Of a stretch of 59,168 nt of DNA, positions 1 through 59,168 are shown in pieces (the first letter of the stretch is position 1; every line of letters begins with the position of its first letter). Under the pieces are notes generated by a model. It made no database searches. It worked only from the letters and a program-made list of their open reading frames with translations, and had not been told where the DNA came from. Origin of the DNA: Balnearium lithotrophicum (lineage in GTDB: Bacteria > Aquificota > Aquificia > Desulfurobacteriales > Desulfurobacteriaceae); the NCBI RefSeq assembly GCF_900182585.1, contig NZ_FXTM01000012.1, positions 1 to 59,168 on the forward strand, written 5' to 3'. The translations under genes were made by a program, and so were the position numbers.

Positions 1-594
1 GGTTTTTCCGCACCAGTAGAGGTATTTGACGTCTATGAGGACTGTTCCGGGTTTATCGGCTCTAAGTCCTCTTCTGGTGCGGTTCTTTTTCCCTATTTGT
101 TTTCTTTTCTTAAAGTTCCATGTGAGTTTTCTGGTTCTTTCTATTAGATTGTTTCTCTTTAAAACTCTGTAGATGGTTGAAGGAGAGACTTTTATGTTGA
201 GGTATTTTTCTATAAAGACTGATATTTTTTCTTTGCTCCAGGTAGGGAATTTTTCCCTCACTGTGATTATGAGAAGTTCAAGTTCTGGTTCTATCTGAGG
301 TTGTCTTACTCTGTGAGGTCTTTTGTTTCTGTCTTTGAGGCCTTCTAAACCGTACTTTTTGTATCTATTTTTCCACTTGTAGAAGGTGGTTGGACTTATT
401 CCGAAGTATCTGCAGGTTAGTCTTGCATTTTGGTGTTTTTCGTAATGTTGAATCCATTTAAGTCTTTTTCTCACGTTTGGGTCTTTTGTTAGGTCGAGTT
501 TGGTTTTTATTTTCGTTCCTCTTTTGATTGTTTTTTTGAAGGGTGTATTTGATATGTGCAGGGATGCACCTTTGAATTTCTTTAATTGTTTCAT
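1..594 (-). CDS. IS481-like transposase, N-terminal 198 codons (partial)
   Basis: ATG at 594 with an AGGAGG Shine-Dalgarno sequence just upstream. The frame stays open to base 1, so the C-terminus lies outside the window. The N-terminal part is a helix-turn-helix DNA-binding domain (around residues 45-95, containing CRYFGISPTTFYKWKNRY and GLEGLKDR), followed by a second winged-helix-like segment. The start of the DDE/rve catalytic core follows (PGTVLIDVKYLYW, with the first catalytic Asp). This order is typical of IS481-like and related integrase-type transposases. The enzyme would cut and join the element ends. Compared with the right-hand copy, at least one residue differs (Ala in place of Thr near residue 10). 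Nothing visible indicates inactivation. Confidence 0.85.
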   Translation of the reverse strand, partial: MKQLKKFKGASLHISNTPFKKTIKRGTKIKTKLDLTKDPNVRKRLKWIQHYEKHQNARLTCRYFGISPTTFYKWKNRYKKYGLEGLKDRNKRPHRVRQPQIEPELELLIITVREKFPTWSKEKISVFIEKYLNIKVSPSTIYRVLKRNNLIERTRKLTWNFKKRKQIGKKNRTRRGLRADKPGTVLIDVKYLYWCGKT

Positions 595-595
595 T

Positions 596-646
596 GGTGG
601 ACACCTCCTTTTGTTGGAGTTCAAATCTTATTTTAGGGTGTCCACC
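596..646 (-). promoter_or_regulatory. Fold-back hairpin masking the transposase Shine-Dalgarno (left copy)
   Basis: On the minus strand, GGTGGACACC (646-637) is complementary over all ten bases to GGTGTCCACC (605-596). The second arm starts inside the AGGAGG ribosome-binding site and ends two bases before the ATG. A transcript entering from outside the element would fold and hide the start site, whereas one starting inside the loop would not. This resembles fold-back inhibition known for other insertion sequences. The pairing is seen directly; the function is inferred. Confidence 0.6.
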
Positions 647-659
647 TTCTTTCTGAACT

Positions 660-1268
660 TCAACAGCTTAATCCTCTTAACTTTACGTAATATGTCAAAT
701 AGTATATCGGGTTAAACTCAAGTCCAACGTAGCCTGAAACTATTAGTGCGCCTGTAGATTCCGACGTGTAACCATTTGAATACTTCTTATTCGCTACTTT
801 TACCTCTGAGTGAAAAAGGTTAACGTTTGGACCTATTTCAAGTTTTAAACCGTTGTTATTAAAGTAATTCAAAGGTTGGTAGTAAAAGGTTAAATTAAAA
901 TCATCTATGTCCAACTTAGAGGATACAGGGTCGCCTTTTGAAAAGGAAGTGTCCTTGAATGTAAAGTCCTTTGAGGCTTCTCCATGACCTGAAAAGTGTA
1001 ACTTTCTGTATTCAACCCTAAAATCAGGAATAAAGGGAACGTTTTCAAGTGAGTAGAAGCCAGAGTAGCCAATGGTTCTTGAGAGATGGAGGTCTCCTTT
1101 TAATCCTGGTTTACCACTTCCATTTTTATCTTCAACTGTTCCGTGGGGAGTAAGGTTACAGAGATTAAGGTTTAGATATTCTATTGTAGCAGCTTTAATT
1201 TTGGATGGTACTGGAAATACGTTCGTAAGGAAAAGAATTATAAAAAATTTCACTACTGTTTTTAACAT
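660..1268 (-). CDS. Outer-membrane beta-barrel protein (TIGR04219-like), 3' end cut off by IS
   Basis: 202 residues. ATG at 1268 is preferred because GAGGAG lies 8 bases upstream; a TTG 24 bases further upstream lacks such a site. A signal peptide (about residues 1-27, hydrophobic FFIILFLTNVF) precedes alternating amphipathic strands with motifs such as FRVEYRKLHFSG and LEIGPNVNLFHSEVKV, resembling the TIGR04219 family of outer-membrane barrels. The frame enters the insertion sequence after residue Gly-199, and the element end supplies the last codons, TGT TGA. The final strand or strands and the C-terminal aromatic residue needed for barrel assembly are therefore missing. The gene is probably non-functional in this strain. 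Its start overlaps the end of the gene upstream. Confidence 0.75.
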   Translation of the reverse strand: MLKTVVKFFIILFLTNVFPVPSKIKAATIEYLNLNLCNLTPHGTVEDKNGSGKPGLKGDLHLSRTIGYSGFYSLENVPFIPDFRVEYRKLHFSGHGEASKDFTFKDTSFSKGDPVSSKLDIDDFNLTFYYQPLNYFNNNGLKLEIGPNVNLFHSEVKVANKKYSNGYTSESTGALIVSGYVGLEFNPIYYLTYYVKLRGLSC

Positions 1269-1686
1269 TTTCTTTACTCCTCTTATTTTCAAGAATTTTA
1301 TTGTAAGCCAACTTGAGGAGACTTAAGAAATCTTGAGATTCAAAGGGAGCTAATGCCCAACCTATAATAACTTTAAGTTTATCCTCCATTAAATTCTCCA
1401 GTCTTCTTTTAATTCTGTTCTCTATAATACTTACCGATACTACAGAGTTTGTATTAATAGCCGCTATGTACAAATCACCAGCTGCCTTGAATATTGTATC
1501 TGTCGGACGAAATGAGTTAGCAATAACCGTATCAATTTCAAATTTTTTAGATTCAGGTATTTCCTCTATGTTTTCTATGTTTATTACTACGATGTAGGTT
1601 TTGTAATTTCCAAATTGACTTCTGTTTAGGAAACGGGAGACTTTCCAGTTAAATTTTTCGAAGTTATCAAAAATAAATTTTTCCAT
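1195..1686 (-). CDS. Degenerate GGDEF-fold protein
   Basis: 163 residues. ATG at 1686 follows AAGAGG. The central part (about residues 30-135) follows the GGDEF fold: a first strand YIVVINIENI, a segment RPTDTIFKAAGDLYI in the place of the usual R-x-x-D...GGDEF signature, then VIIGWALAP matching the conserved SIGVA strand, and a closing LLKLAYNKILENK helix. The catalytic signature is replaced by AAGDL, so no diguanylate cyclase activity is expected. An RPTD sequence still sits where the inhibitory R-x-x-D site would lie, so c-di-GMP binding is conceivable. The 3' end overlaps the start of the downstream barrel gene by 74 bases, which suggests translational coupling. Confidence 0.6.
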   Translation of the reverse strand: MEKFIFDNFEKFNWKVSRFLNRSQFGNYKTYIVVINIENIEEIPESKKFEIDTVIANSFRPTDTIFKAAGDLYIAAINTNSVVSVSIIENRIKRRLENLMEDKLKVIIGWALAPFESQDFLSLLKLAYNKILENKRSKENVKNSSEIFYNSFPYERISSTIQN

Positions 1687-1763
1687 AACCTCTTCCCCTC
1701 AATTTATACTTAATAATATCATAAGGTATATCCATTTTCTATATAAAGTAAGTATTGAGAAAA

Positions 1764-1795
1764 TTGATGACCAATTCCTCAACAGGACGTATAAT
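1764..1795 (+). promoter_or_regulatory. Possible promoter for the HNH gene
   Basis: A perfect TATAAT (1790-1795) lies 26 bases upstream of the HNH start. The nearest -35-like hexamer, TTGATG at 1764-1769, gives an over-long spacer of 20, so only the -10 element is convincing. Confidence 0.35.
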
Positions 1796-1821
1796 CAAAT
1801 AGAACCAAATTTGAGGATTCC

Positions 1822-2356
1822 ATGATTCTTTACCCTACGTTGGTTCTCGACAAAACCTATACCCCTGTAACAATTTTTTCCCACAAAAAGGCCTTCCTTT
1901 TGGAGCTCCTCAACAAGTGTGAAGTTTTAGAGCACTACGAACGTATTAAACTCCACTCTCCATCCTGTGAATTTCCCGCTCCCCTCGTTATAAAGATACC
2001 GGTTCTTTTTAGGCACTGGCAGAGCTCCCCAACAAGGAGGGCTCTCTTCATAAGAGACAACTTTACATGCGCTTACTGCGGAAAGACCGTTAAGGACAAC
2101 GAGGCAACTGTTGACCATTTAGTTCCCAAAAGCAGGGGTGGAAAGTGGGAGTGGGAAAACCTTGTAACATCCTGCTCAGAGTGTAACCAGAGAAAGGGAA
2201 ACAGGACACCAAAGGAGGCAGGTATGGAACTCCTCTTCAAACCCAAAAGGCCATCGACCATCCAGATTGCACTGAACAGGTGGAAATCGAAGTTCAACGA
2301 AGAGTTTTTGAGAGCTCTCTCAACTTACGGGATTAGAAGTATAAACGTTAGTATAG

Positions 2357-2361
<5 letters not shown>
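1822..2361 (+). CDS. HNH endonuclease family protein
   Basis: 179 residues. ATG at 1822 has GAGG seven bases upstream. The C-terminal half carries a complete HNH zinc-finger nuclease core: CAYCGK, then ATVDHLVPKSRGG, then WENLVTSCSECNQRKGNRTP. Two CxxC pairs bind structural zinc and the His of DHLVP is catalytic in the family. The N-terminal 60 residues (LVLDKTYTPV...) match the usual leader of this stand-alone McrA/COG1403-like group, common in Aquificota, cyanobacteria and Deinococcus. Its cellular role is unknown; DNA repair or defence is possible. It stands alone between a divergent gene and a convergent gene. Confidence 0.8.
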
Positions 2362-3897
<1,536 letters not shown>

Positions 3898-3908
3898 GTA
3901 GGAGGTGA

Positions 3909-5294
3909 ATGTTGTCGAAGGAAAAGCTCTGGGGTGGGAGATTCAAGGAGAGTACAAACGAATTAGTAGAGGCGTTTACAGAGTCCGTCTCTTACGATAA
4001 ACGGTTGGCTCCATTTGACATAGCAGGAAGCGTTGCCCACGTAAAGATGCTCGAGAAGCAGGGAATTTTAAAAAAGGAGGAGGCAGAGAAAATAATTTCC
4101 GGTCTAAATGAAATTTTAAAGGAGATTGAAGGGGGAAAGTTTGAGTGGAAGAGGGAACTTGAAGACGTCCATATGAACATTGAGAAGAGGTTAACTGAAA
4201 AGGTCGGCCCTGTGGGAGGAAAGCTCCATACAGGACGCTCAAGGAATGACCAGGTTGCAACGGATGTGAGGCTCTACGTTAGGAAGGAGATTGAGGAGAT
4301 TTTGGAGCTCCTCAAGAACCTGAGAAGGGCATTTGTAAAGCAGGCCGAGGAGAACTTGGACGTTGTAATGCCGGGATACACACATCTACAGATTGCCCAG
4401 CCCGTTCTCTATTCACACCACATGCTTGCATACTACTGGATGTTCAAGAGGGACGAGGAGAGGTTCAAGGACACCCTGAAGAGGGTAAACGTTTCCCCTT
4501 TGGGCTCTGCAGCACTTGCAGGAACGAGCTATCCTCTCGACAGGGAGTTTACTGCAAAGCTCTTAGGTTTTAGTGGAGTTACAAGAAACAGCATGGATGC
4601 TGTTAGTGATAGGGACTTTGTTGCAGAGACAATTTTTAACTGTGCAATGGTTATGATGCACCTTTCAAGGCTTTCGGAGGAGTTAGTTCTCTGGTCAACG
4701 GAGGAGTTTGGTTTTATAGAGCTCCCCGACGCCTTCTGCACGGGAAGTTCAATTATGCCCCAGAAGAAAAACCCCGACGTTTCTGAGCTAACGAGGGGAA
4801 AGACTGGAAGAGTTTACGGAGATTTGGTTGCAATACTAACAGTTCTAAAGGGGTTACCCCTTACCTATAATAGGGACCTTCAGGAGGACAAGGAACCACT
4901 TTTTGATGCAATAGATACGGTTAAACTCTCTCTAAAGGTGAATGCTTTGATTGTTGAGGGAATGAAGCCTAAAAAGGAGAGAATGAGAGAGCAGGCCAGA
5001 AAGGGATTTTCTCTGGCAACTGACGTTGCCGACTACCTTGCAAAGAAGGGGGTTCCTTTCAGGGAAGCCCACAGAATTGTAGGAGAACTGGTTTCGTACT
5101 GTTTGGATAGGGGAAAAACGTTAGAGAATTTATCCTTGGAAGAATTTAAAAAGTTCTCGGATAGGTTCGATGAGGACGTTCTATCACTTATGAGCGTTGA
5201 GGGTTCAATAAACAGCAGAAACATAACAGGTGGAACTGCGAGGGAACAGGTAGAGAGGGAAATAAAGGAAATTAAGGAAGAAGAAGGATTTTAA
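3909..5294 (+). CDS. argH: Argininosuccinate lyase
   Basis: 461 residues. It splits argininosuccinate into arginine and fumarate, the last step of arginine synthesis. The family signatures are present: TGRSRNDQ (about 108-115), GYTHLQ (156-161) and the catalytic loop [12 protein letters not shown] (279-290) carrying the active-site serine. The start is ambiguous: AGGAGG lies only 3 bases before ATG 3909 but 6 bases before the next codon, TTG 3912, so translation may begin at TTG. It is the first gene of a plus-strand run with split transketolase, ctpA and a hydrolase; only 12 bases separate it from the next gene. Confidence 0.97.
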
Positions 5295-5306
5295 CTGGAG
5301 GTTAAA

Positions 5307-6170
5307 ATGGTTAAGTTTGAACCCTCCTTTTTCAAGGAGAGAAACAGGGATATAGATGAGGTTACACTGAGGGCAATAGCGAGGGAGGTTAGAAAGGACA
5401 TTTTGAAGATGACCTCCGAGGCCCAATCGGGTCACCCCGGTGGGGCAATGTCCGCTGCAGACATAATTGTGACACTATACTACTACAAGATGCGCCACGA
5501 CCCTGAAAATCCCAAGTGGGAGGATAGGGACAGGTTCGTTTTATCCAAGGGACACGTCTGCCCTGCACTCTACTCTGTCCTTGCAAGGACCAGCTACTTT
5601 CCATTAGAAAAGCTCCACGAGTTTAGGAAAATTGATGGAAGCCTTCAAGGACATCCGGACATGAAGAAGACTCCCGGAATTGAGATAAGTACAGGCTCAC
5701 TTGGACACGGAATAGGCGCTGCCGTAGGAATGGCTTTAGGTTTAAAGTTAAACAAGAGCGACAGTACCGTTTACTGTATGATTGGTGACGGAGAGGCCCA
5801 GGAGGGAAGCGTTTGGGAAGCCTCAATGGCAGCTTCCCACTATAACTTGGACAACTTGGTTGTAATACTTGACAACAACAATCTGCAGATAGACGGCCCC
5901 GTTGATGACGTTATGTCAATTTACCCAGCCATGGAAAAGTGGAGGGCCTTCGGCTGGCACGTAATTGAGATAGACGGCCACAACTTCAGGGAGATAATTG
6001 GGGCCCTCGACGAAGCTGACAACGTTAAGTTCAAGCCTACAATGATTGTCGCTAAAACTGTTAAGGGTAAAGGCGTTTCGTTTATGGAGAACAGGGCTGA
6101 GTGGCACGGAAAGGCTCTACCGCCGGAGCTCCTTAAGGAGGCACTAAAAGAGTTGGGTGAGATTGTTTAA
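5307..6170 (+). CDS. Transketolase, N-terminal (TPP-binding) subunit
   Basis: 287 residues. Half of a split transketolase; with the next gene it transfers two-carbon units between sugar phosphates in the non-oxidative pentose phosphate or Calvin-type rearrangements. The thiamine diphosphate motif GDG (160-162) runs to NN (about 190-192). GHPGG at 42-46 and KGHVCPALY at 81-89 are the conserved His-bearing loops. Full-length transketolases are about 650 residues; here the N-terminal and C-terminal parts are separate genes, as in archaea and several thermophilic bacteria. ATG 5307 has GGAGG upstream. Confidence 0.95.
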   Translation: MVKFEPSFFKERNRDIDEVTLRAIAREVRKDILKMTSEAQSGHPGGAMSAADIIVTLYYYKMRHDPENPKWEDRDRFVLSKGHVCPALYSVLARTSYFPLEKLHEFRKIDGSLQGHPDMKKTPGIEISTGSLGHGIGAAVGMALGLKLNKSDSTVYCMIGDGEAQEGSVWEASMAASHYNLDNLVVILDNNNLQIDGPVDDVMSIYPAMEKWRAFGWHVIEIDGHNFREIIGALDEADNVKFKPTMIVAKTVKGKGVSFMENRAEWHGKALPPELLKEALKELGEIV

Positions 6171-6181
6171 GGAGGAAACCT

Positions 6182-7120
6182 ATGGAAAAGGTGAGTTTGA
6201 GGGATACCTACGGTGAGGTTTTGGTTGAACTTGGAAGGGAGGATGACAGAATTGTAGTTTTGGATGCAGACCTTTCCGGTTCAACAAAAACGGCAAAGTT
6301 TGCAAAGGCATTTCCGGAGAGATTCTTCAATATGGGAATTGCGGAACTGAACATGATGAATACGGCTGCAGGCCTTGCAACAACCGGAAAGATTCCCTTC
6401 GTCAGTACGTTTGCCATTTTTGGAACGGGAAGGGCTTGGGAAGCTGTAAGGCAGACAATCTGCTATCCCAACCTAAGCGTTAAAATAGTCTGCACCCACG
6501 GTGGAATCACAGTTGGGGAGGATGGAGCAAGTCACCAGGCCTTAGAGGATGTTGCAAACATGAGAAACATTCCCAATATGAGGGTAATCGTTCCTGCGGA
6601 TGACGTTGAAACGAGGCAGGTAATAAGAAAGATAGCCTATACAGATGGTCCCTTTTACGTAAGGCTTTCGAGGGAGAAATTTCCAAGGATTTTTGATGAA
6701 AACTACGAATTTGAAATTGGAAAGGGACACGTTTTAGTTGAGGGAAAGGATGTTACGGTAGTATCAAATGGAGTTATGACCTCATTTGCCCTCCTTGCAG
6801 CTGAAAACTTAGAAAGGGAGGGAATATCCGTTGAGGTTATTCACATGCCAACGGTTAAGCCAATAGACGTTGAGCTTATTGTAAAATCTGCTCAGAAAAC
6901 GGGGGCAGTTGTAACTGCAGAGGAGCACTCAATAATCGGTGGGCTTGGTTCAGCAGTTGCAGAGGTTTTGGTTGAAAACTACCCCGTTCCAATGGAGAGG
7001 TTGGGAACTCCGGACGTGTTTGGAAGGTCTGGAAAGGGATGGGAGCTCCTCCACTACTTTGGGCTTGATGAAAAGGGAATAGAGAAAAAGGTTAAAAAAG
7101 TCCTTGAGAGGAAGAGATGA
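6182..7120 (+). CDS. Transketolase, C-terminal subunit
   Basis: 312 residues. It carries the pyrimidine-binding domain (FFNMGIAELNMMNTAAGLA, with the conserved Glu that activates thiamine diphosphate) followed by the C-terminal transketolase domain (VVTAEEHSIIGGLGSAVAEVL). It needs the subunit encoded 11 bases upstream, and the active site forms at their interface. ATG 6182 follows AGGAGG at good spacing. The gene overlaps the next start by ATGA. 1-Deoxyxylulose-5-phosphate synthase has a related fold, but the split form and length favour transketolase. Confidence 0.95.
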   Translation: MEKVSLRDTYGEVLVELGREDDRIVVLDADLSGSTKTAKFAKAFPERFFNMGIAELNMMNTAAGLATTGKIPFVSTFAIFGTGRAWEAVRQTICYPNLSVKIVCTHGGITVGEDGASHQALEDVANMRNIPNMRVIVPADDVETRQVIRKIAYTDGPFYVRLSREKFPRIFDENYEFEIGKGHVLVEGKDVTVVSNGVMTSFALLAAENLEREGISVEVIHMPTVKPIDVELIVKSAQKTGAVVTAEEHSIIGGLGSAVAEVLVENYPVPMERLGTPDVFGRSGKGWELLHYFGLDEKGIEKKVKKVLERKR

Positions 7121-8397
7121 AAAAGGGATATCTCAAAACGCTCTTCTTTGGGTTCATCTTTATTTTTCTGTTTTTAGTTGGAAAAACAACTCTATCCTCT
7201 GCCGTTGACTCCAACGAAAGTGAGCTAAAGTACATAAGGCTCTTTATGGAGGTGTACCAGCTTGTTAAGGAGAGGTACGTCGAGGAGAAAAAGCCGAAGG
7301 AGCTCTTTGAGGGCGCAATAAAGGGGATGCTGAATAGATTAGACCCCCACTCCACCCTTTTTACTCCGGACCAACTTAAGGAGTTTCAGATAGAGACCTC
7401 AGGTGAATTTGGAGGTCTTGGAATACAGATTACAAAAACGAAGGATGGAAAGCTCTTAATTATTGCTCCAATAGAGGATACACCTGCCTACAGGGCTGGA
7501 ATAAAGCCAGGGGACATAATTGTCAAGATTGACGGTAAAGATGTTACTCCCGATATGAGCCTCTCTGAGGCTGTAAAAATTATGAGGGGTAAGCCGGGAA
7601 CGAAGATAACAATCTGGATATGGAGAAAAGGGTGGTCTGAACCCAAACCATTTACGATAACAAGGGCCGTTATAAAGATAAAGAGCGTTAAGTACAGAAT
7701 GCTCCCCGGCGACATTGGATATATAAGGTTTACGATGTTCCAGAGGAACTCTGTTGAAGAGTTTAAGAAGGCTTTGGAACATTTAAGGAAGGATAAGGAG
7801 CTCCAGGGAATAATCGTTGACGTAAGAAACAATCCTGGAGGACTTCTTGACTCTGCCGTTGCTATAAGTGACTACTTCCTACCAAAGGGTAAACTTATCG
7901 TTTATACAAAAGGTAGAATTCCTGAAAGCATCAAGAAGTACTACTCCCTAAATCCTCCAATTATTCCTACAGACATTCCCGTTGTTATGTTGGTTAACGG
8001 TGGAACTGCAAGTGCTGCCGAGATTCTAACTGGAGCCCTCAGGTACAATAACAGGGCCATAGTAGTCGGAGAAAAGACATTCGGAAAGGGTTCCGTTCAG
8101 ACCCTCTATCCTTTAGACATGGGTTACGCTGTAAAGATTACAACTGCCAAGTACTACATGCCCAACCATAAGTGTATAGATGGAAAGGGAATAGAGCCAG
8201 ATATCGTGGTTAAACTTTCAAAGAAGGACATTGAAACCCTTAAAAGTGAGTTTAAGGAGATGGAGGAGCACCCAGAAAAAACCGAGGAAATAAGGAAGAA
8301 ACAGGAGAAGAGAATAGACAACCAGTTAAGGAGAGCTATAGAGGTAATCAAGGAGATTCACCTAATAGAGAAAATGGAGGGTAAGAAGGCATCTTGA
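7117..8397 (+). CDS. Carboxyl-terminal processing protease (S41 family)
   Basis: 426 residues. A periplasm-facing serine protease that trims or degrades proteins from their C-terminus. An N-terminal membrane anchor or uncleaved signal (about residues 8-22) is followed by a PDZ domain (about 98-180, FGGLGIQI...AYRAGIKPGDIIVKI) and the S41 core. The core contains the catalytic Ser-299 in VNGGTASAAEI and Lys-324 in EKTFGKGSVQT, with DVRNNPGG at 235-242. The tail is charged and partly helical. The start overlaps the transketolase stop (ATGA). The substrate is unknown. Confidence 0.93.
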   Translation: MKKGYLKTLFFGFIFIFLFLVGKTTLSSAVDSNESELKYIRLFMEVYQLVKERYVEEKKPKELFEGAIKGMLNRLDPHSTLFTPDQLKEFQIETSGEFGGLGIQITKTKDGKLLIIAPIEDTPAYRAGIKPGDIIVKIDGKDVTPDMSLSEAVKIMRGKPGTKITIWIWRKGWSEPKPFTITRAVIKIKSVKYRMLPGDIGYIRFTMFQRNSVEEFKKALEHLRKDKELQGIIVDVRNNPGGLLDSAVAISDYFLPKGKLIVYTKGRIPESIKKYYSLNPPIIPTDIPVVMLVNGGTASAAEILTGALRYNNRAIVVGEKTFGKGSVQTLYPLDMGYAVKITTAKYYMPNHKCIDGKGIEPDIVVKLSKKDIETLKSEFKEMEEHPEKTEEIRKKQEKRIDNQLRRAIEVIKEIHLIEKMEGKKAS

Positions 8398-9014
8398 TAT
8401 TCACCCTTCACGGCTGGAGCTTTGATAGGAGGGTTTGGGAAGGAACTCTCTTTGAAAAAGGAATACACTTGGAGCTCCCCGGTCACGGGGAGTCTCCATT
8501 TAAATCAAGAAAATTAGTTGAGCTCTCAGAGGAAATCGGGAAAATTCTCCCTCAAAATTCAGTTTTGGTTGGATGGTCCTTAGGTTCTACCGTTTCCCTT
8601 TTAATTTCCCACCTATTTCCGGAGAAAATTGAGGAAATCCACCTATTTTCACCTACCCTCAAGTTTTCTGGAATTTCTCAACCGAAGGTCGTAGTTGAAA
8701 GGTTTATCCGAAAACTCAGGAGAAACTTTAAGAAAACCGTTACTGAGTTTAGAGGGCTCTGTTCAAATGAGAAGTCCCCTCTACCAAACTTGGAGATAGA
8801 AACTTCAACGGAACTACTTATAGATTTCTGTCATTTTGACTTAACTCCTTACGTAAGGGGAATCTCTCAGCCCGTTAAAATCTTTGTTGGAGAAAGGGAC
8901 AGAATAACAGGATTGGAGGGAGCTCTCTCACTGTTTAAAAATTTAAAAAGAGCTGAACTTTTGGTTTTTCCCGATGCAGACCACCTTACCGTTCTGGGGA
9001 AACTTTCCTCCTGA
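8394..9014 (+). CDS. Alpha/beta hydrolase, BioH-like
   Basis: 206 residues. The start TTG overlaps the ctpA stop (TTGA). A compact alpha/beta hydrolase with oxyanion motif LHGWSFD (5-11), nucleophile elbow GWSLGS with Ser-62, Asp-169 (GERDRI) and His-197 (DADHLTV), so the catalytic triad is complete. Length and layout resemble BioH, the pimeloyl-ACP methyl ester esterase of biotin synthesis, but no other biotin gene is nearby, so the substrate is uncertain. The 3' end overlaps the convergent rapZ gene by 29 bases. Confidence 0.75.
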   Translation: MIFTLHGWSFDRRVWEGTLFEKGIHLELPGHGESPFKSRKLVELSEEIGKILPQNSVLVGWSLGSTVSLLISHLFPEKIEEIHLFSPTLKFSGISQPKVVVERFIRKLRRNFKKTVTEFRGLCSNEKSPLPNLEIETSTELLIDFCHFDLTPYVRGISQPVKIFVGERDRITGLEGALSLFKNLKRAELLVFPDADHLTVLGKLSS

Positions 9015-9873
9015 TTCCCTGTTCCCTGTGCTCTACAAAAATCTCAAACTGAGGAAATTCCTCAGCCACCCTTTTAGAAAGGGCCTCTGCAAAGACAACC
9101 GACCTGTGCTGACCACCTGTACAGCCAACTGCATAGGTTATGTAGGCTTTTCCCTCGTTCTCGTAGAGGGGAATTGTTGTTTTGACGAATTCTAAAATTA
9201 TCTGAAAGATTCTCTTTGACTCCTCATGCTTCATTACAAACTCCTCGACCTCCCTGTCCATTCCGGTTTTTGGTTTTAGTTCAGGAATAAAGTGGGGATT
9301 CGGGAGGAACCTTACATCAAAAACGTTATCGGCAGACTGGGGAATACCGTACTTAAACCCAAAGGATAGAAAGTTTATCTTCAGCTGAGGTTTTCCCGTT
9401 TGAAGTAATTTTTTTATGAGTTTCTTTAGGTCGTGGTAGTTGAGGTTTGACGTGTCAATTACCTTATCAAAGTACTCCTTTAGCTCTCCATAAAGTTTCT
9501 TTTCAAGCTCTATCAGCTTCTCAATACTTTCTCCTTCGTAGTACTTTTCAAATGGATGGGGTCTCCTTGTTTCCTTAAATCTGTTTATCAGAATGGAGTT
9601 ATCGGCGGTAAAGTACCAGATTTCAACGTTTGGATACCTCTCCTTGAGCGATGTAAAGAGCTCTTTCGCTCTCTTCCTAAACTCAGGGTTTCTAACATCA
9701 ACAACTAAAGCCGCTTTTTCAACCTCAGGACTCTGCTCTATTAGGTTCATAATTTCAGGAACAAGGGAAGGAGGTACGTTATCGATGCAGTAAAATCCCA
9801 AATCCTCTAAGTGTTTCACTGCACTTGATTTTCCTGCTCCAGCTTCTCCCGTTAAAAGTATTACCTTTTTCAC
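8986..9873 (-). CDS. rapZ: RNase adapter / nucleotide-binding protein RapZ
   Basis: 295 residues. P-loop GEAGAGKSS (about 9-17) replaces the more usual GxSGAGKS. The RapZ family core is clear: FYCIDNVPPSLVPE, the RxRRPHPF-like TRRPHPF, KYGIPQSADNVFDVRFLPNP, and the C-terminal GCTGGQHRSVVFAE that senses small ligands or RNA in the family. In enterobacteria RapZ guides RNase E to the GlmZ small RNA; in other bacteria the partner is unknown. It is the last gene of a four-gene minus-strand operon and overlaps its upstream neighbour by 4 bases. Confidence 0.93.
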   Translation of the reverse strand: MKKVILLTGEAGAGKSSAVKHLEDLGFYCIDNVPPSLVPEIMNLIEQSPEVEKAALVVDVRNPEFRKRAKELFTSLKERYPNVEIWYFTADNSILINRFKETRRPHPFEKYYEGESIEKLIELEKKLYGELKEYFDKVIDTSNLNYHDLKKLIKKLLQTGKPQLKINFLSFGFKYGIPQSADNVFDVRFLPNPHFIPELKPKTGMDREVEEFVMKHEESKRIFQIILEFVKTTIPLYENEGKAYITYAVGCTGGQHRSVVFAEALSKRVAEEFPQFEIFVEHREQGIRRKVSPER

Positions 9874-10667
9874 TTCCCTATCTCCATAACCCTTACTCTG
9901 TTCATGTAGAATTCAGGAACAAAAAGTTTACCCTTGTAATAACCTATATCTGCCGGTGATATTAATCCCGAAGCTACAAGCTTAACTTTACCATTCTTCA
10001 AACTGTAAATCTTTCCAGCAGAAAAGTCTGAAAAGAGAATTGTCCCATCTTCAGTAACAACAACCCCATCAAGGTTCTCAAATCCCGAAGCTAAAACCTT
10101 TATCTCTCTGTTTTTGTCAACCTCTAAAACCTTACCTCCTCCCCAGCTTACAACAATCATCCTTCCATCTGGAGTAAATGCTATCCCGTTGGGACCCTCC
10201 AACTTGGAGCTCCTTAAAAACTCCTTAACAGAATAGGTTTTACCATCGATTTCATAAATGGTATTTGTTTGAGTATCTGAGACGTAAACCTTTCCCTTAA
10301 AAGAGCAAGAATCGTTTAAGAACTTTGCTCCAGGAATTTTTACCTCCCTTTCAAACCTTCCACTCTCTGGGTCTGCAACGACAACCCTATCTATGTCCGT
10401 AACAAAGAGCTTTCCGCTACAGAAGGTTACCCCTTTGGGAGCGTTAAGCCCTGTAACAAACTTAAGTTTCTCAACCTTTCCGTTTAAATCTGCAAGTGCG
10501 ACAAATCCATCCCCGTCCTTTTTATCAGGAGGTAGGTTGCCGATGTTTGAAATGTAAATGTGACCTTTATAGTACTGTGCACTTTCAGGGGTTTTTAATC
10601 CCTGATTTATGTTGAACAGAAAAACAACGGTCGTTAAAAATAGCGTAAACCCTGCCACTATCCCCAT
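9870..10667 (-). CDS. Membrane-anchored SMP-30/NHL-like beta-propeller protein
   Basis: 265 residues. One N-terminal membrane segment (about 2-20) followed by repeated beta-propeller blades of the SMP-30/gluconolactonase or NHL type: APKGVTFCSGKLFVTDIDR, LNDSCSFKGKVYVSDTQTN, GPNGIAFTPDGRMIVVSWGGG, LDGVVVTEDGTILFSDFSAG and a last PADIGYYKGKLFVPEF blade. The domain should lie outside the inner membrane. Catalytic metal ligands of gluconolactonases cannot be assigned confidently, so a binding or assembly role is as likely as enzymatic activity. It overlaps nadK upstream by 10 bases and rapZ downstream. Confidence 0.7.
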   Translation of the reverse strand: MGIVAGFTLFLTTVVFLFNINQGLKTPESAQYYKGHIYISNIGNLPPDKKDGDGFVALADLNGKVEKLKFVTGLNAPKGVTFCSGKLFVTDIDRVVVADPESGRFEREVKIPGAKFLNDSCSFKGKVYVSDTQTNTIYEIDGKTYSVKEFLRSSKLEGPNGIAFTPDGRMIVVSWGGGKVLEVDKNREIKVLASGFENLDGVVVTEDGTILFSDFSAGKIYSLKNGKVKLVASGLISPADIGYYKGKLFVPEFYMNRVRVMEIGK

Positions 10668-11554
10668 TTTAGCTTCTCCCTCAATGTTTGATAGTAGGAC
10701 TTGTTAGGGTCTCTCAGTATCAAAAGGTCGTAGGGGGAGCGGGTTATCTCTATCGTGTCTCCAACGCGGAGCTCTATCCCCTCCTGACCGTCAAATATGA
10801 CCATAACGTTCTCACTTTCGGTTTTTAACCTCGCACTCAAACAGGTCTCACCACTTAAAACTAAAGGCCTTAACGTAAGTGTGTGGGGACAGATGGGAGT
10901 TAGGAGCATTGCATTCAAGGTCGGGTAAATTATCGGTCCACCTGCAGAGAGGGAATAGGCAGTTGAACCTGTTGGGGTTGCAACTATAACGCCATCACCT
11001 CTAAAGGTCGTTACGTAGTCCTTACCAGCAGTTACTTCAACCTCTATTATTCTTGCCAAAGTATCCCTCTTTATTGCCACCTCATTTACACACCTGTATA
11101 TTGAAACGTGGCCGTTCCTCCTTAAAACCTTAACTCTCAGGACAGGTCTGTTTTCAACTACAAACTCTCCCTTTAGAACTCTCTCTATACACTCCTCAAT
11201 TTCATCTATGGTTATTTCAGCCAAAAAGCCAAGTGTCCCAAAGTTTATTCCCAAAATTGGAACTGGTCTCTTGTCAACTAACTTTGCAACGGTTAAAAAC
11301 GTTCCATCCCCCCCCAAAACCAGAATAAGCTCAACCTTGTCGGGAAGGAGGAGCCTGTCTATAACCTTTATCTTCTCAAACTCTGAACACCAATTTATTC
11401 CCACAAGCCGACACGTCTCCTCGTCTGTAAATACCTTTACTCCACTTTCAAGGAGTTTCTTTGAAACCCTTTTAAATCCCTCTCCACTCTCGGGCTTTGT
11501 GGGGTTTGCAACGATTCCTACCTTTTTAAAAACCGGCTGCCTTTCTCCTGTCAT
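10658..11554 (-). CDS. nadK: NAD kinase
   Basis: 298 residues. It phosphorylates NAD+ to NADP+. The signature GGDGTFL starts at about residue 81; NFGTLGFLAE and TPTGSTAYSLSAGGPII form the nucleotide and NAD sites. ATG 11554 lies inside the 3' end of the DnaC-like gene, with AAGGAG directly abutting the start codon. That is unusually tight, so initiation may depend on coupling to the upstream gene. No better-spaced alternative start was found. Confidence 0.95.
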   Translation of the reverse strand: MTGERQPVFKKVGIVANPTKPESGEGFKRVSKKLLESGVKVFTDEETCRLVGINWCSEFEKIKVIDRLLLPDKVELILVLGGDGTFLTVAKLVDKRPVPILGINFGTLGFLAEITIDEIEECIERVLKGEFVVENRPVLRVKVLRRNGHVSIYRCVNEVAIKRDTLARIIEVEVTAGKDYVTTFRGDGVIVATPTGSTAYSLSAGGPIIYPTLNAMLLTPICPHTLTLRPLVLSGETCLSARLKTESENVMVIFDGQEGIELRVGDTIEITRSPYDLLILRDPNKSYYQTLREKLKWG

Positions 11555-12206
11555 CTCCTTCCACCTTAACTATTTGGCACATATCATAAAGTCTTGACTC
11601 CGTTCTCTCGTCAAACTTTGCAAGAAACGAGTCTGAGGAGTAGGTATCAAACCTTAAATTTGTTGTAATTACCGTTGGCAAACTCTGGGTGTACCTGTAA
11701 TTGACGATTTCAGATAGAATGTCCTTTGCCCAATCCGTATTCCTTTCGGCTCCTACATCGTCGAGTATGAGGAGTGGAACTTTCCTAACAGAGTCGAGTA
11801 TTTCTGAGGAGGAGGTTCTGCTTTCGTAGGAGCTCTTTAGGTCTAAAAGGAGTCCCCTAAAGTCACAGAATATTCCCCTAAGCCCCTTAAACTCAATTAT
11901 GTTTTGAAGGGTTGCTACTGCTAAGTGAGTCTTTCCGGTTCCTGGAGGACCGTAGAGGAGTATTCCCTTACTTACAAAGGGAAACTGGAAGAAGAATTCC
12001 TTACATACTTTTAGAGCTCTAAACTGGTACTGATTTTGAGGCTGATAGTTTTTAAACCTGCACTTTCTGTACCTTCTGGGAATTCCGGAGGATGCAAGAA
12101 ATTCTTTGCTAAACTTCTTAAACTGACAGCGGCATCTTCTTGCAAACCTCTTTCCCCTTACCTCCTCAATAACCCAACCAGTACCCTTACAAATTTGACA
12201 CTCCAA
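11526..12206 (-). CDS. DnaC/DnaI-like helicase-loader AAA+ ATPase
   Basis: 226 residues, TTG start with GAGG seven bases upstream. Zinc-binding cysteines C3, C6, C25 and C27 are followed by an AAA+ domain with Walker A GPPGTGKT (86-93), Walker B LLILDDVG (about 146-152) and sensor-1 TVITTNL. This is the build of DnaC/DnaI helicase loaders, related to the IstB helper ATPases of IS21. There is no IS21 transposase beside it and the neighbours are housekeeping genes, so a chromosomal DnaB loader is more likely. First gene of the minus operon leading to nadK. Confidence 0.8.
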   Translation of the reverse strand: MECQICKGTGWVIEEVRGKRFARRCRCQFKKFSKEFLASSGIPRRYRKCRFKNYQPQNQYQFRALKVCKEFFFQFPFVSKGILLYGPPGTGKTHLAVATLQNIIEFKGLRGIFCDFRGLLLDLKSSYESRTSSSEILDSVRKVPLLILDDVGAERNTDWAKDILSEIVNYRYTQSLPTVITTNLRFDTYSSDSFLAKFDERTESRLYDMCQIVKVEGDDRRKAAGF

Positions 12207-12223
12207 TATTTACCTCGTAGATT
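12195..12223 (+). promoter_or_regulatory. mqnC promoter
   Basis: TTGACA (12195-12200), 17-base spacer, TAGATT (12218-12223), about 40 bases before the mqnC ATG. The -35 element overlaps the first codons of the divergent DnaC-like gene. On the other strand a TATAAT (12244-12239) could serve that gene. Confidence 0.65.
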
Positions 12224-12262
12224 TTCCTAACAAGTCTAATTATAGTCCTCAAAGGAGAGAAA

Positions 12263-13333
12263 ATGGATTTAGTCGAAAAAGTGATAAGTGGAGAAAGAAT
12301 CAACGAGAAAGAAGCGTTGGAACTTCTAAGGAACTTTGACCTATTAACGTTAGGACATCTTGCAAATTACGTTAGAAATAGAATCCACCCTGAAAGGGAA
12401 GTTACGTTTGTCATAGATAGAAATATTAACTACACAAACATCTGCATATGTAAGTGTAGGTTCTGTGCCTTTTACAGGGAAAAGGGAGCTCCCGATGCCT
12501 ACGTTATAGACAGAGAAACCCTAAGGGAAAAGATTAGAGAAACAGTTGAGTTAGGCGGTACTGCAATCTTACTCCAGGGAGGGCTTCACCCAGACCTCAA
12601 AATTGACTACTATGAAGAACTCCTCTCCTTTATAAAAGAGGAGTTTCCACAGATTCACATCCACGGATTTTCTGCTCCAGAGATTGTTCATATCTCGAGA
12701 GTTTCTAACCTCTCCATAGAGGAAGTAATAGAAAGGTTAAAGAGGGCTGGACTCGGTTCAATTCCTGGAGGAGGAGCCGAAATTCTGGTTGATAGAGTGA
12801 GGGAGAGGATTGCCCCTAACAAGGCAAAAACAGGGGAATGGTTAAACGTTCATAGAACTGCCCACAGGTTAGGACTGAGGACGACTGCAACAATGATGTT
12901 CGGAAGTTTAGATACTGACGAAGATATTGTTGAACACTTGAGGGTTGTAAGGGAGCTTCAGGATGAAACTGGAGGATTTACTGCATTTATTCCTTGGAGT
13001 TACCAACCTGACAATACGGAGCTTGGAAGGGTGGTTAAGGAGAAAGCAAGTGGAGAAAAATATTTAAGGGTTTTAGCCGTATCGAGAATTTATCTGGACA
13101 ACGTTGAAAATGTTCAGGCTTCATGGGTTACTCAAGGAGGAAAAGTTGCTCAAGTGGCACTAAAGTTTGGAGCTAACGATTTTGGCTCTCTGATGATAGA
13201 GGAGAACGTTGTTGCAGCTGCAGGTGTCAAGTTCAGAATGCCACTTTCAGAAATAGTAAGGCTCATAAAGGATGCAGGTTTTACTCCTGTTCAAAGGGAT
13301 ACATTATACAGAAAAGTTAGATTTTTCTATTAG
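12263..13333 (+). CDS. mqnC: Cyclic dehypoxanthinyl futalosine synthase (radical SAM)
   Basis: 356 residues. A radical-SAM enzyme of the futalosine route to menaquinone; it cyclises dehypoxanthine futalosine. The 4Fe-4S motif is C61-x3-C65-x2-C68 followed by AFYR. The preceding VTFVIDRNINYTN and the later IPGGGAEIL and RTTATMMFG motifs match MqnC better than MqnE or the F420 enzyme CofH, which are related. ATG has AAGGAGAG upstream. It stands alone with its own promoter; no other menaquinone gene is in the window. The last 30 bases overlap the convergent PilZ gene. Confidence 0.92.
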   Translation: MDLVEKVISGERINEKEALELLRNFDLLTLGHLANYVRNRIHPEREVTFVIDRNINYTNICICKCRFCAFYREKGAPDAYVIDRETLREKIRETVELGGTAILLQGGLHPDLKIDYYEELLSFIKEEFPQIHIHGFSAPEIVHISRVSNLSIEEVIERLKRAGLGSIPGGGAEILVDRVRERIAPNKAKTGEWLNVHRTAHRLGLRTTATMMFGSLDTDEDIVEHLRVVRELQDETGGFTAFIPWSYQPDNTELGRVVKEKASGEKYLRVLAVSRIYLDNVENVQASWVTQGGKVAQVALKFGANDFGSLMIEENVVAAAGVKFRMPLSEIVRLIKDAGFTPVQRDTLYRKVRFFY

Positions 13334-13915
13334 AATCTCCTTTACCTGTTTTACATAATTTTTAACCAGGTAGTTCAACAAATTAAAACTTGAACTTTCT
13401 ATTTTACACCCTAATATAACTCCACTCTTTTCCTCTTCTCTTCTTAAAACTCTAAGGGTTAGTATTTTACTTCTATGCTGAAGAGTTAAAACTTGATTCG
13501 GTTTGATATCTACATTCTTTTCAAAAAAGAGTTTAACTCCACCTAAACTCATATCAAGTATGAATGCGTCTATATTTAATTCCAAAACTTTAAATTTCTC
13601 CTGTATACAGACAGCTATTCTTTCAAATAATCTTTTTTCATCTAATACTTCATCATCAAGAGTAATTACATGAACAATATTGTTTATTATTTCTTTAATT
13701 CTTGCTCTCAGCAATCTCTTGGTTCTTTTTTCATCCTTGTAGATATAAAATTCTTTATTTAGAAGAATTTTCTCAACTCCTGGAGGAAGAAAATTGAAAG
13801 CTTTTATAGTATTATCCGACATCTCTAAAACATCAAAACTTAGAAGAATAGGTAGAGTTATCTCTACTTCATTTAAACAACTAATTTTTTTATAAGTTAC
13901 TCCGTCCAATCTCAT
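13304..13915 (-). CDS. PilZ-domain c-di-GMP receptor protein
   Basis: 203 residues. The C-terminal half is a PilZ domain with both c-di-GMP motifs: R95-x3-R99 (KRLFERIAV) and D121-x-S-x-x-G (DMSLGGVKL). The N-terminal 90 residues form a YcgR-N-like beta-rich region (PGVEKILLNKEFYIYKDEKR). The ATG directly follows the stop codon of the chemoreceptor gene (TAA ATG), so the two are co-transcribed and probably translationally coupled. This suggests that c-di-GMP modulates output of the receptor or of the motility machinery. The effect itself is inferred. Confidence 0.8.
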   Translation of the reverse strand: MRLDGVTYKKISCLNEVEITLPILLSFDVLEMSDNTIKAFNFLPPGVEKILLNKEFYIYKDEKRTKRLLRARIKEIINNIVHVITLDDEVLDEKRLFERIAVCIQEKFKVLELNIDAFILDMSLGGVKLFFEKNVDIKPNQVLTLQHRSKILTLRVLRREEEKSGVILGCKIESSSFNLLNYLVKNYVKQVKEILIEKSNFSV

Positions 13916-15718
13916 TTATTCTTCCTTCATCTTTTCGATGATTTCCTCAAAATTCTCTATAACAGTTTCAATAAGGCTTTCGAATTTTTCAAAGTCCTTT
14001 TCTTGTAGTTCCCTCCTCTTAATCTTGTTAAATATCTCCTTAGCAGTGTTAAAGGTTAACGTTAGGTTCTCCTCAAGGTTGTTTATCGACTCAGAGAGTT
14101 TCATGTTCTTGATAAATTTAAGCCTCTTTACAATCCAGTCCTTCAAGGGAGACTGGTCAAAATCCAAGAGGACAGGATTTTCTAAAGCGTTTGGTAGCCT
14201 TGCAAGCCAGTCAGAAAACAGTTCAATACCTTCAATAACAACTGACAAATCTCCAATATTAAAGTAAGAAATATTTTCATGAACTGTTTTAACAGATGAC
14301 CTTGTTCTGATTATCTTTTCTTGAAGCTTTTTAAATACGTTTTGGAATCTCGAAACTTCTGTATTTATAGTCGATATATTTTCCCTAACAGTATCGAGAG
14401 CCCCGACCTGTTGATTTATAGAAAAGAGCACCTTGTTTGTAACTTCAATTAAGGACTCTACAGATGCCCTTATTCCTTTGAGAACTTCCTCTGTTCTTGC
14501 CATTTCAGACTTAACTTTTATAGCCTCAGAAGCCCTTTCTTCCAAATCGTTAGAGAAGGACTCAATAAGGGATATTATCGTGCCCACTATATTACCTATC
14601 TCTTCAGCAGAGGAAACAGTTCTTGAAGCTAACTTTCTAACTTCCTCAGCTACAACTGCAAAACCTCTTCCTGCCTCACCTGCCCTTGCTGCCTCTATAG
14701 CTGCGTTAAGGGCAAGGAGATTGGTTTGGTCAGCAATTCCTTTTATAGTTTCAACAACATCCTGTATTTTGACAGAACTTTGCTGAAGTTCCTCTATTCT
14801 CTCCTTCAATCTTATAACCTTATCAGCTAAAAGCTGAACATCGTTGACAGAACGGGAAACAATTTCCTTCCCTTTTTCAGTTTCCTTGTCAACTCTCTTT
14901 ACCTCTTCGGAAGAGGTATTAATAAGCCTGTTAACATCAGAGATAGACTCGGCCAAAACTTCCGATGAAATGGAAAGCTCTACGAATTTTTCATGGATTT
15001 CCTTGTTTCTCAAATCTGTATTGAAAAGCTCGGCAACTAAGAAGCTTGCATCACTGGAAACTTTAGATGAAAGAGCCTCAAGTTCCTTAAAGGTTTCTCT
15101 AATCCAGTTGAGAAATCTATTGAACTCTGAAGCGAGTTCTCCTAGTTCGTCCTGTTTTTTAACATTAAGTTTTTGGGTTAAGTCTCCCTTCTCTATTTTC
15201 TTCATCGTTTCTATCATTTCACTTAGGGGAGCAACTATAGCTCTGTAGGTACTTAGAGCTCCAATTCCTATAATAAACAGGCTGAAGAGAGGAATAATTC
15301 TTACTACAGTTGCTGCCAACGAAAGTACAGAGTCTGCACTCTGCTCTATGTTTTTTTCAATGTTCAGAAGCTCTTTTTCTATTAAAGCTATATCCTTCTC
15401 AATTTGTGAAGCTGGAGCTCCATTTACCAATTTTGAAATGATAGAAAGGGTTGTTGTGTATGCATTAACCACTTCGGGAGAGGAAAATTTGGATAATTCG
15501 TTAACTTTCTCCTCCAAAATTTTTGCAGCTTCACTTCTCTTGTTCTGTTCAAGTAGAACCTCTACCTTAGGTAAACTCTTTTCTACACTTTCTATAACTT
15601 CTGCTTTTTGATTTATCTCTTTATATTTCTCTATTTTGTGGTAAGCAAACTCAGTAAGAATTAGAATAATTAAAACTTCTATTACAAGAGACACCACCAA
15701 TTTTGTTTTTATTCTCAT
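13916..15718 (-). CDS. Methyl-accepting chemotaxis protein with degenerate CZB-like tail
   Basis: 600 residues. TM1 about 7-25, a short helical periplasmic region, TM2 about 138-158, HAMP (about 160-212), then the coiled-coil signalling domain with the invariant hairpin tip around residues 327-357 ([18 protein letters not shown]...). The last 120 residues after the signalling helix resemble a CZB zinc-sensing domain (FSDWLARL...[11 protein letters not shown]...[16 protein letters not shown]). The usual His/Cys ligands are all replaced, so zinc sensing is unlikely. No pentapeptide CheR tether is visible. It probably feeds CheA/CheW encoded elsewhere. It has its own promoter and is followed immediately by the PilZ gene. 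Confidence 0.92.
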
Positions 15719-15744
15719 AACTCCCTCTCTGTGAACGGATTTAA

Positions 15745-15776
15745 TTTATTATCCGAAAAAAATTCGTATAATTCAA
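15745..15776. promoter_or_regulatory. Overlapping divergent promoters (MCP and rumA-type gene)
   Basis: Minus strand: TTGAAT (15776-15771), 17-base spacer, GATAAT (15753-15748) toward the chemoreceptor. Plus strand: a perfect TATAAT (15767-15772) with a poor -35 (TTTATT, spacer 16) toward the methyltransferase gene. The two sites interleave, so the polymerases would compete. Confidence 0.55.
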
Positions 15777-15797
15777 TAGCTTTCAAAGGAGGGAAGC

Positions 15798-17084
15798 TTG
15801 GAAAAGAGCTTTAAATTAAAGATTGAAAAGTTGGTCTACGGTGGAAGGGGGCTTGGAAGGATAAACGGCAGAGCAGTCTTTGTTCCCTTCACAGCTCCCG
15901 AGGATGTTGTCTTGGTTGAAGAGAGGAGCAGAAAGAGTGGTTACAGTGAGGCTGAAGTAGTAAAAATCTTGAAAAGGAGCCCTTACAGGGTTAAGCCTAA
16001 ATGTCCCTACTTTGGGAAGTGTGGAGGGTGTGACTGGCAACACATCCCCTACGAGAAACAGGTTGAGTTTAAAAGGGATATTTTAGAGGAGAACCTTCAA
16101 AAAATTGGGAAAATAAAAAAACCAAACATAGATGAGGTTATCCCGTCTCCCTCTTCCTGGAACTACAGGAACAGGGCTCAGATAAAGGTTAAGAAAGGAA
16201 AGGTTGGTTTCTTTGAGAAAAACTCCCACCAAGTAGTTGATATAGACAGCTGTCCCCTTTTAAAGGAGGATATTTCAGGAATATTTCCAAGACTAAAAAA
16301 ACTTTTAAGGGAAATTCCTACAGAGCCTTTAGAGTTTCACGTCTACTCTTCCGGAAAAGATGAAGTTTTATTAAAGATTATTTTTCCAAAGAGATTCAAG
16401 AGATTCGAAATTCCACTCAGTAAATTAAAAGGCATTTTAGGTGTAAATCTCGTTGGTTACGGAATTTACAGGCAGGGCGATGTTTTCCCTGAAAGAATTA
16501 GGTTTTTCGGTAGGGACTTTACCTATGAAACAGTGGGGAGATTTAAGTTTAGGATAAGCGCCGATTCCTTCTTTCAGGTAAACAGATTTCAGGTTAAAAA
16601 CCTCATAGATAAGGTTTCCCAAGTTGCAAAGGAGTACCAGTACATGCTTGCAGGGGACCTATACTGCGGTGTTGGTACGTTCACCATCCCAGTTGGGAGT
16701 TACGTCCACAGGGCTTTTGGAATAGAGTCAAACTTCTCAGCAGTCAGTGATGCACTCTACAACAAGGACATAAACGGTTTAAGAAATGTAACGTTCTTTT
16801 GTAGGGAGACGGAGGAGGGGCTTGAAATAGTTAAGGAGTACAATCCAGACCTCTTAATAATAGACCCTCCAAGGAGCGGTTTAAACGAGAGGATAATTAG
16901 GGAAATTTCAAAATTAACAAGGCTTAAAAAGATTGTTTACGTTTCGTGCAATCCTTCAACACTTGCAAGGGATATAGCAACCTTTTATAGGCACGGGATA
17001 AGTATGGAAAGAGCAAAACTCATAGATATGTTCCCTCAAACGTACCACGTTGAAACGATAGCTTACTTGAGGAAGGTGAGGTAA
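15798..17084 (+). CDS. 23S rRNA (uracil-C5)-methyltransferase, RumA/RlmD family
   Basis: 428 residues, TTG start with AAGGAGGG upstream. An N-terminal TRAM domain (about 1-60) is followed by a 4Fe-4S cluster site C69-x5-C75-x2-C78 plus C152. The SAM domain has LYCGVGTFTIP, and the catalytic loop YVSCNPSTLARD carries the nucleophile Cys. The enzyme adds a methyl group to C5 of a specific uridine, in rRNA for RlmC/RlmD or in tRNA for TrmA. The iron-sulfur motif favours the rRNA enzymes, but the exact target uridine cannot be read from sequence. Stop and start overlap with pyrD (TAATG). Confidence 0.9.
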   Translation: MEKSFKLKIEKLVYGGRGLGRINGRAVFVPFTAPEDVVLVEERSRKSGYSEAEVVKILKRSPYRVKPKCPYFGKCGGCDWQHIPYEKQVEFKRDILEENLQKIGKIKKPNIDEVIPSPSSWNYRNRAQIKVKKGKVGFFEKNSHQVVDIDSCPLLKEDISGIFPRLKKLLREIPTEPLEFHVYSSGKDEVLLKIIFPKRFKRFEIPLSKLKGILGVNLVGYGIYRQGDVFPERIRFFGRDFTYETVGRFKFRISADSFFQVNRFQVKNLIDKVSQVAKEYQYMLAGDLYCGVGTFTIPVGSYVHRAFGIESNFSAVSDALYNKDINGLRNVTFFCRETEEGLEIVKEYNPDLLIIDPPRSGLNERIIREISKLTRLKKIVYVSCNPSTLARDIATFYRHGISMERAKLIDMFPQTYHVETIAYLRKVR

Positions 17085-17989
17085 TGTTAAAGGTGAGTTT
17101 ATTTGGGGTCAGGTTTGAAAATCCTGTCTGGACGGCTTCAGGAACCTTTGGGTTTGGGCTTGAATACTCTCAGTACGTTGACCTTAATAAAATTGGGGCG
17201 GTGTGTGTTAAGGGACTTTCTATAAAGCCGAGGGAGGGAAACGAACCTCCAAGAATCTGGGAAACTCCCTGTGGAATGCTCAATGCAATAGGTCTTCAAA
17301 ATCCGGGAGTTGACTACTTTGTCGAGAGAATTGTTCCGGAGCTCCAAAACTACAGGTGCCGTGTAATAGCAAACATCTACGGTTCAACAGTTGAGGAGTA
17401 CGTTGCAGTTGCCAGAGCCCTCAAAGGAGTGAACGGGGTTGACGCTCTTGAACTGAACATCTCCTGTCCAAACGTAAAAAAGGGTGGTCTTGCCTTTGGC
17501 GTTGACCCTGTTGAGGCTGCAAGGTTAACAGAGAAGGTAAAAGGTGCAACGGATAAGCCTGTAATAGTAAAGCTCTCCCCAAACGTTACAGACATTGTTG
17601 AAATAGCAAAGGCCATTGAATCGGCAGGTGCAGATGCTTTGTCTGCAATAAATACACTCCTTGGAATGGCAATAGATATTTACAGGAGGAAACCGAAGCT
17701 TAAAAACAAGTTCGGTGGACTATCAGGACCTGCTATAAAGCCCGTCGCCGTTAGAATGGTCTATCAGGTTTCAAGGGTTGTTAATATTCCCGTTATTGGA
17801 ATAGGGGGAATCTCAAGCTGGCAGGATGCTGTCGAATTTTTACTGGCTGGAGCCTCTGCAGTTCAGGTTGGTACGGCGAACTTTTTCAACCCAAAGGTGA
17901 CTGAGGAAATCGTAGAGGGAATTAAGAACTACCTGACAGAGAACGGCTATTCCCACGTTTCACAAATTGTTGGGAACATTGAGGAATAG
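17084..17989 (+). CDS. pyrD: Dihydroorotate dehydrogenase, class 1B catalytic subunit
   Basis: 301 residues. A cytosolic FMN enzyme that oxidises dihydroorotate to orotate in pyrimidine synthesis. Class 1 features: NISCPN with catalytic Cys-128, the FMN-binding PVIGIGGI and a final GASAVQVGTA. Class 1B enzymes normally pair with PyrK, an iron-sulfur/FAD subunit that passes electrons to NAD+. No pyrK lies next to this gene, so the partner is elsewhere or replaced. Start overlaps the upstream stop (TAATG). Confidence 0.93.
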   Translation: MLKVSLFGVRFENPVWTASGTFGFGLEYSQYVDLNKIGAVCVKGLSIKPREGNEPPRIWETPCGMLNAIGLQNPGVDYFVERIVPELQNYRCRVIANIYGSTVEEYVAVARALKGVNGVDALELNISCPNVKKGGLAFGVDPVEAARLTEKVKGATDKPVIVKLSPNVTDIVEIAKAIESAGADALSAINTLLGMAIDIYRRKPKLKNKFGGLSGPAIKPVAVRMVYQVSRVVNIPVIGIGGISSWQDAVEFLLAGASAVQVGTANFFNPKVTEEIVEGIKNYLTENGYSHVSQIVGNIEE

Positions 17990-17996
17990 GTATAAT
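17967..17996 (+). promoter_or_regulatory. iorAB promoter
   Basis: TTGTTG (17967-17972), 18-base spacer, TATAAT (17991-17996), 28 bases upstream of the chosen iorA start. It begins within the last codons of pyrD. Confidence 0.6.
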
Positions 17997-18023
17997 CGTA
18001 ACTATTCAGTTTGGGAGATGAAA

Positions 18024-19814
18024 ATGAGGAAAACTCTACTTGGAAATGAGGCAATAGCCTGGGGACTTTTGTATGCAGGTGTAGATTTAGCAGCAGCTTA
18101 CCCAGGAACGCCAAGTTCTGAGGTTTTGGAAACCTATAAAAAATTAATTGAGGAAAAGAAGCTTCCTGCCTATGCTGAGTGGTCATCAAACGAAAAGGTG
18201 GCATTTGAAACGGCTTATGCAGGTGCAATTGCAGGTAAGAGAACTGCCTGTGTTATGAAGATGGTGGGTCTTAACGTTGCCTCAGATTCGTTAATGAGTG
18301 CTGCCTACATAGGAAATAAAGGAGGATTTTTAATAGTTGTTGCAGACGACCCAGGGTTCTACAGCTCTCAGACAGAGCAGGACTCAAGGTACTTTGCAAA
18401 GTTTGCAAGGATTCCGGCCTTAGACCCAACAGACCCTCAGGATGCCTTTAGATTGGCAGTTTTGGGGGTAAATATATCTGAAAAGTTTGAAATTCCAGTT
18501 CTTTTAAGGCCTGTTTTAAGGGTTTCCCATGGAAGGCAGATTGTAGAGATTCCAGAATTTGAATTTAAGGGAAGAAAGGGAAAGTTTGAGAGAAACGTGG
18601 GGAGGTGGGCTGCAGTTCCAAGGGAACCGAGATTGAATCAAGGATACGAACTTTTAAGGAAATTAGAGGAGATTTCCCAATTTAACTGGGATGAGTTTTT
18701 AAAACCTCAGTTTGAGAAGTTGGAGGGTAGGGAACTCCTAATTCTCACTTCAGGTACTCTTTACGGTTATGCATTGGAGGTTATTGAGGATAACGGACTT
18801 AACGTTGACGTTGTTAAGGTCGATATGCCTACTCCGCTACCTTCAGAAAAGATGAAAGAGTTTATAAAAGGGTATGAAAAGGTCTTAGTTTTGGAGGAGA
18901 CCTACCCGTTAGTTGAGGAACAGGTAAAACACTTGGGAAACGTTAGAGGAAAGCTGACAAAGGATGTCTACTCAATAGATGAAGCAACCCACTTTAGGGT
19001 TGCAGAGGCTCTTAGAAACGTTGGAGCTCTAGGCAAAAACATCTACGTTGGAAAGGACTACGAAGGGGAGCTCCCCAAGAGGGTTCCGTCTCTATGTCCC
19101 GGATGTCCCCACAGGACGGTCTTTTACGCAATGAAGAGGGTATTCGGTAAAAAGGCCGTTTATCCTTCCGACATTGGTTGCTACACGTTGGGACTGAATC
19201 AGGGCGTTGTTGATACCGTCCTCTGTATGGGAGCTTCCGTCGGACTTTCGGGTGGATTCTCAAAGTCCGGAATTGAGGAGCCGATTGTTGCAACAATAGG
19301 AGACTCAACCTTTCTCCACGCAGGAATTCCTCCACTTATAAACGCTGTTGCAGAAAAGCACAGGTTCATTCTGGTAATTCTTGACAACAGCACCGTTGCA
19401 ATGACGGGCCTTCAGCCGACTCCAGAGAGAATAGGTAATGTAAGCATTCCAAAAATTGTTGAGGGCTGTGGTGTTAAGCCTCTCATTCTCAACTACGATG
19501 GGACAATAAAAACAACATTGGAATTCTTTAAAGAGGTTAAGGAGATTTACAAAAAGGTTAACGGTCCTGTTGTTGTAGTCGTTAACGAGTTCTGCACCTT
19601 TGACAAGGAAAAGGCCAAACTCCCCGGAAAGTTTGCAAAGGTTGACCAGGATAGGTGTACAGGTTGCGGACACTGTATAAACGACTTTGGATGTCCGGCC
19701 TTTGAGTGGAACGAAGAAGGAAAGGTTAAGGTCAATCCCTACTTCTGCGTAGGGTGTGGAGTGTGTCTGTCAGACCTATGTCCCTTTGATGCCTTTGTGG
19801 AGGATAAAAGATGA
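18024..19814 (+). CDS. iorA: Indolepyruvate:ferredoxin oxidoreductase, alpha subunit
   Basis: 596 residues from ATG 18024, chosen because GGGAG lies 6 bases upstream; an ATG at 18018 is too close to it. The enzyme decarboxylates aryl pyruvates (from Trp, Phe, Tyr) to aryl-acetyl-CoA and reduces ferredoxin, or runs in reverse in autotrophs. The N-terminal pyrimidine domain has AYPGTPSSE. The TPP-binding domain has GDSTFLHAGIPPLINA...LDNSTVAMTG. The C-terminal double 4Fe-4S ferredoxin has Cys-545/548/551/557 and Cys-575/578/581/586. It overlaps iorB by 4 bases and is oxygen-sensitive in known members, consistent with an anaerobe. Confidence 0.95.
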   Translation: MRKTLLGNEAIAWGLLYAGVDLAAAYPGTPSSEVLETYKKLIEEKKLPAYAEWSSNEKVAFETAYAGAIAGKRTACVMKMVGLNVASDSLMSAAYIGNKGGFLIVVADDPGFYSSQTEQDSRYFAKFARIPALDPTDPQDAFRLAVLGVNISEKFEIPVLLRPVLRVSHGRQIVEIPEFEFKGRKGKFERNVGRWAAVPREPRLNQGYELLRKLEEISQFNWDEFLKPQFEKLEGRELLILTSGTLYGYALEVIEDNGLNVDVVKVDMPTPLPSEKMKEFIKGYEKVLVLEETYPLVEEQVKHLGNVRGKLTKDVYSIDEATHFRVAEALRNVGALGKNIYVGKDYEGELPKRVPSLCPGCPHRTVFYAMKRVFGKKAVYPSDIGCYTLGLNQGVVDTVLCMGASVGLSGGFSKSGIEEPIVATIGDSTFLHAGIPPLINAVAEKHRFILVILDNSTVAMTGLQPTPERIGNVSIPKIVEGCGVKPLILNYDGTIKTTLEFFKEVKEIYKKVNGPVVVVVNEFCTFDKEKAKLPGKFAKVDQDRCTGCGHCINDFGCPAFEWNEEGKVKVNPYFCVGCGVCLSDLCPFDAFVEDKR

Positions 19815-20335
19815 AATATCAGATAGTTCTTTCAGGAGTTGGAGGACAGGGAACGATATTCCTCGTCAAAGTTCTCTCCCTCTGTTCACTAAACAGGGGA
19901 ATTCCATTTATAGGAACTGAAACCCACGGTATGGCTCAAAAGGGTGGAACGGTTGTTTCTTATTTGAAAATAGGAAACTTTAGAGCTCCCTTAGTTGGAG
20001 AGGGAAGGGCTGACCTTCTTTTAGGCCTCTACCCGACCGAAACGTTGAGGTTTTTAAGGTACCTAAAGCCGGGGGGAACGATAGTTACAAACAGCGATGG
20101 AGATTTTCCTGAATTTGAGGAGTTTAACATTTTTGCAGTTGACGGCTCTCAACTGGCAGTTGAAGGTAAGATAAATCCCAAGTCCCTCAACGTTTTTATG
20201 CTTGGATACACCTTAAAAGTTGTTAATGATTTCCCATTTACTAAAGAGGAAGTAGAGAAAGCCATTTATCAAATAAATCCCCGATTTGCAGAGGCAAATT
20301 TAGAGGCTCTCAACAAAGGCTACTCTTTAACTTAA
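19811..20335 (+). CDS. iorB: Indolepyruvate:ferredoxin oxidoreductase, beta subunit
   Basis: 174 residues. A gamma-type subunit of the 2-oxoacid:ferredoxin oxidoreductase superfamily: LSGVGGQGTIFLVKVLS (CoA/pyrophosphate-loop region), GTETHGMAQKGGTVVSYL and LGLYPTETLRFLRYLKPGG. It assembles with the large subunit encoded immediately upstream (ATGA overlap). Confidence 0.95.
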   Translation: MKYQIVLSGVGGQGTIFLVKVLSLCSLNRGIPFIGTETHGMAQKGGTVVSYLKIGNFRAPLVGEGRADLLLGLYPTETLRFLRYLKPGGTIVTNSDGDFPEFEEFNIFAVDGSQLAVEGKINPKSLNVFMLGYTLKVVNDFPFTKEEVEKAIYQINPRFAEANLEALNKGYSLT

Positions 20336-20338
20336 AGC

Positions 20339-20358
20339 GGGAGGTTTTACATCCTCCC
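20339..20358 (+). terminator. Weak hairpin after iorB
   Basis: GGGAGG, 8-base loop, CCTCCC directly after the iorB stop. No T-tract follows, so termination efficiency is doubtful. Confidence 0.35.
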
Positions 20359-20423
20359 TACCTTAGCTATTCCTTTCCTATCCTAAAACAAAACTCCTCT
20401 GAAATTTAGGTTATTCCAGAATA

Positions 20424-20458
20424 GTTACAATCCCTTCCACTTTTCAGGGCATTTCAAC
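20424..20458 (-). CRISPR. Solitary CRISPR repeat beside its leader (naive array)
   Basis: 35 bases beginning GTTACAATCCC and ending GGGCATTTCAAC on the plus strand, two mismatches from the repeat at 21208. Read on the minus strand (leader on the right) it begins GTTGAAAT and ends ATTGTAAC, like the 8-base 5' handle of type I repeats. No spacer or second repeat lies further left before iorB. This is a leader with a single repeat, the minimal substrate for spacer uptake or a decayed array. Confidence 0.7.
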
Positions 20459-20613
20459 AGTTCAAAAATTGAGTCATTGATTCTCAAGGGCTACAAAATA
20501 CAAGGTTTTTCATAAAAATCTAATAAATACTGAAAGCACATAATTTCAGCTATACAGGTTTTTACCCTTTTTTCCTATTCTGTTTTCAAGGAGCAATTTT
20601 GATTTTATCAAAA
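20459..20613 (-). promoter_or_regulatory. CRISPR leader copy L1
   Basis: A+T-rich, about 155 bases. It matches 21322-21474 over its whole length, including an identical run CATAAAAATCTAATAAATAC and the ending TTTTATCAAA. It lies directly beside a repeat, the layout expected of a CRISPR leader. The inverted repeat near the repeat boundary (20473-20491) is partly degraded relative to the other copy. No protein is encoded here. Confidence 0.65.
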
Positions 20614-20621
20614 TCTAAACT

Positions 20622-20885
20622 TTAGGCTTCCATTACTTTTAAATTTTTTCCAAAATGCTCTTTAAGAAGTTGAATGGCTTTTTCTTTCAGCTCTGGAGAT
20701 GAAAACTCTATAGTAACAGTACTAAGCTTCTTTTCCTCTAATTCTTTGAGTTTCTTCTTTGCAGCTCTTTCAAGAGCTCTCTTTACCTCATCAAAGTTTT
20801 CTATCGGAACAAAATTTCCCTTCTCTATTTCATCCTCTATCCACTTTTCATAATTATCTAATTCATACCTTTCCTTACTTTTCAT
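20622..20885 (-). CDS. Antitoxin of a BrnT-like toxin-antitoxin pair
   Basis: 87 residues, strongly charged and helical (DNYEKWIEDEIEKGNFVPI, then FDEVKRALERAAKKKLKELEE). The IEKGNFVPI...ALERAAKKKLK pattern matches small antitoxins that follow BrnT-like toxins. The C-terminal half (STVTIEFSSPELKEKAIQLL) would be the DNA-binding or dimerisation part. The ATG overlaps the toxin 3' end by 11 bases, giving the toxin-first order of BrnTA. Family assignment rests on gene pairing and partial motif likeness. Confidence 0.6.
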   Translation of the reverse strand: MKSKERYELDNYEKWIEDEIEKGNFVPIENFDEVKRALERAAKKKLKELEEKKLSTVTIEFSSPELKEKAIQLLKEHFGKNLKVMEA

Positions 20886-21171
20886 CTAGCTTTCCTTTTA
20901 AAAGGTTCTTGAACTTTCTGCTTGGATAGGCAGTTATCAATCTTAATTTATTTCCTCTGAGCTCACATGGAACCACCCATGGATAACCATCAATATTTAA
21001 AACTATTATCAACTGTCCCGGATAGCGTTTTTGATTAAAGCGCTTCTGAATAGAAACGACATTTCCCCTTTGTATATAGTGAAGAATATCCTCAAAACTC
21101 TTACCACGCTTTTCTTTGAGCTTCTTGCTTTTATTTTCATCCCACTCAAATTCCAAACTCTCTGGAATCAC
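20875..21171 (-). CDS. BrnT-like toxin (putative ribonuclease)
   Basis: 98 residues, GTG start with AAAGGAG at 5-base spacing. The opening FEWDENKSKKLKEKRGKSFEDI is the hallmark of BrnT-type toxins, followed by RYPGQLIIVLNIDGYPWVVPCEL and the closing strand LRLITAYPSRKFK. BrnT proteins are RelE-fold ribonucleases held in check by the protein encoded next. The start lies only 36 bases downstream, in the direction of transcription, of the CRISPR repeat at 21208, with no convincing promoter of its own between. The leader at 21322-21474 may therefore drive it. Confidence 0.65.
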   Translation of the reverse strand: MIPESLEFEWDENKSKKLKEKRGKSFEDILHYIQRGNVVSIQKRFNQKRYPGQLIIVLNIDGYPWVVPCELRGNKLRLITAYPSRKFKNLLKGKLDEK

Positions 21172-21207
21172 TCCTTCTCCTTTTACTTCATTTTACAGAG
21201 TAGTACA

Positions 21208-21321
21208 GTTGCAATCCCTTCCACTTTTTAGGGCATTTCAACAGATGAGCATGGAAAGTATTAAAAAGATTTGGAAATTAACAAAGGTCGCAATCCCTCC
21301 CACTTTTTAGGGCATTTCAAC
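21208..21321 (-). CRISPR. Mini CRISPR array: two repeats, one 44-base spacer
   Basis: Repeat 1 is 21208-21242 and repeat 2 is 21287-21321, 35 bases each. They start GTTGCAATCCC or GTCGCAATCCC, end GGGCATTTCAAC, and differ at two positions. The spacer is 21243-21286. With the leader on the right, transcription runs on the minus strand: repeats read GTTGAAATGCCC...GGATTGCAAC, with a short CCCT/AGGG stem and an ATTGCAAC 5' handle typical of type I systems. The leader-proximal repeat carries two changes, including one in the handle (GCGAC). No cas genes are in the window. Confidence 0.8.
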
Positions 21322-21474
21322 GTTCAAAAATTGAGCCATTGATTTCCAATGGCTACAAAATATAAAGTTTTCCATAAAAATCTAATAAATACTGAAAACC
21401 AACAATTTCAGCTATACAGGTTTTTACCCTCTTTTCTTATTCAGTTTTCAAGGAACAATCCTTATTTTATCAAA
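21322..21474 (-). promoter_or_regulatory. CRISPR leader copy L2
   Basis: A+T-rich, about 153 bases, homologous to 20459-20613. Immediately next to the array it contains a perfect 7-base inverted repeat, GCCATTG-ATTTC-CAATGGC (21335-21353). Together with the array it fills most of the 333-base stretch without a gene between the toxin and ilvD. The expected promoter cannot be pinned to clear hexamers. Confidence 0.65.
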
Positions 21475-21499
21475 GGAGCTCCCCAAAAAGGAGAGCTCC
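21475..21499 (-). terminator. ilvD terminator hairpin
   Basis: Minus strand: GGAGCTCTCC, loop TTTTT, GGGGAGCTCC, a 10-pair stem with one T-G wobble, followed by TTTGAT. It sits 7 bases after the ilvD stop and ends the long minus-strand operon just before the CRISPR leader. The stem is built from two GAGCTC palindromes. Confidence 0.65.
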
Positions 21500-21505
21500 C
21501 AAAAT

Positions 21506-23158
21506 CTAAACGTCCTGAATTGCTCCCTTTGAAGCAGACGTAACAAACTTTGCGTACTTCCTCAAAAACTTTGACTTAATTTCCTTCTGTTTAGGCTGAA
21601 ACTCTGAAAGCCTCCTTTGTAGCTCCTCCTCACTTATAAGGAGCTCCAACTTCCTTTCTGGAACGTTTATGTGAATTTTATCTCCGTCTCTAACTACTCC
21701 TATCGGGCCGCCTTCAGCAGCTTCTGGAGAGATGTGTCCTATACAGGGTCCGTGGGTTCCTCCAGAGAACCTTCCGTCTGTAATCAGAGCAACGGACTCT
21801 CCCAATCCCATTCCCATAACTGCGGCAGTAACTGCAAGCATCTCCCTCATTCCCGGTCCACCCTTTGGACCTTCATACCTGATAACTATCACATCTCCGG
21901 CCTTTATCTGGCCTTCCATAACGGCCTTCATAGCGTCCTCTTCACAGTCAAATACCCTTGCGGTCCCGGTAAATACTCTCATTTTCTCAGAGAGAGCTCC
22001 CTGTTTAATAACCGCCCCATCGGGAGCTAAGTTGCCGTAGAGGATTGCAATTCCTCCCTCTTTGCTGTAAGGGTTGTCAACAGGTCTTATTACGTCATCA
22101 TCCCAGATTCTCGCAGCAGCTGCAATCTCCTTAATATCAGTTCCTAAAACAGTTGGGTTACTCTCTATCTTCTCGTAAAACCTATTCATTACTCCAGGAA
22201 TCCCTCCGGCGTAGTGGAGGTCCTCCATCAAGTACTTACCACCAGGCCTCATCGAACAGATTTTTGGAGTTTCCCTACTGAGCTGGTCAAAGAGCTTTAT
22301 CTCAAAGGGAACTCCTGCCTCGTATGCAATTGCCGGAAGGTGAAGGACTGTGTTTGTCGAACCTCCCAAGGCTAAGTCAACCCTTATTGCATTTCTAAAT
22401 GCTGCAGGAGTGAGTATGTCCCTTGCCTTTACCCCTCTTTTAACAAGTTCAACAATCTTTTCTCCGGAAGCCTCTGCAATTCTCTTCTTCTCTGCGAGGG
22501 GTGCAGGAGACGTTCCACAGTAGGGAAGTGACATTCCCAAGGCCTCTGTTAAACAGGCCATGGTATTTGCAGTAAACATTCCCTGACAAGCTCCAGATGA
22601 TGGACATGCTGCTCCTTCAAGTTCAAGGAGCTCCTCAAGTGAAATCTCCCCTGCCTTGTACCTTCCAATTGCCTCAAATGTATGGGTAACGAGGTCCAAT
22701 CTCTCCCTTCCTCTTCTCCCTGCCAACATAGGACCGGCTGTAACAACGATTGCAGGGATGTTGACCCTCGCAGCTCCCATGAGCATTCCTGGGGTTATCT
22801 TGTCGCATGCTGTAAGGAGAACAATTCCGTCAAGCTGATGAGCATTAACTACATCCTCAACGGCATCTGCAATGAGCTCCCTAAGAGGAAGGGAGAATCT
22901 CATCCCCTCGTGTCCCATTGCTATACCGTCACATATAGCCGGAACCCTAACGATGAAGGGAGTTCCTCCTGCAGCAGCAACTCCCCTTTCGATGAACCTT
23001 TCTAGTGAAAACATATCCGAATGGCCGGGAACTAAGTCGGTCCAGCTTGAGATTATTCCAATAAGGGGTTTCTCAATGTCCTTCCTCTGAAGTCCTGTTG
23101 CCATCATGAGAGCCCTTGCAGGGAGCTTTTCAAACTCCCTTAAAACATCACTTCTCAT
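21506..23158 (-). CDS. ilvD: Dihydroxy-acid dehydratase
   Basis: 550 residues. An iron-sulfur enzyme that dehydrates dihydroxy acids to the 2-oxo acid precursors of valine, leucine and isoleucine. Conserved motifs: [14 protein letters not shown] and [16 protein letters not shown] with the cluster cysteines, [16 protein letters not shown], and a C-terminal [23 protein letters not shown]. Last gene of the operon that begins with the helicase; it overlaps the DUF465 gene by 11 bases. Confidence 0.97.
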
Positions 23159-23384
23159 TTTCGGCTTCCTCCTTTGCCTTTTTCATAAGGAGAAGCATTT
23201 CATCCCTTAGCTTTAACCTTTCTTTTTTGAGTTTTTCTAACTCTATTTCCTCCTGTGGAGTTAGAGCTCTCTTTTTCTCCATCTTATCGATGATGTCGTC
23301 AAGTTCCTGGTGTTTCTTCTCAAGGGTCTTAAAGTGGTGAAATTTCTCCCTTGCAAGTGCCTTTAGGTTCTCATCCCTAAGCAT
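23148..23384 (-). CDS. DUF465 (YdcH-like) small coiled-coil protein
   Basis: 78 residues, almost wholly helical. [22 protein letters not shown] followed by [23 protein letters not shown] matches the DUF465/YdcH pattern of a two-helix hairpin. Function unknown in the family. Overlaps rimI by 8 bases and ilvD by 11. Confidence 0.8.
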
Positions 23385-23829
23385 TCTTTCCTCCTATATT
23401 GAGTTTCATAAGTAGAGCTCCCTCGTTCCCGTAGTACTTTTCTCTCCTGTTAAAATCCTTAAATCCAAACGTTCTGTAGAGTGAAATTGCCCTTTCGTTT
23501 TTTTCTGAAACCTCAAGGAAAATCTCACTTACCCCCTTCTCTCTGCAGAATTCGAGTGTTTTTTTTAGAAGGAGTTTTCCTATTCCCTTTCCCTGAAGTA
23601 CCCTTTTTACTCCTATTCTGTGAATTTCACAAGAGTCACCAACTATCCAGAAGAGGCAGTACCCTGCAAATTCACCATTTTTCTCCGCAACGAACCCAAA
23701 GGAAAACGGCAGTTCCAACTCCTTTCTTAAAGTCCTTTCAGAGTAAGGCCTGTTAAAGAGCTCCTTCTCTAATTTTACTACATCGGGAATGTGCTTTTCT
23801 GAAAGTTCCTCAAGTTTGAGGCTTTGCAT
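23377..23829 (-). CDS. rimI: Ribosomal protein bS18 alanine N-acetyltransferase (GNAT)
   Basis: 150 residues. A GNAT fold with the acetyl-CoA loop RIGVKRVLQGKGIGKLLLKK, then EIFLEVSEKNERAISLYRTFGFKDFNRREKYY, the RimI signature. It transfers an acetyl group to an N-terminal alanine, classically of ribosomal protein S18. It lies directly after tsaB, a widespread bacterial pairing, and overlaps it by 20 bases. Confidence 0.88.
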   Translation of the reverse strand: MQSLKLEELSEKHIPDVVKLEKELFNRPYSERTLRKELELPFSFGFVAEKNGEFAGYCLFWIVGDSCEIHRIGVKRVLQGKGIGKLLLKKTLEFCREKGVSEIFLEVSEKNERAISLYRTFGFKDFNRREKYYGNEGALLMKLNIGGKNA

Positions 23830-24409
23830 CGTGTTCTCTGACGTAGTGAAACTTTAGAGGTGATAGAAACTCCCTTTCCAGTCTAAGGAGCTTAACGGCC
23901 AAGGGAGTTCTCTCTTCAACGTTTGGAAAGAGTGAAAGCTCTTTTGGAATTTCCCCCTTAAAGACAATTAATGGCTTTTCTATCTCTCTAAGTTTTTCCT
24001 GAATTTCCGCCAAATCTATATCGAGGGAAACTCCCTTTATCTCTGTATAGTACTTTCCCCTCCTCGCAGGAATTAGTGGAACGGGAGTAAACCCTAATTT
24101 TTCATAGCCCGAGGAGAGAGCCCTCAGAGTTGTCCCAGAGAAAACCCTCTTTCCGCACTCTTTAAAGGCCTTTCCTACAGAAACCGAGAGCCTCACTCCA
24201 GTGAAGGAACCTGGACCTGACGAGACAACAACTTCCTCAACTTCATCCTTTGAAATGCCAATAAGGTTCAGGAGGTTATCAATCTGTTTAAATACAACTT
24301 CAGCGTGAATTTTCGGCCTGTTCCAGCTGACAGATGAAAGGATTTCATTTCCCTGAGAGACTGCAATACTTCCTTCAGGCAGAGATAGGTCTATTCCCAG
24401 TCTAATCAT
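23810..24409 (-). CDS. tsaB: tRNA t6A37 biosynthesis protein TsaB
   Basis: 199 residues. An actin-like ATPase-fold scaffold that, with TsaD, TsaE and TsaC, installs threonylcarbamoyl-adenosine at position 37 of ANN-decoding tRNAs. N-terminal LGIDLSLPEGSIAV and the diagnostic SSGPGSFTGVRLS motif (about 63-74). Shorter than some homologues, with a reduced C-terminal domain. Overlaps the PsiE-like gene by 4 bases. Confidence 0.9.
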   Translation of the reverse strand: MIRLGIDLSLPEGSIAVSQGNEILSSVSWNRPKIHAEVVFKQIDNLLNLIGISKDEVEEVVVSSGPGSFTGVRLSVSVGKAFKECGKRVFSGTTLRALSSGYEKLGFTPVPLIPARRGKYYTEIKGVSLDIDLAEIQEKLREIEKPLIVFKGEIPKELSLFPNVEERTPLAVKLLRLEREFLSPLKFHYVREHDAKPQT

Positions 24410-25059
24410 GCCGTCTTCATCACCCTTACCAAGATTGGCTTTCCGTTTTCATCGACGTCCAGTATCTCTATCTTTACATTGGCTATATCAATAGTTTTCT
24501 TCCTCTTTATAACAATTCCTCTCTCCTTTGATATCCTCTCTATAAGGTCAACGAGGTACTTGTTCTCCTCAAACGGAATGTGAACGTCCAACATCTCGTT
24601 TAATGATTCAATCGTTATGTAAGGGTCAATTATCACCGAAGTTCCTGGAGGAATTGTCTTTAATGTGAGGAATTTTCTTATAAAGAACAAAATCAACAGC
24701 GAGATTGTTCCCAAAAGAACATTTTTAAAGTCGTGACCGGCAATGATGATTTCCCTCGCTATTGCAATCAAGAGAACGTCAAAGACAATTCTCGGCTGGT
24801 GTTTTATGAGCATTATTGTAAGTTCAATAACAATGACAAACATTAGAAGGGGAGAAATGAGCTCCTTGAGGCTCTCCGTTGACTCCTTGAAGTGCCCCGT
24901 CAGTATTATCTCTTCAAAACGGAGTAGGTGAGGAGAGGCTACTAAAAACTCAATAAATAGAACTATTGATATTAGGAGGAGGGCTATCGTTATTGAAATG
25001 AGAAAGACCTCTGAAACTGTAGAAAGTATTTGTTCAACTCTCTTTAACTTTAAATTCAT
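24406..25059 (-). CDS. PsiE-like membrane protein with C-terminal cytoplasmic extension
   Basis: 217 residues. The first 130 residues form a PsiE-like domain with four hydrophobic helices (EVFLISITIALLLISIVLFI; PLLMFVIVIELTIMLI; a segment containing AIAREIII; LGTISLLILFFI). The polar HQPRIVFDVLLIAIAREIIIAGHD region matches the phosphate-starvation-inducible PsiE family. The remaining 85 residues (PPGTSVIIDPYITIESLNEML...KIEILDVDENGKPILVRVM) are soluble and may form a TrkA-C-like ligand domain (tentative). Function unknown. Confidence 0.65.
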   Translation of the reverse strand: MNLKLKRVEQILSTVSEVFLISITIALLLISIVLFIEFLVASPHLLRFEEIILTGHFKESTESLKELISPLLMFVIVIELTIMLIKHQPRIVFDVLLIAIAREIIIAGHDFKNVLLGTISLLILFFIRKFLTLKTIPPGTSVIIDPYITIESLNEMLDVHIPFEENKYLVDLIERISKERGIVIKRKKTIDIANVKIEILDVDENGKPILVRVMKTA

Positions 25060-25823
25060 AGCCCCGTCCCCCTCAGGTAGAAGTTGATTATTTCGTCGCC
25101 GAAGAAGAGTGAAATCAGAGCTCCAATTGCCAAAAAAGGACCAAACGGTACAGGGAGTTCCTTGCTCCTTTTATTTAAAATAATCAGAAAGATTCCAACA
25201 AGAGCTCCAATGAACGATGCAGAAAAGAGCGTTAATAAAACCTTTTTCCAGCCTAAAAAAGCACCCACAACTGCCATTATGTTTGCATCCCCGTAGCCCA
25301 TTCCCTCCTTTCCGGTTAAAACGTAGTAGGTCTCAATTATAAATAGGATAACTCCGGCTCCAAAGGAGGCTCCAAAAACGGCCTCTTTAAACGTCTGAGA
25401 TTTTGAAAGGAAAGAGAGAAAAAGTCCAAAATTGAGTGCAAAGTAGCTGAGCTTTACCGGTACTTCCATAGTTTCAAGGTCTATGAAGGAAACGATAATA
25501 AGGTAGTAAACGAGGATGAGGAAGTAGAGGGAGTCAAAGGAGAGACCGAACTTACACACAACTCCTAAAGTTAGAATGCCCGTAAGGAGTTCCACCAAAG
25601 GGTATCTTAAACTTATCCTTTCTCCGCAGTTTCTACACTTTCCCCTCAGGATTAAATAACTTAAAACAGGAATATTGTCGTAAGGTTCAATTCTCCCTCC
25701 ACACTCCGGGCAATGTGACGGAGGCCAAACAATGGATTCTCCCTTAGGAATTCTGTATATACAAACGTTCAAAAAACTTCCGACCATAAGTCCAAGGATA
25801 AATGCCAATAGACAGTAGAGCAT
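25056..25823 (-). CDS. pilD: Prepilin peptidase / N-methyltransferase
   Basis: 255 residues, an inner-membrane aspartyl protease that cleaves and methylates type IV prepilins and pseudopilins. The N-terminal cytoplasmic zinc loop has CPECGG and CRNCGE with PLVELLTG. The two catalytic aspartates lie in FIDLETMEVP and in GMGYGDANIM (the GxGD motif). About eight membrane segments. It is the natural processing enzyme for the GspK pseudopilin encoded at 44.6 kb. Start and stop overlap both neighbours. Confidence 0.93.
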   Translation of the reverse strand: MLYCLLAFILGLMVGSFLNVCIYRIPKGESIVWPPSHCPECGGRIEPYDNIPVLSYLILRGKCRNCGERISLRYPLVELLTGILTLGVVCKFGLSFDSLYFLILVYYLIIVSFIDLETMEVPVKLSYFALNFGLFLSFLSKSQTFKEAVFGASFGAGVILFIIETYYVLTGKEGMGYGDANIMAVVGAFLGWKKVLLTLFSASFIGALVGIFLIILNKRSKELPVPFGPFLAIGALISLFFGDEIINFYLRGTGL

Positions 25824-26449
25824 TAATGAGTCTCCTGGGGTGCCGATTTAATGAATCTTACCATTCCCTTCAAAAACTCCTTCCACTTCTCAACGGCGCT
25901 TTTAACTTCTGTTTTTAAAACCTCTAACGCCTCCTCCTCTTTTCCCTCGTACATGAGGTCGTCCAACTTGAAGACCGCATCCTCCAACTTTGCTATCTCC
26001 TCATCTATTCCGTTGTATATGGGAAGGAGTTTTGAACCTGTATCAACAACCTTAACCGTCCAGTCCAAAGAGTCTAAAAGGTTGTGGAGCATCAGTTTTG
26101 AGAGGTCCGGTTTTGTGTGCCAGTCCTTAACTATCTGGTCTATTGCTACAGCCATTCCATCAAGGGCCAAAAGGGCAAGTTCAATCTGCTTCCTTACCAT
26201 ATTTTGAGAGGGCTCTGTAACTATGTTTAGCTCCTCAAGGTTTTTAATGAGGTCAACCTTTGATGGGTGGAGCTTCTCTCCATCCTTTTCAACGTACTTT
26301 ATTGAGCGTGAAGGAAAGAGGTACCTGTACTCAATGAGCCTTAACAGCCCCGTTGTTGGTGTTTTATCAAACTCCTTTCCAACCTCAAACTCAATCGGTT
26401 TTCCGTCAATCTTAACCTTCAGCCTTCTCTTTTCCCCTGACATTTTCAA
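25823..26449 (-). CDS. Unrecognised soluble protein, helicase operon
   Basis: 208 residues; no family recognised. TTG 26449 is preferred to ATG 26443 because GGAGG lies 6 bases before the TTG. The first 75 residues look like a small beta-rich domain (RLKVKIDGKPIEFEVGKEF...LLRLIEYRYLFPSRSIKYV). The remainder is helical and acidic (QIELALLALDGMAVAIDQIV, GIDEEIAKLEDAVFKLDDLM, EALEVLKTEVKSAVEKWKEFL), with no signal peptide or membrane segment. It overlaps both the helicase and the prepilin peptidase genes, so it is co-expressed with them. No catalytic motif is visible. Confidence 0.7.
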   Translation of the reverse strand: MKMSGEKRRLKVKIDGKPIEFEVGKEFDKTPTTGLLRLIEYRYLFPSRSIKYVEKDGEKLHPSKVDLIKNLEELNIVTEPSQNMVRKQIELALLALDGMAVAIDQIVKDWHTKPDLSKLMLHNLLDSLDWTVKVVDTGSKLLPIYNGIDEEIAKLEDAVFKLDDLMYEGKEEEALEVLKTEVKSAVEKWKEFLKGMVRFIKSAPQETH

Positions 26450-28694
26450 ACAGCACCTCCAGAGCTCTCTCCTTGGAAATTTTTATAGCTTCCCTTCTAC
26501 CTATAAATATGGAGGAGAGAAACTTAAGGAGCTTTTCATCGCCAAGGGGAAATTTAGTCTCATCTATTAGGTTTACAATTGTTTTAATTTCCCTCTCTAT
26601 CTGATTTTTGCTTTCGTACCTTTCTGAAAGTGCTTCCCTCAGGGCATCAAAGATTTCGCCTATTCTCTCCTTTATTCCATTTATGAGTGGAACTTCAGAG
26701 TGGTAGTTTAGAAGTTTTCCAGCCCTTGCAAGGGCGTTTCCCCTCATGTATCCAAGCCCCTTTATGCTTCCAAGGAGTGAAAACTCGTAAGGAATTCCAG
26801 CCCTAATCGTCATTACTACTCTGTGAACCCTTTCAAAATCAACTATGTTGAGCCGGCACAGGAGCTGTCCTAATAGGGAGCTCTCTGTAGGAAGCGTTGA
26901 GAGTTCGCCCGGAGGCCTTGCAATGTTCTTAAAGGGAAAGAGCTCTCCAAGGGAATAAAAGGAAAGAACCTCCCAGTTGTCTTCAGCATCGATTCCCGTA
27001 CTCTCACTAACCTTCTCTGAGAGTCTAAGGGATTCCCCTCTAAATGCCTCTCCAACAAAAAGCTCAAGGGTTTTAGGATTGAACTCCCTTCTGATTAAGG
27101 GCCTTACGGAGAACGTGTATCCCAAGGTTGGGTTTTCCTCAATTAACTCCGATGATAAGCTCAGCCTCTTTATGAACTCCTCATAGCAGAATGGTGATAC
27201 AAAGGATGAAACGAGGATACCTGTAAGTTTTGTCGGCCTTTCACCTTCTAAAAATCCCCTTTCAGAGAGCTCCTCCAAAATCTCCTCAATCTCCTTAATG
27301 AGAAACGGGTTTCTCTTTATGCTGAACATCTTTGAAAGCGATTTTTTCCACTCCTTCCCATACCTAATTAGAGGACCCAAAACCATTAAACTCAAAAGGG
27401 AACGTCTCCTGTTGGGACAGGCTGCTCCTTCCCTTTCCCCAATTCCAGAGGAGAGCCCCGTTGAAAATGGCATCTCCATTTCCCTCTTTAAGGCTTCCTC
27501 TAAGGATTTCTCCTTTGCTCCTGTTACGACAATGTAGGAGTATCCTTTATCTGAAAGGCCAAACCTTCCTGCCCTTCCCTCCATCTGGAGAACGGTTAAC
27601 GGGTCGGGGAAGAACCTGTACTCCCTTGTAAACATGTCAAACCTTCCCCTTACAAGTATCACAACGCTGTCCGCAGGAAGGTTTACTCCGTAGGCCAGAG
27701 TCTGCGTAGCATAGAGCCTGTTTAAATCTCCGTCCTTGAAGGACCTTTCAATCTTCTCCCTCTCCTCCTGTGGAACGTCTGCATTGTGAAAAGCAACCTT
27801 CTCCTCAGATTTTGGCTCTTTTGGGATAAACGGAAGGGTTTCGTTTAGAATCTCTCTTCTGTAGGTTGTATTTTCAACCTGTAGAGCTCCCCAACCCAAA
27901 TTCTTACTTGGAAGGAAGATTAAAGTTTTCCCTTTTGGTTTCAGGGTTTCTAAAAAGGAGACGACCTTCCCCTCAGGAGTACTTTTAGGAAGCTTAACCC
28001 TCCTCATGAACTTGCTAAAGTTTATTATCCTCCTCTCTAAAGGTACGGGGCGCCATTCAGACTCTATCAGGAGCTCTGCCTCTATCCATTCTGAAAGCTC
28101 TGGAGCTCCAGGAATTGTTGCAGAGAGGGCAAGAGTCGGAATTTCCTCCTCTAAGGCGTAGCTTACAATCTCCTCAACAACGGCTCCCCTTGAGGAGTCT
28201 CTAATTATGTGGACTTCGTCTATTACCAAAGCTCCGGCCTCTTCAAACCAGTGAGCTCTGTTCCTTGCTGCAGATATTAAGCTCTCGTACGTACAGACAA
28301 TACAGGGTTGGTTTATCTCAGAGAGTTCCTCGACCAAATCTCCCGTTCTGATTCCCACTTTCTCAAAGTATGGCTTAAACTCCTTAAACTTTTCCCATAT
28401 TAGTGAGCGGGTTGGTGCAGTGTAGATAAACTTTCCGGAACTGTTTTTAAGCTGAAACAGTAAGGATATTAGGGTTTTACCAGAACTTGTAGGAGATGAA
28501 ACGAGGACGTTTCCCCCTTTGTAAAACCTGTAGAAAACGGTCTGGATGGGGTTGAGAAGTGGATATTCAAATGGTAAGCCCACCTCCTTCACATTGACCA
28601 GTTCTGACCTTTGGAAATCCCCATTTATTAAAAATTCAACAAGACCACTTTTACCATTAAATTTAGAGGATTCTAATACCTTAATGGTTTCCAT
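26412..28694 (-). CDS. Ski2-like / Hel308-type superfamily 2 helicase
   Basis: 760 residues. Helicase motifs in order: a Q-type Gln-51 upstream of motif I, Walker A SSPTSSGKT (66-74), motif Ib-like TYES, DEVH (159-162), SAT (191-193), then in domain 2 FHNADVPQEEREKIE, TQTLAYGVNLPA and motif VI QMEGRAGRFG. A long helical C-terminal part (about 450-760) includes SIKGLGYMRGNALARAGKL, a helix-hairpin-helix-like segment as in Hel308/Mer3. Such helicases unwind forked DNA and are best known from archaea and eukaryotes, so its presence here suggests transfer or an old thermophile lineage. First gene of an eight-gene minus operon. Confidence 0.85.
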   Translation of the reverse strand: METIKVLESSKFNGKSGLVEFLINGDFQRSELVNVKEVGLPFEYPLLNPIQTVFYRFYKGGNVLVSSPTSSGKTLISLLFQLKNSSGKFIYTAPTRSLIWEKFKEFKPYFEKVGIRTGDLVEELSEINQPCIVCTYESLISAARNRAHWFEEAGALVIDEVHIIRDSSRGAVVEEIVSYALEEEIPTLALSATIPGAPELSEWIEAELLIESEWRPVPLERRIINFSKFMRRVKLPKSTPEGKVVSFLETLKPKGKTLIFLPSKNLGWGALQVENTTYRREILNETLPFIPKEPKSEEKVAFHNADVPQEEREKIERSFKDGDLNRLYATQTLAYGVNLPADSVVILVRGRFDMFTREYRFFPDPLTVLQMEGRAGRFGLSDKGYSYIVVTGAKEKSLEEALKREMEMPFSTGLSSGIGEREGAACPNRRRSLLSLMVLGPLIRYGKEWKKSLSKMFSIKRNPFLIKEIEEILEELSERGFLEGERPTKLTGILVSSFVSPFCYEEFIKRLSLSSELIEENPTLGYTFSVRPLIRREFNPKTLELFVGEAFRGESLRLSEKVSESTGIDAEDNWEVLSFYSLGELFPFKNIARPPGELSTLPTESSLLGQLLCRLNIVDFERVHRVVMTIRAGIPYEFSLLGSIKGLGYMRGNALARAGKLLNYHSEVPLINGIKERIGEIFDALREALSERYESKNQIEREIKTIVNLIDETKFPLGDEKLLKFLSSIFIGRREAIKISKERALEVLFENVRGKEKAEG

Positions 28695-28747
28695 TTTTCT
28701 TAAAAGCTCCTAAATTAAGATTTATTAATTTAGAAAGGAGGGTTTAG

Positions 28748-28903
28748 ATGCAAATTTATATTTTTGAATGTAACAAGTGTGGTGCAGAGTTTGAAGAGGC
28801 CATATACTCTCCACTCCAGCTTATGGAGATTAAGTGTCCCTACTGTGGTTCTGAGGACGTTGAAGTGATAGATATTGCAAACTACTGCTCACCCTTCGGC
28901 TGA
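28748..28903 (+). CDS. Small FmdB-like zinc-ribbon protein
   Basis: 51 residues, ATG 28748 with AGGAGG upstream. Two CxxC knuckles, ECNKCG and KCPYCGSEDV, bind one zinc ion, as in the FmdB/regulatory zinc-ribbon group. A third Cys lies near the C-terminus (NYCSPFG). Function unknown. Divergent from the helicase gene and followed by a hairpin. Confidence 0.8.
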   Translation: MQIYIFECNKCGAEFEEAIYSPLQLMEIKCPYCGSEDVEVIDIANYCSPFG

Positions 28904-28913
28904 GGTTAATAGA

Positions 28914-28928
28914 GGGGCGGTCTGCCCC
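28914..28928 (+). terminator. Short G+C hairpin after zinc-ribbon gene
   Basis: GGGGC, loop GGTCT, GCCCC, then ATTTGG. A five-pair stem 10 bases after the stop; partial terminator or attenuator between the two small genes. Confidence 0.4.
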
Positions 28929-28967
28929 ATTTGGTATTCTATAGGAAACAGAAATTAAGAGGTGATT

Positions 28968-29135
28968 TTGCTTTTAAAAATTCTTATTCTCCTAATTGTT
29001 GTAGGGGTTATCTTTGGCTGGGATAAAATAACAAACCTCATAAAGGCCTTCTTCCAGGCAAAGCACGAGTTTAAGAAGGGTCTTAAGGAGAAAGAGGAGA
29101 AGGAGGAAAAACCCAAAATAAAGGTTGTTAAGTAG
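28968..29135 (+). CDS. TatA-like single-helix membrane protein
   Basis: 55 residues, TTG start with AGAGGTG just upstream. One N-terminal membrane helix (about residues 2-16, ILILLIVVGVIFG) ends in an FG hinge, followed by an amphipathic helix (ITNLIKAFFQAKHEFKKGLKE) and a charged Lys/Glu tail. This is the TatA/TatE layout, the pore-forming subunit of twin-arginine protein export. The usual LPE after the FG hinge is missing, so a different small membrane protein is possible. No tatC is nearby. Confidence 0.5.
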   Translation: MLLKILILLIVVGVIFGWDKITNLIKAFFQAKHEFKKGLKEKEEKEEKPKIKVVK

Positions 29136-29186
29136 CTCCTCCCCTATTTGCTAATATTAAGAAGCACAAAGGAAGGGGAGGACGGT

Positions 29187-30473
29187 ATGAGGAAAATTTT
29201 TCCCTTTTTACTCCTTTCTCTAATTCCTCTTTCCTCAAAGGCCGGAAATGTTGATACCTTTGGAATAGGAGCAAAAGCAACAGCCCTTGGAGGTGCTTTT
29301 TCCGCTTATGCAGACGACCCTTTTGCAGTCTACTACAACCCTGCAGGGCTTACCCAAATTGAAAGACCTACTTTATCCTTGGGTTTTGAAGTTTTAAATC
29401 CAAAACTTAAAGTTCACAACTTTGAGGCCGTGGATGGCGATGGGAATAGAGTTGAACCTTACGGAATTTCCTTTTCCGACTCCTCAGATAACCTTTTAGT
29501 TCCCCACTTTGGTTTTGCAACTCACCTCTGGAACAACGTTTACTTTGGAATTGCTGCTTACGTTCCCTACGGTCTTCACATCAAGTGGGATAGTTCACCT
29601 TCAAGAAATTCTGCTTCCTACAACGGATTTGAGTCTTACTATGTAAGGGGTGTTGTAACTCCGACTATGGCTATAAAGTTAACCGATAGACTGTCTGCCG
29701 GTTTTGGCGTCTCCTTTGGGCGGTCTGATGCAGGAACACAGAGGAGAATCTACGCTCCTTCAATTCCCTCCCTCCACGGAAGAGTTATAAAAGGAAACCT
29801 ACACGACGACCTTAACGTTTCATTTAACTTCGGTCTCCTATACAAACCCTACGATAACTTTTCCGTCGGTTTAACCTACCGTTCAAGAACTGATACGGAC
29901 TTTGAGGGAACTGTAGAGGTAAAGGGAGTTGATAAGGTTGGGGCCTCAACAAAGATTGACCACCCTGAACAGCTCCAGTTGGGGCTGAAGTACAGTCCAA
30001 ACAAGAGGTTAACCCTAACTACAGACTTTGTCTGGACAAGATGGAGCACTGTAAAGGACTATACGGTAAAGTTTGACCGACCTTTGCTTGGAAAAAGGGA
30101 GGAGTACTTTCCGAGGGACTGGAAGGATACGAGGCAGATTAGATTGGGTATCGAGTACAAGTGGAACGAAATTCTTACCTTAAGGGGAGGTTACTTCTAC
30201 GACCCTTCCCCTATTCCAGACCATACGTTCGACCTTTTATGGCCGGATGCCGATAAAAAGACTTACTCCTTAGGAGCTGGGCTGAACCTTGGAAGATTAA
30301 AGATTGATACAGTTCTCCAGTACGTGGTGGCCGAGTACAAGAGGGAAATAGGTGGAGAGAGTGAGAATTTAAATAACAGCTATCCAGGCGTTAACGGAAA
30401 CCCCGGAAATGTTTCTATGTCGGCCGATGGCCACGTCTGGGGCTACGGAATAACCGTCAGCTATTCCTTTTAA
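29187..30473 (+). CDS. FadL/OmpP1-type outer-membrane transporter
   Basis: 428 residues from ATG 29187, chosen for the GGGGAGG site upstream. A signal peptide (MRKIFPFLLLSLIPLSSKA) precedes the typical FadL opening NVDTFGIGAKATALGGAFSAYADDPFAVYYNPAGL. The rest is a 14-strand type beta-barrel with alternating aromatic strands, ending in GYGITVSYSF with the terminal Phe recognised by the Bam machinery. FadL proteins let hydrophobic compounds such as long-chain fatty acids or aromatics cross the outer membrane; the substrate here is unknown. Confidence 0.9.
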   Translation: MRKIFPFLLLSLIPLSSKAGNVDTFGIGAKATALGGAFSAYADDPFAVYYNPAGLTQIERPTLSLGFEVLNPKLKVHNFEAVDGDGNRVEPYGISFSDSSDNLLVPHFGFATHLWNNVYFGIAAYVPYGLHIKWDSSPSRNSASYNGFESYYVRGVVTPTMAIKLTDRLSAGFGVSFGRSDAGTQRRIYAPSIPSLHGRVIKGNLHDDLNVSFNFGLLYKPYDNFSVGLTYRSRTDTDFEGTVEVKGVDKVGASTKIDHPEQLQLGLKYSPNKRLTLTTDFVWTRWSTVKDYTVKFDRPLLGKREEYFPRDWKDTRQIRLGIEYKWNEILTLRGGYFYDPSPIPDHTFDLLWPDADKKTYSLGAGLNLGRLKIDTVLQYVVAEYKREIGGESENLNNSYPGVNGNPGNVSMSADGHVWGYGITVSYSF

Positions 30474-30486
30474 TTCGGAGGTTTAA

Positions 30487-32046
30487 TTGAAGTCATTAAC
30501 CACGTTTGACGTTTTAGATATACCTTCAAAGACGTACGATGCTGTCATTGTTGGAAGCGGAGCTGCCGGATTAACCTGTGGGATTGTTTTAAGGGAGTTG
30601 GGTTTAAAGGTCTGTGTAATTACCAAGTCAAGGGCTAACGAGAGTTCCACAAACCTTGCACAGGGTGGTATAGCCGTTGCCCTCTCTAAGGAGGACTCTC
30701 CAGACCTCCACTTTAACGATACGATGAGGGCAGGGGCTGGCCTTGTCGTTCCGAAGATGGTTAGGGTTTTAGTTGAGGAGGGAGTTAAGAGGGTTATCGA
30801 TTTGCTAAGGTTTGGAGCCCGTTTTGAAAGGGATAAAGATGGATTTTTAAAGTTTACAAAGGAAGCTGCCCACTCCGTCTCAAGGATTGTTTACTACAAG
30901 GATAAGACTGGAGAGGAGGTCGAGAGAGTACTCCTAAACACTTACAATGGAGATTTGATAGAGGGAGCTCTTTTAAGGGAGCTCCTTGTAAAGAACGGCA
31001 GGTGTTACGGTGTACTGGCGTCCATTGATGGGGAATTGTGTGCACTCTACGCTCCTGTAGTAGCAGTTGCGACTGGAGGTGCTGCAGGCCTTTACCTGAA
31101 AAATACAAATCCTCCAACATCCACTGGTGACGGCATTTCGACTGCTCTGAGGTATGGAGCAGAGCTCCAGGACTTGGAGTTTGTCCAGTTCCACCCAACG
31201 GCCTTCTGCGATGGAAATGGGTGTTTCCTCATATCTGAGGCCGTTCGTGGAGAAGGGGCAATCTTAGTTGATAAATTTGGAAGGAGATTTATGGGAGACT
31301 ACCACCACCTATGGGAGCTTGCCCCAAGGGACGTCGTAACGAGGGCGATAGAGAGCCAAAAGAGGATAACGGGAGGAGAGGTATTTTTGGACTTTAGGCC
31401 TATAGAGGAAAGGGGAATAGACATTGAGGAGAGGTTCCCCACAATTGTGAAGAGACTAAGGGAAAGGGGATTGGACCCGAAAAAGGAGCTCATTCCAATA
31501 ACTCCCGTTGCACACTACTACATAGGAGGTATAAAGGTAGATACCTTTGGAAGAACAAGTATAGATGGGCTTTTTGCTGTTGGAGAGGCTTCCTGTACAG
31601 GAATTCACGGTGCAAATAGGCTAGCAAGCAACTCCCTCCTTGAGTGTTTGGTGTTTGGAAATAGAGCTGCATATGGAATGTACAGGGACTGGAGGTATTT
31701 CAGTAGGGATTTCTCAGAGGTAAGAATTAAAATAGAGAGAGTTCCCTACAAAGTGGAAGAGTCGTTCTCCTTGGATGATGTTAAGAGAACAATGTGGGAG
31801 AAGGTTGGGATTTTTAGAAGTGCAAACTCCCTGATGGAGGCAATAGAAAAACTATCAAAAATAGCAATGTCAAATTCAGATTGGATTGTTAGAAACGGAG
31901 CTCTCTTAGGACTTGCAATCTCTGTAAGTGCCATGAGAAGGGAGGAGAGTAGGGGAGGTCACTACAGGACGGACTTTCCCTACGAAAGGGAGGAGTTTAG
32001 AAAGCACAGCACGTTCAGTTTTAGAGACTTGGTAAACCTGCTTTAA
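30487..32046 (+). CDS. nadB: L-aspartate oxidase
   Basis: 519 residues, TTG start with GGAGG 5 bases upstream. An FAD enzyme turning aspartate to iminoaspartate, the first step of NAD synthesis. VGSGAAGLTCG binds FAD; SSTNLAQGGIAVAL, the PTAFC segment, RGEGAILVD and AHYYIGGIKVDTFGRTSIDGLFAVGE match NadB. In anaerobes fumarate can be the electron acceptor. The related fumarate reductase flavoprotein is excluded by length and the NadB-type active-site segments. Its stop overlaps the convergent dapE stop by 4 bases. Confidence 0.93.
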   Translation: MKSLTTFDVLDIPSKTYDAVIVGSGAAGLTCGIVLRELGLKVCVITKSRANESSTNLAQGGIAVALSKEDSPDLHFNDTMRAGAGLVVPKMVRVLVEEGVKRVIDLLRFGARFERDKDGFLKFTKEAAHSVSRIVYYKDKTGEEVERVLLNTYNGDLIEGALLRELLVKNGRCYGVLASIDGELCALYAPVVAVATGGAAGLYLKNTNPPTSTGDGISTALRYGAELQDLEFVQFHPTAFCDGNGCFLISEAVRGEGAILVDKFGRRFMGDYHHLWELAPRDVVTRAIESQKRITGGEVFLDFRPIEERGIDIEERFPTIVKRLRERGLDPKKELIPITPVAHYYIGGIKVDTFGRTSIDGLFAVGEASCTGIHGANRLASNSLLECLVFGNRAAYGMYRDWRYFSRDFSEVRIKIERVPYKVEESFSLDDVKRTMWEKVGIFRSANSLMEAIEKLSKIAMSNSDWIVRNGALLGLAISVSAMRREESRGGHYRTDFPYEREEFRKHSTFSFRDLVNLL

Positions 32047-33101
32047 CTTAGAAATTCTTTTAAGATTCTATAGTTTTCCTTAACCTTTTCTACCTCAACG
32101 TATTCGTTTTTCTGGTGGGCTTGGTGAGGCTGACCGGGGCCAAAGTTTACGGCATCTATTCCAAACTCTGAAAGCTGAGCGACGTCAGTCCAGGCCTGTT
32201 TCGGTTCAACTTTTAATTTAAACCTATCTATGAATTCCCTTAAAATGGGGTTGTCTAAACATGGGCGGGCTGCAGGGGAGACGTCTGTGAATTCAACCTT
32301 ATCAGCCTCCACCTTTTTTGAAATTGAGAGGAGCTCCTCCTTTGCCTCGTTCACCGTCTTTGTTGGCGAAAACCTGTAGTTGATGTTGACTTTAAATTCC
32401 TCAGGAATGATGTTTCTTCCTCCCTTGTACTCCGTCATTGTTGCATTCAAAACCTCGTAGTAAGTGAGACTTTCAACTTTGTAGGGTTTTGGCTCGAGTT
32501 CACTCAGGAATTTAAGTAGTTTCCAGGACCTGTGAATCGCGTTTTTCCCTTCCCACGGTCTTGCAGAGTGGGCTCTCTTTCCCCTAAATATGAACCAGCT
32601 GTGTATCACCCCTAAGCAACCAACCTGCACAACGTTATCCGTTGGCTCTAAGACAAAAGCGAAGTTAACGTTTTCCAAAATTTCCCTCGATTCCCCATCG
32701 TTAAGTAGGAGTTTGAGTCCGTTGTTTTCGTAGGGTCCCTCTTCCCTCTCGTACAAAACAAAAACAGGATTAAACCTGCTTTTCTCCCTTGAAAAGTCAT
32801 CGGCAAGCTTCAGTATTACGGCATCTCCAGACTTCATATCACTTGAACCGAGGCCGTAGAGCTTTCCATCTATCAGCTTTCCAGTGAATTCGTTCTCCCC
32901 TGGAACTGTATCAAGGTGTCCAACGAAAGCTACAGTTTTCTTATTTTTATCAAAATCCTTAAAGGCTAAAAGGGTATTGTTTTTCCTTATTACGTTTAAA
33001 TTCCTTTCTTTTAAAAAGTTTTCACAGAAATCGCAGATTTGCCCTTCGTTTCCGTAGACAGATGGGATTGAAAGGAGTTTTTTGAGGAGCTCTACGGGCA
33101 T
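32043..33101 (-). CDS. dapE: Succinyl-diaminopimelate desuccinylase-like M20 peptidase
   Basis: 352 residues. M20 metallohydrolase: GHLDTVPG with His-62 and Asp-64, GSSDMKSGD with Asp-88, EREEGP with the catalytic Glu, and the C-terminal GPGQPHQAH His. The order and GSSDMKSG favour DapE, which removes succinate on the route to meso-diaminopimelate and lysine; the ArgE or LysK subfamilies remain possible. The ATG is only 19 bases beyond the 3' end of tRNA-Met in the same direction, so the gene is probably read from the tRNA promoter and its mRNA 5' end made by tRNA 3' processing. Confidence 0.82.
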   Translation of the reverse strand: MPVELLKKLLSIPSVYGNEGQICDFCENFLKERNLNVIRKNNTLLAFKDFDKNKKTVAFVGHLDTVPGENEFTGKLIDGKLYGLGSSDMKSGDAVILKLADDFSREKSRFNPVFVLYEREEGPYENNGLKLLLNDGESREILENVNFAFVLEPTDNVVQVGCLGVIHSWFIFRGKRAHSARPWEGKNAIHRSWKLLKFLSELEPKPYKVESLTYYEVLNATMTEYKGGRNIIPEEFKVNINYRFSPTKTVNEAKEELLSISKKVEADKVEFTDVSPAARPCLDNPILREFIDRFKLKVEPKQAWTDVAQLSEFGIDAVNFGPGQPHQAHQKNEYVEVEKVKENYRILKEFLS

Positions 33102-33120
33102 CTCTACTCCGTTTTAGAAG

Positions 33121-33197
33121 TGGTGGGCCCGGGAGGACTCGAACCTCCGACCGTCCGGTTATGAGCCGGATGCTCTAACCAACTGAGCTACGGGCCC
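33121..33197 (-). tRNA. tRNA-Met(CAT), elongator type
   Basis: 77 bases including an encoded CCA. Acceptor GGGCCCG pairs fully with CGGGCCC, D arm GCTC/GAGC, anticodon arm TCCGG-CTCATAA-CCGGA, T arm GGAGG/CCTCC, discriminator A. The fully paired first acceptor pair argues against initiator tRNA. A CAT anticodon could also be tRNA-Ile2 if modified to lysidine; the body resembles elongator Met. Confidence 0.95.
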
Positions 33198-33202
33198 GTA
33201 TT

Positions 33203-33278
33203 TGGTGGAGCCGGTGGGATTCGAACCCACGACCTTCAGACTGCCAGCCTGACGCTCTCCCAGCTGAGCTACGGCCCC
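33203..33278 (-). tRNA. tRNA-Ala(GGC)
   Basis: 76 bases with encoded CCA. Acceptor GGGGCCG/CGGCTCC contains one G-T pair; anticodon loop CTGGCAG; D arm GCTC/GAGC; T arm GTGGG/CCCAC; discriminator A. Note that the Ala G3-U70 identity pair is present (third acceptor pair). Confidence 0.96.
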
Positions 33279-33283
33279 ATAGT

Positions 33284-33361
<78 letters not shown>

Positions 33362-33369
33362 GCTTTGAG

Positions 33370-33445
<76 letters not shown>

Positions 33446-33461
33446 ACTCTTAACGGTGATT

Positions 33462-33489
33462 AATATAGATTTAACTTTTTCTTTGTCAA
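33462..33489 (-). promoter_or_regulatory. tRNA cluster promoter
   Basis: Minus strand: consensus TTGACA (33489-33484), 16-base spacer, TATATT (33467-33462), ending 16 bases before tRNA-Lys. The -35 shares its bases with the -35 of the opposite promoter. Confidence 0.75.
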
Positions 33490-33510
33490 GTTGTTGATTC
33501 TGCTTAATAT
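33483..33510 (+). promoter_or_regulatory. Promoter of Trm112-like / rlmN run
   Basis: TTGTCA (33483-33488), 16-base spacer, TAATAT (33505-33510), 33 bases before the chosen GTG start. Overlaps the tRNA promoter -35 on the opposite strand. Confidence 0.55.
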
Positions 33511-33543
33511 ATATTCTTGGAATACTAATTTATGGAGGATACT

Positions 33544-33714
33544 GTGATATCCGAGGAACTTCTTAATATTTTAGTTTGCCCTAAGTGTAAGGGTGACCTT
33601 GAATACAGGGAAAAGGAGCAAAAACTCGTATGTCACAAGTGCAAGCTTGCATATCCTATAGTTGATGATATTCCAGTAATGTTGATTGATGAGGCTGAAA
33701 AAATTGATGAATAA
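33544..33714 (+). CDS. Trm112/YcaR-like zinc-ribbon protein
   Basis: 56 residues from GTG 33544, preferred because GGAGG (33534-33538) is 5 bases upstream; an ATG at 33532 would overlap that site. [17 protein letters not shown]...[20 protein letters not shown] is the UPF0434/Trm112-like pattern: two CPxC/CxxC knuckles and a conserved [10 protein letters not shown] strand. Trm112 proteins activate methyltransferases in eukaryotes and archaea; the bacterial partner is unknown. Confidence 0.88.
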
Positions 33715-33805
33715 AGTGAGTTTTCTCCTTTCCCTTTTTATAACTGTTGTTTTTGTCGGTTCAACAGTTTACGGAATATGGAGAACATTTAAAAAAAAGA
33801 GGTAG
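33707..33805 (+). CDS. Tiny single-helix membrane protein (32 aa)
   Basis: Residues 5-24 form one hydrophobic helix ([20 protein letters not shown]), followed by WRTFKKKR, a positive tail that would face the cytoplasm. The ATG overlaps the Trm112-like stop, and rlmN starts 9 bases after its end, so the frame is packed within the operon. No homologue is recognised. The fit between neighbours and the clean membrane-helix composition support a real gene. Confidence 0.55.
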
Positions 33806-33814
33806 GGAGCTCTA

Positions 33815-34849
33815 ATGGTAAACATAAAGGACTTAAACTTTGAAGAGCTTAAGGAATTTGTAAAGGAATTGGGATTAGAACCTTACAGGGCAAAGCAAAT
33901 TTCACAGTGGGTTTACAAAAAGAGGGTTTCGTCATTCAATGAAATGACAAACATCAGTAAAAGGACAAGGGAGGAGCTCTCCAAGAGGGCAAACATAGAT
34001 ATTTTAAAACTCGTTAAGGTTGAGGAGTCAAAGGACGGAACGAGGAAGTACCTCTTTGAGCTTCAAGATGGAAATAGAATTGAGTCTGTCTTTATTCCTG
34101 AGAAGGACTGGAACACCATTTGCGTTTCAACTCAGGTAGGTTGCCCTGCAGGGTGTAAGTTCTGCCTAACTGCAAAGGATGGATTTACGAGAAACCTAAC
34201 AGCCGGGGAGATTGTTGACCAGTACATTCAGGTTCAAAGGGACGTCGGGGAGGATAGGAGAATATCGAACGTTGTCTTTATGGGAATGGGGGAACCCCTT
34301 TTAAATTTTGACAACGTGAAAAAGGCAGTTGAAATCATGACTCACAAGGATATGCTTGACCTTTCAAAGAGGAAAATAACGGTTTCAACGGTTGGCGTAG
34401 TTCCAGGAATTGAGAGAATGGCAAGGGAGTTAAACAGAGTAAAGTTGGCAGTCTCCCTCCATGCAACAACGGACGAGGTAAGGGAGAGAATCGTTCCCAT
34501 AAATAGGAAGTGGGGAATAAAAGACATTTTGAGGGCCCTCAGAGACTATCCTGCAGACAACACAAGAAGGATAATGGTTGAGTATGTTATGCTGAAAAAT
34601 GTAAACGACACTAAGGAGGATGCCCACAGGCTCGCAAGGTTGGTTAGGGGGCTTCCCGTTAAGGTTAACCTTATTCCCTTCAATCCCTATCCGGGAGCTC
34701 CCTTCGAACCTACTCCGAGGGAGGAGATAGAGAAATTCCAGAAGATACTTTGGGACTACAACATAGCAACGTTCATTAGGGACTCTAAGGGACAGGACAT
34801 ATCTGCAGCCTGCGGAATGCTCAGAACTAAGGAGAAAACAACCGTTTAG
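33815..34849 (+). CDS. rlmN: 23S rRNA (adenine-2503-C2)/tRNA (adenine-37-C2)-methyltransferase
   Basis: 344 residues. A radical-SAM enzyme that methylates C2 of A2503 in 23S rRNA and A37 in some tRNAs. The cluster motif is C110-x3-C114-x2-C117 in VGCPAGCKFC; GMGEPLLNFDNV and SLHATTDEVRERIVPINRKW follow. The resolving Cys is near residue 333 (AACGML). RBS GGGAG. Confidence 0.95.
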   Translation: MVNIKDLNFEELKEFVKELGLEPYRAKQISQWVYKKRVSSFNEMTNISKRTREELSKRANIDILKLVKVEESKDGTRKYLFELQDGNRIESVFIPEKDWNTICVSTQVGCPAGCKFCLTAKDGFTRNLTAGEIVDQYIQVQRDVGEDRRISNVVFMGMGEPLLNFDNVKKAVEIMTHKDMLDLSKRKITVSTVGVVPGIERMARELNRVKLAVSLHATTDEVRERIVPINRKWGIKDILRALRDYPADNTRRIMVEYVMLKNVNDTKEDAHRLARLVRGLPVKVNLIPFNPYPGAPFEPTPREEIEKFQKILWDYNIATFIRDSKGQDISAACGMLRTKEKTTV

Positions 34850-34859
34850 GGAGGGAGTT

Positions 34860-34976
34860 GTGCTGAGAATAGTTTTACTGATTTTAGGAAGTGCTTTAGT
34901 TTTTACTTCCTGCTGTCCTTGCTGTAAGCCGTGTCACTGTTATCACAGATGCGGTTGTCAAGTAGAAAATAAATAA
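34860..34976 (+). CDS. Tiny Cys/His-rich putative lipoprotein (38 aa)
   Basis: GTG start with GGGAGGGAG upstream, in the 138-base gap between rlmN and fbp. Residues 1-17 are a hydrophobic export signal (LRIVLLILGSALVFTS), ending in Cys-18, which could be the lipidated cysteine although the -3 residue is Phe. The mature part contains eight Cys and two His in 21 residues (C18, 19, 21, 22, 25, 27, 31, 33; H26, H29). This looks like a surface metal-binding or redox peptide. No family recognised. Confidence 0.5.
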   Translation: MLRIVLLILGSALVFTSCCPCCKPCHCYHRCGCQVENK

Positions 34977-34986
34977 GGAGGGAAAG

Positions 34987-35907
34987 ATGGCCGTTCCTTT
35001 TACTGCCTATCTGTTTCAGCAGGGAATTGATGATGAACTCATTCTTCTTCTCAACGAGATTGCCTCTGCAACGAAGGAGATTGCCGGCAAGGTGAGAAAG
35101 GCCGGCCTTTTGGGGGTTTTGGGAAGTGCAGGAAAGACGAACGTTCAGGGAGAGGAAGTTCAAAAGTTGGACGAACTTGCAAATGAGATTCTCCTTGAAA
35201 ACCTCAAAAACTGCGGTAAGGTATGCCAGCTGACGTCCGAGGAGGTTGAGGACTGCCTTATCGTTTCAGAGTCTGGATACTCCGTTGCATTTGACCCCCT
35301 TGATGGCTCGTCAAACATAGACGTTAACGTCAGCATCGGAACAATCTTCTCAATCCACAGAGACAGCGTAATGAGGAGGGGAAGGGAGCAGGTAGCTGCA
35401 GGCTACGTAATCTACGGGCCTTCAACTATGCTCGTAATGAGCTTAGGAAATGGAGTTGTTGGATTTACACTCGACCCGGAGTCCGGAAACTTTCTCCTTT
35501 CTCACCCTGAAATAAGGATGCCTGAAAAGGGGAAGATATATTCGATAAACGAGGCAAACAGGGACAAGTGGACGAGCGGGAGACTGAGGAAGTTCATAGA
35601 CTTTTTAAAGGAGAACAAGTACACACAGAGGTACGTTGGTTCGATGGTTGCCGATGTCCACAGGACTCTCCTAAAGGGGGGAATCTTCATATATCCTGCT
35701 GATAGAAAAAACACCAACGGAAAGTTGAGGCTCCTCTATGAGGCAAAGCCAATGGCATTTTTGGTTGAACAGGCCGGAGGTCTCTCATCAACGGGAAGCG
35801 AGGACATCTTGGACGTCGTTCCGAAGGAGCTCCACCAGAGGGTTCCGGTAATCTTAGGAAGTAGGTGGGAAGTTGAGAAGTGTTTAGAGTTCATGAAGGA
35901 AAACTGA
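34987..35907 (+). CDS. fbp: Fructose-1,6-bisphosphatase, class I
   Basis: 306 residues. Releases phosphate from fructose-1,6-bisphosphate in gluconeogenesis or carbon fixation. The metal and phosphate site FDPLDGSSN lies at 102-110 with the supporting SEE-like SEEVED loop; YVGSMVADVHRTLLKGGIFIYPAD and KLRLLYEAKPMAFLVEQAGG are class I signatures. ATG with GGAGGG upstream. Probably co-transcribed with rlmN and the downstream oxidoreductase. Confidence 0.95.
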   Translation: MAVPFTAYLFQQGIDDELILLLNEIASATKEIAGKVRKAGLLGVLGSAGKTNVQGEEVQKLDELANEILLENLKNCGKVCQLTSEEVEDCLIVSESGYSVAFDPLDGSSNIDVNVSIGTIFSIHRDSVMRRGREQVAAGYVIYGPSTMLVMSLGNGVVGFTLDPESGNFLLSHPEIRMPEKGKIYSINEANRDKWTSGRLRKFIDFLKENKYTQRYVGSMVADVHRTLLKGGIFIYPADRKNTNGKLRLLYEAKPMAFLVEQAGGLSSTGSEDILDVVPKELHQRVPVILGSRWEVEKCLEFMKEN

Positions 35908-35923
35908 TTTAGAGGAGGGAGAG

Positions 35924-37249
35924 ATGGAGCTTTACGATGTTGTGGTAGTTGGAGGAGGACCTGCAGGTTTCAATGCAGTTAAAACGATAAGGAGTGTTTA
36001 TCCTGAAAAAAGGGTCTTACTGGTAAACGACAGAGAAGACCTTCAAATTCCCTGTTCTATTCCCTACGTCGTTTCAGGGAGAATTCCCGTTGAAAAGAAC
36101 AGGTATCCCCTTGAAAAGGTCAGGGACTTGGGAGCTGAACTGAAGATAGACAGGGTTGTTTCAATTAACCCAAACAGTTCTCAGCTCTTCCTTGAATCGG
36201 GGAAAATCGTATCGTACGAGAGGCTAATCCTATCAACGGGTTGGGTTCCAAGGAGGTTGAACCTTGGAGAGGAAAATTTGGAGGGAGTCTTCTACATAGA
36301 CACATCAACAGAAGGGGTTTCAAGAATAAAGGAGGAGGTTGAAAAGGCCGAAAGGATAGTCATCATCGGAGGAGGTTTCATTTCCATAGGATTTGCAGAC
36401 CTGATAAGCAGGAAGTTGGGGAAGAAAATCACCGTAATTGAGGCATCAAGTAGGATAGCCTCCGGGGCATTCTCCTCAGAAATTACCTCTGAAATGGAGG
36501 AAAAACTCAAATCTCAAGGTGTTGAAATTTTAAAAAATGAGAAGGTTTCATCCTTTGAGGGAAACGGAAGGGTTAAAAGGGTTGTTATTTCCGATGGAAA
36601 GGTCGATGCAGACTTAGTTTTAGTATTTGTTGGATTTCTTCCAAATACAAAACTTGCCGTTGACTGCGGTATAGAGACGGAGAGGGGATTTATAAAAACC
36701 GACTCCTACTTAAGAACCTCTGTTGACAACATTCTCTCTGCAGGAAACTGCACCTTCCACAGAAGTGCAATTGACGGTGAGTTTACCCCTGGAATGGTTG
36801 CATCCGTCTCTGCAAGGGACGGAAGAATTGCAGGTTTAAACGTTACCGGGCCGAGAGTTGAGGATAGGGGAATTGTCCTTGCCGGAATTACTGAGGTTGG
36901 AGGAATATTCTACGGCTTCTCAGGTTATACAGAGGAGCTCCTCAATAGAAAGGGCTTTATCTTCAAGAAAGTTTCAGTTGAATCCTCAGACGGCTACCCT
37001 TCTGCAATCGGAGCAAAAAGCCTAAGGTTAAACCTCTACTTCCTCAAAAACGGAAGGCTAATCGGTGGGGAGGTTGTAGGGAGCTCCAAAATCGTTTCCT
37101 CCCTCGTTGATTTAATTTCAAAGCTAATTGAAGGGGGTGAAAGTGCCGAGAGAATCGCATCTATGAACTCAGTTGCATTTCCACCTGTAACGCCTCCTCC
37201 TCTGCTTCAGCCACTACAGGAGGGAGCTCTAAAATTCCTGACTTCTTGA
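35924..37249 (+). CDS. FAD-dependent pyridine nucleotide oxidoreductase (CoA-disulfide reductase/NADH oxidase-like)
   Basis: 441 residues. FAD motif VVVGGGPAGFNA at the N-terminus, second dinucleotide motif IVIIGGGFISIGFA, a redox Cys in IPCSIPYVVSG (the single active-site Cys position of the CoA-disulfide reductase group), an SAGNC segment and a C-terminal dimerisation domain ending VAFPPVTPPPLLQPLQEGA. The substrate could be CoA disulfide, oxygen, polysulfide or elemental sulfur; a sulfur-reducing host would make sulfur reduction attractive, but sequence alone does not decide. No rhodanese domain is attached. Confidence 0.8.
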   Translation: MELYDVVVVGGGPAGFNAVKTIRSVYPEKRVLLVNDREDLQIPCSIPYVVSGRIPVEKNRYPLEKVRDLGAELKIDRVVSINPNSSQLFLESGKIVSYERLILSTGWVPRRLNLGEENLEGVFYIDTSTEGVSRIKEEVEKAERIVIIGGGFISIGFADLISRKLGKKITVIEASSRIASGAFSSEITSEMEEKLKSQGVEILKNEKVSSFEGNGRVKRVVISDGKVDADLVLVFVGFLPNTKLAVDCGIETERGFIKTDSYLRTSVDNILSAGNCTFHRSAIDGEFTPGMVASVSARDGRIAGLNVTGPRVEDRGIVLAGITEVGGIFYGFSGYTEELLNRKGFIFKKVSVESSDGYPSAIGAKSLRLNLYFLKNGRLIGGEVVGSSKIVSSLVDLISKLIEGGESAERIASMNSVAFPPVTPPPLLQPLQEGALKFLTS

Positions 37250-37257
37250 GGTGCTCT

Positions 37258-38127
37258 TTGAAAAAGGTTGCTGTTGTTGATATCGGTTCGAATACGGTTA
37301 AGCTCTTTATCTACGAGGTTAAAAAGAGGAAGATAAGAAAGGTCTTTTCAGAATCTGTCTATCTGAGACTCCTGAAACACGTTAAAAACGGGAGGCTATC
37401 AGAGGAAGGAATAGAGGAGCTCATCCTAACCCTGAAAAGCTTTAAGAGGAGAATTGAGGAGTTCAAACCCGACTGTACATTTGCAGTAGGAACGTTTGTT
37501 CTGAGGTCTGTTGAGAACTGTAGTGATGTTCTGAGAAGAGTGGGGAAAATTTTTAAAGTTGAAGTCCTATCAGGGGAGGAGGAGGCCTACTACTCTGCCC
37601 TTGGAGCTCTCCTTGACGTTAAGTTAAAAGAGGGGCTTCTCTTTGACATAGGGGGAGGAAGCTTAGAGGTCTGCGAGATTCTTGATAGGGAGCCTAAAGG
37701 GTGTAAAAGTTATCCCCTTGGAACTCTCTCCTTTGGAGATTCAGTTGTTAACGGAGTCGTTAGGGACGAAAGGAGAATTAGGTGGCTCGTTAGACACTAC
37801 GTTAACCCTTACGACTTTGAATTTAGTGAGAGTCCGTTTCTCGTGGGGGTAGGTGGAAGCATCAGAGCTCTAAAGAAAATCTCAAAGAGGAGGAGAATAA
37901 AGAGGAAGGCTCTCAAAGGTATTGTCGAAAAGCTCCTGAAGATGAAACCTGAGGAAATCTCCAAGGAGTACGGAATAAATCTTAGCAGAGCTCAAACCGT
38001 TACAGTTGCAGGGTTAGTTGCCTTAGAGCTCATGGATATATTTAAGTGTAAGGAGCTCATAATCTCAAAGTACGGAATCAGGGAAGGTCTTGTCTACAAG
38101 AGGGTGGTCTTGGATGGAGAGTGTTAA
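37258..38127 (+). CDS. ppx: Exopolyphosphatase / guanosine pentaphosphatase (Ppx/GppA)
   Basis: 289 residues from TTG 37258, chosen because GAGGTG is 4-5 bases upstream; an upstream TTG at 37246 has no such site. Actin-like ATPase fold: VDIGSNTVKLF, VLSGEEEAYYSALGAL, LLFDIGGGSLEVCE, GVGGSIRAL. Only the N-terminal phosphatase half is present; the C-terminal HD domain of long Ppx is absent. The ppk gene follows at once, supporting a polyphosphate role. Confidence 0.87.
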   Translation: MKKVAVVDIGSNTVKLFIYEVKKRKIRKVFSESVYLRLLKHVKNGRLSEEGIEELILTLKSFKRRIEEFKPDCTFAVGTFVLRSVENCSDVLRRVGKIFKVEVLSGEEEAYYSALGALLDVKLKEGLLFDIGGGSLEVCEILDREPKGCKSYPLGTLSFGDSVVNGVVRDERRIRWLVRHYVNPYDFEFSESPFLVGVGGSIRALKKISKRRRIKRKALKGIVEKLLKMKPEEISKEYGINLSRAQTVTVAGLVALELMDIFKCKELIISKYGIREGLVYKRVVLDGEC

Positions 38128-40117
38128 GTTTGAACCAAAGCTCTTTATAAACAGGGAGCTCTCCTGGCTTGAGTTTAACAAGAGAGTTTTAGAGGAGTCC
38201 GAGGATGAGTCTAACCCCCTCCTTGAGAGGTTAAAGTTCATCGCAATTTTCTTCACAAACCTTGATGAGTTCTTCATGATAAGGGTTGCCGGATTGAAAA
38301 AGCAGGTTGAGGCCGGAATAAACAAACCTTCCTTTGACGGCCTAACCCCAAGGGAGCAGCTTAAGAAAATTTCAAGAAAGACGAGGGAGCTCCTGAGACA
38401 GACAGAAAAGGACTACAACACCCTTTTAGGACTGCTCAAGAGTGAGGGAATCAGAATCTATAAGTACAGAGAGCTCCCCAAAAGGCTTAAGAGGAAGGCA
38501 GACAGTTACTTTGAGGAATTTGTATTTCCGATACTTACTCCTCTTGCCGTAGACCTTACCCACCCCTTTCCCCACCTTCCATCGCTCTCATTCAACATCA
38601 TTGTCGAAATGCTCTCAAGGGAGCTGAGGTTTGGAATCATTCCCGTTCCTAAAGTCCTTCCGAGGTTTGTGAAGTTGGAGGAGGGGAGCTACGTCTATTT
38701 GGAGGACCTGATAATAAACAACGTTCAGGAGCTCTTCCCACAGCAGAGAATAAGGGAAGCAACAACGTTCAGAGTCACAAGGGACGCAGATATAGTCATT
38801 CAGGAGGACGAGGCAGACGACCTCTTAGAGGAGGTTGAGAAGGGACTCAGGAAGAGGAGATTTGGAAAACCTGTAAGACTTGAAATAAGCGGAGGAACGG
38901 AGCTAACACTTTCCTACCTTAAGGACGAGTTGGAGCTCTTGGATGAAGATATATACCCGATGAAAATTCCTCTGAACCTTTCAGACCTGTGGAAACTCTA
39001 CAGGGAGATTGACAGGCCTGACCTTAAGTTTCCTCCACACGTTCCCTACTATCCTCCCCAGTTTGAGGTTGAAGTGTTTTCGGCAGTAAAGAGTAGAGAT
39101 TCTGTTCTCTTTCACCCTTACGAGTCCTTTGACCCGGTGGTGGAGTTGGTTGAAGAGGCCGCTGAGGACCCGAACGTCCTTGCAATAAAGCAGACACTCT
39201 ACAGGGTTGGGAGGAACTCCCCGATAGTTGAGGCTCTGAGCAGGGCTGCCCAGAACGGAAAGGAGGTTACGGCAGTCGTTGAGCTCAAGGCAAGGTTTGA
39301 CGAGGAGAGCAACATAGTCTGGGCTAAAAAGCTTGAGGAGGATGGAGTTCACGTTGTTTACGGAGTTCCAGGTTTAAAAACCCACGCTAAGCTCCTCATG
39401 ATTGTCAGGAAGGAGGAAAATGGAATTAAGAGGTACGTTCACCTTGGAACGGGAAACTACAACGTTGAAACGGCGAAAATTTATTCGGACGTAAGCTTCC
39501 TCACTGCAGATGATACGGTCGGTGAGGACGTATCAAGAATCTTCAACGTCATAACGGGGTACTTCCACCCTCCATCACTAAAAAAACTCTACATGTCCCC
39601 TATAAACCTAAAGGAAAAAATAGTTTCACTGATAAGGGAAGAGGCAGAGTTGGGTGAGGAGGGGAGGATTGTTGCAAAGATGAACTCGTTGGTTGACCCT
39701 GAGGTGATATCGGAGCTCTACAGGGCATCAAGGAAAGGAGTGAAGATTGACCTGATAGTCAGGGGAATCTGCTGTTTGAGGCCTGGAATTAAGGGGGTGA
39801 GTGAAAACATAAGGGTCATAAGTATTGTAGGAAAGTACTTGGAGCACGCGAGAATATTTTACTTTAGGAGGGGAGATAGGGTATTTATAAGCAGTGCAGA
39901 CTGGATGCCGAGAAACTTCCACAGGAGGGTTGAAGCCCTCGTTCAGATAGAGGATAAGAAGTGCAAGGAAAAGCTGAAGAAAATTCTGGAGATTCAGCTA
40001 AAGGACACGGCGAAGGCGAGAATCCTACAGAGCGATGGAACTTACGTTAGATACGAAAAGAGAGACTTCAACTCACAGGAGTACTTGGAGAGATGGGTAA
40101 GAGAGTTTTCCTTGTAA
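38114..40117 (+). CDS. ppk1: Polyphosphate kinase 1
   Basis: 667 residues from ATG 38114 (AGGGTGG upstream), overlapping the ppx end by 14 bases. Synthesises polyphosphate from ATP via a phosphohistidine. N-terminal FINRELSWLEFNKRVLEE, then the catalytic core with VYGVPGLKTHAKLLMIVR carrying the phosphorylated His and YVHLGTGNYN, and a second PLD-like motif in the C-terminal domain (SSADWMPRNFHRRVE). Membrane-associated in other bacteria. Confidence 0.95.
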   Translation: MESVKFEPKLFINRELSWLEFNKRVLEESEDESNPLLERLKFIAIFFTNLDEFFMIRVAGLKKQVEAGINKPSFDGLTPREQLKKISRKTRELLRQTEKDYNTLLGLLKSEGIRIYKYRELPKRLKRKADSYFEEFVFPILTPLAVDLTHPFPHLPSLSFNIIVEMLSRELRFGIIPVPKVLPRFVKLEEGSYVYLEDLIINNVQELFPQQRIREATTFRVTRDADIVIQEDEADDLLEEVEKGLRKRRFGKPVRLEISGGTELTLSYLKDELELLDEDIYPMKIPLNLSDLWKLYREIDRPDLKFPPHVPYYPPQFEVEVFSAVKSRDSVLFHPYESFDPVVELVEEAAEDPNVLAIKQTLYRVGRNSPIVEALSRAAQNGKEVTAVVELKARFDEESNIVWAKKLEEDGVHVVYGVPGLKTHAKLLMIVRKEENGIKRYVHLGTGNYNVETAKIYSDVSFLTADDTVGEDVSRIFNVITGYFHPPSLKKLYMSPINLKEKIVSLIREEAELGEEGRIVAKMNSLVDPEVISELYRASRKGVKIDLIVRGICCLRPGIKGVSENIRVISIVGKYLEHARIFYFRRGDRVFISSADWMPRNFHRRVEALVQIEDKKCKEKLKKILEIQLKDTAKARILQSDGTYVRYEKRDFNSQEYLERWVREFSL

Positions 40118-40569
40118 GACACGCAAAGGCGGTAAAGAGGGAGGAGTGGAAAGGAGATGACTGTGGAAGGCCTTTAACGGAAGAGGGCATTGAGGAGTTT
40201 GAAAGTTTCATAAGAGCCGTTTCGTTCATATTCCCAAGGAGGGTTAAAGTTATTTCCTCTCCTTGTAGGAGAGCCCTCCAGACGGCAGAGATTATTTCTA
40301 AGGAGGTTGGAGCTCCAGTAAAAGTTGAAGAACTTCTCTCTCCAGATGCCGAACCTGAGGACTACGAAAGGGTTCTAAGAAAGTACAGGGGAAATTTAAT
40401 CCTTGTAGGCCACGAACCTGACCTGTCGCTCTTTTTAAACTATCTTACCTGTTTAAGTCCTTCAAGAATCTCACTTAAAAAGGGTGCCATTGCTGAGGTA
40501 AGAAAAGAGAAGGGGAAATTTTCCCTCTTTGGTTTCTTTAATCCAAAGTATTATAAAATTCGCTCCTGA
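40093..40569 (+). CDS. sixA: SixA-type phosphohistidine phosphatase
   Basis: 158 residues. Histidine-phosphatase superfamily: FLVRHAKAV with the catalytic His, RPLTEEGIEEF, VISSPCRRALQTAEI and a closing LVGHEPDLS. SixA enzymes remove phosphate from histidine residues in phosphorelay or PTS proteins. It overlaps ppk by 25 bases, a pairing seen in other genomes; it might act on phosphohistidine in that pathway (inference). Confidence 0.85.
   Translation: MGKRVFLVRHAKAVKREEWKGDDCGRPLTEEGIEEFESFIRAVSFIFPRRVKVISSPCRRALQTAEIISKEVGAPVKVEELLSPDAEPEDYERVLRKYRGNLILVGHEPDLSLFLNYLTCLSPSRISLKKGAIAEVRKEKGKFSLFGFFNPKYYKIRS
40529..40557 (+). promoter_or_regulatory. Promoter for the ODP-GGDEF gene
   Basis: TTGGTT (40529-40534), 17-base spacer, TATAAA (40552-40557), inside the last codons of sixA and 35 bases before the chosen ATG. 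Confidence 0.55.
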
Positions 40570-40592
40570 ATTAACAAAGTTTGGAGTATTCC

Positions 40593-42284
40593 ATGGATAT
40601 TGACCTTTCTCAGCCTTTTGAACTTGCCGAGGATGTTTTTTGGGTTGGTTATTACGTTCCAAACGACCCATTCCAGTGCCACGTCTATTTAATAAGGAAC
40701 GGAGAGGAGAGTATCCTAATTGACCCCGGAAGTATGATAACTTTCCCTGTGGTTCTTGAAAAGATTTTTAAATTAACAACTCTCAGAAATATAAAGTACA
40801 TAATAATGCACCATCAGGACCCAGACATCACAGGATGTTATCATACCCTTGAGTCCCTTTTTCCTAAAAACCAACAGAGATTTATCGTTACTCACTGGCG
40901 TACAAAGGTTCTTTTGAAACACTACATGTGGAAAACGCCTTTCTACCTAATAGACAAACAAGATTGGAAACTCAAAGCCGGTGATAGAGAACTTGAATTT
41001 ATTTTCACTCCCTATGCTCACTTTCCAGGGGCTTTTTGTACTTTTGATAAAAAAACAAAAGTTTTGTTTTCCAGCGATATATTTGGAGCCATTTCGGACA
41101 AGTTTTTCCTGTTTGCTGTTGATGATGAGGAGTACTACAAGGGAGTGGAGCTCTTTCACAAACACTACATGCCAAGTAGACACATTCTGAACTACGCCTT
41201 AGACAGAATTACCGAGAAGAACCCTGAAGTAATAGCCCCTCAGCATGGAAGTATCATAAAGAAGGATATGATTGATAGAGTAGTCAAACGGTTGAGAGAT
41301 TTAGACTGTGGACTGTATCTTTTAGATGAAAAGGTTTCAGATATAGGACTTTTACAGAAGTTAGACGAAAAGCTTAAAACTCTGTTTAAGAAGATTCTCT
41401 CATCATCGGAGTTTGCCGATATCTTGAGGTTCCTATTCCTAACGTTGAAGGAGGAAATTCCCGTTGAAAGGATTGTAGTAGTTAGCGAAAGACTAAAAAA
41501 TGGAAAATTCCTAAAGATAGAGATAACTGAGGATTCTATAAATGAAAAGACCTTGAAAGAACTGAACCTTAGTGAATTAGAAAAGGGAGAAGGATTTTCC
41601 TGGGAGGAGGCTCTCGAAACCGATAAGAAGATAGGACGTTTAATCTTCATTTTTAAAAACAAGGAACTAAGTCAGTTTGAAAGGGAGTTCCTTAGGCTTT
41701 TAATAAAACACGTTAAGTATCCTTTAGCAGCAAGTTTTGAGAGAAAAATAACTTTTGAGCTTTTAGAGGAGGAGAAGGAGCTCCTTTTGAAAAAGGCCAT
41801 AACTGACCCATTAACAAAACTGTACAACAGAAATTACCTGTTTAGTTACCTAGAAGAAATGATACCTAAATCTAAGGAGCACGGATTTCCTATTTCCCTT
41901 GCTGTCATTGATATTGATTTCTTCAAACGAATTAACGATACCTACGGCCATTTAATTGGTGACTGTGTTTTAAAGGAGCTCTCAAGTATTTTATCCCACA
42001 GTTTTAGGGCAAATGACTGTGTTGCAAGGTACGGTGGAGAGGAGTTTGTTGTTGTTATGCCCTTTAGTACTCTTCATGATGCATGTAAAAAGTTAGAGAA
42101 GGTTAGAGAGCAGATAAAGGAGCATGTATTCTGTAAGTCGGAAAATAGGAGTTTGAAGGTTACCGTAAGTGTTGGTGTAACCGAGTATAGGGACTCTATG
42201 TCGATAGAGGAATTTATAAAGAGGGCTGACGAGAACCTGTACGAAGCAAAAAGAAGCGGAAGGGACAGGGTTATCTGTAAGTAA
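40593..42284 (+). CDS. Di-iron (ODP/flavodiiron-type beta-lactamase) sensor-diguanylate cyclase
   Basis: 563 residues from ATG 40593 (GGAG 6 bases upstream). Residues 1-225 are a metallo-beta-lactamase domain of the oxygen-binding di-iron type: HHQDPD (73-78), H101, H143, D162 (SSDIFG) and H218 (QHGS) could hold two irons as in flavodiiron proteins, but the flavodoxin domain is missing. A helical and GAF-like linker follows (about 235-385). The C-terminal GGDEF domain has an active-site GGEEF at 481-485 and an intact inhibitory R-x-x-D (472-475). The protein is predicted to make c-di-GMP in response to oxygen or NO. No membrane segment. The signal is inferred from ODP chemoreceptors. Confidence 0.85.
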   Translation: MDIDLSQPFELAEDVFWVGYYVPNDPFQCHVYLIRNGEESILIDPGSMITFPVVLEKIFKLTTLRNIKYIIMHHQDPDITGCYHTLESLFPKNQQRFIVTHWRTKVLLKHYMWKTPFYLIDKQDWKLKAGDRELEFIFTPYAHFPGAFCTFDKKTKVLFSSDIFGAISDKFFLFAVDDEEYYKGVELFHKHYMPSRHILNYALDRITEKNPEVIAPQHGSIIKKDMIDRVVKRLRDLDCGLYLLDEKVSDIGLLQKLDEKLKTLFKKILSSSEFADILRFLFLTLKEEIPVERIVVVSERLKNGKFLKIEITEDSINEKTLKELNLSELEKGEGFSWEEALETDKKIGRLIFIFKNKELSQFEREFLRLLIKHVKYPLAASFERKITFELLEEEKELLLKKAITDPLTKLYNRNYLFSYLEEMIPKSKEHGFPISLAVIDIDFFKRINDTYGHLIGDCVLKELSSILSHSFRANDCVARYGGEEFVVVMPFSTLHDACKKLEKVREQIKEHVFCKSENRSLKVTVSVGVTEYRDSMSIEEFIKRADENLYEAKRSGRDRVICK

Positions 42285-42308
42285 TTCTTTGTTCTGAGGT
42301 TAAATTAG

Positions 42309-43124
42309 ATGAAGGAGAAGTACTCGTTTAAAGACTTAATCTCCATAATGGAGAAACTCCGCTCTCCAGAGGGGTGTCCTTGGGATAGGAAGCAGACTCA
42401 TAAATCCCTTCTTCCCTATCTCATTGAGGAAACTTACGAAGTTGTTGATGCAGTTGAAAAGGGAAACGATGAGGAACTAAAGGAGGAGTTGGGAGACCTC
42501 CTTCTTCAGGTTGTTTTTCACTCACAGATTGCTAAGGAAAGGGGAAGTTTTAGTATAGACGATGTCATTGATTCGATTGCTAAAAAGCTCGTAAGAAGAC
42601 ATCCCCATGTTTTTGGAGACAGAACCGATATAAGAAGTGAAGAGGACGTTAACAGGGAGTGGGAGAAGTTAAAGGAGAAGGAAGGAAAGAAAAGGGAAAG
42701 CATCTTGGATGGAATTCCTAATTCACTTCCTGCACTGGAGAAAGCTTACAAACTCCAGAAGAGGGCTGAAAAGGTTGGCTTTGACTGGAAGAGCTTTAAA
42801 GGTATAAAGGAGAAGTTATTAGAGGAGCTCTCCGAAATTGAAAGGGAGTTGGAAAAAGGAAACAGAGAAAAGTTAGAGGAAGAAGTAGGGGACTTCCTCT
42901 TTATGGCTGTTAACCTTTCAAGGTTCTTAGGAATTCATCCTGAGATAGCTCTAAGGAAGGCAAACAGGAAGTTTGAGGAGAGATTCAGATTTATGGAAAG
43001 AATGGCAAAGGAGTTGGGAAAGAACTTAAAAGAAATGAACATTGATGAGATGGAGGAGCTCTGGCAGGAGGCAAAGAGAAGGGAAACAGTTGATAAGATT
43101 TCAAAAATACAAGAGGAGGAGTAA
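42309..43124 (+). CDS. mazG: Nucleoside triphosphate pyrophosphohydrolase
   Basis: 271 residues with two MazG repeats. First: SPEGCPWDRKQTHKSLLPYLIEE with EELGDLLLQVVFH (metal-binding EExxD-type helices). Second: EELSEIERELEKGNREKLEEEVGDFLFMAVNLSR. It hydrolyses abnormal or excess NTPs and can lower ppGpp in Escherichia coli. It opens a plus-strand run that continues without a real gap to ruvB. Confidence 0.93.
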   Translation: MKEKYSFKDLISIMEKLRSPEGCPWDRKQTHKSLLPYLIEETYEVVDAVEKGNDEELKEELGDLLLQVVFHSQIAKERGSFSIDDVIDSIAKKLVRRHPHVFGDRTDIRSEEDVNREWEKLKEKEGKKRESILDGIPNSLPALEKAYKLQKRAEKVGFDWKSFKGIKEKLLEELSEIERELEKGNREKLEEEVGDFLFMAVNLSRFLGIHPEIALRKANRKFEERFRFMERMAKELGKNLKEMNIDEMEELWQEAKRRETVDKISKIQEEE

Positions 43125-43600
43125 TGCTCTTTAGAAAAATTTTATACCCGACCGATTTTTCAGAGCTTGCAGAGGTTTCAAAGGAGTACGTTAAGAAGCT
43201 AAAGGAGGCAAATGCAAAAGAGGTTGTTGTCCTTCATGTTATTCATCCCCTTGAGTTTTCACTTCCTCAGTTTGACGACCCTTTTGCTCTGGACGTTGCC
43301 ACTATTTATGCTCACATACCCGAAATAGAGAAGGCCATTCTTAAGAAACACGAGGAGATGCTTAAAGAAACTGAAAAGGAACTTAAGGGATGTGGATTTT
43401 CTGTAAAGACGATTATGACAGTTGGAGACCCAAAGAGTGAAATTGTTAGGGTTGCTGAGGAGGAAAAGGTTAACGTTATTGTAATCGGATACCATGGAAA
43501 GGGAATTATAGAGAGAATCCTGGAGATGGGAAGCACAGCAAAGGCAGTTATAAGGGATGCTAAGTGTCCGGTTTTAGTTGTTAAGAAGGTGGAGGATTAG
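43124..43600 (+). CDS. Universal stress protein, UspA family
   Basis: 158 residues. The Usp fold: FRKILYPTDFSELAEVSKEYV at the N-terminus and the ATP-binding G-2x-G-9x-G(S/T) motif in VIGYHGKGIIERILEMGSTAKAVI. A long helical insert (about 45-85) separates the first and second halves. ATP-binding type; role in stress survival unknown. Start overlaps the mazG stop. Confidence 0.92.
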   Translation: MLFRKILYPTDFSELAEVSKEYVKKLKEANAKEVVVLHVIHPLEFSLPQFDDPFALDVATIYAHIPEIEKAILKKHEEMLKETEKELKGCGFSVKTIMTVGDPKSEIVRVAEEEKVNVIVIGYHGKGIIERILEMGSTAKAVIRDAKCPVLVVKKVED

Positions 43601-44662
43601 ATGAAAAGGATAAAGGACATAAGGCCTTTAAAGTGGACCGGTAAATCTCTCCTCCTTTTAGACCAGAGAAAGCTTCCATTAAAGGAGGAGTGGATAGAGT
43701 GTACGACTTACGAATGTGTGGCCAAGGCCATTGAGGATATGGTAGTGAGGGGAGCTCCTGCAATTGGTGTTGTAGCCGCCTACGGTGTAGTTCTGGGAGC
43801 CAAGGAACTAACAGGAGAGGCAAAAAATTACGTTGAGTTTAAGGCAAAACTTGAAGTAATAGTAAACAGGCTTGCTGCGACGAGACCTACTGCCGTCAAT
43901 CTCTTTTGGGCTTTAAGGAGAATGAAGAAAATTATTAACGCTGGTTCGGATATTTCTGATATAGTTCAAGCCCTTGAAACGGAAGCTATAAGTATTGAAA
44001 GGCAGGACGTTGAAACGAACAGAAAGATTGGTTACTTTGGAGCTGAGCTTCTTTCCTCAAGAGAGGTAATTTTAACTCACTGTAATACTGGAGCTCTGGC
44101 AACTGCAGGATACGGAACGGCTTTGGGAGTTGTAAGAGCAGCAGTTGAACTGGGCAAGGAAATTACAGTTTTTGTTGATGAAACGAGGCCTTACCTCCAA
44201 GGGGCAAGGTTAACTGCTTGGGAGCTCCAGCAGGAGGGAATTCCCTACTACTTAATTACAGACAGTATGGCAGGTTGGTTCATGTCCTTAGGTGAAATAA
44301 CCTGCGTTATAGTTGGAGCTGATAGAGTTGCAAGAAACGGCGATACGGCAAACAAGATTGGTACCTACACGCTTTCGGTTCTTGCAAAGGAGCACGGAAT
44401 ACCTTTCTATGTAGCAGCTCCAACGTCAACATTTGACCTCTCAATAGACAGTGGAGTTGAGATTCCTATAGAGGAGAGAAATCCAGATGAGGTTCTCTAC
44501 TGTCACTGCAGGGACTGTAGAATTGCTCCCTATGGAGCAAAGGTAAAGAATCCTGCATTTGATGTAACCCCCCATGAAAACATAACTGGGATTATTACGG
44601 AAAAGGGAGTCATAGTCTCTCCTAACGAGGAAACGATAGTTGAGTTCTTTGAGAAGGAGTAG
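43601..44662 (+). CDS. mtnA: S-methyl-5-thioribose-1-phosphate isomerase
   Basis: 353 residues. Methionine-salvage enzyme converting methylthioribose-1-phosphate to the ribulose form; an eIF2B-alpha-like fold. Key motifs: VVRGAPAIGVVAAYG, ATRPTAVNLFWAL, LTHCNTGALATAGYGTALG with the catalytic Cys, VDETRPYLQGARLTAWEL, GADRVARNGDTANKIGTY. No other salvage gene is nearby. The gspK gene begins inside its 3' end. Confidence 0.95.
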   Translation: MKRIKDIRPLKWTGKSLLLLDQRKLPLKEEWIECTTYECVAKAIEDMVVRGAPAIGVVAAYGVVLGAKELTGEAKNYVEFKAKLEVIVNRLAATRPTAVNLFWALRRMKKIINAGSDISDIVQALETEAISIERQDVETNRKIGYFGAELLSSREVILTHCNTGALATAGYGTALGVVRAAVELGKEITVFVDETRPYLQGARLTAWELQQEGIPYYLITDSMAGWFMSLGEITCVIVGADRVARNGDTANKIGTYTLSVLAKEHGIPFYVAAPTSTFDLSIDSGVEIPIEERNPDEVLYCHCRDCRIAPYGAKVKNPAFDVTPHENITGIITEKGVIVSPNEETIVEFFEKE

Positions 44663-45515
44663 AAGAGGAATTGTTCTCCTTATAGTCCTCTCAATGGTTG
44701 CGGCCGTTTCGGCCTTTCTCATTTCAATCTTTTACCTTTCAAGTTCAAACTTCAAAAAAACGGAAAGCTTAAGGGACTACACGGTTTCCTACCATGCTGC
44801 CGTTTCGGCTGTGAAGATTGCCCTCAAGTTTTTAAGAGAGGACAATAACGGATACGACGGCGTAGGTGATGACTGGGCTAAACCAATCTCCTACAACTAC
44901 AGGGGAATCTTTGTTTCGATTAACATCTCCGACGAATGTGGTAAGCTAAACGTAAACAGGATAACCGATAAGAGGTACTACAACGTCGCTAAGAGGTTGT
45001 TCCAAAATTTAGGAGTTAATGGAGAGTTCTTAGACTGCCTCAAGGACTGGATAGACAGGGATAGTACACCCTCTCTCTATGGTGCAGAGAGTTACTACTA
45101 CGAATCCTTAGGATACAAACCCTCAAATGCCCCGTTAAAGAGTTTGGGGGAAATTTACTACGTTAAGGGTTTTTCTGAGAGCGTTGTTAAAAAACTAAAA
45201 AAATACCTAACAGTTTACGGTAGTGGGAAGATAAACGTTAACTCAGCTCCAAAGGAGCTCCTAATGTCACTTTCAGATAGAATGACAGAGGATATTGCCG
45301 ATAGTATAATTGAAGCCCGTCCGATAAAGAAGTTGGAGGACCTAAGGGAAATTGCAGGAATGGACAAGGAGCTCTACTACGAAATTCTACCTCTCATAAC
45401 AAACAGGTGCGACTTCTTTGAGATTGATGTAACTTCATCGTACGGAGATTCTACTTCGGTTGTAAGGGCTTTTACAAGTAGAGGAAAAATCCTTGAATGG
45501 AAGGTTGTTGAATGA
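44640..45515 (+). CDS. gspK: Type II secretion minor pseudopilin GspK
   Basis: 291 residues, TTG start with GAGGA about 9 bases upstream. A basic leader RRSRRG precedes a hydrophobic helix IVLLIVLSMVAAVSAFLISI; cleavage by prepilin peptidase after Gly-10 is predicted. The +5 residue is not Glu, as is normal for GspK. The body has GspK-like helix-hairpin-helix motifs (GSGKINVNSAPKELLMSL; LEDLREIAGMDKELYYEI), and KLNVN is characteristic. It would cap the pseudopilus tip. It overlaps mtnA by 23 bases. Confidence 0.85.
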   Translation: MSSLRRSRRGIVLLIVLSMVAAVSAFLISIFYLSSSNFKKTESLRDYTVSYHAAVSAVKIALKFLREDNNGYDGVGDDWAKPISYNYRGIFVSINISDECGKLNVNRITDKRYYNVAKRLFQNLGVNGEFLDCLKDWIDRDSTPSLYGAESYYYESLGYKPSNAPLKSLGEIYYVKGFSESVVKKLKKYLTVYGSGKINVNSAPKELLMSLSDRMTEDIADSIIEARPIKKLEDLREIAGMDKELYYEILPLITNRCDFFEIDVTSSYGDSTSVVRAFTSRGKILEWKVVE

Positions 45516-46732
45516 TAGGAGTTGACTTTGGGAGCTCTCTAATAAAGTGGTTTGACGGTGAAAATTTCGGGGAGGGAATTCCCAAGGGGAACGTTTTTAA
45601 CCTTGGCCTCTCATCCTCAGAGGTTTTTGTTAAGTTTTCGGAATATCCAATTTGCAGGGGAAGTAAGCTCAAGAAAATTATTCTGAACGACATCTCGTTG
45701 GAGCTCTCTGTGGATACCGATAAAGTTTCGGTTGCATTCTGCTCAACGGAAAGGGTAGAAAACGGCTGCAGATTTTTAATATTCGTTGAAAAGAAGGAGG
45801 CCTTTAACAGAATTCCCGAGGAGCTCCTCTCTCACTCCCAGGTTACCGTTGATATTTTGGGAGGGGTTAACGCCATTCTCCTAAACTTTACAGATACCTT
45901 TACTCTCATAGATGCAGGAAAGGGAAAGATTGCTGTTGTGAATGTTTTAGATGGAGTAATAAAGGGATGTGAAATTTTAAGGGGAGGATTTGACTACTAT
46001 AAATCCGACCTTTCATTTTTAAGAGAACTCTTAAAGGGAGAGGTTTTCCTGTCTGGAGGTGGAGCTCTCTCTGAGGAGTTCAGGGGAGCTCTAAAGGAGA
46101 TAACGAACTTTACAGTTCCTGAATTGGAGCCCTTTGGAGATAAAACTCCCCTCTACTTAAACGCCTACGGACTCTACAAATTCAGGAAATTTCCCTGTAA
46201 GGCCTACTTTAAGAGTGCTTCCCTCCTGTCATCGGAGTTTCTACAGAAGAATAAGAGGTCTCTGTTGTTTGCATCGGTCTCCGTTATCCTCTCACTATCC
46301 CTGATAACTGCCTCCGAGGTTTTGAACCTCTTAACGGCCAAGAGGGATTACTTAAACCTAAAGAGGAGTCTTAACAGAGAGTTATCAAAAATTTTAGGGG
46401 AGAGAGTTCTCGCTCCGGAGATACAGGTTCCTCAGAAACTTGAGAGCTTGGAGAAAATCTCAGAATTTTTAGGAATCGATACTCCCTCCATTCTCTTTTA
46501 CATCGACAGAATTTCAAAGTCTGTCGTTTCCGGAATTAACGTTTTTTCCCTTGAGGGGGGAGTATCCTCAATGTCCTTTAAACTTAAGGGAAAAGCCGAC
46601 AGCGATTCCTCGTTGGGCAAGTTCGTTGAAAATCTAAAGAGGAGCTTTTCAAAGGTTTCACTTTCGACGGAAAAGCAGGGAAAATCTGGAATTTCATTCA
46701 CCATTCTCTTAGAGGTAAAAGGTGGAACTTGA
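45512..46732 (+). CDS. gspL: Type II secretion GspL-like inner-membrane platform protein
   Basis: 406 residues. The cytoplasmic N-terminal part (1-245) has the actin-like fold of GspL/PilM: MIGVDFGSSLIKWF, VDILGGVNAILLNF, FTLIDAGKGKIAVV and FLSGGGALSEEF. One membrane segment at about 249-268, then a coiled coil and a periplasmic ferredoxin-like domain (SKSVVSGINVFSLEGG...). GspL links the secretion ATPase GspE to the periplasmic parts. Assignment rests on architecture and the flanking K, M and N genes. Confidence 0.75.
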   Translation: MIGVDFGSSLIKWFDGENFGEGIPKGNVFNLGLSSSEVFVKFSEYPICRGSKLKKIILNDISLELSVDTDKVSVAFCSTERVENGCRFLIFVEKKEAFNRIPEELLSHSQVTVDILGGVNAILLNFTDTFTLIDAGKGKIAVVNVLDGVIKGCEILRGGFDYYKSDLSFLRELLKGEVFLSGGGALSEEFRGALKEITNFTVPELEPFGDKTPLYLNAYGLYKFRKFPCKAYFKSASLLSSEFLQKNKRSLLFASVSVILSLSLITASEVLNLLTAKRDYLNLKRSLNRELSKILGERVLAPEIQVPQKLESLEKISEFLGIDTPSILFYIDRISKSVVSGINVFSLEGGVSSMSFKLKGKADSDSSLGKFVENLKRSFSKVSLSTEKQGKSGISFTILLEVKGGT

Positions 46733-47276
46733 TAGACTAAAGGAGCTTTTTTTTGAGTACTTCTCATCACTTTCGGACAGGGAAAAGGGAGTTATTGCAG
46801 TAGGAGTTCCCCTTTTAATCGTCTTTCTCTACGTTCTTATCGTCTTAGTTCCGATTCTTAGCCAAAAGGAAACGTACGAGAGGAGAAAGGAACTTCTGAT
46901 TAAAAAGACTTCGAACCTTAAGTCCCAGGTTGAGGAGCTCTACTGTTTAAAGAGGGAGCTAAAGCCGATTGAGGAGAAGTTGAGAAGGGGAGCAAACCTT
47001 GACGTTCCATCATTCCTAAAAACGGTCAGCAGGATGGTTGGTTTAAGGATTGATAAGGTTCAAATTCAACCGGGGGAAACGTACGAAGACTACGAAAGGG
47101 ACAAGGTTTTGGTTAAGTTCAGTCAGGTTGAGCTTAATAAGGTTACGAGGTTCATAAACTCCCTTGAAAGGAGCTCCTACTACTTTAAGTCCGATAGCAT
47201 CTCCGTTTCCGACTTTGATGGGGACGGCTTGGTTTCAGGAAAGGTTACCTTTCTCTTCTTTAGGAGAGTCAAATGA
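46722..47276 (+). CDS. gspM: Type II secretion GspM-like protein
   Basis: 184 residues, GTG start after AGAGG. A short cytoplasmic N-terminus (FSSLSDREKGVIAVG), one membrane helix (about 24-46), a coiled coil with KELLIKKTSNLKSQVEEL, and a periplasmic ferredoxin-like domain. This is the GspM layout; the SxREK motif before the helix is typical. Partner of GspL. Overlaps both neighbours. Confidence 0.78.
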   Translation: MELDRLKELFFEYFSSLSDREKGVIAVGVPLLIVFLYVLIVLVPILSQKETYERRKELLIKKTSNLKSQVEELYCLKRELKPIEEKLRRGANLDVPSFLKTVSRMVGLRIDKVQIQPGETYEDYERDKVLVKFSQVELNKVTRFINSLERSSYYFKSDSISVSDFDGDGLVSGKVTFLFFRRVK

Positions 47277-48004
47277 GGAAATTGGGTGGAGCTCTCCTCT
47301 TTGTCCTGTTTTTCCTCATTTCACTCTACCTAACCTTTCCCTTTGAGAGAATTGCTTTAGGAGTTTTACAGGAAGAGGGGATATATCCAAAGGAGTTAAC
47401 ATTCCACCACTTCCCTCCTGAATTTACAGCCAAAGAGGTTAGGTTAAATGGAATTAAAATAGAAAACATAGTTTTTAAACCGAGCTTGAGTTTTAAAGAC
47501 TTTAAAGTTCTTGGAAACCTATGCTCAGGTAAGTTGGAGGTTGGTTTTAACAGAAAGCTCACAAACGTTAATTTCCACTTAGAAGGTCTAAAGTTAGATA
47601 GGTGCCCTTTAAAATCTGACGTTAAGGTAAAAGGAGCTCTAAACGGTAGTGGAAACTTACTCTTTGAAAAAGGATTTCTAAGAGGAGGAAGGGGAACTTT
47701 CAATTTGAGTGGTCTTAACTTGGAGAATCTCAACTTGGGGTTAATCTCCTACAAATTTCTCAGCTTGGGTAGTGGGGATATAAACTACAGAGTGTCGGGA
47801 AAGAACTACCTTAAGGTATTTGGAGAGCTCTCTGGGAAGGATGCAGACGTTAGCGTTAATGGAGGTATATCTGTTAATCTAAGAAATTTGAATAAAAGCT
47901 ATCTGAGCTTTAGAGTTTCAGTTAAGTTAAAGACGGGAAACTTGAAGGGAAAGAGGTTTAACTTCAGAGTTCAGGGAAATCCCAATTCGTTAAGGTTCTT
48001 CTGA
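47273..48004 (+). CDS. gspN: Type II secretion GspN-like protein
   Basis: 243 residues. One N-terminal membrane helix (about 6-22), then a wholly beta-rich periplasmic domain with repeated GxLxG-like strands (FTAKEVRLNGIKIENIVFKPSL; ALNGSGNLLFEKGFLRGG), related to AsmA/GspN proteins. Position after gspM and the fold support GspN, an accessory component of unknown action. Overlaps gspM by 4 bases and ruvA by 1. Confidence 0.68.
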   Translation: MRKLGGALLFVLFFLISLYLTFPFERIALGVLQEEGIYPKELTFHHFPPEFTAKEVRLNGIKIENIVFKPSLSFKDFKVLGNLCSGKLEVGFNRKLTNVNFHLEGLKLDRCPLKSDVKVKGALNGSGNLLFEKGFLRGGRGTFNLSGLNLENLNLGLISYKFLSLGSGDINYRVSGKNYLKVFGELSGKDADVSVNGGISVNLRNLNKSYLSFRVSVKLKTGNLKGKRFNFRVQGNPNSLRFF

Positions 48005-48564
48005 TGTTTGACTTTCTAAGGGGAGTTGTCTTTAAAAAGTACTTAGACTCAATATCCCTACTTACCGGTGGAATAGGTTTTAAGGTTCACGTTCCAACTC
48101 ATACTTTAAACGAGGTGGAGGAAGGGGAGGAAGTTGGCCTCTTTGTTGAACCGGTTTTTCCACCCGAAGGAACCCCGATTCTCTACGGATTTAAAACCTT
48201 AGAGGAGAGGGAGATATTCAGGGAGCTCCTCAAAATACCGAAGGTTGGAAGCAAAATAGCACTATCAGTTCTGTCCACGTTCTCTCCTGAGGAGCTCTAT
48301 GAGATTTTCAAAACAAGGGATGTAGAGCTCCTCTCATCAGTTCCGGGCCTTGGAAAGAAACTTTCTGCGAGGATTATCAATGAGCTCTCTGGAAAGTTTG
48401 AAGGAGAGGTTTCAATACCTGTTGAGGTCTACGAGGTTCTTCTCTCCTTAGGTTATAAGAAGGGAGAAATCTTGAGTTCACTTAAGGGCATAAATTTAAG
48501 GGGAATGAGAACTGAGGATGCAGTTAAGGAGGCACTTAAACACCTTTCAGGGAATAGAGGTTGA
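48004..48564 (+). CDS. ruvA: Holliday junction DNA helicase subunit RuvA
   Basis: 186 residues. An N-terminal OB-fold (LLTGGIGFKVHVPTHTL), tandem helix-hairpin-helix motifs (LLKIPKVGSKIALSVLSTF; LLSSVPGLGKKLSARIINEL) and a C-terminal RuvB-binding domain (EVYEVLLSLGYKKGEILSSL). It binds four-way junctions and recruits RuvB. Its stop overlaps the ruvB TTG start (TTGA). No ruvC in the window. Confidence 0.94.
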   Translation: MFDFLRGVVFKKYLDSISLLTGGIGFKVHVPTHTLNEVEEGEEVGLFVEPVFPPEGTPILYGFKTLEEREIFRELLKIPKVGSKIALSVLSTFSPEELYEIFKTRDVELLSSVPGLGKKLSARIINELSGKFEGEVSIPVEVYEVLLSLGYKKGEILSSLKGINLRGMRTEDAVKEALKHLSGNRG

Positions 48565-49514
48565 TAGAGAGACCTAAGAGCTTTGAAGAGTTTTTAGGAC
48601 AGGAGAGTGCAAAGAGGGTTTTAAAGGTTGCAGTTGAGTCTGCAAAGATAAGAGGAGAGCCCTTAGACCACGTTCTCTTCTACGGTCCTCCGGGAACGGG
48701 TAAAACCACCCTCTCTCACATAATTGCAAACGAGCTTAACGCCGAAATCAAGGTTGTCTCTGCTCCAACGATTGAGAGGAAGGGAGACCTTTTAGGTTTA
48801 CTCACTACGCTGAACGAGGGGGACGTTCTCTTCATAGATGAGATTCACAGGCTAAACAGGGCAGTAGAGGAGACCCTCTACTCTGCAATGGAGGACTTTA
48901 AAGTTGACATCGTTACAGGGAGCAGAGCAACAGCAGTAACTATAGAGCTCCCTAAGTTTACACTTGTTGGGGCAACAACGAGGTTAAACTTACTAACCCC
49001 TCCCCTCCGTTCAAGGTTTGGGATAATCTGCAGACTGGAGCTCTACTCTAAGGAGGAGATGGAGGAAATTGCCCGCTCTGCTTCTAAGAAGTTGGGGATA
49101 TCGTTCACTGGAGGAGCTCTCAAATTAGTTTCAGGTTGTGGAAGGGGAACACCGAGGATTCTCCTCCAGATTCTAAAGAGAATCAGGGACTACTCTGTGG
49201 TTCACGGCTGGAGGATTGTAGATGAGGATGGAGTTAGGAAGGTTTTAGAGGAATTAGGCATAGACGAATTGGGGCTTGACAGACTTGACAGAAAAATCCT
49301 TGAAACGATAGCTGAAAAGTTCAATGGAGGCCCAGTCGGAATAGGTACCCTCTCCTCCGTTTTGAACGAGGATACAGATACGATAGAAAACGTCCACGAA
49401 CCCTACCTAATTGAGATGGGACTTATCGTGAGGACCCCAAGGGGAAGGAAAATAACGGAAAAGGGGCTGGAGGTCATAGGAAAAACCTACCAGCCCTCAC
49501 TCTTTAGAGATTAA
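48561..49514 (+). CDS. ruvB: Holliday junction DNA helicase subunit RuvB
   Basis: 317 residues, TTG start overlapping the ruvA stop. AAA+ motor that drives branch migration: RPKSFEEFLGQESAKRVL, Walker A GPPGTGKT (42-49), Walker B LFIDEIHRLNRAVEE, sensor TLVGATTR and the C-terminal winged helix (ETIAEKFNGGPVGIGTLSSVL...). Slightly shorter at the N-terminus than the usual 330-345 residues. The 3' end overlaps the convergent serA by 11 bases. Confidence 0.96.
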   Translation: MIERPKSFEEFLGQESAKRVLKVAVESAKIRGEPLDHVLFYGPPGTGKTTLSHIIANELNAEIKVVSAPTIERKGDLLGLLTTLNEGDVLFIDEIHRLNRAVEETLYSAMEDFKVDIVTGSRATAVTIELPKFTLVGATTRLNLLTPPLRSRFGIICRLELYSKEEMEEIARSASKKLGISFTGGALKLVSGCGRGTPRILLQILKRIRDYSVVHGWRIVDEDGVRKVLEELGIDELGLDRLDRKILETIAEKFNGGPVGIGTLSSVLNEDTDTIENVHEPYLIEMGLIVRTPRGRKITEKGLEVIGKTYQPSLFRD

Positions 49515-51105
49515 TCTGTTTAACCTCTAATATCTCCGGAATTTCCCTTATTTCATTTAGAGCTTCCTCAGGAACGTCATCGTCAACCAAAATTACTCCC
49601 TTAGCCTCCTTCCCCTTCTCCGTTCTACCCAACTGAAATCCTGCAATGTTTACGCTGTACTTTCCTAAAATTGAACCCAACTTTCCTATAACTCCGGGAA
49701 CGTCAAAGTTCTTAATCAGTAGAAGTTTCCCTTCAGGAGTGAGGTCAAAGAGAAATCCGTTTATTTCAACTATCTTAGGGAACGTATCGTCCATAACGGT
49801 TCCGGAAACCGTAAACTCCTCTCCACTTTTTCCTCTGCAGATAACCTTTATGAGCTTTTTAAAGTTTATTCCCTCCTCCCTCTTCACCTCAACAACTGAA
49901 ATCCCCTTCTCCTTTGCCAAAAATGGAGCATTTATCAAGTTAACCGGAATGTCCACAACCTTTTGTAGAAATCCCTTTAAAAATGCAGTTGTTAGGGGTT
50001 TAAGGTCCTCTCCTAAATCCCCCCTAAATTCAAGAACAATCTCCTTTGCCCTTGAGCAGGCTACCTGAACGGCAAACGTTCCAAGTTTTTCTGCAAGCTC
50101 CATAAACGGCTTTAAAACCTTTGCTGCAGCAGTGTCCTCAAATGGAGCATTAACTGCAAACTCAACCTCCTCTCCCCTTAAAGCAGATAGAACCTGATTA
50201 GCGATTATCACGGCAACGTTTGTCTGTGATTCAAATGTGTTTGCACCTATGTGGGGTGTAACAATAATGTTTGGAGCATCTAAGAGGATGTTGTCCGTTG
50301 CAGGTTCCTTTGTAAATACATCGACAGCTGCAGCCCTAACCTTTCCGCTTACAAGGGCTTCGTAGAGGTCCCTTTCATTAATTATTCCTCCCCTTGCAAT
50401 GTTGAGGAGGATTACACCATCCTTCATCTTCTCAATTTCCCTCTTCGTAATCATGTTTCTCGTCTCATCTGTCAGCGGAGTGTGAACAGTTATGATGTCT
50501 GAGCGGCGGAGGAGCTCCTCTAAATCGTCAACAAGCTCAACCCCCAACCTCTCTGCCTTTTCCCTCTTTATGTAGGGGTCGTATGCAATAACCTTCATGT
50601 CAAAGGCCTTTGCCCTTATACCGACCCTTGAGCCTATCCTTCCGAATCCGATTATTCCTAACGTTTTCCCTGCAAGCTCAACACCCATAAACTTCTTTCT
50701 GTCCCACTTCCTCTCCTCTTTGAGGGATTTGTGGGCGTAGGGAATGAGCCTTGCAGCCGAAATCATCATTCCCATTGTGTGTTCCGTCGCTGCAAGTGTG
50801 TTTCCCGTAGGAGCGTTTACTACTAAGATTCCTCTCCTTGAGGCTGCTTCAAGGTCTATGTTGTCAACACCAACGCCTGCCCTTCCTACGACCTTTAACT
50901 TTTTCCTCCTCTCAAGGAGCTCCTCCGTCACAGGAGTACCGCTCCTTGTAATAAGCGCATCGTACTCTGGGATTATCTCCAAAATCCTTTCAAAGTTTCT
51001 AAAGAGCTCAGGGTCGTATGTCAGTTCAACGTCCGGCTGCTTTCTTAGGAGCTCTATCCCGGGCTCTGCTATATGTTCAGTTATGAGAATTTTGAACTTT
51101 TCCAT
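49504..51105 (-). CDS. serA: D-3-phosphoglycerate dehydrogenase
   Basis: 533 residues, the long three-domain form. Oxidises 3-phosphoglycerate in the first step of serine synthesis. NAD site LGIIGFGRIGSRVG, catalytic Arg in NIARGGII, and a His in TPHIGANTFESQ. An intervening ASB domain (about 315-455) and a C-terminal ACT domain (LLLIKNFDVPGVIGKLGSIL) could give serine feedback control. ATG with AGGAGG upstream; follows truD in the same direction. Confidence 0.96.
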   Translation of the reverse strand: MEKFKILITEHIAEPGIELLRKQPDVELTYDPELFRNFERILEIIPEYDALITRSGTPVTEELLERRKKLKVVGRAGVGVDNIDLEAASRRGILVVNAPTGNTLAATEHTMGMMISAARLIPYAHKSLKEERKWDRKKFMGVELAGKTLGIIGFGRIGSRVGIRAKAFDMKVIAYDPYIKREKAERLGVELVDDLEELLRRSDIITVHTPLTDETRNMITKREIEKMKDGVILLNIARGGIINERDLYEALVSGKVRAAAVDVFTKEPATDNILLDAPNIIVTPHIGANTFESQTNVAVIIANQVLSALRGEEVEFAVNAPFEDTAAAKVLKPFMELAEKLGTFAVQVACSRAKEIVLEFRGDLGEDLKPLTTAFLKGFLQKVVDIPVNLINAPFLAKEKGISVVEVKREEGINFKKLIKVICRGKSGEEFTVSGTVMDDTFPKIVEINGFLFDLTPEGKLLLIKNFDVPGVIGKLGSILGKYSVNIAGFQLGRTEKGKEAKGVILVDDDVPEEALNEIREIPEILEVKQINL

Positions 51106-51137
51106 TTTTTCCTCCTATCTTTCGTTAGGGCAAAAGA

Positions 51138-52190
51138 TTATACTGCATTGAAGAGAAACCTTAGAATGTTTGTTGCATAACTCCCTTTAGGAAGTTCAAA
51201 TTTTAGAAGGAGGCCTTCACCCTTTAATTCAAAGTGGAAGTTTTTAGGCTTTACCATTGTTCTTCTCTTGAATCTGTGAAAGAGTGAAATGTAATTTTTC
51301 AGAGATTTTTCGTTTAGTTGAATTCTCTCTACAATTTCACTGTACTCTTTTGAAAATGGAATGTAGGATGGAATTTCTCCAGGAACCTCTATCTTCTCCT
51401 TTGGATAAAGGAGCTCTCCCATTCTGTACTTTAACTTGAACGTTTCAACGTTACTCCCTTCAATGATTTCCCTTAGTTTTTCGTTGAACATAAAACTCTG
51501 AAGGACGTTGATTTGGAACTCAATTTCGCTCTTTGGAATTAAACGGAAGGCCTTCTTTAAATCTCCTCCCTTTAGCAAGAACTCTGCTACTCTTTTCCTC
51601 CAGCCTCTTAAGTAGGTCAGAGCTCCCTCATAGTTCCTTTCCAAAAATAGCCTCTTTCCCCTCCTCTCCCTTGAGTTTTCAAATCCCGCAGGTTGAAACA
51701 GAAACTTCAGTGCCTCCTCCAGTTCGTCTAAAAGCTGGACGAAGAGCTTCCCTTTTCTTGAGGATGTAAACCTCTGCTCTCCGTAGTAGTTGGGAATGCC
51801 GATATCCTTTAAGATTCTTAACCTTTCTCCGTCAATTTTAAAGGTATCCCTTACCAAGATTTCAAACCTGTTTCCTAAGACAACCTCTCTCACGCTTTTT
51901 TTAAGGAAGCCGACCTCAGAAAGTGAGAGATTTTTCTCTTTGATTTCTCTAAGCCTAAATTTCTTAGGAACTGAAATATACTGGAGTGTTTCTGCATTCT
52001 TGTCCTTTTTTCCACCGTAGGAAATTTCCCTTAATGGAACTCTGCTTAATTTTGAAATTCTCCTGAGTGCCTCCTCTGTTTCAAGTCCCCTCTTTTTAAG
52101 GAGGTATGCCCTGTAACTACCTTCATTAGAGGGTTTTTCGGACAAAATTTCCTCGACTTTAAAATCTTCTGGTTTAAACTTTATCCTCAC
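51138..52190 (-). CDS. truD: tRNA pseudouridine(13) synthase TruD
   Basis: 350 residues. N-terminal FKPEDFKVEEIL (the F27-type motif) and SYGGKKDKNAETLQYI with catalytic Asp-63 are TruD signatures, followed by NYYGEQRFTSSRKG. The inserted TRUD domain spans roughly residues 160-240, and the C-terminus LPKGSYATNILRFLF is conserved. Isomerises U13 in tRNA. Overlaps the cca gene by 17 bases. Confidence 0.92.
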   Translation of the reverse strand: MRIKFKPEDFKVEEILSEKPSNEGSYRAYLLKKRGLETEEALRRISKLSRVPLREISYGGKKDKNAETLQYISVPKKFRLREIKEKNLSLSEVGFLKKSVREVVLGNRFEILVRDTFKIDGERLRILKDIGIPNYYGEQRFTSSRKGKLFVQLLDELEEALKFLFQPAGFENSRERRGKRLFLERNYEGALTYLRGWRKRVAEFLLKGGDLKKAFRLIPKSEIEFQINVLQSFMFNEKLREIIEGSNVETFKLKYRMGELLYPKEKIEVPGEIPSYIPFSKEYSEIVERIQLNEKSLKNYISLFHRFKRRTMVKPKNFHFELKGEGLLLKFELPKGSYATNILRFLFNAV

Positions 52191-53616
52191 AGTTCATCCC
52201 TAAAACTACAGAAATCGCTTCCTCCTTCGTTTTCACCTTTCCAACTGCCTGGAGCTCTAAAAGTTTCTCCTTAATAACTCCAACGCACCTGTTGGGTCTA
52301 TCGTATCCCTTTATCTCCATTATTTCCCTTCCTGAAAGGAGAGGTTTTAAATTCATCAGTCTCTCCCTGTAGAATTGAACTAAGTACTTTACAAACTTCT
52401 CGTATTCGAGGAGTTTCTTGAACATTTCCTCAGATGTAGCTCCAAAGTCTGCAACTGAAAGGAGAAGAGTATGGAGGAAGTACTCCCTTGTATCCCTGAA
52501 GAGCCTGTAAATTGCCCTCTCCGTCAGATTCCCCTTTCTGTAAAGGTCGTACAGGAAAAAAGGCCTAAGATGGTTTCTCACGACGATAAACCCCATCCTC
52601 CCTGCCTTCTTGCCAAATCCAAGCCTTAGTAGAGCTCCCTTTGTAATTTCGGCTCCTACCTTATCGTGGTTGTAAAAGGTCAATCTTCCGTTTATCTCCT
52701 TAACAGTTAAGGGTTTACCAACATCGTGGTAGAGGGCAGTTAACTTTAGGCACTCCCTATCAGAGAAGTTTGGAATAAGTTCGATTGAACCTAAAGAGCT
52801 TGAAAGCTCACCCAAAATTTCACCTGCTTTTTTGAAAACGTATTCCTCCAAGAGCTCAACAGTTTTCAGTGTATGCTCCTTTAGATTGTACTGGTGGAGC
52901 CCAGAGGGCGGAATTTTCTCAATTCCTGAAAGTTCCCCAAATATTCCGTAAAAAACCTCCAAGCTGTCAAAGTCCCTTAAAGCCATTGAGAACTTTTCGC
53001 TTCTTAGGATTTTTAAAAGCTCCTCCCTCACCCTTTCAACGGGGGACTCTGAGAGCTCCCTCTCCTTTCCCTTTGACTGCTCGATAAAGGAACTGTGGTA
53101 ACTAAAATCGAGCTGAACTCTAAACCTTACTCCTCTAACAATTCTTACAGGGTCGTCAGAAATTGAGGTTTCGTAGGCAGGCCTTATTAACCCCTTCTGT
53201 AAATCCTCAAATCCGCCGGTCGGGTCAATCAAGAGGACATCATCGTTAAACGGAAGGAAGAGCTCCCTGAAGTCAACCCCTATTGCGTTTATTGTAAAGT
53301 CCCTCTTCCTTAAATCCTCCTCAATGCTCCCCCCCCAGAGGTTAGAGACGTCAATCCTGAAGTAATCGCCAACGAACGAAAATACCCTCTTTTCCCTTTC
53401 AAATGAGAAGGGCTTTCTCTTTAACCTTTCGCCTATACACTTAACAATTCTTTCTAAATCATCTGAGGTTACAAGGTCAATGTCCGTAAATTCCTTCCTA
53501 ATCCCTAGGAGCCTATCCCTAACAAATCCTCCAACTATGTAGCAGGAATTGAAACACTCCGATATCCTTTCTAACTTAGGATGGTAGAAGGTTAACTTAT
53601 GAACTCTCTTCTCCAT
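52174..53616 (-). CDS. cca: tRNA nucleotidyltransferase (CCA-adding family) with HD domain
   Basis: 480 residues. A class II nucleotidyltransferase head: YIVGGFVRDRLLG, D45-x-D47 metal ligands, LRKRDFTINAIGVDF and DDPVRIVRGVRF. It is followed by an HD phosphohydrolase-like domain (LTALYHDVGKPLT, then YNHDKVGAEI). All four tRNAs in the window already encode CCA, so the enzyme may act in repair. In some Aquificota the job is split into CC- and A-adding enzymes, so only one activity may be present. Start ATG with AAGGAG; only 21 bases separate it from the divergent lolD start. Confidence 0.88.
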   Translation of the reverse strand: MEKRVHKLTFYHPKLERISECFNSCYIVGGFVRDRLLGIRKEFTDIDLVTSDDLERIVKCIGERLKRKPFSFEREKRVFSFVGDYFRIDVSNLWGGSIEEDLRKRDFTINAIGVDFRELFLPFNDDVLLIDPTGGFEDLQKGLIRPAYETSISDDPVRIVRGVRFRVQLDFSYHSSFIEQSKGKERELSESPVERVREELLKILRSEKFSMALRDFDSLEVFYGIFGELSGIEKIPPSGLHQYNLKEHTLKTVELLEEYVFKKAGEILGELSSSLGSIELIPNFSDRECLKLTALYHDVGKPLTVKEINGRLTFYNHDKVGAEITKGALLRLGFGKKAGRMGFIVVRNHLRPFFLYDLYRKGNLTERAIYRLFRDTREYFLHTLLLSVADFGATSEEMFKKLLEYEKFVKYLVQFYRERLMNLKPLLSGREIMEIKGYDRPNRCVGVIKEKLLELQAVGKVKTKEEAISVVLGMNCEDKV

Positions 53617-53637
53617 AAATTCTCCTTGGAGGTCGTT

Positions 53638-54309
53638 TTGGAAATTCTAAGGGCAGAAAACTTAGTAAAAGTTTACAAAACGGAGAGCGATGAAGTAGTA
53701 GCCCTCAAAGGGGTAAATATATCACTAAAAGAGGGGGAGTTTTCCCTTTTGATGGGGGCATCAGGTTCGGGAAAGTCCACCCTCCTACACATCTTAGGAA
53801 CCCTTGACAGACCGACGGAAGGAAAGGTTTACTACAGGGAGAGGGAAATTTTTACACTCCCTGAAAGGGAGATTGCAACATTTAGGAACAGAAAAGTAGG
53901 CTTTGTATTCCAGTTTCACTACTTGATAGGGGAGCTCTCCCTCCTCGAAAACGTGATGGTTCCTCTACTGATAGGAGGAGTTTCTGAAAGGGAGGCAAGG
54001 ATTAGAGCGGAGGAGGTATTGAAATCTGTAGGACTTGGACATAGATTATCTCACAAACCGTTTGAGGTTTCTGGAGGAGAGAAGCAGAGAGCAGCAGTAG
54101 CAAGGGCTCTCGTCACCAACCCTGAAGTTGTTCTTGCAGATGAGCCAACCGGAAACCTTGATTCTCAGGCCTCCCACTCTGTGCTCTCCCTCATGAAGGA
54201 GCTCAACAGGGAACTTGGCACCACGTTCCTCATAGCTACACACAACAGGGAGCTGGAAACTTACGCAGATAGAATATACTTTATAAAGGATGGAGTAATA
54301 GTTTCTTAA
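53638..54309 (+). CDS. lolD: ABC transporter ATP-binding protein, LolD/MacB type
   Basis: 223 residues from TTG 53638 (GGAGGT 4 bases upstream); a longer start would run into the cca leader. Walker A GASGSGKST, Q-loop QFHYLIGELSLLENV, signature VSGGEKQRAAVARAL, Walker B VVLADEPTGNLDS, His-switch IATHNREL. The LLENVMVPL and length are typical of LolD, the ATPase for lipoprotein release to the outer membrane. No membrane partner (LolC/E) is next to it, so the assignment to lipoprotein export is provisional. Confidence 0.82.
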   Translation: MEILRAENLVKVYKTESDEVVALKGVNISLKEGEFSLLMGASGSGKSTLLHILGTLDRPTEGKVYYREREIFTLPEREIATFRNRKVGFVFQFHYLIGELSLLENVMVPLLIGGVSEREARIRAEEVLKSVGLGHRLSHKPFEVSGGEKQRAAVARALVTNPEVVLADEPTGNLDSQASHSVLSLMKELNRELGTTFLIATHNRELETYADRIYFIKDGVIVS

Positions 54310-54329
54310 ACCAAATTTAAGGAGAGTTT

Positions 54330-56792
54330 ATGTTTGAAAGATTTACGCAAAAGGCAAGGAAAATTATAATCAACGCTAAAGAACAGGCCGTTGCTCTAAG
54401 GTGTGAAAAACTTGGAACTGAACATATTCTTCTTGCCCTTTTAAGGGATGATGAAATTACAAATCAAATTCTATCAAAGTACAACATCTCAAAGCCAAGA
54501 ATTCAGGAAATCATAATTTCTCAGGTTCAACCTGCCACCTACGACGTTGATATAAACACAATAACATTTTCAACAGAGGCAAGAAGGGTATTGGAACACG
54601 CCCTTGAGGAGTCAAAGATTTTAGGCCATGCCTACGTTGGCCCCGAACACCTATTTATAGCTCTTGCAAAGGAAAAGTTAGGTCTTGCAGGCAGGATACT
54701 TAGAAGTTACGGTTTGGACCACTACACACTGAGACGTGAGGTTTCTAACCTCTTAAGGGGAATTACAAACGAGAAGAAATCCTCAAGGAAGTCTGACACA
54801 CCAAACCTTGATAAGTTCGGAAGGGATTTAACGAAACTTGCAAGGGAAGGGAAGTTAGACCCCGTTATAGGAAGGGAGAGGGAGATAGAGAGAGTCACCC
54901 ATATCCTTGCAAGAAGGAGGAAGAACAACCCCGTTCTCATTGGAGAGCCCGGAGTGGGTAAAACTGCAATTGTTGAAGGCCTGGCAATCAAAATTGCAAA
55001 GGGAGACGTTCCGGAGAAGCTAAAGGATAAGAGGATTGTTTCTCTTGATATGGCCTCATTGGTTGCAGGGACAAAGTACCGTGGTCAGTTTGAGGAGAGG
55101 TTAAAGGCAATTGTTAAAGAGCTTGAGAACAACAGAAACGTTATCCTCTTTATCGACGAAATTCACACGTTGGTTGGAGCCGGAGCTGCAGAGGGCTCAA
55201 TGGATGCATCAAACATCCTGAAACCCTCACTTTCAAGGGGAGAGATTCAGGTAATTGGGGCTACAACTATAGATGAGTACAGAAAGCACATCGAAAAGGA
55301 CGGAGCTCTTGAAAGGAGATTCCAGCCTGTGATGGTTGAGGAACCATCCATAGAGGATACGATAGAAATACTCAAAGGTTTGAGGAAAAAGTTTGAGGAG
55401 TTCCACAACGTCATAATAACTGACGGTGCAATAGAGAGGGCTGTAAAACTTTCTGTCAGGTACATAAACGACAGGAAACTTCCCGATAAGGCGATAGACA
55501 TAATTGATGAGGCAGGGGCAAAAGCCCAGCTTGAAATTAGTGCAAAAAACACAAAAGAAAAGGAGATAGAGGAGGAAATTGAAAAGGTAAGGGCTATGAA
55601 GGAAGAGGCCCTTACAATGGCAGAGTACGAGAGAGCTCACGAGTACAAGCAGATGGAGCTCCGTCTCATGGCGGAACTTGAGGAGGTTAGGAGAAAGAGC
55701 AGAAACGAAAGGGCCTCACAGAAAACGATTATTGATGAATCAAAGGTAGAGGAGATAGTTGCAAGTTGGACAGGAATTCCCGTTCAGCAGCTGCAGGAGA
55801 AGGAGGCGGAGAAGCTACTTAAGTTGGAGTCGGAGCTCCACAAGAGGGTTGTCGGCCAGGAGGAGGCAGTTAGTGCAGTAGCAAGGGCCATAAAACGCTC
55901 AAGACTTGGAATCAGGTCTAACGTTAACAGACCCATTGGAAGCTTCCTCTTCTTAGGACCAACCGGTGTAGGTAAGACGGAGCTTGCAAAAGCCCTTGCA
56001 GAGTACCTCTTTGGAGACGAGAAGTCAATGGTAAGAATTGACATGTCCGAGTACATGGAGAAACACACAGTATCGAGGTTAATCGGAGCTCCTCCTGGAT
56101 ACGTAGGATACGAGGAAGGTGGACAGTTAACGGAGGCAGTCAGGAGAAGACCCTACAGCGTAATTCTCTTAGATGAGATAGAGAAGGCTCACCCAGACGT
56201 TCTAAACATTCTCCTCCAAATTATGGAGGATGGAAGGTTAACGGACGGACTCGGAAGAACAGTCTCATTTACAAATACGATTATCATCATGACGAGTAAC
56301 TTAGGAGCTAAACACCTCATCTCAGCTCAGAGGGGAATGGGATTTGAGGTAAGCGACGGTAAAGAGGAGGAGCGTTCATTTGAGAGGATGAAGTCCCACG
56401 TCCTTGACGAGGTTAAGAGGTTCTTTAAGCCTGAGTTTATAAACAGGCTTGACGGAATAGTTGTCTTCCATCCTCTTACAAGAGAGGACGTTAAGGAGAT
56501 TGTCAGGAGACAGGTTGAAAGGTTGAACAGGGAGCTCTCAGAGAGGAACCTAAAGGTTCACGTTACAAACAGGTTTGTTGAGTACGTTGTTGATAAGGAG
56601 TTCAGGAAGGAGTACGGGGCAAGGACGATTAGGAGAGCTCTCCAGAACCTCATTGAAGACAGGCTTACCGACGAAATCCTCATGGGAAGGTTCACAGAAG
56701 GTGGAGAAGTCATTTTTGACGTAACTCCTAAGGGAAGAATTTCAGTGAGGGAGAAGAAGAAGAGGAAGAAGGAGACAACCGGAGTTAAGTAA
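54330..56792 (+). CDS. clpC: ATP-dependent Clp protease ATP-binding subunit ClpC
   Basis: 820 residues. A double AAA+ unfoldase. N-domain with two repeats (FTQKARKIIINAKEQAVAL; STEARRVLEHALEESKILGH), D1 Walker A GEPGVGKT (205-212) and Walker B VILFIDEIHTL, a UVR-like middle segment (EYERAHEYKQMELRLMAEL) that marks ClpC rather than ClpA or ClpB, and D2 Walker A GPTGVGKT with LLDEIEKAHPDV. It would feed substrates to ClpP, which is not in the window. Starts 20 bases after lolD with AAGGAGAG. Confidence 0.95.
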   Translation: MFERFTQKARKIIINAKEQAVALRCEKLGTEHILLALLRDDEITNQILSKYNISKPRIQEIIISQVQPATYDVDINTITFSTEARRVLEHALEESKILGHAYVGPEHLFIALAKEKLGLAGRILRSYGLDHYTLRREVSNLLRGITNEKKSSRKSDTPNLDKFGRDLTKLAREGKLDPVIGREREIERVTHILARRRKNNPVLIGEPGVGKTAIVEGLAIKIAKGDVPEKLKDKRIVSLDMASLVAGTKYRGQFEERLKAIVKELENNRNVILFIDEIHTLVGAGAAEGSMDASNILKPSLSRGEIQVIGATTIDEYRKHIEKDGALERRFQPVMVEEPSIEDTIEILKGLRKKFEEFHNVIITDGAIERAVKLSVRYINDRKLPDKAIDIIDEAGAKAQLEISAKNTKEKEIEEEIEKVRAMKEEALTMAEYERAHEYKQMELRLMAELEEVRRKSRNERASQKTIIDESKVEEIVASWTGIPVQQLQEKEAEKLLKLESELHKRVVGQEEAVSAVARAIKRSRLGIRSNVNRPIGSFLFLGPTGVGKTELAKALAEYLFGDEKSMVRIDMSEYMEKHTVSRLIGAPPGYVGYEEGGQLTEAVRRRPYSVILLDEIEKAHPDVLNILLQIMEDGRLTDGLGRTVSFTNTIIIMTSNLGAKHLISAQRGMGFEVSDGKEEERSFERMKSHVLDEVKRFFKPEFINRLDGIVVFHPLTREDVKEIVRRQVERLNRELSERNLKVHVTNRFVEYVVDKEFRKEYGARTIRRALQNLIEDRLTDEILMGRFTEGGEVIFDVTPKGRISVREKKKRKKETTGVK

Positions 56793-57511
56793 TGAGGCGG
56801 TTCAAAATAGACAGGGTCAAGAACGGCGAGGCCTTCCTGAGGGGACAGGAGGCCCGCCATGCCCTTAAAGTTTTGAGATTAAAAAAGGGAGACGAAATAT
56901 TTGTTTTCGACGGTGAGGGTAGGGAGTACTTAGCCGTTATAGATGCAGCATCCCCAACATCTGTAAAGGTGAAAATATTAGAGGAAACAAACGTTAACAG
57001 GGACAGTCCCTTAAAGTCAACCCTCTTTATGGGAATAACGAACAAGGTTCAGAAGTTTGAGCTTGCAGTTCAAAAGGTAACAGAGTTAGGCGTAACCGAA
57101 ATTGTTCCGGTAATCTGTAAGCGCTCCTCAACTGCCCAGCTTGTAAAGAACTGGGACAATAAGTTGAGAAGGTGGAGGGAGATATCGATAAATGCTGCAA
57201 AGCAGTGTGGAAGGAATGTTCTCCCTGAAATCCGCACTCCCATCAGATTGGAGGATGTAGAGGTCGATTCGGAGCTCTCCTTTGTCCTATGGGAAAAGGG
57301 AGGAAAGTCATTTAAGGACTTTCAGGGATACTCTGCGAACTCTGTTTCGTTCTTAGTGGGCCCTGAAGGGGGACTTGAGAGGGAGGAAATTGAGGTTTTG
57401 GAGAAGAAGGGTTTTAAACCAATCTACCTTGGAAAGAGAATACTTAGGGCAGAAACTGCAGCAGTTGCTGGAATGGCAATTATTCAGTTTATCTGGGGGG
57501 ATTTAGGATAG
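56792..57511 (+). CDS. rsmE: 16S rRNA (uracil(1498)-N3)-methyltransferase
   Basis: 239 residues. N-terminal PUA-like domain ([42 protein letters not shown]) and a SPOUT methyltransferase domain with the deep-knot motifs [14 protein letters not shown] and [19 protein letters not shown]. Methylates N3 of U1498. Start overlaps the clpC stop (TAATG). Confidence 0.95.
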
Positions 57512-58068
57512 TGGAAGTTTTAGCAGAGAGAAAAATTGGAGATAAAGTACTGAAAGTTGTTTTAGGCGACATAACGAACGAGAGTACAGAGGCAATAGTA
57601 AATGCCGCAAACAGTCTGTTGAGGCACGGTGGGGGTGTAGCTGGAGCTATCGTCAGAAAGGGGGGATACGAAATTCAGAAGGAAAGTGACAAAATTGTAG
57701 AAAAGTTTGGTCCTGTTCCCGTAGGTAAGGCTGTCTATACAGGAGCAGGAAAATTAAAGGCAAAGTACGTAATCCACACGGTTGGTCCTGTATGGGGAGA
57801 GGGAAACGAGGAGGAAAAACTTAGGAGTGCAGTAAGGTCTTCTCTTGAAGTTGCAGAGAAATTGGGGATAAAATCGGTAGCCCTTCCGGCAATAAGCACG
57901 GGGATTTTTGGCTATCCAAAGGAGGAGGGAACTAAAGTTATCCTTGAGGAAGTTGCAAAGTTCTTAAAAGAGAGGAAAAATTCATCCCTAAAAGAGGTTC
58001 ACCTGACAAATATTGATAGGAAAACAGCGGAGCTCTTTGTTAAACATTTAAACAATTTAATTAGTTAA
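57511..58068 (+). CDS. Macro-domain ADP-ribose-binding protein (Af1521-like)
   Basis: 185 residues, GTG start sharing one base with the rsmE stop. Macro domain: [20 protein letters not shown] with the ADP-ribose-binding Asp and Asn, [42 protein letters not shown] and the phosphate loop [11 protein letters not shown]. Such proteins bind or remove ADP-ribose (O-acetyl-ADP-ribose or mono-ADP-ribosyl proteins) and are common in thermophiles. Cytoplasmic. No ADP-ribosyltransferase or sirtuin is adjacent. Confidence 0.92.
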
Positions 58069-58413
58069 CAGTTTTAGTACGCCTTCACTATCTCCTTCAT
58101 CTAAAAACTTCCTTCGGAGTTCAGGGTTTTCCTCTTTTATAGCCTTGTGGCACTTTACACACTTCTTTATTACCCTATGGGCAGGTGAAGAGCTCATTAC
58201 TTTTCTGTAGGAGTGGCAGTCAAAACAATCTGCACCACATTTGTCCATTCCTTTTGTAGAGTGGTTCGGATGGCAGTTTGTACAGGTAGATATAACCTTA
58301 TGTTCCTTGTCCTTAGGAATATTGCTGTGGCATTGGTAACAGTCGCTACTGCAGGCAAAGGAAATTGAAGAGAAAAGAGTAGAAAGAAAAAGAGATAAGA
58401 CCAACCTTCTCAA
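58057..58413 (-). CDS. Exported tetraheme c-type cytochrome
   Basis: 118 residues. A signal peptide ([17 protein letters not shown]) and four heme-attachment CxxCH motifs: CYQCH (25-29), CTNCH (44-48), CFDCH (63-67), CVKCH (85-89). Three further His residues (38, 51, 79) could serve as distal ligands, enough for most but not all of four bis-His hemes. The first Cys after the signal (21) might be lipidated. It probably carries electrons in the periplasm for an anaerobic chain. The final codons overlap the convergent macro-domain gene by 12 bases. Confidence 0.88.
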
Positions 58414-58454
58414 ATCTTAACCTCTTTTAAATTGAAGAAGTTTGGAAGGAAGGA

Positions 58455-58718
58455 TTACCACCTTCCTCCCCAGCCGAATCTCCAACCTCTTCCGGCTCCT
58501 CTGCCTCTTCCAAACCAACCTGCTCCACGTCCTCTACCAAATCCTCTTCCGCACCACCAGCCTCTTCCTGCTCCACGTCCGGCAGGAACATCTGCTCTAA
58601 CTATATTCTCGCTTCCACACTTAGGACACTTTACCATCCAACGGGGTTTGCCAAAGGGTTCCTCAAACTCGTGCCCACAGTCTAAACACTTAAACTTTCT
58701 CTTTGGAACTACTTCCAT
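58455..58718 (-). CDS. Zinc-ribbon protein with Gly/Arg/Trp-rich tail
   Basis: 87 residues, ATG 58718 with AGGAGG upstream. Residues 8-40 are an FmdB-like zinc ribbon: C11LDC14 and C31PKC34 around FEEPFGKPRW. From about residue 45 the chain is a low-complexity RGG/GRG-type tail (GRGAGRGWWCGRGFGRGRG...) ending in GGRW. Such tails usually bind nucleic acid or minerals in other proteins. It lies 41 bases upstream of the cytochrome in the same direction and has its own promoter. Function unknown. Confidence 0.75.
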   Translation of the reverse strand: MEVVPKRKFKCLDCGHEFEEPFGKPRWMVKCPKCGSENIVRADVPAGRGAGRGWWCGRGFGRGRGAGWFGRGRGAGRGWRFGWGGRW

Positions 58719-58749
58719 AGTTAGTACCTCCTAACTTAGATTCAATTTT

Positions 58750-58778
58750 AATTTATTACTTAATGATTAAAATTTCAA
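58750..58778 (-). promoter_or_regulatory. Promoter of zinc-ribbon / cytochrome genes
   Basis: Minus strand: TTGAAA (58778-58773), 17-base spacer, TAAATT (58755-58750), 31 bases before the ATG. The right insertion sequence begins 17 bases further upstream, so the core promoter is intact but any upstream control sites were displaced. Confidence 0.6.
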
Positions 58779-58814
58779 TAGTTTGCTCCGATTCGTGTTG
58801 AAGTTCAGAAAGAA

Positions 58815-58865
58815 GGTGGACACCCTAAAATAAGATTTGAACTCCAACAAAAGGAGGTGTCCACC
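58815..58865 (+). promoter_or_regulatory. Fold-back hairpin masking the transposase Shine-Dalgarno (right copy)
   Basis: GGTGGACACC (58815-58824) pairs fully with GGTGTCCACC (58856-58865), the latter overlapping AGGAGG (58852-58857) and ending one base before the ATG. Identical to the structure in the left copy. Confidence 0.6.
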
Positions 58866-58866
58866 A

Positions 58867-59168
58867 ATGAAACAATTAAAGAAATTCAAAGGAACATCCC
58901 TGCACATATCAAATACACCCTTCAAAAAAACAATCAAAAGAGGAACGAAAATCAAAACCAAACTCGACCTAACAAAAGACCCAAACGTGAGAAAAAGACT
59001 TAAATGGATTCAACACTACGAAAAACACCAAAATGCAAGACTAACCTGCAGATACTTCGGAATAAGTCCAACTACCTTCTACAAATGGAAAAATAGATAC
59101 AAAAAGTACGGTTTAGAAGGCCTCAAAGACAGAAACAAAAGACCCCACAGAGTAAGACAACCTCAGAT
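58867..59168 (+). CDS. IS481-like transposase, N-terminal 100 codons (partial)
   Basis: ATG 58867 with AGGAGG upstream; the frame is open to the window end. It covers the basic N-terminus and the helix-turn-helix region (LTCRYFGISPTTFYKWKNRY, then GLEGLKDRNKRPH). The catalytic domain is outside the window. Differences from the left copy are few and mostly synonymous. Confidence 0.85.
   Translation, partial: MKQLKKFKGTSLHISNTPFKKTIKRGTKIKTKLDLTKDPNVRKRLKWIQHYEKHQNARLTCRYFGISPTTFYKWKNRYKKYGLEGLKDRNKRPHRVRQPQ

Follow-up and report, generated by a model that had tools for sequence, protein, structure and literature searches.

Structures are available for the ODP sensors of Treponema denticola (6qnm and 6r9n) and Thermotoga maritima (6qrq and 6qwo). 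The T. denticola ODP is a stand-alone protein that acts together with a chemoreceptor, according to the accessible part of its description (PMC7666581), and in the T. maritima protein the third histidine of motif 2 is described as exchanged for a glutamine at motif 5 (PMC7785958, in the extract available). The ODP and GGDEF domains are both known, and fusions of ODPs with signalling domains have already been reported as a kind: the TREND paper, as far as its available text goes, credits Muok 2019 with having grouped ODPs “fused with signal transduction domains” (PMC7319448). In the open-licence PubMed Central literature, no experiment on an ODP cyclase was found.

Oxygen input to c-di-GMP turnover is otherwise known from DgcO/DosC, BpeGReg and PdeO/DosP (PMC8846402, in the portion accessible), which are globin-coupled and PAS-haem sensors with a haem cofactor and with sensor folds unrelated to ODP. 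The O2-sensing cyclases and phosphodiesterases in the available portion of that 2022 census of c-di-GMP sensors use haem or hemerythrin, and the words “ODP”, “lactamase” and “Muok” are absent from the same portion. Bhr-DGC of Vibrio cholerae has a non-haem di-iron sensor N-terminal to a GGDEF domain, as is predicted for the protein described here, and its diferrous form is 10 times more active (both from the accessible text of PMC9388753). However, the fold of the Bhr-DGC sensor is unrelated, and a Pfam scan of the present protein gave no hemerythrin match; the protein may function in a similar way without belonging to the hemerythrin cyclases.

The ODP-GAF-GGDEF gene considered here lies at 40593..42284 on the plus strand of a 59,168-nucleotide stretch of DNA from the thermophilic vent bacterium Balnearium lithotrophicum, referred to below as the window. 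It runs from an ATG at 40593, with a GGAG motif six bases ahead as a candidate ribosome site, to a stop codon at 42282-42284 that is counted in the coordinates, and it encodes 563 amino acids. The open reading frame is intact, and the coordinates given in the original prediction proved exact. Promoter and terminator scans gave counts that match those of shuffled sequence (10 vs 11.5 and 11 vs 11.1, respectively). The product had been described as soluble, which is a fair reading, as the Pfam scan found no membrane family in the 563 residues and the N-terminus has no hydrophobic stretch. The same scan found no flavodoxin domain, bearing out the claim that it is lacking. The naming of the ODP and GGDEF domains is likewise supported, both by fold matches and by Pfam E-values (5.9e-60 and 6.8e-44, respectively) that exclude chance matches.

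When GTDB genomes were searched with an alignment of ODP domains, 229 relatives were obtained, the best 80 of which were kept. Conservation was assessed in an alignment, A3, that consists of the window protein and 57 of these 80 loci, complete ones only and thinned. None of the eight Pfam families that the 58 sequences of A3 hit is flavodoxin. A full-length AF2 model built from 58 sequences reached a pLDDT of 93.6 and a pTM of 0.71.

The ODP domain, with a metallo-β-lactamase fold, makes up residues 1-245 (40593..41327, plus strand), and residues 27-219 match the Pfam ODP family (PF19583) over the complete profile (1-194 of 194) with 202.9 bits against a curated cut-off of 27.2. In a search of solved structures by sequence, 6qrq/6qwo (E 3.2e-27) and then 6qnm/6r9n (E 1.6e-19), all of them ODP sensors, come first, and the flavodiiron proteins are weaker, at 1.4e-9 and below that. 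The AF2 model superimposes on 6qwo_A with a Z score of 29.4 and an rmsd of 2.8 over 242 residues, and on the peroxo form of ODP, 6r9n, with a Z score of 28.5. The flavodiiron proteins (FprA, flavorubredoxin), which share a homologous lactamase-like di-iron domain, give Z scores of 25.5 to 28.5. The Pfam family, the fold and the ligand set, with a glutamine in place of the third histidine of motif 2, are the same as in the T. denticola and T. maritima ODPs, but the window ODP is fused to GAF-like and GGDEF domains and does not stand alone as the T. denticola protein does. A match to the metallo-β-lactamase superfamily (E 4.3e-11) could also suit a metallohydrolase or lactonase-like enzyme that acts on a small molecule and became joined to GGDEF by chance. 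This is very improbable, however: the protein matches ODP far better, its nearest relatives of known structure are ODP sensors, and Asp/Asp/Gln is the combination typical of ODP.

In an alignment with Moorella FprA (1ycf), the flavodiiron ligands fall on H74, D76, D78, I79, H143, D162 and H218, the FprA residues having the ligand roles that we take them to have and Ile79 presumably occupying the place of FprA His86. The first four belong to the motif H74-Q-D76-P-D78-I79 (40812..40829, plus strand), the flavodiiron equivalent of which is H-x-E-x-D-H. Alignment and conservation also assign H143 (41019..41021, plus strand) and D162 (41076..41078, plus strand) as metal ligands, the latter at what we assume to be the position of the bridging Asp of flavodiiron proteins. 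They are followed by Q217-H218 (41241..41246, plus strand), the ODP-specific glutamine and a conserved histidine, and Q217 is the equivalent of the glutamine in T. maritima ODP.

The centre had been predicted to be of the flavodiiron type. This holds insofar as the protein retains six of the seven flavodiiron ligand positions, with Asp for Glu at D76, but the seventh, a histidine, is Ile79, and Q217 is present. Because the motif-2 histidine is missing and a glutamine stands ahead of the last histidine, the metal site is, as judged from its residues, of the ODP type and not of the flavodiiron type. The identity of the whole protein as a flavodiiron protein was ruled out by the absence of flavodoxin together with Ile79 at the seventh ligand place; lacking both flavodoxin and the His86-position ligand, it is by its make-up no O2 or NO reductase. 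The domain might nevertheless sense nitric oxide, which a relative of the flavodiiron proteins would be expected to bind in its reduced state: ODP is a relative of the flavodiiron proteins, which are O2- or NO-reducing enzymes (PMC6033852, in the available part). The ODP-type ligand set, with Ile79 and Gln217, argues against this, and no nitric oxide gene context was seen around the fusion, whose neighbors are not conserved, so that NO as the signal is rather improbable.

The ODP ligands, including I79 and Q217, are invariant in all 58 sequences of A3. When the window protein is counted together with the best 80 of the 229 loci, which takes in four loci cut by contig ends, H74, D76, D78, H143 and D162 are invariant in 81/81 and H218 is present in 80/81, the exception being a gap. 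Altogether, 38 of the 245 columns in the ODP part of A3 are invariant. C29, H101, R103 and H110 are also invariant across the 58 fusion sequences of A3. A stand-alone ODP encoded in the same genome keeps C29 and R103 but is without H101 and H110, and the ligand preference of the fusion ODPs may therefore differ, going by these two clade-invariant histidines. The T. denticola and T. maritima ODPs differ from the fusion clade in the same respect, as invariant H101 and H110 are the clade's own.

The ODP domain is followed by residues 246-402 (41328..41798, plus strand), for which no Pfam family was found in the window protein; only one of the 58 members of A3 has a match here, a weak one to GAF_2 (E 0.0059). 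In the AF2 models, these residues form a GAF-like sheet flanked by helices, and a 43-residue helix (361-403) leads into the GGDEF domain. A separate AF2 model of the middle, made from 48 sequences, reached a pLDDT of 91.4 and a pTM of 0.84. All of its Foldseek rows with E ≤ 0.001 are GAF-bearing proteins, and its top VIA-align row is the GAF domain 3ci6_B (Z 11.2, rmsd 3.2 over 137 residues), the GAF assignment coming from this separate model because residues 262-395 are hardly probed when the full model is compared with the library. The middle is the least conserved part of the protein, with 0 of 157 columns invariant in A3 and a mean identity of 0.20 to the window protein. It is thus, as modeled, a fast-evolving GAF-like domain and not a plain linker, presumably a degenerate GAF that passes a signal on rather than binding one. 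The original prediction had overlooked this domain.

The top Foldseek match of the whole model is a bacteriophytochrome-activated cyclase from Idiomarina (5llw and 5llx), with which it has in common a GAF-type module, a long coiled helix and a GGDEF domain. Residues 250-562 align with 5llw/5llx at an rmsd of 11.7 to 26.7, so the agreement is in domain order only. The Idiomarina cyclase senses light and has no ODP.

The GGDEF domain, residues 402-559 (41796..42269, plus strand), was assigned from its Pfam match and from the AF2 model, which matches PleD-type GGDEF domains. The original prediction of a complete enzyme with both active and inhibitory sites agrees with the sequence, which has the catalytic motif GGEEF at 481-485 (42033..42047, plus strand) and the RxxD motif R472-A-N-D475 at 42006..42017 (plus strand). 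D440, K445, N448, D449, D457 and K553 are present as well, and single residues such as D440, N448, D449, D457 and K553 are assumed to have metal or GTP roles. GG[DE]E[FIL] is found in 58/58 and RxxD in 55/58 members of A3, and 17 of the 161 GGDEF columns are invariant; RxxD has been lost in two sister-family relatives, L011 and L012. With its motif set complete, the domain is predicted to be an active diguanylate cyclase. The poor conservation of the middle domain, with its mean identity of 0.20, would be in line with a relic or scaffold in which the fused ODP or GGDEF has become inactive. That is scarcely credible, as 58 sequences from many phyla keep the catalytic and metal residues with little or no variation, unlike the pattern of a relic.

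The protein is probably a cytoplasmic diguanylate cyclase with an N-terminal di-iron (ODP) sensor of O2, signaling through the GAF-like domain and helix. In favor of this reading are the Pfam and fold matches, the conserved ligand and enzyme residues next to a middle domain with no invariant column, the fusions of related ODPs to other outputs, the oxidase set of the host and the analogue Bhr-DGC. Given ODP biochemistry, the earlier proposal of an O2 or NO switch for c-di-GMP is reasonable; the iron content, O2 as the signal, the direction of the response and its physiological output are inferences. In an anoxic cell, the site would hold two Fe(II), and O2 would either bind as a peroxo adduct or oxidize the iron pair. 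The resulting change in the ODP part would pass via the GAF-like spacer and the 43-residue helix to the GGDEF dimer, where the helix would alter how the two GGDEF domains pair, and c-di-GMP output would rise or fall. The product may also limit its own enzyme via the RxxD site. With little confidence, we guess that the cyclase is active when reduced and free of O2; the lean is slight and comes from Bhr-DGC, which is ten times more active when reduced.

Oxygen may not be the sole signal, since the T. denticola ODP is reported as a sensor of Fe(II) and oxygen. On a different reading, it is redox state or ferrous iron supply that the ODP senses, and iron loading or oxidation state, not O2 binding, sets the activity of the cyclase. 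The description of the T. denticola protein as an iron and oxygen sensor (Muok 2019, in the part available) speaks for this, but the peroxo form among the ODP crystals (6r9n, as described in the accessible text) favors an O2 adduct over simple redox, and the reading is considered unlikely. If ODP cyclases do respond to O2, c-di-GMP has one more input, a di-iron chemistry on a lactamase fold, and the organisms concerned would be those that meet oxygen as a poison or as a gradient cue.

Judging by its relatives, the protein is a well-conserved member of a widespread ODP-GGDEF family. GGDEF is present in the same frame in 73 of the best 80 of the 229 ODP relatives, a proportion that is not the share among all ODPs, as these 80 were selected by similarity to an alignment of mostly fused ODPs. 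The remaining seven comprise four loci cut by contig ends, a short frame without GGDEF (L084), a frame that runs into N (L087) and an ODP-histidine kinase (L109). Record titles place the 73 fusions in 12 phyla, with two lacking a phylum; the labels include Campylobacterota (20), Pseudomonadota (20), Thermodesulfobacteriota (7), Acidobacteriota (6), Aquificota (5) and Nitrospirota (4), although most are metagenome assemblies and single labels may be wrong. Cultured carriers are Allochromatium palmeri (L088), Thiocystis violacea, Marichromatium bheemlicum, two Halochromatium, Thiospirillum jenense, Lamprobacter modestohalophilus and Roseospira navarrensis. The presence of the family in cultured purple sulfur bacteria makes it testable without culturing vent bacteria.

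ODPs are also joined to other outputs. At L109:4001-5539, in a Campylobacterales assembly, the partner is HisKA plus HATPase_c, and at L159:1414-2976 it is a SpoIIE phosphatase domain; together, these fit a modular input domain. The genome that holds L159 is that of L090 (titled Magnetobacteriaceae), and it carries an ODP-GGDEF fusion and a stand-alone ODP besides.

A full-length match to the fusion is present in 13 of 61 sampled genomes: 11/22 in its own family, 2/2 in the sister family and 0/37 in two other families. As only 11 of the 22 own-family genomes have such a match, the group can do without the fusion. A second, diverged ODP-GGDEF type (L014-L017, about 40% identity) is carried by four further genomes of this family, and the same search found no window-type fusion in them.

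A first ODP tree of 58 rows (every second fusion locus, L084, L109 and 16 others) placed the GGDEF rows on one side of a branch with an SH-aLRT of 94, with L047 and L061 (cut by contig ends) and L084 and L087 (no GGDEF seen) labeled as fusions. In this tree, the GGDEF fusions are separate from the stand-alone ODPs and adjoin L109 and L159. A second tree had 97 rows, leaving out L139, L164, L167, L047, L061, L074 and L076 and labeling L084 and L087 as fusions; here, the free tree required two changes, and a one-clade tree was 9.16 log units better and was not rejected (p-AU 0.729). A single origin of the ODP-GGDEF fusion is thus allowed by the trees. In the first tree, the window protein groups with L035 (Desulfurobacteriaceae) and L049 (labeled Desulfofervidaceae), and the proteins around this group come from Nautiliaceae, Aquificota and Thermodesulfobacteriota. 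Such mixing of taxa suggests either transfer between lineages or mislabeled bins. It is conceivable, and put forward here tentatively, that the ODP-GAF-GGDEF proteins make up a single family of ancient origin that has been widely transferred and provides strict anaerobes and oxygen-gradient bacteria (vent Aquificota, Nautiliales, magnetotactic Nitrospirota, purple sulfur bacteria and Mariprofundus) with their main non-haem switch from O2 to c-di-GMP. Clade-specific residues, H101 and H110 among them, would then give the family a ligand chemistry of its own.

The fusion gene lies in a run of genes on one strand that includes ppx, ppk, a sixA-like phosphatase gene, mazG and usp, after which come a gene of the IF-2B family and the genes for type II secretion K and M. 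The ppx and ppk (polyphosphate) frames overlap, occupying 37246-40117 ahead of the fusion gene in the same direction. They were considered as partners and dropped, as they are not conserved beside the fusion. In the stretches around the fusion in nine relatives, the only genes with a match among the window genes between 28 and 52 kb are the fusion and one GGDEF-EAL gene, which matches the fusion itself; the few remaining matches lead to window genes elsewhere. In one relative from the same genus (G001, L137:149-1618), a GGDEF-EAL gene adjoins the fusion. In flanks of up to 4 kb around the 73 fusion loci, a generic ABC ATPase is the group seen most often, at 10 loci; another group is found in 5 of the 73 loci, and its representative, named by eye, resembles a response regulator with PAS and GGDEF parts.

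PilZ and chemoreceptor genes had been noted as lying in the same window. They are indeed there (PilZ at 13304-13915 and MCP at 13916-15718, both on the minus strand), but a link to the fusion is unsupported, as they are about 25 kb away on the other strand, are each other's neighbors, and the neighbors of the fusion are not conserved. With sixA-like, mazG and usp genes as neighbors and 25 kb to the nearest MCP, the protein was not classed with the chemotaxis branch of ODPs. The PilZ gene directly adjoins the MCP gene (13304-15718, minus strand), which is one of only two chemoreceptor genes in the genome. The genome has 14 GGDEF, four PilZ and two MCP matches, and with 14 GGDEF matches in the host, this cyclase may be a minor one.

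The description of the host as an anaerobe is supported by the genome, which has one cytochrome bd and no haem-copper oxidase at E 1e-20. Haem-copper oxidase was found in 35/37 genomes of the two fusion-less families vs 0/24 in the own and sister families, where cytochrome bd is present in 21/24. These counts compare one clade with another and leave a tie between the fusion and aerobic or anaerobic life unproven.

The stand-alone ODP gene of the same genome is at L129:7235-8056 (G000, contig C9) and is followed by a Roadblock/LC7 gene (8068-8448). An Arf-like GTPase gene is found on the other strand at 9597-10094, and upstream is a membrane hydrogenase-like cluster, named by eye. This arrangement suggests a connection of the stand-alone ODP with a GTPase/roadblock module and not with chemotaxis.
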